From the IMG/VR virus record IMGVR_UViG_3300046534_002092, positions 1 through 23,846 of that record: a stretch of DNA of 23,846 bases, one strand, 5' to 3'. Of the stretch, positions 1 through 23,846 are shown one piece after another. The translations under genes were made by a program, and so were the position numbers. A model generated the notes under the pieces. It worked only from the letters and a program-made list of their open reading frames with translations, did no database searches and was not told where the DNA came from. Numbering within the stretch: position 1 is the first letter of the stretch; each line of letters begins with the position of its first letter. The DNA comes from a virus.

Positions 1-823
1 CGTTGATTTCGGCGATCAGTTGTTCAAGGGTTGATTCGCGGTCGGCCATACCGGCGGCAATTGCGTCGGCGCCTAAGCGCATGTCGCCCTGACCGAAATC
101 AGACAGGACTGTTTCTTCACTAACGCCGCGATAATTTGCGACGTCGGCAATGAAGATGCTGGTGAGTTTGTCGACAAAGGTTTGTGCTAATGCGCGGCCT
201 TCTGGCGTACCGTAGTCGGGGCGTTTATGTGGGCTTTGGGTGCTTACAATCTCGATTGAGCCGGTATCGCGGTTCGGATACACCGTAAGCACACTGCCGA
301 TAGAGCCAACGGCACCGGTGCGCGCAATAACAATTTCACCCGCCGCTGAGGCCATCCAATAACCTGCACTAGCAGCATTGCCACCAACATAAGCAATGAC
401 CGGCTTACTGCTGTTGTGGATCATGGCCGAAAACTCGGCAATGCCACTGGCAATACCGCCCGGTGTGTCCATCATCAATACAATGTGCGTGGTGCGCGGG
501 TCTGCCTCAGCCGCTGCAAACTCAGTCGCTAAGGTCTCTACCGCTGGCCAACCGTAGTAGTCAGTCATCCAGTTGCTGTAACGAAACACGGGGCCAACAA
601 TAGGCATTAACGCTACGTTTTCGCGCTGGGTAACGGTTCGCGTATTTACAATTGGGCGACCAAGGCGACTTTGCAGCGCAGATATGTCGCTGGTTTGATT
701 CAGTGCAATTTCACTTATGGAACGCAAGGCTTCTGGCGTAATGGCCCACGGTTCATTGCACAGCAATTCAAACTCCGCCCCGCGATGAATATTGGGCAAA
801 GATTCAGTAACTGGATCTGGCAT
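1..823 (-). CDS. S49-family phage head protease (lambda protein C-like), C-terminus cut by window edge
   Basis: Serine peptidase of the S49/SppA clan, which in lambda-like phages trims the portal and scaffold during prohead maturation. The ATG lies 2 nt after the portal stop codon. About 274 residues are visible. The substrate-cradle motif MDTPGG lies near residues 118-123. The nucleophile is expected to be Ser152 in NAASAGYWMAS, and the general base Lys200 in SPHKRPDYG, spaced like the Ser/Lys pair of lambda C. The gene runs off the left edge, so I cannot see whether it also encodes an internal scaffold start (Nu3-like). The order portal then protease matches lambda B-C. Confidence 0.93.
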   Translation of the reverse strand, partial: MPDPVTESLPNIHRGAEFELLCNEPWAITPEALRSISEIALNQTSDISALQSRLGRPIVNTRTVTQRENVALMPIVGPVFRYSNWMTDYYGWPAVETLATEFAAAEADPRTTHIVLMMDTPGGIASGIAEFSAMIHNSSKPVIAYVGGNAASAGYWMASAAGEIVIARTGAVGSIGSVLTVYPNRDTGSIEIVSTQSPHKRPDYGTPEGRALAQTFVDKLTSIFIADVANYRGVSEETVLSDFGQGDMRLGADAIAAGMADRESTLEQLIAEIN

Positions 824-825
824 AA

Positions 826-2439
826 TTAATTCCGCTCGGGTAAGTCGGGGTTATTGTTTGGGTCACTTGGGTCGCTAGGGTCTGGATCAGCCTTACTCTC
901 TTTTACGGGGCTGAGTCCGTCTTCTGTGCGACGCTTATTTTCGAGTGCGAGCTGTTCGTGGTTTTCTTCCCAGTCGCTGCCGTCGTAGAGCATGCTTTCT
1001 TTGGCGCGAGTGCTTATGCCAATAGAGAGGCGTTTCTCTGCCGCGTTGGCATCTTTCAGTGGGTCTACCGTGCCGGGGCCATCGCCAACCCAAATACTGC
1101 CGCAGTATGCCCAGCGTAAAAGTGGGTCCTTAAAAAAGCCGGGGGCGTCGATATCGCCTAAAGCAACGGCCTCTTCTAGCCAGTGTTCATAAATCGGCTG
1201 ACAATATTCAGTGGCCAAAAATTCACGGCAACCGCGAACAAACTGCCACGCCTCCATAACCGCGGCACGGGCAGCGGTGTAGCTGGCGGTGAAGTGTTTA
1301 ATCAGCACTTCGTATGGCAGTTCTAGTGCAATGCCCACTTGACGGAGCATAGCCAACACAAACGGGTCAAAAGCTTGGTTTGGTCTACCCGGTGCAGCGG
1401 TATCTACCTCGCAACCGTCGTCTAACTCCGCAACGATGCCGCCACTTAGCGTGCCATCCCACCCGCCTTGGCGTTTATCACTGCCGCTTGGGGTTTCGCC
1501 AGTAGCCGCTGACGCTAACGGGCTCATACCACTGCCACCGGGCTTTTTAATAAACACGGCGAAGAAGGCGCTGACTACTGCCGCTTCTAGTTCTGCGTCT
1601 GTGTAACGATCAAGTTGCTTTAGTTTTTCAATTACCGGTGCAAGGTATGGCACACCACGCGGCTGACCGACGCGACGTTTGCGGTACAAGTGCAGCAATG
1701 CGCGCTTGCCGGTTTCAGTAAAGAAATCGCGTTCATCCCAGTGCATTTCTTTAACACCAAGTGCACCGGGGTGGCTACGCAGAATGTGGGCCTTTAGCGG
1801 CGCGCCATCGTCGTCACGCTCTATGCCGGCGGTGAGTTTTTCGGTGTCAGATTTACGCTGTGGGTTGCAAACGCGGTCTGCCTCAATTAGCTGCTGACAG
1901 GCGCTATAGCGTTGACCGGGACGGTCTTTGTGTACCAATAAACTGAATACATCGCCGCTGCTTAATACAGAGCGCCACGCCAGATCTTGCAGGCCGTAAA
2001 AGTTTTGCTCGCGGCAAATGTCTGGCGCGGTGCTTTCGGCATATGAGCGAAACAGAGCCTCGGTTTTACGCTGCCATTTGCGGGTTTTTTCTTCATCCCA
2101 GCCAAGTACTTCGCGGTTTACTGCGCATTTAAGCGCTAATCCGGTACCCACTGTTTTGGTAACAACGGTGTTAATGGCGCCACCGGCAATCGGGTTGTTG
2201 CGCTCAAGATCGCGGCTACGCTCACGCAGGGTCGGCAAATCTGGCAACAGGTCTGCAGCCGCACTGCCATTAGAGGCGTTAAACTTGCTCAAGGTGCGCT
2301 TACGGCGAGATGCGCCGGAGTAGCCCCCCAATGCTTGAAACTCCATTCGTGCTCTTAAGCGATTGGCGGCACGCTCAGGTAATGCCCACGCAATAACTTT
2401 GTCGAGCGTGTTAGGTTCGGGGAGCTTAAAATGACTCAT
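826..2439 (-). CDS. Lambda-family portal protein
   Basis: Portal protein (lambda gpB / PF05136 type), 537 residues, forming the ring at the head vertex through which DNA enters and to which the tail joins. Recognisable features are the early NNPIAGGAINTVV stretch near residues 80-92, which is typical of this family, the QLIEADRVCNP region near 180-190, and the LEAAVVSAFFAVFIKKP helix near 285. The C-terminus is rich in Asp, Pro and Asn, which is usual. The start ATG overlaps the stop of the gpW-like gene by 4 nt (ATGA), implying translational coupling. Length and position fit the family well. Confidence 0.94.
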   Translation of the reverse strand: MSHFKLPEPNTLDKVIAWALPERAANRLRARMEFQALGGYSGASRRKRTLSKFNASNGSAAADLLPDLPTLRERSRDLERNNPIAGGAINTVVTKTVGTGLALKCAVNREVLGWDEEKTRKWQRKTEALFRSYAESTAPDICREQNFYGLQDLAWRSVLSSGDVFSLLVHKDRPGQRYSACQQLIEADRVCNPQRKSDTEKLTAGIERDDDGAPLKAHILRSHPGALGVKEMHWDERDFFTETGKRALLHLYRKRRVGQPRGVPYLAPVIEKLKQLDRYTDAELEAAVVSAFFAVFIKKPGGSGMSPLASAATGETPSGSDKRQGGWDGTLSGGIVAELDDGCEVDTAAPGRPNQAFDPFVLAMLRQVGIALELPYEVLIKHFTASYTAARAAVMEAWQFVRGCREFLATEYCQPIYEHWLEEAVALGDIDAPGFFKDPLLRWAYCGSIWVGDGPGTVDPLKDANAAEKRLSIGISTRAKESMLYDGSDWEENHEQLALENKRRTEDGLSPVKESKADPDPSDPSDPNNNPDLPERN

Positions 2440-2657
2440 AGCGGCGTAATGCCCCGCAAGGTGATACCACGAGGCGTGCCAGACGCTAAGCGGTCAACTT
2501 GGTTTTGCCAGTAGTCGATCATGCGGGTAACTTCTGCCGCGTCGGCGTATTCCAGCTGACGGCCACCAATGCGGTAACTTTGCTTTTTGCTAACAGCAAG
2601 GCTGGCATCTAACCACGCCTGCAGTTGGCTTTGTGCTTGCTCAAGCGTTATCGACAT
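2436..2657 (-). CDS. gpW-like head completion / DUF6148-type small protein
   Basis: A 73-residue protein between large terminase and portal, the place of lambda W (head-completion protein). The sequence has the pattern ITLEQAQSQLQAWLDAS near the N-terminus, SYRIGGRQLEYADAAEV in the middle and a helix IDYWQNQVDRL, which I recognise from the DUF6148/gpW-like group. It begins 6 nt after the terminase stop and ends in an ATGA overlap with the portal. The role in closing the head before tail joining is inferred from position and family. It is not distinguished from other small head-tail connector proteins. Confidence 0.8.
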   Translation of the reverse strand: MSITLEQAQSQLQAWLDASLAVSKKQSYRIGGRQLEYADAAEVTRMIDYWQNQVDRLASGTPRGITLRGITPL

Positions 2658-2663
2658 TCGTTT

Positions 2664-4766
2664 TTACCTAGTTTGGGAAAGCACACGTAGTCGGCTACGT
2701 CGCCCTGAAACAACAACCCCGCCAGTTGGCGGGGTTTGTGTGGGTTTCTTTTGTTCTTCCGGAGAGTCATCCGGATCCGGCGTTATGGGTACCGGCGCAG
2801 GCTCAAACAATGCGCCCTGCCTGATGTTGCCCTCAATGGTTGTCCAGTCTGCCTCGGTTAGCAGGTGCGTTTTAAGTGACCTTGCCGCATGCAGCGCATA
2901 AGTTTCGCAGTCGGTACCTTCATTAGCCTCCCCGGCTTTCTTCTGCCAAACCTTGCGACCATGATGCTTTCGGCTTGGTGCTTTAATTTCGGCCGTAATT
3001 TGCCGCCAGTAGTCTGGCCGCACAGTGTCGTAAAAGTGCATACGACCGGGACCAGAACCCACAAGCGGTAAGCGACCTTCAATCCAAAGATCTTTAGCCC
3101 GAGAAGTGCCGACAATGTAGGGGCGTAACCCGTATTTATAAGCCTTTTGTTCATGGTCAGTATCCAGTGCCTGCCGTGGCGGGCTAAATATTTCACGGCG
3201 TTCATCGTCTCGGGTGTTGGCGCGTTCACTCGCGCCTTTTACTGCCATTACACCTTGGTGCTGGTATTGCCGACAAAACGCATAAGCCGCGTCTTGGGTC
3301 GCGGTACCGTCCGAAGTATCTAGCGATATCGCCAGCACTCTGAGTTTTGCACCACTCTCGTGTTCAATGGGGGCAAAGAGTCGTTTGGGTAAATCAATCC
3401 AAACGCCTTGGCCAGGCAAAGTGACTTGGCCAAATATTTCACCCCAAAAAACAAGCCAGCTTTCTTCGCCACGGCCCCATGCGCGAATGACAATTGCCAC
3501 CCGGTCATGCTGTACGTCGACACCCGCAGTGAGTACCAAACCGCCAGCGGGTACGAATAATTCGGGGTAGCTTTCTGCGCGCTCGGCCAGCTTGTCTGCG
3601 TCTGGCAAATCAGATTTGTACTCGTAGGCGCGGCCTTGCTTCTGGTTTACAAATTTAATCATCATGGACAGGTCACCCTGCCGCGCTCGATGTTCAGCGT
3701 TTAGCTGTTCCCGTACTAAGCCAGCTAAAGTGGTGCCTTCCATGCAGGCGTAAAGTTCATTGAGTTCTAAAAATCCAGCGCGACCAGCGAAAGGTTTCGT
3801 TTGCACCCACCCGCATAATGGATCGCCACGTTCAATTGCATTGAATACCGTGTTGCGAATGTTTTCGCGCCGCTGGTAGTCGTCCCACATTTCACCGCAG
3901 TGTGGGCAGGAATAGACCGCTGTGCTTGGGTCGACCCTGCCGTAAATTTCGTGGGGTAATTCGCCCTCGGGTATGTCTAGTGCGCTGATGTGCGCAAAGT
4001 CCAGTACATGGCCTTTGCCGCAGCCATTACAGATTATTGGGAGTACTCGGCAATCTGTTTGAGCGAGGCGCGCTTCTGTTTTGCTAACGCCTTTAATGGC
4101 TGGCGTTCCACCCACTAGCATCTTCGATCCGGGGTAGCGCTTAATACGCTCTTCAAGCAGGCCGATCGCATCGCCCTGCCCCTTAACGTCGTCACTAGTG
4201 TCGTCTGGCTCTTCGACAACCGCCAAACCAACCGAGGATGTCGACTTGACGTTACCGGGCGAATTCGATGCAACCAGTTTTAAAAATCCACCGGGAAAGT
4301 TCTTATGATCCCAGCGATTCCCGCTTTGCCGACTGGTCGAGACCGGCATTAGTTTTTCTATCGCGGGGTTGTCTTCAACCGTCGGCTTTAATTTTTCGTC
4401 GTGAAAATTCTTGCCGTCCTTTTCCTTGGCAAACAACACCATGATCGGACGCGGCAAAAAGTGAATAAACTTGAAAATGTAGCCAATTAAAAAGTAGGTC
4501 CAACCGATCTGGCTAGCCTTCATTAAATCGACTTCGTCTACCTCTGGGTCATCCAGCGCAGCGGCAACGCCTAAAAAATAAGGTGTATAGAAAAAGTCAT
4601 ACAGGCCATGCAGCACGCCCGACACCGGCGGCAAATAGAAATTCTTTTGAATATAGTCAGCCGTAGCAATTTCCTGCTGAGGCAGAAAGCTATCCGCTGC
4701 CTCCAACAAGCTGCGCGCCAAGTTTTTCCGCGTAGCCAGCAATTCGCTCGGTTGTAGCTCCAGCAA
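2664..4766 (-). CDS. Large terminase subunit, lambda gpA family
   Basis: Motor and endonuclease that cuts and packages phage DNA (PF05876, lambda gpA type), 700 residues. Visible motifs are the adenine/Walker A-like segment DLMKASQIGWT near residues 80-90 (lambda has KSARVGYSK here), Walker B LAVVEEPDD near 181-189, a four-cysteine zinc knuckle (CNGCG and CPHCG) around residues 245-300, and the nuclease motif TAGVDVQHDRV with its metal-binding Asp. The start is uncertain. No ATG exists upstream of the first conserved block, so the assigned start is a TTG that lies 77 nt inside the small-subunit gene. Other in-frame TTG codons a little downstream are possible. This family is typical of cos phages. 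Confidence 0.93.
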   Translation of the reverse strand: MLELQPSELLATRKNLARSLLEAADSFLPQQEIATADYIQKNFYLPPVSGVLHGLYDFFYTPYFLGVAAALDDPEVDEVDLMKASQIGWTYFLIGYIFKFIHFLPRPIMVLFAKEKDGKNFHDEKLKPTVEDNPAIEKLMPVSTSRQSGNRWDHKNFPGGFLKLVASNSPGNVKSTSSVGLAVVEEPDDTSDDVKGQGDAIGLLEERIKRYPGSKMLVGGTPAIKGVSKTEARLAQTDCRVLPIICNGCGKGHVLDFAHISALDIPEGELPHEIYGRVDPSTAVYSCPHCGEMWDDYQRRENIRNTVFNAIERGDPLCGWVQTKPFAGRAGFLELNELYACMEGTTLAGLVREQLNAEHRARQGDLSMMIKFVNQKQGRAYEYKSDLPDADKLAERAESYPELFVPAGGLVLTAGVDVQHDRVAIVIRAWGRGEESWLVFWGEIFGQVTLPGQGVWIDLPKRLFAPIEHESGAKLRVLAISLDTSDGTATQDAAYAFCRQYQHQGVMAVKGASERANTRDDERREIFSPPRQALDTDHEQKAYKYGLRPYIVGTSRAKDLWIEGRLPLVGSGPGRMHFYDTVRPDYWRQITAEIKAPSRKHHGRKVWQKKAGEANEGTDCETYALHAARSLKTHLLTEADWTTIEGNIRQGALFEPAPVPITPDPDDSPEEQKKPTQTPPTGGVVVSGRRSRLRVLSQTR
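2715..2736. repeat. Perfect 9-bp hairpin inside the 3' end of the large terminase gene
   Basis: The arms AACCCCGCC and GGCGGGGTT are separated by AGTT. The hairpin lies within the codons for a TPPTGGVV stretch about 25 codons before the terminase stop. No clean T-run follows on the minus strand, so it is not a convincing terminator. It could stabilise or pause the late mRNA. Confidence 0.5.
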
Positions 4767-5166
4767 CTTTGATCACCAATGATCGATCAATCGTGATTTT
4801 GTTCACGCTTTCGATTTCCTGTAACAGCCGCTCAATACCGCCGCTATATTCGCGATTAGCAAAACTAGCCCAATCACAAAGACAATGCTGCGCATCTGCC
4901 GCCGGCACCAAAGAGCCCAATTTTTCGTTGTAAGCCAAGCGACCATTTGCCGACTTAACTTGCATGTCTTCAAGCCTTGCCGCGTTCAGCTCATCAAGCA
5001 TTGAGCCACCACGGCCTGCGGCTTTAGCGCGCAGATCGCGAATGTAAGCGACCCGTACTTCATCCATGGTTAATTTCTGCCAGTCCAGACCAAGCGATTT
5101 CATAACATCGCGAGCATTGCGTTCGCTCATATCTAAGTGACGAGCAATTTCGCGCTGTGTTGGCAT
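4690..5166 (-). CDS. Small terminase subunit (Nu1-like, DUF1441 type)
   Basis: DNA-recognition subunit of the terminase, 158 residues. The N-terminus MPTQREIARHLDMSERNARDVMKSLG is a winged helix-turn-helix of the Nu1 kind that binds the cos region. A basic linker follows (residues 45-55, RAKAAGRGG), then helices that would mediate assembly and contact with the large subunit. The gene lies immediately upstream of the large subunit and overlaps it by up to 77 nt in another frame. The gap just upstream (5167-5399) is where its binding sites would be expected. Family assignment rests on the HTH, length and neighbours. Confidence 0.85.
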   Translation of the reverse strand: MPTQREIARHLDMSERNARDVMKSLGLDWQKLTMDEVRVAYIRDLRAKAAGRGGSMLDELNAARLEDMQVKSANGRLAYNEKLGSLVPAADAQHCLCDWASFANREYSGGIERLLQEIESVNKITIDRSLVIKVAGATTERIAGYAEKLGAQLVGGSG

Positions 5167-5399
5167 ATCAAACCCAATCTAAAAAAGCACAAATGGAAAC
5201 TAAAACACTGCTATACAAGTACCAACGCAAAGGCCCCACCGAAGCGGAACCCCCCATAGCAATTTGAATCTGCAAACAAATCGGGGCCCGAATTACCCCG
5301 TTGACCAGAATTGCGAAAGGACCCATTGTTTTAGGCCTGAGGCACCCCTTTGGCGCCCTAAAAGGGTGCAAAAACCGCCATTTTTCGTCAAATTCGTGG
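5167..5399. other. Gene-free gap upstream of terminase: candidate cos region
   Basis: This 233-bp stretch has no credible ORF. It lies between the lysis/tail genes and the small terminase, the position of cos in lambda. It holds an 11-bp palindrome TCGGGGCCCGA at 5281-5291, a CGGGG/CCCCG inverted repeat (5282-5286 and 5296-5300), and an imperfect hairpin at about 5342-5369 (GCACCC and GGGTGC arms around GGCGCC). Any of these could be cosN or terminase-binding sites. The exact cut cannot be read from sequence alone. Confidence 0.45.
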
Positions 5400-6134
5400 T
5401 CATCTCGCCATCTCTCGCTCTAATGCACGAACTAGCAGGGGTTCGAACTCTTTAGCAGCGATTCGCTGAGCCACACCATAGAAATCAAAGCGCCTTTTGT
5501 ACGTAGGTCGCTTAACAAATATCAGTATGGGTCTTGCACCATTGCCAACACGCTGCCATATGCCCAATGGACCAGACCCGTTGCCCGGCCTACCCACAAA
5601 GTAATCGGGTTGATTGCGATTGCGCTTACGGCTCCTAGCAGTACGGTTAGCCATAAAGCCCGACATACGCTCAGCAGCACCCAGCGCAGAGAGTATTTGT
5701 ATTATCTGACCTCGGCTCATATTGCCTGACGCATCCATACGCGCGCGCCTACCTGGCACAGCGTACATATCAGAAGGCATAATGCCGTAGTGAATTAACG
5801 CTTTCTCAAACCGCTTATGCGGCCTGTTGCCACCATCAATGTGAGGCGGTAAATACTTGGCTGCAGGTATGCCCGACGTGCCACCCGCCCACTCATCTTT
5901 AATCCATACCCGCGAGAACAACCGTGCTGGTGTAGCGCTCAGTTTATAGATAGATCGTAATGTCCATCGTGTTGGTCTATCAAACACGCGCTGCAATTCT
6001 TGCTTCTCAGCTGCCTGCACCCGCTCAACGGTAAACGTTAGGGCTTTGGCCGTGGCCATTGGCACCTTCGTGCGCTTTAGTCGCTTAGTATCTCGAACAA
6101 CACGGTCAATGTTGTCCCTCATTTCAAGCCGCAT
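5400..6134 (-). CDS. Probable minor tail protein (GpZ / tail-completion type)
   Basis: A basic protein of 244 residues. The N-terminal part (KVPMATAKALTFTVERVQ, near residues 23-40) followed by a QRVFDRPTRWTLRSIY block resembles prophage minor tail protein Z and tail-terminator proteins, which start with a similar small helical block and a threading Arg/Lys-rich region. A strongly basic segment (RTARSRKRNRNQ) lies near residue 165-175. The position before the small terminase is unusual for lambda but common in marine prophages. The stop codon lies 233 nt before the terminase start. The function is inferred by weak family resemblance and could be another virion protein. Confidence 0.55.
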   Translation of the reverse strand: MRLEMRDNIDRVVRDTKRLKRTKVPMATAKALTFTVERVQAAEKQELQRVFDRPTRWTLRSIYKLSATPARLFSRVWIKDEWAGGTSGIPAAKYLPPHIDGGNRPHKRFEKALIHYGIMPSDMYAVPGRRARMDASGNMSRGQIIQILSALGAAERMSGFMANRTARSRKRNRNQPDYFVGRPGNGSGPLGIWQRVGNGARPILIFVKRPTYKRRFDFYGVAQRIAAKEFEPLLVRALEREMAR

Positions 6135-6136
6135 TA

Positions 6137-6505
6137 CTACCTTCGACGTGCTTTATCCGATGGCGGATTAAACGCCAAGCGATCTAACCAGCGCTGCAGC
6201 TTAACCACAGCCCGCATTGCTTCATTTACATATTCGTCGTCGCGCGTACTCGGCGTTATACCAGTGATTAATGCAATGCCCTGCAGCAACAGCGAGGCCG
6301 CGCCCACACCCGTTACAGCATAGCCAAGATACACACCAGCTGAACCAAGTAAGCCTGCAGACCCCGCCGCGCTAATACCGGCCAACACCGCATCAGAACC
6401 GGCGTCAGCCAGCGCGGGCAACGACACCAGGACAAATGCCGCAGGGAGCAAACACATCACTGCCGTAATAACGATCGACAACGTAGAGCGCGATGCCATT
6501 TTCAT
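6137..6505 (-). CDS. Small phage membrane protein with signal peptide, holin-like candidate
   Basis: 122 residues from the ATG at 6505, which has a GAGG ribosome site 6 nt upstream. A longer reading would begin at a TTG at 6517. The N-terminus (MKMASRSTLSIVI, then hydrophobic residues up to ALADA) looks like a cleavable signal sequence. A Gly/Ala-rich hydrophobic stretch (about residues 40-85) follows, probably one or two membrane passes. It ends with a charged tail containing ITPSTRDDEYV and a helix ending WLDRLAFNP, a pattern I associate with small prophage membrane proteins. Its place in the lysis cluster suggests a holin or lysis regulator, but this is not shown by sequence. Confidence 0.6.
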   Translation of the reverse strand: MKMASRSTLSIVITAVMCLLPAAFVLVSLPALADAGSDAVLAGISAAGSAGLLGSAGVYLGYAVTGVGAASLLLQGIALITGITPSTRDDEYVNEAMRAVVKLQRWLDRLAFNPPSDKARRR

Positions 6506-6521
6506 AATCCACCTCAAAAAA

Positions 6522-6845
6522 TTAATGAATAAAATCTTTAATAACCGCTAGGGCGCAAACCCCAGAAATTAGTAGCGGCAACCAACGGTCGATCAGACCA
6601 CCGCGTGTTTGCTGCTGCACATCCAGCGTCAACAGCTTTTTATCTATTGTTGTTGTCGTTTTATTTATTGTTGCAAGCTGGGCAGCTAAGCCCCCGCGAA
6701 ATTGATCAAGATCAGTTGCCATGCGCTCTTGTCTGTCTTGTTGCAGTGAGATTATTTTTGCGTGATCTGCAACTAGGCTCGCCATATTGTTGTGCTCTCT
6801 CCAGAGTCGATTGAGCTCGTCGCGCTCATGAGCCTCTAACGACAT
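6522..6845 (-). CDS. Tail-anchored coiled-coil protein, XhlA-like topology
   Basis: 107 residues starting at the ATG at 6845, chosen because AGGGA precedes it at good distance. A longer TTG/ATG start at 6884 or 6881 would overlap the upstream stop and lacks a site. Residues 1-80 are charged and helical (coiled coil, repeated Gln and Thr/Lys), and residues 84-105 form a single membrane segment (WLPLLISGVCALAVI). This layout matches haemolysin XhlA-type phage proteins that act with a holin, but there is no firm sequence identity. A spanin-like role is another option. Confidence 0.6.
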   Translation of the reverse strand: MSLEAHERDELNRLWREHNNMASLVADHAKIISLQQDRQERMATDLDQFRGGLAAQLATINKTTTTIDKKLLTLDVQQQTRGGLIDRWLPLLISGVCALAVIKDFIH

Positions 6846-6880
6846 GATAAATCCCTGCAAAAATGGCCAATGTGGCAACA

Positions 6881-7351
6881 TCAATCTCGCGTAATAACAA
6901 AATCCAAATCTTTATCAACGTATTCAATCGTTAGCGTGTCTGCCAACGCAGACTCAATCACTAAGCGATACAGCTTGCGATACGCATTGCTGCTATTGAT
7001 TAAGCGCATGCCGCCGTGAGTTGTTACAACGTCACTGCCAACCAACAAACAACCAGCGGTGTCCGCGTCATTGTTACCGCAGTGGATCAGAATGTACTCA
7101 AAGCCAGGCACATCAAGAATGTGCAGCATGCCCTCATGCATGCCCGGGTAGCGCCGCAAATAGCGCTCATGGAAACCGCCAATGCGGCGCAAGCCTATTT
7201 TGTATTTGCCCGCAGGAATCCGTGTTTCACCGCTGACTTTAATATCTCGAGGCTCATCCTCAAGCCCATAACAAACCTTTACGCCATCGACAAATACTTC
7301 AGACGCAGTGGAATCCGCGTCGGACAACACTCGATCAACGCGGATATGCAT
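6881..7351 (-). CDS. DUF5675-family protein, candidate cell-wall enzyme of the lysis cassette
   Basis: 156 residues from the ATG at 7351, preceded by AGGGG at 7357-7361. A longer in-frame start would run through a terminator. Family features are IPAGKYKIGLRR, MLHILDVPGFEYILIHCGNN and DTAGCLLVG. The His and the T-x-G-C are reminiscent of the active site of YkuD L,D-transpeptidases. In phages these proteins often sit where an endolysin is expected, and no other endolysin is visible here. The enzyme activity is inferred, not established. It is the first gene of the late operon downstream of the late regulatory region. Confidence 0.75.
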   Translation of the reverse strand: MHIRVDRVLSDADSTASEVFVDGVKVCYGLEDEPRDIKVSGETRIPAGKYKIGLRRIGGFHERYLRRYPGMHEGMLHILDVPGFEYILIHCGNNDADTAGCLLVGSDVVTTHGGMRLINSSNAYRKLYRLVIESALADTLTIEYVDKDLDFVITRD

Positions 7352-7364
7352 ATCAACCCCTGAA

Positions 7365-7389
7365 ATAAAAAAGCCCTCCAAAGAGGGCT
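7365..7389 (-). terminator. Intrinsic terminator just upstream of the lysis genes
   Basis: On the minus strand the hairpin has arms AGCCCTC and GAGGGCT with a TTTG loop, followed by TTTTTATTT. It lies 14 nt before the ribosome site of the DUF5675 gene, so it would block late genes unless read through. This is the position of lambda tR', the target of Q antitermination. Confidence 0.8.
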
Positions 7390-7518
7390 ATAGACCTAGT
7401 GTATGTGCGGCTACTGAATTACAAATGGGGCGCCAACCCAACCGATGCACCGTGGATGACATAGCCGCCGTTGCTGGGCAGCCGTTACGCGCTGGGCAAA
7501 CGTCGTTTCAGCGCGAAT
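7390..7518 (-). promoter_or_regulatory. Probable late promoter region with GCTGGGCA direct repeats
   Basis: A gene-free segment between two terminators. On the minus strand a TTGTAA followed 15 nt later by TACACT (about 7399-7425) is a weak promoter match. GCTGGGCA occurs twice, at 7473-7480 and 7491-7498, exactly 18 bp apart, within a wider imperfect repeat (CCGTT before each). In lambda the Q-binding site lies at the late promoter, so these repeats are candidate Q-like or activator sites. Promoter strength and function are guesses. Confidence 0.35.
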
Positions 7519-7550
7519 AAAAAAACCCCGCAACACTTTCGTGAGCGGGG
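7519..7550 (-). terminator. Intrinsic terminator after the Q-like gene
   Basis: On the minus strand CCCCGC and GCGGGG enclose an inner CAC-GAAA-GTG hairpin with a GNRA tetraloop, followed by seven T residues (7525-7519). It is a strong end for the leftward early transcript. The stretch 7551-7730 upstream is AT-rich, has a small GGTTGG/CCAACC inverted repeat at 7560-7579 and no gene. Confidence 0.85.
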
Positions 7551-7730
7551 CTGAGGGGAGGTTGGGTGCGACTCCAACCAACTGACAGATTTATACAACA
7601 ATACACGCTTTTTACACCCACACCCCTAATGGCGTAAACCCCCTATTTTCGCCTTTTGTGTCGGTGTTGCGTGGGTGCGTTGTTGAAGTGAAAAAGAGCA
7701 AAAATAAAACACAAAATAAATTCTAATTAT

Positions 7731-8159
7731 TCACCCAGCCCGCTTTAACCAAGGCAGCTCAATAAACAGGTTTGGCTCAATGGCGCGATGCAATTGATCG
7801 ATCTTGCTGTAGTACGTCGCCTCAGATCGCCAGCCCATGCGCTTCATTTGCCGCGCCACACTGGGCATGGGATTCGTCAAATAACGGATGCGCGCCAATT
7901 TCACTAACTCCACGCCCGTTTTCCCCAAGCCGCCCAGCTCCACCGCTTGGCGCATAGCCACAAGGGCAGACTCCACCGCTTCGCCAACCACGCCTAGCTC
8001 CCCAGTATACAAAGCCTTACCGCCAGACTCAGTGGTACCCACAATCATCACGCCCTTATTCGCAATCGCAGAGCCCAAAGGGCAGCGTAACGACGATGAA
8101 CCATGCATTCGGTACTCATCACCCCAGGCAATCAAAGCCAATTCAATCGCATCAATCAC
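7731..8159 (-). CDS. Q-like late antiterminator
   Basis: 142 residues from a GTG at 8159, chosen because AAGGGG lies 6 nt upstream. Longer TTG starts at 8183 and 8201 run into the repeat array. The pattern is that of phage Q proteins: an opening helix with LIAWGDEYRMHGSSSL, and a C-terminal helix-turn-helix with MPSVARQMKRMGWRSEATYYSKIDQLHRAI. It should bind DNA near the late promoter and let RNA polymerase pass the terminator at 7365-7389. Its location at the end of the early operon and just before the late genes is that of lambda Q. Sequence identity to any given Q is not claimed. Confidence 0.72.
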   Translation of the reverse strand: MIDAIELALIAWGDEYRMHGSSSLRCPLGSAIANKGVMIVGTTESGGKALYTGELGVVGEAVESALVAMRQAVELGGLGKTGVELVKLARIRYLTNPMPSVARQMKRMGWRSEATYYSKIDQLHRAIEPNLFIELPWLKRAG

Positions 8160-8183
8160 TGTTATTCCCCTTAAATCAACCAA

Positions 8184-8468
8184 CCCTAGTAAAATCGCCA
8201 AACCCTAGTAACAACCCTAGTAAATTATTTTTCTTATATTTCATGTATTTATATAACATTTACTAGGGTTACTAGGGTTGCTAGGGTTTTTGGAGCCTCG
8301 CGTAGAGAAAAAAACACCTCGTTTTTCGTTATATTTACGCGCGTGCGCGCGCGTTTAACCCTAGCAACCCTAGTAAATCGAAAAAACGCCCCGCAAAGCC
8401 GCGTGGTTGCTGCACCTCATTTACTAGGGTTGTAAAAACCAACCCTAGCACTACCCTAGCAACCCTAG
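8184..8468. repeat. Array of twelve CCCTAG-core repeats: candidate replication origin iterons
   Basis: CCCTAG occurs at 8184, 8203, 8215, 8359, 8368, 8443, 8454 and 8463, and its complement CTAGGG at 8263, 8272, 8281 and 8424. The fuller unit is about TT(A/G)CTAGGGTT. Several copies are head to tail at a 9-bp step (8263-8286, 8359-8373). A very AT-rich stretch (8221-8262) separates the first two oppositely oriented groups. The array lies right after the helicase gene. Iterons plus an AT-rich unwinding segment beside a P4-alpha-like primase/helicase suggest an origin. A role in controlling the Q-like gene is the alternative. Confidence 0.7.
8337..8354. other. 18-bp perfect alternating purine/pyrimidine run
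   Basis: ACGCGCGTGCGCGCGCGT alternates strictly between purine and pyrimidine, is dominated by CG steps, and can form Z-DNA or cruciform-like structures. It lies inside the repeat array between the CTAGGG triplet at 8263-8286 and the CCCTAG pair at 8359-8373. Confidence 0.75.
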
Positions 8469-8482
8469 TAAATTTCACTGTT

Positions 8483-10225
8483 TTAACTCCCCGAAATGCC
8501 CGACGGCGGTGTAAAAACCACCCTTTTTTCCCATTTCTCGGGACTCCAACCGGCTTTAAAGGCCTCAATACGCCAATTGCGCACGTGCGCCCCCACCGCC
8601 TTGGCATCATTCAACTTTAAATCCATTGGTGGGCACGGCAAAAAGAACTTAGATCGCCTTCGCTGGCCGTTTTCGTCATTCCAGCCAATCTGATCATTAG
8701 ATTTACAGGTGTCGGGCTTGGTAGACATAAACAAGCTGAATTTGGTGTCAGACAAGGCATGCTCTTTGAGCTTGCTGCACCACTCTAAAAACAAATCATG
8801 CAAATCTTGAGTACGGCACAGCGTAAATGGCACACCCAACTCACCGGTGCGCCACTGATTATAAAACGTCTCCCAGCTGGCCATACTCAAATCCACCAGC
8901 CGTTGCCGCGCAGGGGTATGCGGCGGCCTCGTGCGCTCGTCAAAATCGCCTATATCGTAATTGAGCAGGTAATCATAAAACGCGGCAATGCCACCGTTTT
9001 CAATCTCCCAACCAATGCGCTTCTGTGCCTTGTCTTGCAGCGTTAGCATTGGCCACAAAACCAGCATACGGCGATCATTCTCACCAATGGGCCACGGCAG
9101 TATTTCATTACTAAGAAACACCGCATTCATGTAATTGGCTTCTTCCCAGCCATTCACAAATTTGCTCTCAATGCGCACCGTTTTACCGGTGATCATGTGC
9201 TTAATCTTGCCCACCTGGTTATAGCGCTGGTCGCGGCTTACCACTTCTTCAAACAAGCCATACAGCTTATTGGCTTGCCATGCGGTCCAGTTAGACTCTA
9301 ACTGCGCCTGCCCAACGGTGGCACCATACGCGCCATAAATCGGCTGCAAAATCTTGTCGAACAAAAGCGACTTACCCGAGCCTTCCATCGTGGAATGCAT
9401 TAGCACCGCTGTATCCATTTTAGCGCCAATCCGTTGCAAGGGCAGCGCCAGCCAGCAGGTTAACCAGTGCACCGCATCATCTTGCTTATTACACAAAAAT
9501 CGCAGCAAAAACCGCATACCCGAGCACAATTCAAGATCGGGGTGCGGGGTAAGAGGCAAGCCTTCAAAGGTATTAATCGTATCGGCCGGCGACTCTTTCA
9601 TGCGCGGATCAAACAACAAATTTTCAGACGGTATCACTCGCCGCTGTTCGCTGTTTTGCCACAACGTAAACTTATCACCCAAAGCCAGCTTAACCGCCGA
9701 GGCAGGCAAACGCTGGCGTAATTGTTGGTCGTAAATGTCTTGCGAGCCATCCAAATACACATAGCGCCAAAATATATCGCCGCCCTTCTCACCCTTAGAA
9801 TCTTTAAGCCGGCGGCCCAATTTCGCTTCTATCTCAAGCCGCTTTGCTTGATCTGGATCGATGCCTTTTTTATCTGGCAAGGCATACCACTGCGTGGCCA
9901 AGGCCTTACTCACTAGCGCCTCAAAGCCTGTTTTGCGCACTATCGCTTTGCGGTATAAATCGAATACCTTGGTCTCACCCTCAACCAAAGCAAAGCGCGT
10001 TGCGACCTTAGCCAGCGTCCAGCCCTCCCCGTACCCCTCAGTGAGTGGAGCCGCGCCAAATTCGGGGGCATCAGTAGATGGGGCCGGGGGAAGATCAACA
10101 TCAGGCGAGCCAGCAACGCGCACCATGGGCTCTGAATTGGCCGCCCGTAACAACTGAAAACGCACAACATCTAAGCCATGCTCACAGTGCAGGTCATTCC
10201 AGTCGAGCTTGGCTGGCTCCGTCAT
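8483..10225 (-). CDS. Phage replicative helicase/primase-helicase (DUF5906, P4-alpha-like)
   Basis: 580 residues. The C-terminal half is a superfamily 3-like AAA+ helicase. Walker A is MEGSGKS near residues 280-286, the Walker B-like segment is KLYGLFEEVVSRDQ about 50 residues later, and a sensor region reads NAVFLSNEILPWPIGENDRR with the arginine that would reach the neighbouring subunit. The N-terminal third (KVATRFALVEGETKVFDLYRK, near 73-93) is the usual linker of this family. It should unwind DNA from the nearby repeat array. The start ATG overlaps the stop of the primase gene by 4 nt, so the two are coupled and likely form one split primase-helicase system. Confidence 0.88.
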   Translation of the reverse strand: MTEPAKLDWNDLHCEHGLDVVRFQLLRAANSEPMVRVAGSPDVDLPPAPSTDAPEFGAAPLTEGYGEGWTLAKVATRFALVEGETKVFDLYRKAIVRKTGFEALVSKALATQWYALPDKKGIDPDQAKRLEIEAKLGRRLKDSKGEKGGDIFWRYVYLDGSQDIYDQQLRQRLPASAVKLALGDKFTLWQNSEQRRVIPSENLLFDPRMKESPADTINTFEGLPLTPHPDLELCSGMRFLLRFLCNKQDDAVHWLTCWLALPLQRIGAKMDTAVLMHSTMEGSGKSLLFDKILQPIYGAYGATVGQAQLESNWTAWQANKLYGLFEEVVSRDQRYNQVGKIKHMITGKTVRIESKFVNGWEEANYMNAVFLSNEILPWPIGENDRRMLVLWPMLTLQDKAQKRIGWEIENGGIAAFYDYLLNYDIGDFDERTRPPHTPARQRLVDLSMASWETFYNQWRTGELGVPFTLCRTQDLHDLFLEWCSKLKEHALSDTKFSLFMSTKPDTCKSNDQIGWNDENGQRRRSKFFLPCPPMDLKLNDAKAVGAHVRNWRIEAFKAGWSPEKWEKRVVFTPPSGISGS

Positions 10226-11265
10226 GCTGCCACCTGTTCAGGCACCTGCGGAAACACCGCAACCAGCCCTAATTTATTCGCCAGCTCGGTTGCTTTTGTA
10301 CGCCCGGGGTTACCCTTACTGCGTGGGTCATCATCACCAGCAATAATAAATTTTGTTTTTGGGTAACGCTCCCACAATTCTTTAACAACAGTATCCATAT
10401 TATAAATATCCACCGTCATCACCGTGGGCCACTCGGTGGCTAAATACACACTGGCCGCCGTAGCATAACCCTCGGCCACCGCAACCACGTCAGCATCAGC
10501 TACCGAGCCTATGCAATGCATGCAGCCGTGCTTGCGGGAATACTTAGGGAACAGCTTGGTGCCATTGGGGGCAATTGACTGAAACGACCACACCACCCCA
10601 TCTATATCCACCAGCGGCACCAAAAACGTACCGGGCTTTAGCATCATAAAACTGTGGTGATCTGGCCTTGGCTTTGGCAAGTCATCAAAAAAGCGCTTAA
10701 TGTCATCACCGGCCCACAAATCGCAGCGTTGCAGCTTGTCATCTACACTCAACACCACCGCGTGCTTAATAAACCGCACACCAAAGGCGCCAACCTGCTT
10801 GCGGTCTAAATACTCACTTTTACCGCGAGCAACCGTGAACTCTGCTAATAGCCGCCGGGTGGCTAACTGCACCTGTTCTTGCATCACCAACAAACGCGCC
10901 TCGTCGGCCTCTACCTCGGCTTGGCGCTGTTTGCGGCGGGCTTCGTTTTCGGCTTTGCGCTGGCGCTTTTCCTCGTCGGTAAGTTCCTTTTTTTCTGGGC
11001 GCCAGCCGCCCTCTTTGGCTAAATGAATAACCGTACCAATCGACACACCACGGCCCTTACAACTTTTCCAGACTGCCAGCGCCGCTGATCGATCATAAGT
11101 ACTGCCGCCAGCACTCCAATTGTCCCAGTCAGAAAACGCGTTTTCACCGAATTCACACTTAACGCCCATTGTTACCTTTACCCATGTATCGCGGTCTAGG
11201 TCTGGGCTTATGTGCGCTAAGAGATTGGCTAAATCGTCTATATTTAAATCGGGATAGTCGGGCAT
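10222..11265 (-). CDS. Toprim-domain phage primase with PriCT-2 domain
   Basis: 347 residues. Residues about 5-80 match the PriCT-2 primase C-terminal-type domain (DLDRDTWVKVTMGVK, FSDWDNWS, VWKSCKG, GTVIHLAKEGGW). A charged coiled linker (about 90-140, KKELTDEEKRQRKAENEARRK) follows. The Toprim fold comes at about 230-330, with the catalytic glutamate in VAEGYATAASVY and the acidic DDD cluster in FIIAGDDDP. It should make RNA primers for phage replication together with the helicase encoded by the next gene. No CHC2 zinc finger is seen. The ATG overlaps the stop of the DksA-like gene (TAATG). Confidence 0.88.
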   Translation of the reverse strand: MPDYPDLNIDDLANLLAHISPDLDRDTWVKVTMGVKCEFGENAFSDWDNWSAGGSTYDRSAALAVWKSCKGRGVSIGTVIHLAKEGGWRPEKKELTDEEKRQRKAENEARRKQRQAEVEADEARLLVMQEQVQLATRRLLAEFTVARGKSEYLDRKQVGAFGVRFIKHAVVLSVDDKLQRCDLWAGDDIKRFFDDLPKPRPDHHSFMMLKPGTFLVPLVDIDGVVWSFQSIAPNGTKLFPKYSRKHGCMHCIGSVADADVVAVAEGYATAASVYLATEWPTVMTVDIYNMDTVVKELWERYPKTKFIIAGDDDPRSKGNPGRTKATELANKLGLVAVFPQVPEQVAA

Positions 11266-11480
11266 TATCGAACACCCCGCCGCTCAACAATGCTTTGGCA
11301 ATACACACAACACTCAACACCAGGCAACAATGCCCGCCGTGCCTTCGGGATCTCGTCGCCGCACTCTAAACAATGCGGATGATCAACCGAGGGGCGCGCA
11401 GCTTTACGTTTTGCCTCTGCTAGGGCCAAATCCAGCGCGCGCTGGCTTTCTTCTGCAGCAAAATCGCATAAATCAGCCAT
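11265..11480 (-). CDS. DksA/TraR-family C4 zinc-finger protein
   Basis: 71 residues from the ATG at 11480, with GGAGG 6 nt upstream. An in-frame earlier start at 11516 lacks a site. The four cysteines C37, C40, C58 and C61 form the TraR/DksA zinc finger (HCLECGDEIPKARR and CCVYC). The N-terminal helix is short, as in TraR and phage homologues. Members bind the RNA polymerase secondary channel and alter promoter choice, mimicking DksA with ppGpp. Here it may tune host or phage transcription. It overlaps the CP76 gene by 8 nt. Confidence 0.85.
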   Translation of the reverse strand: MADLCDFAAEESQRALDLALAEAKRKAARPSVDHPHCLECGDEIPKARRALLPGVECCVYCQSIVERRGVR

Positions 11481-11958
11481 GGTTCGCCTCCGCAGATTGC
11501 CTAGCACCGGCAACAATACTCAGCACCTTGCTAATGACCTCATAACCATAATGCTCAAGCTCGTTTACCTCAGCCGTTTCCCAGCGCTGATCAGCCACAC
11601 CGCTGTTTAGGCTTTCAACAAACTCACCCGCCGCGCTCAACACCTCGCCCAATGCCTTTAGCGCATCACTCGTGCCCGGTACCGGCGTTACATCAAACAA
11701 CACCTTGCCACGCGCGCGGGCATACGCCTCGTCAATGCGCGGGTCATCAGTAATGCTCACCAGCGTTTCAAATTCCGGCAGCGTTAAATGGTGAGTGGTA
11801 TTGGCAATACTGAGTTTCTTCTGAAGGGTGTCGTAATTGGTGGCCATAATCGCAGCCAAGGCCGTTAAACCGCCCCGGTAATCACGGCTGGCGCAGTACA
11901 AGGCTTGGTGTAAATCCAGCACAGGGCCGGCGTCTGGCAGTAAATGATTTCGACTCAT
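11473..11958 (-). CDS. CP76/CII-family phage regulatory protein
   Basis: 161 residues. Residues 15-85 (LHQALYCASRDYRGGLTALAAIMATNYDTLQKKLS, then HHLTLPEFETLVSITDDPRI) follow the pattern of PF06892 phage regulatory protein CII (CP76), a DNA-binding family found after cro in many prophages. The C-terminal 60 residues are helical and not recognised. The place after the cro-like gene is that of lambda cII, so it probably takes part in the lysis-lysogeny choice. Binding sites are not identified. Start at 11958 is an ATG; GAGGGAA lies upstream. Confidence 0.8.
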   Translation of the reverse strand: MSRNHLLPDAGPVLDLHQALYCASRDYRGGLTALAAIMATNYDTLQKKLSIANTTHHLTLPEFETLVSITDDPRIDEAYARARGKVLFDVTPVPGTSDALKALGEVLSAAGEFVESLNSGVADQRWETAEVNELEHYGYEVISKVLSIVAGARQSAEANHG

Positions 11959-12019
11959 GGCGAAAATTCCCTCATATCGCCGTAGCCAAGACGCGGTGAA
12001 TCCGCTTATTCTTGAACTG

Positions 12020-12068
12020 CGGCATGGTTGTGTCGCACGCCTTGGGGTGGAATATCTGTGGTGGGTGG
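12020..12068 (-). promoter_or_regulatory. nutR-position copy of the two-part leader element
   Basis: Read on the minus strand, CCACCCACCAC (12068-12058) is followed 22 nt later by CGACACAACCATGCCG (12035-12020). The same two boxes in the same orientation, 21 nt apart, lie in the rightward leader (13963-14010). A GTGGT/ACCAC stem can form around the first box. It sits between the cro-like and CII-like genes, the site of lambda nutR. The rest of the gap 11959-12096 shows only a weak GCGG/CCGC hairpin and a possible 17-33 residue ORF. Confidence 0.55.
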
Positions 12069-12096
12069 ACCACTCCGAGGCACTTATTTGGTTTTA

Positions 12097-12318
12097 TTAG
12101 GCCGCTTCATTTGGCTTGAACACTTCAGGACATAAAGCATGCGCAGGTATTTGGCCCTTAATAATAGACTCAACATCCTGCGCCACCTCTGCAGGAATAC
12201 CCCTGCTTTTCCAGTTATTAACACGCTGCGCAGTGAAATCAGCCCCCAACTTCTCAGCCAAAGCTGTAGGGCCTCCAGCCAATTTAATAGCCTTGGCTGC
12301 AGCTACTAACTTTTCCAT
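12097..12318 (-). CDS. Cro/YdaS-like DNA-binding protein
   Basis: 73 residues from the ATG at 12318, with GGAG 6 nt upstream. An earlier TTG at 12330 is less likely. The segment GGPTALAEKL, then RVNNWKSRGIPAEVAQDVE, is a helix-turn-helix of the YdaS/Cro type. It shares the VNNWK-RG-P recognition-helix pattern with the divergent repressor (QQVNNWKKRGVP). It is the first gene of the leftward early operon and should compete with the repressor for the operators at 12351-12405, as Cro does in lambda. Confidence 0.85.
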   Translation of the reverse strand: MEKLVAAAKAIKLAGGPTALAEKLGADFTAQRVNNWKSRGIPAEVAQDVESIIKGQIPAHALCPEVFKPNEAA

Positions 12319-12348
12319 GACAAACTCCAATAAACATGACCTAACAAC

Positions 12349-12378
12349 AGTATAAACATGAGGTTTATATTTTTACAA
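12349..12378 (-). promoter_or_regulatory. Leftward early promoter (PR equivalent)
   Basis: On the minus strand TTGTAA (12378-12373) and TATACT (12354-12349) are separated by 18 nt, followed by the cro-like gene about 30 nt downstream. The operator at 12351-12369 lies over the spacer and -10, so a bound repressor would block polymerase. Confidence 0.6.
12351..12369. promoter_or_regulatory. Operator O1 (TATAAAC-N5-GTTTATA)
   Basis: A perfect 7-bp inverted repeat with a 5-bp spacer, centred in the leftward early promoter. The same half-site recurs at 12391-12405, 13911-13927 and 13932-13952. Single half-sites ATAAAC at 12330-12335 and GTTTAT at 12384-12389 flank it. Confidence 0.75.
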
Positions 12379-12405
12379 GCGATGTTTATTTAAACTTAAT
12401 GTTTA
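12372..12405 (+). promoter_or_regulatory. Repressor-gene promoter with operator O2 over the start region
   Basis: TTTACA at 12372-12377 and CTTAAT at 12395-12400 form a weak rightward promoter with 17-nt spacing. Operator O2 (TAAAC-TTAAT-GTTTA, 12391-12405) covers its -10 and the first possible start codon. Transcription would begin about 12407, giving a leaderless or near-leaderless repressor mRNA and autoregulation by O2. Confidence 0.4.
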
Positions 12406-12407
12406 TG

Positions 12408-13118
12408 ATGGATAAAAAACAGATACTGACTGCCGACCAAATAGCCGCTGGCAAAGCATTCACCGCAGCGCTCAAATCATCCGCACTCAAGCCGGCGGAT
12501 ATCGCTCGCATGGTTAAAGGTACTCCGCAGCAAGTAAACAACTGGAAAAAACGAGGTGTTCCCGGCAAATTTGCAAAAGCAATTGCGTTAAGGTTGCTAA
12601 CATATCCTGAAATAATCGCTCCAGAATACTTACCCGAAACTGTAAACGAAGATCCTTCAACATACGAAATCGAACCCCTGTCCCTGAATGGCTATTCGTT
12701 AATTAAAAATTATGATGCTTACGTTTCTGCAGGAAACGGCACCCACAACGAAGCGGTGGAAGTCAAAGGCGGCCTTGCTTTCCGCAATGACTGGCTCAAA
12801 AAACTCGGACGCAAAGCTGAAGACTTATGCGTTATCCACTGCAGCGGCGAAAGTATGGAGCCAACCATCTATCATGCCGATGCGCTTTTAATCGACCAAT
12901 CCAGTACCACTCCAACAAATGGCCGAATCTTCGCTATCAAGCGCAATGACGGCACTGAAAGTGTGAAGCGTCTCATACAGCGTGCCACTACCGGATCTTG
13001 GATAGTACGCAGTGACCACCCAGACAAAAATCGTTATCCTGACGAAGAAGCAAGCGAAACAATGATGCAAGACCTACCCATTATTGGCCGAGTTGTATGG
13101 CGAGGCGGCGCCCTATAA
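12408..13118 (+). CDS. S24-family (CI/LexA-like) prophage repressor
   Basis: 236 residues from the ATG at 12408; ATGs at 12399 and 12405 are also in frame, and none has a ribosome site. The N-terminal helix-turn-helix (about residues 18-55, DIARMVKGTPQQVNNWKKRG) binds operators. The C-terminal half is a self-cleaving S24 peptidase: cleavage site Ala-Gly in YVSAGNG (about 108-109), catalytic Ser149 in HCSGESMEPTI and Lys187 in TESVKRLI, a spacing like LexA and CI. DNA damage through RecA should trigger cleavage and induction. The gene lies between the two divergent early promoters and is followed by the zinc-ribbon gene at 30 nt. Confidence 0.93.
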   Translation: MDKKQILTADQIAAGKAFTAALKSSALKPADIARMVKGTPQQVNNWKKRGVPGKFAKAIALRLLTYPEIIAPEYLPETVNEDPSTYEIEPLSLNGYSLIKNYDAYVSAGNGTHNEAVEVKGGLAFRNDWLKKLGRKAEDLCVIHCSGESMEPTIYHADALLIDQSSTTPTNGRIFAIKRNDGTESVKRLIQRATTGSWIVRSDHPDKNRYPDEEASETMMQDLPIIGRVVWRGGAL

Positions 13119-13148
13119 CGGCCGAGAAAAACTACACACGGAACTTTT

Positions 13149-13832
13149 ATGGCACTCATAAAATGCAAGGAATGCAACAAAGAAATCTCGACTTCGGCAG
13201 TTGCCTGCCCCCACTGCGGAGCAACACCACCAAAAGAATCTTCTAAACTAGCCATTGCATTTATCTTCGTGATTGTGGCTATTATAGGAGCCGCGCTCTC
13301 AACAAATTACCAAGAACACAACAAAAAAATTGTCGCAACAAAAATAAAATATACACCAACACCCGCTTCGAGCACATTAATGCCATCTCAAAAATGGCAC
13401 TTCTACATCGATGAAAACCCAGTAGATGACAGCACCACAAGCACACTTTTCCTTAGCCCAGACTCAGGAAAAAGTAAGTGGGGAAAATCATTCACCATGG
13501 TAATGAGGTGTAAATCCAACACTACCGAGCTGTATGTAAAGTGGCACGATTACCTTGGTGACGACTCAAACGATGTATACCAAGACTGGAAATGGATCAC
13601 CGTCCGCATAGGAGAGAATAAAGCTAAGAAAGAGAAGTGGGATATTTCAACCGACAACACTGCCACATTTTCACGAACAGCTATCGCCACACTACGAGAA
13701 ATTGCGAAAGCGGACAAACTACTATTCTCAACCATCCCTTACAACGAAAACGCCTCAACCGCTATTTACGACACCAAGGGATTGAGCGAGGGCATTAAAA
13801 AAATAGCTGATGCTTGTCACTGGAAATTGTAA
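13149..13832 (+). CDS. Zinc-ribbon membrane protein with VasI-like C-terminal domain
   Basis: 227 residues. The N-terminus has a zinc ribbon (C6, C9, C20, C23 in KCKECNKEIS and ACPHCGAT), then one membrane segment (about 34-52, LAIAFIFVIVAIIGAAL). The rest (80-227) is a soluble domain whose ending LLFSTIPYNENAST, then TKGLSEGIKKIADACHW, resembles the VasI/DUF family known beside type VI secretion genes. It follows the repressor at 30 nt and ends at a terminator, so it should be made in the lysogen. Such genes often alter the host, for example by superinfection exclusion. That role is inferred from position only. Confidence 0.7.
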   Translation: MALIKCKECNKEISTSAVACPHCGATPPKESSKLAIAFIFVIVAIIGAALSTNYQEHNKKIVATKIKYTPTPASSTLMPSQKWHFYIDENPVDDSTTSTLFLSPDSGKSKWGKSFTMVMRCKSNTTELYVKWHDYLGDDSNDVYQDWKWITVRIGENKAKKEKWDISTDNTATFSRTAIATLREIAKADKLLFSTIPYNENASTAIYDTKGLSEGIKKIADACHWKL

Positions 13833-13855
13833 AAGCTGGCCATATCACCTAAAGC

Positions 13856-13881
13856 AACCGCCTTGTGAGGCGGTTTTTTTT
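13856..13881 (+). terminator. Intrinsic terminator of the immunity operon
   Basis: Arms AACCGCCT and AGGCGGTT enclose a TGTG loop, followed by a run of T residues to 13881. It ends the repressor and zinc-ribbon transcript and separates it from the rightward early promoter. Confidence 0.92.
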
Positions 13882-13910
13882 GGTCTAAAAACTACAAACA
13901 ATAAAAAAAC

Positions 13911-13952
13911 ATAAACTTCATGTTGACCTAAATATAAACTCCATGTTTATAT
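13911..13952 (+). promoter_or_regulatory. Rightward early promoter (PL equivalent) with operators O3 and O4
   Basis: TTGACC (13923-13928) and TTTATA (13946-13951) are 17 nt apart and would start RNA near 13958. O4 (ATATAAAC-TCCAT-GTTTATAT, 13932-13952) is a perfect 8-bp inverted repeat covering spacer and -10. O3 (ATAAAC-TTCAT-GTTGAC, 13911-13927) is imperfect and covers the -35. The operators share their arms and 5-bp spacer with O1 and O2, so the same repressor should control both early operons. Confidence 0.75.
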
Positions 13953-13955
13953 TGC

Positions 13956-14010
13956 GTTGAACCCACCCACCACACAGGGTCAACACAATGCAACCGACAC
14001 AACCATGCCG
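13956..14010 (+). promoter_or_regulatory. nutL-position copy of the two-part leader element
   Basis: Box 1 CCACCCACCAC is at 13963-13973 and box 2 CGACACAACCATGCCG at 13995-14010, 21 nt later. Box 1 is in the loop of a hairpin with arms GTTGA-CCC (13956-13964, one bulged A) and GGGTCAAC (13977-13984). The element begins at the predicted 5' end of the rightward early RNA, and box 2 overlaps the first codons of the first gene. Confidence 0.55.
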
Positions 14011-14179
14011 TATTTATTTACACCCTACCGCCGCTAGCTGCCCCGAAAAGATCAAAGCGGTTATTGCCCGCACGGGCTTAGCCATTGTTATTGGCGGTAA
14101 CAGCCGCGCTGCTGCACTGAAACCCCAATCCGTACCAACCGCACAAGGCGACTTTGCGCCTTGGGACGGTGCCGCATGA
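13988..14179 (+). CDS. Small hypothetical protein, first gene of the rightward early operon
   Basis: 63 residues, not recognised. The protein has a hydrophobic middle (IKAVIARTGLAIVIGGNSRAAAL) but no clear membrane segment or domain. The ATG follows AGGGT at a reasonable distance. The codons for residues 3-8 coincide with box 2 of the repeated leader element, so part of this reading frame may be constrained by RNA or DNA function. It ends in an ATGA overlap with the next gene, which supports it as a real gene. The place of lambda N is at this point, but the protein is not Arg-rich and I do not call it N. Confidence 0.6.
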   Translation: MQPTQPCRIYLHPTAASCPEKIKAVIARTGLAIVIGGNSRAAALKPQSVPTAQGDFAPWDGAA

Positions 14180-14481
14180 GCTTAATCATGACCTCGCGCA
14201 GTGTTGCGCGCATTGCCTCGCTGCTCAACACCCGCCACTGGAACGGGCAAATGAACATTGCGGTATGCCTAAACACCCCAAACGGCGCGGCCCAACCGCA
14301 CATCATTCCCCTGTTAAATATTGAAATAGAGCCAACCCAGCTACAACTGCGCCTGACCTACCAAGGCACAGTAAACAGCACCACCCTGCCCAAAACCAGC
14401 TTTGAACCGCTGCTTATAAAAATTTGCCAGTGGGTAGAAGACTGCGCCAACGGTGAACTGAATCAAGAGGTGGCCGCATGA
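14176..14481 (+). CDS. Hypothetical phage protein
   Basis: 101 residues from the ATG at 14176, which overlaps the upstream stop (ATGA). An earlier TTG at 14161 has no site. The composition is ordinary for a soluble protein with alternating hydrophobic segments (PLLNIEIEPTQLQLRLTYQG). No domain is recognised. Like its neighbours it is coupled at both ends by 4-nt overlaps, the mark of a compact early operon. Confidence 0.6.
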   Translation: MSLIMTSRSVARIASLLNTRHWNGQMNIAVCLNTPNGAAQPHIIPLLNIEIEPTQLQLRLTYQGTVNSTTLPKTSFEPLLIKICQWVEDCANGELNQEVAA

Positions 14482-14798
14482 ACCCATCATTTCAAGACCA
14501 CATAAACGCCTTGCTGTTGCTGTGTTTTGAAGTGACTGCAGAGGGTAATTGGCATTGCTTTTTTGACTTCGCTGGCCATGTTGATGGTATTTGCATCCAC
14601 GCAAACCCAGCAAACCACATCTACTCAAGAGACACGCCGATCGCCCACCCATTTCCAATACAAAGAATCAACTTAAATCGGTTTGACTTCATAGGGGAAT
14701 CGACAGAAGAACACATCCAGCGCGTAAATACAGAACTAGACGCCGCTTACGCAGCCGTTGAAAGCCTCCTCAAACAGGAGGCCGCCCATGCCGCATAA
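14478..14798 (+). CDS. Hypothetical phage protein
   Basis: 106 residues, not recognised. It has an aromatic, His-rich middle (GNWHCFFDFAGHVDGICIHANPANHIY) and a helical C-terminus. The ATG overlaps the upstream stop. Its last 11 nt overlap the KilAC gene, and its 3' end carries the AGGAGG used by that gene. Confidence 0.6.
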   Translation: MNPSFQDHINALLLLCFEVTAEGNWHCFFDFAGHVDGICIHANPANHIYSRDTPIAHPFPIQRINLNRFDFIGESTEEHIQRVNTELDAAYAAVESLLKQEAAHAA

Positions 14799-15096
14799 AT
14801 ACACCCTAGGCGACGCCGCCAAAATGCTGGGCACTGGCCGCAATCGCCTTGCTCGCCAGCTTAAGGCGCAGGGCATTCTGGACCACAAATGCCTACCCAA
14901 AAAGCAAGCCGATATCGACGCGGGCCGCTTTACCGTGGAACTAAAAAAACACCACGGCAACCCCGATTTTAACCAGGGCAAAGGCCAGCTCTACCACCAA
15001 ACCTTGGTGACCCAAAAAGGCCTTAGCTGGCTAGCTAGCTTGCTCAACGTAAACGTCATTGACGCCGACGAGCAAAAGGAGCGCAACGTAGCATGA
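14788..15096 (+). CDS. KilAC-domain (phage antirepressor C-terminal) protein
   Basis: 102 residues from the ATG at 14788, preceded by AGGAGG at 6 nt. A longer TTG reading from 14758 is unlikely. Nearly the whole protein is the KilAC/ANT DNA-binding domain (PF03374): YTLGDAAKMLGTGRNRLARQLKAQGIL, HHGNPDFNQG and YHQTLVTQKGLSWLASLL. Usually this domain follows an N-terminal Bro or Rha domain, which is absent here, so it is a stand-alone form. Antirepressor or other early regulatory function is likely but its target is unknown. Confidence 0.82.
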   Translation: MPHKYTLGDAAKMLGTGRNRLARQLKAQGILDHKCLPKKQADIDAGRFTVELKKHHGNPDFNQGKGQLYHQTLVTQKGLSWLASLLNVNVIDADEQKERNVA

Positions 15097-15443
15097 ATCA
15101 CCTAATAGACAGCGCCAAAGGGGCATTAAAGCTCTGCCTACTGCACTTGCAGCACCCTAGTGCAATTAACCCAACGCAAGTCACCACCGCAATTAACGAT
15201 GCCTTAGATCGGCTTAATTTAATTGCCGCAAAGCACCAGCTAGAAGATACCTATTCAGCTGTTCGAGCCGTAATGCCAAGCCATTTGCGCGTTGCGGTGG
15301 CGCCCAGCATGAACCACATTGCCCCACATCAACCAATAGACGTATTTGTGTTTGATGGCGACGACTTAATTGACGTTTACCGCGGCAGAACTCCCGCAGG
15401 CATAGCCGAATTGCTCCGCCTCAAATTCTCGGAGGCCGCATGA
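15093..15443 (+). CDS. Hypothetical phage protein
   Basis: 116 residues, no recognised domain. The N-terminal half is helical, and the second half has a beta-like pattern (DVFVFDGDDLIDVYRG). It is coupled to both neighbours by ATGA overlaps. Position suggests an early accessory function. Confidence 0.6.
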   Translation: MNHLIDSAKGALKLCLLHLQHPSAINPTQVTTAINDALDRLNLIAAKHQLEDTYSAVRAVMPSHLRVAVAPSMNHIAPHQPIDVFVFDGDDLIDVYRGRTPAGIAELLRLKFSEAA

Positions 15444-15721
15444 CCCTGCACACACCAGAAACCTTACGCCTGCAAGCCAAGCTCGACCGCTTAGCACTTG
15501 AGCAATTACGCGCTGAATGCGCACGGTTAAACGATGAGTTAGAAGCAACCCAGCGTGAGCTGTACCACGCTCAGGAAAGCGCCGATTTTTGGCAAAACTA
15601 CGCAGAGGAACTGCGTCAGAGCTTAGGCGACAGCGAAGCAAACCACCTCTGTGTAGGCCTTACCAGGGCCGGCGAAATGCTGGTCATTGAAAAGCCCGCC
15701 CAAGCGAGAGCAAACCAATGA
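15440..15721 (+). CDS. Small coiled-coil phage protein
   Basis: 93 residues with a long charged helix (about 7-65) showing heptad-like Leu, Ala and Glu spacing (KLDRLALEQLRAECARLNDE). It is not assigned to a family. It overlaps the PrtN-like gene downstream by 4 nt. Confidence 0.55.
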   Translation: MTLHTPETLRLQAKLDRLALEQLRAECARLNDELEATQRELYHAQESADFWQNYAEELRQSLGDSEANHLCVGLTRAGEMLVIEKPAQARANQ

Positions 15722-15960
15722 CCACATTAGAGCAGCTTCAGCGCCGCTACGACCGGCCCTACCTTACGCTTGAAGAAGTGCGGGCAGACCACCTGCCCCA
15801 CATCAAAACCGACAGACACCTGCTGCGCCTCATTAAAGATGGCGCGGTAGATCTGCACCCCTCGCGGCTGCACAACTCAAACCGCGCACCGCGAGTGGTT
15901 TACCTGCCCGACCTAGCGCGCTGGCTTAACCGCGCCATAGATCAGGCTTTAGCCGCTTAG
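15718..15960 (+). CDS. PrtN-like (pyocin-activator family) DNA-binding protein, first copy
   Basis: 80 residues. The order YLTLEEVRADHLPHIKTDRHLLRLIKDGAVDL then RAPRVVYLPDLARWLNRAI matches the PF11112 pyocin activator PrtN fold (small winged helix), though with a diverged middle lacking the usual RMGDSQKA motif. PrtN turns on pyocin genes by binding P-boxes in Pseudomonas; phage homologues likely activate prophage promoters or act as AlpA-like excision factors. A clearer relative is encoded at 19303-19581 in the same operon. Confidence 0.65.
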   Translation: MTTLEQLQRRYDRPYLTLEEVRADHLPHIKTDRHLLRLIKDGAVDLHPSRLHNSNRAPRVVYLPDLARWLNRAIDQALAA

Positions 15961-15976
15961 GCACCCAACCACTAAG
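15956..15976 (+). repeat. Variant leader hairpin before the Tad2-like gene
   Basis: CTTAG and CTAAG enclose the loop GCACCCAACCA, a one-base-longer variant of the CACCCACCA loop seen at other leaders. It is followed closely by GGACACTACTAATGG, which loosely resembles box 2. It lies 11 nt before the start codon. Confidence 0.4.
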
Positions 15977-15986
15977 GACACTACTA

Positions 15987-16271
15987 ATGGAAAAATGCAA
16001 TTTTGGAGCAGCCATCGAAGAGCTCAAAGCAGGCCGAAAGGTTTGGCGCGAAGGCTGGAACGGCAAAGGCATGTGGCTAATTCTTGTTCCCGGCACCCCA
16101 AGCGTGCGCCCCGTTGCTGGTACACCTTACAGCAAGGCGGGAATCACTGAGGAAACAGACATTAACCCACATATCGACATGTTTACCGCAGACGGAAAAA
16201 TGCAACCCGGATGGCTAGCAAGCCAAACCGATATGTTAGCCGAAGACTGGTGCTCAGACCGAGTTTATTAA
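15987..16271 (+). CDS. tad2: Tad2-like anti-Thoeris protein (DUF2829)
   Basis: 94 residues spanning the whole DUF2829/Tad2 domain. Visible family marks are FGAAIEELKAGRKVWREGWNGKGMWL, the loop LVPGTPSVRP, PHIDMFTADG and the closing WLASQTDMLAEDWC. Tad2 proteins form tetramers that trap the signal molecule of Thoeris immunity (a cyclic ADP-ribose isomer) and so stop the host defence from being triggered. Being in the early operon suits that role. This homologue has not been tested and its ligand is inferred. Confidence 0.88.
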   Translation: MEKCNFGAAIEELKAGRKVWREGWNGKGMWLILVPGTPSVRPVAGTPYSKAGITEETDINPHIDMFTADGKMQPGWLASQTDMLAEDWCSDRVY

Positions 16272-16318
16272 AACCAACCAAAGCCATTAAGCAAAGGCTC
16301 AATCAAAAGGAAGCAACC

Positions 16319-16672
16319 ATGAAACCAACTGACCCAGGCGAATTAATCGCCAACCTCAATGCCGGTGTTTTTGCAGACCAAGTCGGCAGAGCCCTGTCTG
16401 ATGTGGCTGCAGGCGTAGTAGACCACGGCAAAAAAGGCCAAGTGGTAATCACCCTAGACATGGCCCAGATCGACGGCAGCCACCAGGTGAGCATTACCCA
16501 CACCCTTAAATACACCACCCCAACAAAGCGCGGTAAACGCTACGAAGACACCTCGCTCAAAACGCCAATGCACGTCACCGCAAACGGCCTGCAACTATTT
16601 GCAGAAAACCCCACGGGCGACATGTTTAAAAGCAAAGAACCGTCACCCTCACAATCTGCTGAGCGCCACTAA
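16319..16672 (+). CDS. Conserved prophage protein upstream of DUF2303
   Basis: 117 residues from the ATG at 16319, with AAAGGA 7-8 nt upstream. A longer frame from 16211 overlaps Tad2 and is unlikely. Pattern: NLNAGVFADQVGRALSDVAAGVVDHGKKGQVVITLDM, then HQVSITHTLKYTTPTKRGKR, then MHVTANGLQLF. I recognise this as a protein that often precedes DUF2303 genes in prophages. Its function is unknown. A GCGCC/GGCGC hairpin (16663-16677) covers its stop codon. Confidence 0.7.
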   Translation: MKPTDPGELIANLNAGVFADQVGRALSDVAAGVVDHGKKGQVVITLDMAQIDGSHQVSITHTLKYTTPTKRGKRYEDTSLKTPMHVTANGLQLFAENPTGDMFKSKEPSPSQSAERH

Positions 16673-16683
16673 GGCGCCCAATC

Positions 16684-16701
16684 ATCCACCCACCACAGGA
16701 T
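16684..16701 (+). repeat. Leader hairpin with CACCCACCAC loop before the DUF2303 gene
   Basis: ATCC and GGAT enclose ACCCACCACA, with box 1 (CCACCCACCAC) at 16686-16696. Box 2 is not clear here, the nearest being TAGACCATGC over the start codon. It is one of the six leader sites sharing this loop. Confidence 0.5.
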
Positions 16702-16708
16702 TTAGACC

Positions 16709-17524
16709 ATGCTACCCATAGAAACCCTGAACAAAATCACGGCCGACGCCGTTATAGCCGCTGGCCGTAGCTTACACACAGACGTACCAAGCGTACTGGT
16801 ACCCCACGGCTACAGCATTGAAAACATAGAGCACCTGCAAGAGTTTCGCAGCCGCTTCCGCGGCGTGCTCAACACCCAATCACTGCCGGATTTTTGCGAT
16901 TACGTCATAGACCAAAGCACCACAGACGTAAAACTGCCCACGTTTATTGACGCAGAACGCATGGGCGCCACCGCCTTTTTTGACCTTGGCGACTTTACAG
17001 CACCCGGCCACGCCGAACACCGCGCCGTACTCACCCTAAAGCCCACCGCCGCCTACAGCGCACTGCGCAAAATTGCTGGCGAACGCATGAGTCAACAAGG
17101 CCTAGCCGAGTGGATGGAAGACTGGAACAGCTGCCTAAAAGTCACCGACAACCAAGGCGCAGACATTCCCTTGTCTGTGGCCGTGCAAAAAATTCGCACC
17201 ATCACCATCAAAGCCACCGCTGAGCGTACCAGCTCAGAAAACAACTTTAGCGCTGGCCGCTCATCTATGGACAGCATAGAGGCCGCCCACGCAGAACAAC
17301 AACCCGCCGACCTGCTGTTTACCACCAAACCTTACGAGGGATTAAAGCCGGTCACCATCACCCTGCGCCTCAGTATTATTACCGGCGAAAAGCCCCAAAT
17401 ATGCCCCCGCTGGGTGCAAAAAGAAGCGCAAGAAGAAGCAATTGCCCAAGACTTTAAAGACGTTCTCAAAGCCGAAATTGGCGGCGTGAGCGTGCTTACC
17501 TTGGGTACGTTTAGCACCAAATAA
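16709..17524 (+). CDS. DUF2303 (YfdQ-like) phage protein
   Basis: 271 residues. The order HTDVPSVLVPHGYSIENIEHL, RSRFRGVL, DFCDYV, then FFDLGDFTAPGHAEHRAVLTLKPTAAYSAL is characteristic of DUF2303, the family of E. coli prophage protein YfdQ. The middle contains a Gln/Gly-type linker and the end a beta-rich part (PVTITLRLSIITGEKP). Function is unknown; members travel with phage replication and recombination genes. Here it sits between the 117-residue companion and mazG. Confidence 0.85.
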   Translation: MLPIETLNKITADAVIAAGRSLHTDVPSVLVPHGYSIENIEHLQEFRSRFRGVLNTQSLPDFCDYVIDQSTTDVKLPTFIDAERMGATAFFDLGDFTAPGHAEHRAVLTLKPTAAYSALRKIAGERMSQQGLAEWMEDWNSCLKVTDNQGADIPLSVAVQKIRTITIKATAERTSSENNFSAGRSSMDSIEAAHAEQQPADLLFTTKPYEGLKPVTITLRLSIITGEKPQICPRWVQKEAQEEAIAQDFKDVLKAEIGGVSVLTLGTFSTK

Positions 17525-17534
17525 ATAAGGCACT

Positions 17535-17591
17535 ACCAAACCCCAGCGCCTCCACCCACCACGTACCGGCGCTGGGTAACTGACACAGCCA
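17535..17591 (+). repeat. 57-bp direct repeat, first copy (before mazG)
   Basis: It differs from the copy at 17973-18029 at one base. It contains a perfect 9-bp stem (CCCAGCGCC 17542-17550 and GGCGCTGGG 17568-17576) with box 1 CCACCCACCAC in the 17-nt loop, and box 2 TGACACAGCCAT right after. It lies 17 nt before the mazG start. Confidence 0.9.
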
Positions 17592-17607
17592 TATAGGAAA
17601 TCTGAAT

Positions 17608-17961
17608 ATGACAATTGCATACCCTCAGCTAGTAAATGCCCTAGCCAAAGATGGCGCCGAAATCTGCGCCGAAATGTCACCCCATAACGCCCACTTGATC
17701 CACATGGTACTCGGTATCTCAGGTGAATCAGGTGAACTGTTAGATGCCGTAAAAAAGGCAACCATTTACCAAAAGCCTATCGATCGGGAGAACGTAATCG
17801 AAGAGCTTGGCGACATAGAGTTCTATTTAGAAGGACTTAGACAAGGCCTTGGCATATCCCGCGAAGAAACTATCAACGCCAATATAGCCAAGCTGCAGAA
17901 GCGTTACTCAGCAGGGACTTTTTCAAACACCGCAGCCCAAGCAAGGGCAGATAAGGTTTAG
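17608..17961 (+). CDS. mazG: MazG-family nucleotide pyrophosphohydrolase
   Basis: 117 residues, an all-helical MazG/NTP-PPase domain. The metal-binding signature is visible: E40-x-x-E43 in GISGESGELLDAVKK and E66-x-x-D69 in VIEELGDIEFYLEGL. Such enzymes split NTPs or dNTPs to monophosphate and pyrophosphate, and some phage MazG proteins act on nucleotide pools or alarmones during infection. The gene is enclosed by two near-identical 57-bp repeats, so it looks like an inserted or removable cassette. The ATG follows ATAGGAAA. Confidence 0.88.
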   Translation: MTIAYPQLVNALAKDGAEICAEMSPHNAHLIHMVLGISGESGELLDAVKKATIYQKPIDRENVIEELGDIEFYLEGLRQGLGISREETINANIAKLQKRYSAGTFSNTAAQARADKV

Positions 17962-17972
17962 AAAGTTTCCGA

Positions 17973-18029
17973 ACCAAACCCCAGCGCCTCCACCCACCAC
18001 GTAACGGCGCTGGGTAACTGACACAGCCA
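17973..18029 (+). repeat. 57-bp direct repeat, second copy (after mazG)
   Basis: Same stem-loop (CCCAGCGCC 17980-17988, GGCGCTGGG 18006-18014), box 1 at 17990-18000 and box 2 at 18020-18029. It lies between the mazG stop and the next gene, 438 bp downstream of the first copy. Confidence 0.9.
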
Positions 18030-18044
18030 CAGCAGAGAACCGCC

Positions 18045-18254
18045 ATGAGCCAAACACCAGAACAAAAACGCAAAACACTTGAGCGCGACTACAACGCCCA
18101 TCAAGCCAACATAACGCGCATTACCGCCGCCCTACCAACACTCAAGGGCCAAAGCCTCCAGCGCGCCGAAAACACAATACAAAACCTGCGACAGCAAATG
18201 CTCGATATCGACAAGCAATTGCTGCGCACCGAATGCAGCGAGGTGGCAGCATGA
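18045..18254 (+). CDS. Small coiled-coil hypothetical protein
   Basis: 69 residues, nearly all helical and charged, with Gln- and Leu-rich heptads (AENTIQNLRQQMLDIDKQLL). Not recognised. It ends in an ATGA overlap with the cupin-like gene. Confidence 0.55.
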   Translation: MSQTPEQKRKTLERDYNAHQANITRITAALPTLKGQSLQRAENTIQNLRQQMLDIDKQLLRTECSEVAA

Positions 18255-18772
18255 TCTTACTCACCCTAGCCATTGTACTCACCCTATTCGCGATTTCCGT
18301 TGCTATTCGCTGCACCGCGCCAACTGGTGGCCTATTCCCGCCCAGTAAAATTATTGGCGAAAACTACCTGTCGCGGTGGCACCTACTACCTCGCAACCGC
18401 TGGTTTAATATTTACCTGCACAAATTCACTGGCAGCGACGACGATCGCGCCCTGCACGACCACCCATGGCACTCCGTATCATTTTTACTTGCAGGCAAAC
18501 TCGCAGAAGTTACCGAGGATCCGCAATCCTTAATCGGCACCCAAAGAGTCACATACCCAACGCGTTTTCGCCCCGTATTCCGCAAACGCAGCCACGCCCA
18601 CCGGCTAATACTGCTGGGTAACACACCCGCATGGACACTATTCATCACCGGCCCACGCAAACACTTTGCCGGTACCGAAATTGCCCTCTGGTTCTTTCAC
18701 TGCCCCAATGGAAGACAGCCTTGGTACAAAATGACAACGCCCGACGGCAAACAAACCGGAGGCTGCGAGTAA
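18251..18772 (+). CDS. Cupin-like phage protein with N-terminal membrane segment
   Basis: 173 residues from the ATG at 18251. An N-terminal hydrophobic stretch (about 2-20, ILLTLAIVLTLFAISVAI) anchors it. The body has a cupin-type metal site: ALHDHPWHSVSFLLAG (residues 67-82) and RKRSHAHRLILLG (about 111-123), followed by PAWTLFITGPR and FHCPNGRQPW. I know this pattern from phage proteins with a RmlC-like fold, but the substrate is unknown. Confidence 0.75.
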   Translation: MILLTLAIVLTLFAISVAIRCTAPTGGLFPPSKIIGENYLSRWHLLPRNRWFNIYLHKFTGSDDDRALHDHPWHSVSFLLAGKLAEVTEDPQSLIGTQRVTYPTRFRPVFRKRSHAHRLILLGNTPAWTLFITGPRKHFAGTEIALWFFHCPNGRQPWYKMTTPDGKQTGGCE

Positions 18773-19047
18773 TGATGCCCTTTGTCGTATTTCAAGGCAC
18801 CACCGAGGACGACGGAAAGTTTCTTACCTTCGACACACCGCCTCACCGCGCCCGCTTTCGCGTGAACATGTGGGCAGAACTCCCCACCGGTAAGCGTATT
18901 AGCAACGACTACCGCACAAAAAAGCCCTGTCACTTTACCGACTTAATGGAACAAACCGTTAAGCCAGAAGTAGACAAATTCATTAACGAAGCAAAGCAAA
19001 GCGGCGGCGTAAGCCGCTATGGCTTTAGCTGCTATTTGTGGGGGTAA
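18772..19047 (+). CDS. Hypothetical phage protein
   Basis: 91 residues starting at the ATG at 18772 (TAATG overlap; a second ATG at 18775), with GGAGG upstream. The longer frame from 18631 lies inside the cupin gene. It has a beta-like N-terminus (FVVFQGTTEDDGKFLTFD) and a helical C-terminus. Not recognised. Confidence 0.6.
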   Translation: MMPFVVFQGTTEDDGKFLTFDTPPHRARFRVNMWAELPTGKRISNDYRTKKPCHFTDLMEQTVKPEVDKFINEAKQSGGVSRYGFSCYLWG

Positions 19048-19051
19048 CACC

Positions 19052-19306
19052 ATGGACAACGGAACCACATTTCATGTCTGCCTAGACATCGCTGGCAGCC
19101 TAAAGCGACCCAATAAGCAGCTTGACGGCGTTCTGGCCGAGAACGGGCGCCCACTAAGCGGCGCAGAAGCGAAAGCCTTTTTACGCAATCAGCGTGACAA
19201 GCATGGATATAGTTTTTATTCGGGCTGCGACCGCATGAACGCAGACGGCCGGTGCGCTGGCCACCCAATAGCAGCCACAGCAACGCAAAAGGATTGCGCT
19301 CAATGA
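19052..19306 (+). CDS. Hypothetical phage protein
   Basis: 84 residues from the ATG at 19052, preceded by GGGGG. Four cysteines (in HVCLD, SGCDR, GRCAG, KDCAQ) are spread through it, without a clear zinc motif. It overlaps the PrtN-like gene by 4 nt. No family is recognised. Confidence 0.5.
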   Translation: MDNGTTFHVCLDIAGSLKRPNKQLDGVLAENGRPLSGAEAKAFLRNQRDKHGYSFYSGCDRMNADGRCAGHPIAATATQKDCAQ

Positions 19307-19581
19307 AAACTCTATTCCTACTCATGGCCCAATACAACGGCAAAGCCATAATCCCGGTGGAACAAATCTGTGCTGATTACTTTAGCCACCTCACACCCGG
19401 CGTATTCATACGCCGCGTAGCCGCTGGCGAACTAGACCTACCCATCACCCGCATGGGCGACAACCAGAAGGCAGCCAAAGGTGTGCACTTAGAAGACCTT
19501 GCCGCCTACCTAGACAGGCAGCGTGAAAAGGCGATCGCCGAGAATGACAAGCTTCATGGGCGATACCAAAGGGCATCATGA
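19303..19581 (+). CDS. PrtN-family (pyocin activator) protein, second copy
   Basis: 92 residues from the ATG at 19303 (AAGGA upstream, ATGA overlap). The full PF11112 signature is present: AIIPVEQICADYFSHLTPGVFIRRVAAGELDLP, then RMGDNQKAAKGVHLEDLAAYLDRQR. PrtN activates pyocin promoters in Pseudomonas; phage homologues are common in early operons and their target is usually unknown. With the diverged copy at 15718-15960 the phage carries two. Confidence 0.85.
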   Translation: MKTLFLLMAQYNGKAIIPVEQICADYFSHLTPGVFIRRVAAGELDLPITRMGDNQKAAKGVHLEDLAAYLDRQREKAIAENDKLHGRYQRAS

Positions 19582-19790
19582 AAGAAGTGTATTTCCGATA
19601 CATTGGTAGCGATCAAAAAGGGTACGTAAACGGCCTAGGCAACGGTTTGGTTTTTTTCAGCGGCACTCTGTGGCCAGAATTGCGCTGCAACTCGCAAGAA
19701 GAGGCTGAGCGCGCAGCCAACATCGCCTATGAGCAAAGCTACAAAGCCGCTCAGCTAGAAGTCCGCAAAACATTAGGATTGAAGGGATAA
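19578..19790 (+). CDS. Small conserved phage protein
   Basis: 70 residues. Its N-terminus (VYFRYIGSDQKGYVNGLGNGLVFFSGTLWPELRCNS) is beta-rich and the C-terminus a single helix. I have a sense of it from other prophages beside PrtN genes, but no function is known. ATGA overlap with the PrtN-like gene. Confidence 0.6.
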   Translation: MKEVYFRYIGSDQKGYVNGLGNGLVFFSGTLWPELRCNSQEEAERAANIAYEQSYKAAQLEVRKTLGLKG

Positions 19791-19794
19791 GCCA

Positions 19795-20385
19795 ATGAAA
19801 ACTATAAAGTGCGACAAAGAAGGATTCTTACAAAATATAGCAAATCACCAAATGCGAATACTGCGTGACGACGGTGTAAACCGTCATATTCGCTACGGCG
19901 AAATGGGCTCAAGCGCCTACCAATTCGATCTAATCACTTGGGCAGGCCACCTTTGCATCACTGGAGATTGCGGAACTTACGTGTTCAGTCGAGTTAACGA
20001 CATGTTTAATTTCTTTAGAGGAGACGCCATCAATCCGGGATACTGGGAAGAAAAATGCCTTGCCTATGACCGCCACAGCAAAACAACAAAGTACTCCCCC
20101 GACCTATTTCGGAACAATATTGCTAGATACTTCTGGCAATCCACAAGCGAAATGGCCCGCATAGATCGCCGCGAACTTTGGGCCGCGATTAAAGAAGATG
20201 TGCTTTCAAGCGCCGACGACGGTGAGATAAGAGCATTAGATGCAGCCATACAATTTGAGCATGACGGATTCGAATTTACCGATTTTTGGGAATACGAACT
20301 TAATGAGTACTCATTCCACTACTTATGGATTCTCTACGCCATTGTTTACGGAATTAATCAATACGATCAACACCTACCCACATAG
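19795..20385 (+). CDS. Conserved phage protein of unknown function
   Basis: 196 residues. The central block FDLITWAGHLCITGDCGTYVFSRVNDMFNFFRG then INPGYWEEKCLAYD recurs in proteins of unrelated phages. It has no known activity and no transmembrane segment. The C-terminus ends in a hydrophobic YLWILYAIVYGINQYD stretch. The gene is AT-richer than those before it. The reading frame stays open for 23 codons beyond its TAG stop. Confidence 0.75.
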   Translation: MKTIKCDKEGFLQNIANHQMRILRDDGVNRHIRYGEMGSSAYQFDLITWAGHLCITGDCGTYVFSRVNDMFNFFRGDAINPGYWEEKCLAYDRHSKTTKYSPDLFRNNIARYFWQSTSEMARIDRRELWAAIKEDVLSSADDGEIRALDAAIQFEHDGFEFTDFWEYELNEYSFHYLWILYAIVYGINQYDQHLPT

Positions 20386-20475
20386 CAAATCAAAACGAAT
20401 TGGTGGCATCAAATTTTAGGCAGATTGCGCGGCCAAGCAGCCACGAGGTCAGCATGAAAACAGATAGAAAATGAA
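20386..20475 (+). other. Gene remnant or read-through extension after the last rightward gene
   Basis: In the frame of the 196-residue gene, the codons after the TAG read QIKTNWWHQILGRLRGQAAT and a few more up to a TGA that overlaps an ATG, giving a six-residue frame ending at 20474. This looks like the scar of a lost gene or the former C-terminus of the previous protein. The rest of the gap to 20496 holds a CCCGC/GCGGG hairpin (20492-20507) without a T-run, where the convergent transcripts meet. Confidence 0.35.
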
Positions 20476-20496
20476 CTTCACCTCCGCGCTACCCGC

Positions 20497-20865
20497 TCAA
20501 ATGCGGGCATTACCTCGACTTACCGAAGCAACAATAAGTTCGTAAAGCTCTCCGGCGGCCAATCGTGCATTCTCAACCTCGAGGTTTTTAAACCAAATAA
20601 GATGCCCATTAACAGAGTAGCGAGATTTGGTATTTGCGTATTTCTTGAAAAGTTCGGTGGCGCCTTCACGTATAGTGTTGCCCAGACCTTCGAGAATTTC
20701 ATCTACTCCCTTGGAATACGCAATGTAGTCCCAGTGGACATCTGCATACTTTGACCGCAACTTTACCGTAATAAATGGAATTTGAGCCGATTCACAATGC
20801 TTAAACCAGTCATTTTCTCTTTCGAAGCCTGCCTCGCTTTTAGCAATTTCAATGTACTTAGTCAT
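20497..20865 (-). CDS. Hypothetical accessory protein
   Basis: 122 residues, not recognised. ATG at 20865 with AGGAGTGTT upstream. It appears soluble, with aromatic and charged residues and no motif that I can name (YIEIAKSEAGFERENDWF, then KKYANTKSRYSVNGHLIWF). It is the last of four leftward genes behind the integrase and more AT-rich than the phage core genes. Confidence 0.65.
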   Translation of the reverse strand: MTKYIEIAKSEAGFERENDWFKHCESAQIPFITVKLRSKYADVHWDYIAYSKGVDEILEGLGNTIREGATELFKKYANTKSRYSVNGHLIWFKNLEVENARLAAGELYELIVASVSRGNARI

Positions 20866-20938
20866 AACACTCCTTTGTTACGTTACATCTATTTTCAAAC
20901 CCACCAGGCCTAACGCAGCAAGGGGTTAATTTCATAAT

Positions 20939-21298
20939 TTACATGCAAATTGATAGCAAAGTTTTGTATGTTTTAACATCTGTAGTGGCTAGCATTTTTT
21001 CACCACTATTAAATTTGGCAATAAACGTCACTTCCTTTTTTTTACCGCCCAACAACAAGCCGGCCAATAACCCAACCGGCCCAAGAATTACAGCGCCAGC
21101 AACACCCCAGCCAACGGTACCGGCTATTCTTTTCACTGACTCTTCAGTCGCTATATCAATTTCAACAACATCTAATATAGCCACTTTGTCGCGATTAAGC
21201 AGCCCTTGTCCCTTCTTGGCGGGAAGCGCAATAGATGCGCCCTGCAGCGTCGCTTTGCCATCACCAAAATCACTAACGTGAATTGTTATTGTCCCCAT
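20939..21298 (-). CDS. Small protein with glycine-rich membrane hairpin
   Basis: 119 residues. A Gly-rich hydrophobic stretch at about 60-86 (GTVGWGVAGAVILGPVGLLAGLLLG) resembles a glycine-zipper membrane insert, flanked by beta-rich soluble parts (TITIHVSDFGDGKATLQG before, EVTFIAKFNSGEKML after). Not recognised. AAGGGA lies 9 nt before the ATG. It sits between two other unknown genes of the accessory block. Confidence 0.65.
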   Translation of the reverse strand: MGTITIHVSDFGDGKATLQGASIALPAKKGQGLLNRDKVAILDVVEIDIATEESVKRIAGTVGWGVAGAVILGPVGLLAGLLLGGKKKEVTFIAKFNSGEKMLATTDVKTYKTLLSICM

Positions 21299-21342
21299 CG
21301 ACTATAGTCCCTTATATTTAATCGATCTTAATATTGTCATTA

Positions 21343-22149
21343 CTAGGTGGGGCAGTTGCGTTTTGAATTATAACGAAACTCCTGACGAGGGCTCTGGACA
21401 ACTTGCTTTTGAAACATTGCATATGCCTCCGGCTTAAACTTAGAAATACTTTGAATTTCATTTTTCATCAGTACAAGCTGGTAATTCGCTATCGCGTCTA
21501 CCGGGTGTTCGCATGCCACTTTGTAATGATCAAAATAATTCGTAGTAAATATCAATTGAAATTCCTTCTCCTCTCGATATCCGCTTAAAACTGGATGTAT
21601 CAAGAGCGACCCTTCACCCTCTCGTCGCGAATGCCGCGGCAAACAAATCCCGACATACACCTTTCTGCTCTTCAGAGCTATCTGCAAATAACTCCAGTTA
21701 CCAGATTCCTTTGCATCACGCTCATTACTGAGAATATTGTCGTATATCATGTGATCAAATGAGTCATCTTCTAAAAGCTTCAAAGTCAAATTCTTCTTTT
21801 TATCCGGATAGTGATAGAAATAAAATTTGCTAAGCAAACCAGCCACCACAGCCAATAAACATGAAAGCAAGACCCAGCAAAATAACTTCAGCTGAGCAAG
21901 CTCTATTGGCCACGACGCAATATCTCGATGAGTGACGCCGATGCGATTGAAGAGGTATTTCCCGAAATTTACTGTATCGAAGAATAAAACTAGAGGCAGG
22001 GCTACTGCAAAAAACAAACACCCAAAAAGAACAATTCGTGAATACTTTACCCACCCGTCCGACCGGTCACGCGTGAACTTCGCAGGGTAATGCAGCTGAG
22101 TAAATATAAAGCCCGCTACCAAGACAAATGGTATGTATCCGACACCCAT
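21343..22149 (-). CDS. Three-pass membrane protein with cytosolic domain, unknown function
   Basis: 268 residues. Hydrophobic segments at about 4-18, 38-60 and 88-110 are followed by a soluble domain of about 150 residues with SYLQIALKSRKVYVGICLP, a beta-rich pattern reminiscent of DUF6338-type membrane proteins. That resemblance is weak. It starts at a TAATG overlap with the upstream 68-residue gene, so the two are translationally coupled and may act together. No catalytic motif is visible. Confidence 0.7.
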   Translation of the reverse strand: MGVGYIPFVLVAGFIFTQLHYPAKFTRDRSDGWVKYSRIVLFGCLFFAVALPLVLFFDTVNFGKYLFNRIGVTHRDIASWPIELAQLKLFCWVLLSCLLAVVAGLLSKFYFYHYPDKKKNLTLKLLEDDSFDHMIYDNILSNERDAKESGNWSYLQIALKSRKVYVGICLPRHSRREGEGSLLIHPVLSGYREEKEFQLIFTTNYFDHYKVACEHPVDAIANYQLVLMKNEIQSISKFKPEAYAMFQKQVVQSPRQEFRYNSKRNCPT

Positions 22150-22355
22150 TACTTAGTGCTTAACTTAATACCTGAAAACCTATCCGCCTGACTTAAAAAA
22201 GATTCCGCTGTAACCTCGTCCTTGAAATCGATATAAGCGCGACCATCAGCATCTAAACCTGCTTTAATCTCCCGATTCAGATACTTCCTCCCAGACAAGA
22301 CGGCGCTGCGACCAGCAAATAGTCTTTTAATTCCTTGAGCCTTAGTACGTTTCAT
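22149..22355 (-). CDS. Small basic protein coupled to the membrane protein
   Basis: 68 residues from the ATG at 22355, with GAGG close upstream. A longer start at 22373 also exists. It is very basic at the N-terminus (MKRTKAQGIKRLFAGRSA) and ends in an acidic-mixed segment (YIDFKDEVTAESFLS). No domain is recognised. Coupled to the 268-residue membrane protein, it could be a regulator or the partner of a two-gene system. It lies 73 nt behind the integrase stop. Confidence 0.6.
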   Translation of the reverse strand: MKRTKAQGIKRLFAGRSAVLSGRKYLNREIKAGLDADGRAYIDFKDEVTAESFLSQADRFSGIKLSTK

Positions 22356-22428
22356 CTTTCGCCTCAACTTCAACTGACATCAATCTACCGTACAGTTTAA
22401 GATCAATTTCTAGACCATCATTAAACCA

Positions 22429-23529
22429 CTATACCGATTTATTGACAATTGCAGTTAACCACGACCAAGATTCGTACTTGTCCCCACGGCCCTGTAAATG
22501 GGTATAGCGCCGCATTGAATTCCAATTCCGGTGCCCAGAAACACTGGCCACACGCGGAATATCCCATCCCATTTCAAATAACCGGCTAACACCTTCGTGC
22601 CGCAAATCATGAAAGCGCAGATTATCAATCGCTAAAAATTTGCATGCCCGAGTAAAGCTAGTTGAAATCGAGTCGCTTTTATACGGAAAAATCTCAGCAC
22701 AACCCCGAGGCATACTCTTCACAATTGCCATCGCCTCATCTGGCAAAGCGCACCAAATGTCATTACCGATCTTCTGACCAGGGTTTTTCATATCCCGCAC
22801 CAGTACCCGCTGCCCCGCCTCATCTAAATCGGCCCACCGAATACGGGTAATTTCCTCCTGACGGCGGGTAGAAAACAGAGCAAAGCCCACCACCTTGAGC
22901 ATGTTAATCGACGCAGGCCGCCGCTTTTGCATCTCGGCATAGTGCGACAACAGCGCATCAAGCTCCTCAAAACTGGGCCGCCGATCGCGCTCGCGGCTGC
23001 GGCTAACCATGCCCATCTTGCGCAACACCAACCGCGCATCAGTCATCGCGTAAGGGTCCACATCATACCCCCACGCAGGCCGCGCCACCGACATAACAGC
23101 GCCAAGGTGCGCCAAATCATTACCCACCGTCTGCGGCTGCACCGCCCCGCCGTCGACACCAATTCGCCAATGCGCATACTCAACTAAGCGCTGGCTATTT
23201 AAATCAGTGAGCAACAAATCACCCAGCCACGTTGCGGCAATAGCCTTTAAAGTATTCCGTTTGGTATCACCCAGCGGCCGCAACTTACCGTACTCATCCA
23301 AATACTTATGAATTGCATCATGCACAGACACCGAAACCTTACTCGCTTTCTCAAGCGCCCCAGGCTCCGCCAACTCATACTCCCGCTTCTTAATCCAAGC
23401 AACAGCAGCAGGCCGACGCCCAAAAGTCTGGCTTTCTTGGTAAACTGTCTGGCCGTTACGATTAACGCGAATCTGAGCCGTAAAACTCAACGTGCCATCT
23501 TTCTTCTTACGAGAAGTAATCGTACCCAT
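22429..23529 (-). CDS. int: Tyrosine recombinase, dusA-associated integrase
   Basis: 366 residues from the ATG at 23529. An in-frame TTG at 23535 is less likely because MGTITSRKKKDGTLSFTAQI is the usual opening of these enzymes. It has an N-terminal arm-binding domain, a core-binding domain (about 70-165) and a catalytic domain with R223 (FSTRRQEEI), K248, H307 and R310 (FHDLRHEG), H333 (VSGHRNW) and the nucleophile Y342 (SMRRYTHL). It should integrate the prophage into dusA, the gene that begins just to its right. No excisionase gene is recognised nearby. Confidence 0.93.
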   Translation of the reverse strand: MGTITSRKKKDGTLSFTAQIRVNRNGQTVYQESQTFGRRPAAVAWIKKREYELAEPGALEKASKVSVSVHDAIHKYLDEYGKLRPLGDTKRNTLKAIAATWLGDLLLTDLNSQRLVEYAHWRIGVDGGAVQPQTVGNDLAHLGAVMSVARPAWGYDVDPYAMTDARLVLRKMGMVSRSRERDRRPSFEELDALLSHYAEMQKRRPASINMLKVVGFALFSTRRQEEITRIRWADLDEAGQRVLVRDMKNPGQKIGNDIWCALPDEAMAIVKSMPRGCAEIFPYKSDSISTSFTRACKFLAIDNLRFHDLRHEGVSRLFEMGWDIPRVASVSGHRNWNSMRRYTHLQGRGDKYESWSWLTAIVNKSV

Positions 23530-23535
23530 ATTCAA

Positions 23536-23573
23536 TTGCTACATTTTCAAATTACTTGCTACATTGTAGCAAG
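23536..23573. promoter_or_regulatory. Palindrome and direct repeats upstream of int
   Basis: CTTGCTACA-T-TGTAGCAAG (23555-23573) is a perfect 19-bp palindrome. TTGCTACATT occurs again 20 bp away at 23536-23545. On the minus strand the palindrome contains TACAAT, a good -10 for int. These are candidate integrase arm-type sites or an operator for control of int. The segment lies between int and dusA. Confidence 0.6.
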
Positions 23574-23623
23574 CACCCATGAAAAACAAGCAAAAAAGGC
23601 ACAAAAAGAGCGAAAAAGAGACA

Positions 23624-23846
23624 ATGCAAATAGCAGCAAAACCAAGCTCAAGACCAGCAACCACGGGCAAAGCCCTTGATAGGCGCTTCTGCGTCGCCCC
23701 GATGCTGGATTGGTCAGATCGCCACTGCCGCGTTTTCTGGCGTCAACTTAGCCATCACGCCGTACTGTATACCGAAATGATCACCACCGGGGCCTTGATT
23801 CACGGCGACCACAAGCGTCATTTAGATTACAGCGATATTGAGCACC
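23624..23846 (+). CDS. dusA: tRNA-dihydrouridine synthase A, 5' part (host gene reconstituted by prophage)
   Basis: DusA reduces uridine to dihydrouridine at positions 20 and 20a of tRNAs, using FMN and NADPH. The recognisable core begins at about 23684: [16 protein letters not shown], then [14 protein letters not shown], the first FMN-binding strands. The gene leaves the window after about 74 codons. The start is uncertain: ATG at 23624 or an in-frame ATG at 23579. The 20 residues before RFCVAP, and the upstream promoter region, are probably phage-supplied, as expected for a prophage integrated at the 5' end of dusA. Confidence 0.88.
23684..23722 (+). other. Candidate attachment site within dusA
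   Basis: Known dusA-associated prophages recombine within the conserved 5' codons of dusA. Here the [13 protein letters not shown] codons would contain the crossover. The matching copy at the other prophage end is outside the window, so the exact core cannot be marked. The boundary should lie where phage-like AT-rich sequence changes to dusA codons. Confidence 0.5.

Follow-up and report, generated by a model that had tools for sequence, protein, structure and literature searches.

The locus analysed here raises the question of why one short, two-part sequence is carried by both early leaders of a lambda-like phage, and what it does there. The original prediction placed it at nutL- and nutR-like positions, noted that the leaders lack a lambda-type boxA, which is borne out in the leaders read from the window (the whole 23,846-base virus record), and proposed a new antitermination or RNA-protein element. 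The genes neighbouring the element were assigned by protein-family search. They include a Cro/YdaS-like regulator (12097-12318, minus strand), a CII-like regulator (PF06892; 11473-11958, minus strand), a CI-like protein with S24 peptidase (12399-13118), and the first gene of the leftward operon (13988-14179, plus strand), which encodes a 63-aa protein (phrog_13491) and is conserved together with the element. The place of lambda Q is taken by a phrog_4300 protein (7731-8201, minus strand), kept in 72-73 of 76 loci. The 63-aa protein, which holds the place of N, lacks arginine-rich character, and its AlphaFold model (4 rows) is of low confidence (pLDDT 61).

Several other genes of the region are of separate interest. 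A DksA/TraR-like zinc-finger protein (11265-11483, minus strand) directly follows cII, and a PrtN-family protein (15718-15960, plus strand) lies in the leftward operon; each is kept in 72 of the 76 loci, and both, which are transcription-related, could be partners. The interval from cI to the leftward promoter is occupied by what is apparently an accessory gene (13149-13832, plus strand), encoding a zinc-ribbon protein whose C-terminal part is VasI-like; a terminator (13856-13875) follows it.

Copies of the element in the window

The 16-mer CGACACAACCATGCCG is present exactly at 12035-12020 on the minus strand and at 13995-14010 on the plus strand, both copies being in sense orientation as predicted, and the window contains no further site at up to three mismatches. 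The arrangement of CCACCCACCAC followed by the 16-mer 21-22 nt on occurs exactly twice, with none in 100 shuffles (0 expected). The two leader copies are thus as originally described; three more plus-strand copies of CCACCCACCAC in the leftward operon had been missed, so that the element is not restricted to nutL- and nutR-like spots. All three lie just upstream of an ORF start, and two of them are accompanied by box 2, the second part of the element.

The right (R) copy comprises a hairpin with CCACCCACCAC in its loop between the cro-like and cII-like genes (12038-12082, minus strand; z -1.4 for the fold alone) and box 2 as CGACACAACC, within the extended 16-mer (12020-12035, minus strand), an exact match that is conserved in relatives. 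The left (L) copy comprises a hairpin at the probable 5' end of the leftward early RNA (13956-13984, plus strand), in which GTTGA/CCC is paired with GGG/TCAAC, and box 2 inside codons 3-8 of the first leftward gene (13995-14010, plus strand). The L hairpin matches left-leader model R1 with E 2.4e-5, the window being included in the training set, and a longer fragment gives a different minimum fold. Copy 3 (16685-16698, plus strand), upstream of a DUF2303 gene (16709), consists of box 1 on a weak 4-bp stem without box 2. Copy 4 (17542-17590, plus strand; z = -3.5) is a 9-bp GC hairpin with loop TCCACCCACCACGTACC, followed by GACACAGCC, before a MazG-like gene (17608), and copy 5 (17980-18028, plus strand; z = -3.7) has a 9-bp GC stem followed by GACACAGCC before ORF 18045. 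Copies 4 and 5, with box 1 near 17551 and 17989, share 98% identity over 57 nt and have perfect stems.

Conservation in related phages

The cI-cro region, used as query in a distant DNA search against phages, gave no match, and relatives were obtained by protein searches, which yielded CII relatives in nine Pseudomonas/Stutzerimonas phages, one Halomonas phage and one Paraburkholderia phage. A further 60 prophage-like loci, most from one bacterial family, were added by genome searches. The box pair is present in viral contigs whose CII is 72-96% identical (exact scans), and a pattern scan of genome contigs returned only loci taken as unrelated chance matches. The element is found in more than 60 related phages and prophages, including those of Pseudomonas and Halomonas; absence or lack of conservation in relatives, which would have counted against the original prediction, was looked for, and the element proved to be kept in close relatives and in the wider family. 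Its sites, which are in sense orientation, are the two leader positions and a place some 1-4 kb inside the leftward operon. When all leaders were read, nearly all loci had the same anatomy, namely a hairpin with a C-rich loop, a few nucleotides, and then GACACAGCAC or a variant; in Paraburkholderia IPK, no element was seen in the leader. With a model trained on 50 left leaders, 60 of 75 loci gave a single site at E < 0.01; the leaders used for training are bound to match.

Searches of Rfam gave no relevant match in the window in evalue mode (mir-3064 only, by chance), and in gathering mode on five relatives gave only RT-15 RNA (RF03018) in the leftward operon of Pseudomonas phage LPPA56 (L030 646-836, minus strand). 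The element is real and conserved, and it most likely acts at the RNA level.

The hairpin module

The first module can be described as a hairpin with a conserved C-rich loop (CCACCCACCAC in the window; CUCUCACC or CUUACCAC, and also CCCACCAC and UCCACCACAG, in the family). The check for covariation proposed with the original prediction, made on aligned leaders of relatives, shows that the stem covaries. In single-sequence folds, most left leaders form a hairpin capped by the loop motif, on stems that are unrelated (GUUGA-CCC, GUCGCG, CUCGUACC, GGACC, CUUCGUGCC and GCCUCAUACC), loop and box being conserved while stems vary. In the model-fitted alignment, 62% of cells pair, compared with at most 49% when the alignment is slid, and the covariation score is higher than in all 500 shuffles; the number of covarying pairs does not exceed that in all 500. 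In the right leaders two helices are supported, with two-sided changes at 7 of 13 pairs, and the R stem is maintained through such changes in L041, L043 and the family. The hairpin may serve as a dock for a protein, or as a means to keep the box open. Pairing of its loop with the late leader described below was considered and rejected, as hairpin loops have no excess complementarity to it (4.27, compared with 4.34 shuffled).

Other structures are present in these leaders. The right leaders of L034-L037 and L084-L117 contain a further conserved hairpin downstream of box 2, which ends in GGCUAC and has an AUA/GUA bulge, likewise conserved, preceding GGGC. A hairpin that ends at the AUG also holds the Shine-Dalgarno sequence of cII in its loop in many relatives (e.g. 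ACCGUAAAAGGAGUAUUUACGGUUAUG), the stem sequence varying with pairing kept; in the window, the predicted fold at the cII start (11958-12005, minus strand) is not significant.

The box module and gene starts

The second module, box 2, would be a short linear box (GACACAACC in the window, GACACAGCAC in the family), usually overlapping a translation start. Calls of hairpin plus box number 266 in the loci and 83 in reversed sequence, indicating that about one third of the raw calls are noise. The real groups of copies are those of the right leader, of the left leader and of a single gene located about 1-4 kb inside the leftward operon. In the family, box 2 also precedes other early genes without a hairpin: hairpin and box occur together at 36 of 41 starts of one gene family, other families having mostly the box alone. 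In the leftward operon, box 2 has a marked strand bias, with 200 sense and 14 antisense boxes, against 23 in reversed sequence; an ATG is found no more than 5 nt from 93 of the sense boxes, and 91 starts have a box within 4 nt of their ATG.

No gene starts at the R box, and in L087, L095-L097 and L099 the AUG at this site is lost with the box kept, for which reason the R box was rejected as the start of a leader peptide. In the L leader the AUG precedes the box. Since the R-leader AUG is not conserved and the L box follows its AUG, the box is more than a mere component of a ribosome-binding site.

A complementary segment in the late leader

Most loci have a strong terminator about 4.3-4.7 kb downstream of cII, immediately past the phrog_4300 gene and ahead of lysis-type genes. 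Within the conserved stretch at this point, a promoter-like block is followed by GCACGTGCTGTGC or TTGCTGTGTC and finally by the terminator; late promoters were assigned by inspection. In an alignment of 24 late leaders, GTGCTGTG is the longest block conserved in the interval from the -10-like block to the terminator; it is the reverse complement of box 2 and often lies in a hairpin loop. In the window, a putative short late-leader RNA would span 7518-7602 (minus strand), with a promoter-like TTTACG-N18-TAAAAA upstream and a terminator at 7551-7518. It contains the antisense segment TGGTTGGAGTCGCAC (7566-7580, minus strand), predicted to pair with the R site (12038-12026).

Two other features were observed here. 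A second strong terminator, AGCCCTCTTTGGAGGGCTTTTTT (7397-7371, minus strand), follows the first late-leader terminator in the window and precedes the next gene. In L091, L035, L092 and others, the interval between the phrog_4300 gene and the late promoter-like block contains, immediately ahead of the latter, repeats of the GTCGAAGT/GCGTCGAA type together with a common CCGTTCGTCGGG motif; these may be a candidate binding site of the phrog_4300 protein.

The complementarity extends to the individual phage. An exact complement of at least 8 nt in the phage's own late leader is found for 53 of 77 box-2 sites compared with 6 of 208 other early starts, and the mean longest exact complement is 8.0 at box-2 sites compared with 5.4 at other early starts. 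Across 23 non-redundant phages, the mean longest complement is 7.7 for the phage's own leader, 6.9 for swapped leaders, 5.3-5.6 for shuffled sequences and 5.4 for the same-sense comparison; the own-leader value was reached by 0 of 20,000 permutations in a test that ignores phylogeny. Matched variants of box and late leader come from several separate lineages, including L034 (GACACAGCAA/TTGCTGTGTC), L098 (GACACAGCACGT/ACGTGCTGTGTC), L133 (CACAGCCA/TGGCTGTG; CACAGCC with GGCTGTG), L118 (CAGCCAAT/ATTGGCTG), L123 (GCACAGCAC/GTGCTGTGC) and L087 (CACAGCACTG/CAGTGCTGTG), and wobble pairing can preserve the pair in L101. No late-leader match was found in L120 and L126, and none was seen in Halomonas L039 or the distant group L134-L143. 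Total duplex energy, which takes no account of intramolecular folding and mostly reflects GC-rich stems, was rejected as an uninformative measure of specificity, since most sites are mid-rank: box-2 sites are unremarkable among early 30-mers, the R site ranking 29 of 1968 in the window and sites elsewhere being mid-rank.

Pairing in the window is modest, with 7 contiguous bp at R and 6 at L, and weaker than in the family. The segment TGGTTGGAGTCGCAC can pair with GUGCGAC-A-CAACC of the R site (7 and 5 bp), and GTCAGTT of the late leader can pair with AACUGAC of copies 4 and 5. Both properties expected of a trans-acting antisense RNA, complementarity to target starts and covariation, are found in the family, and are modest in the window.

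The presence of an antisense partner that covaries with box 2 in the late leader points to RNA-RNA pairing, and we regard it as about an even call that the early mRNAs are controlled via base pairing of box 2 with this phage RNA. The proposal is built on direct observation of the sequences, the covarying stems, the sense orientation, and the complementarity and its covariation. The element would then be a two-module cis-acting RNA signal on early transcripts, and the antisense RNA a short transcript running from a putative late promoter to the terminator downstream of the phrog_4300 gene. Once late transcription is on, the leader RNA would pair with early messages in the cell, blocking translation of the box-bearing leftward genes, if the effect is repressive as we infer, and remodelling the cro-cII leader.

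Comparison with known systems

The element was compared with published systems (PMC9378689, PMC11893012, PMC3203893, PMC12699233, PMC12197685). In HK022, putL is located at PL, with putR about 270 nt downstream of the PR start, each put site consisting of two long stem-loops of about 70 nt that bind the RNA polymerase zinc-binding domain (PMC9378689). The present element likewise occurs as cis RNA copies in both early leaders at matching distances; unlike put, it has one hairpin and a linear box, and copies also precede internal genes. Assignment to the put fold was rejected, as the L leaders have a single hairpin and linear box in place of two adjacent stem-loops. It resembles the nut sites of lambda and of mEp021 (nutL/nutR1/nutR2; PMC11893012) in combining a hairpin and a linear box, in placement, and in a possible third site, but differs in its reversed order and in having neither boxA nor an A-rich boxB loop, and no arginine-rich motif (ARM) protein was seen. 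A lambda nut assignment was likewise rejected, since in the leaders read the hairpin comes first and the box follows, opposite to the order boxA to boxB.

The SAS/ESAS of cluster K mycobacteriophages is a short asymmetric box before many starts, about half of them with an upstream inverted repeat (PMC3203893). A box directly upstream of starts, sometimes with an inverted repeat, is a likeness confined to the internal leftward-operon copies. By contrast with ESAS, whose repeat arms have a consensus, here the loop is conserved and the stem varies, and unlike SAS/ESAS the element is also found in each of the early leaders and has a late-leader segment as antisense partner. It was not classed as SAS/ESAS, the box differing from the GGGATAGGAGCCC consensus and the arms varying in place of conserved 17-bp repeat arms.

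Lambda 6S RNA is a short terminated RNA, running from pR' to tR', between Q and the lysis genes. The putative late-leader RNA resembles it by placement, as a short terminated RNA between the Q-place gene and lysis genes, and differs in that its conserved part is complementary to early mRNA boxes. The c4 RNA of P1 and P7 is a short phage antisense RNA that pairs with phage mRNA; its Rfam covariance model has no match in the window or five relatives. The sar RNA of P22 pairs with ant mRNA (PMC12197685). The candidate described here would be of the same kind as c4 and sar, a short phage RNA pairing with phage mRNA, but a single candidate RNA from the late leader would have several targets on both early operons.

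Alternative explanations

Nut- or put-like processive antitermination, in which hairpin and box recruit a factor of phage or host origin to RNA polymerase, or themselves act on the enzyme, making it resistant to termination, with the mid-operon copy as a reloading site, would account well for the placement: one sense copy is found where the leftward RNA starts and another about 260-280 nt downstream of the inferred cro promoter, an arrangement matching putL and putR of HK022 (PMC9378689), the R copies often have tandem hairpins and keep the box even where the AUG is lost, and a third nut site within an early operon is known in mEp021-type phages (PMC11893012). We nevertheless consider it unlikely, given that boxA, boxB and the two-stem put fold are lacking, that no N-like protein is seen in the N place, where the 63-aa product is not arginine-rich, and that the early operons contain few strong intrinsic terminators before the one about 4.3-4.7 kb after cII. 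It also does not predict an antisense partner of box 2, and sits poorly with copies directly before internal genes and box 2 alone at gene starts. Of the original prediction, a conserved RNA-level element at nutL/putL- and nutR/putR-like positions stands, and antitermination as its specific function is not supported.

The gene-start copies could instead point to a SAS/ESAS-like translation element without an antisense partner, the box being a favoured spacer between Shine-Dalgarno sequence and AUG and the hairpin an extension recognised by a protein or by the ribosome. The 91 leftward starts with an adjoining box agree with this, as does the division between the one family with hairpins and the others with mostly the box alone, a split also seen in SAS with and without inverted repeats (PMC3203893). 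It too seems improbable: the R box has no gene start and a dispensable AUG, the L box lies after its AUG, and the matched late-leader variation is left unexplained. Still less probable are mRNA-stabilising or processing hairpins, with box likeness due to gene-start duplication and recombination between modules. A hairpin does lie at the 5' end of the leftward RNA, and the 98% identity of copies 4 and 5 indicates that local duplication occurs, but conservation of loop and box on changing stems counts against a pure stabiliser or duplication, neither of which would conserve the loop alone.

Implications

Even if pairing between box 2 and the late leader fails, a new conserved RNA element at nut/put positions, without an Rfam match, is established. 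A wider scheme is possible, if somewhat doubtful: throughout this lambda-like phage family, a late-leader antisense RNA would pair with a box on both early messages and at several early starts, early expression would thereby be shut off or retuned when the late promoter fires, and the hairpin would be a new RNA-protein docking site. If true, this would constitute a phage-wide, multi-target RNA regulon centred on a lambda-6S-like RNA, would provide an RNA route for the early-to-late switch in widespread temperate phages, and would suggest a role for the lambda-6S-like leader RNA.
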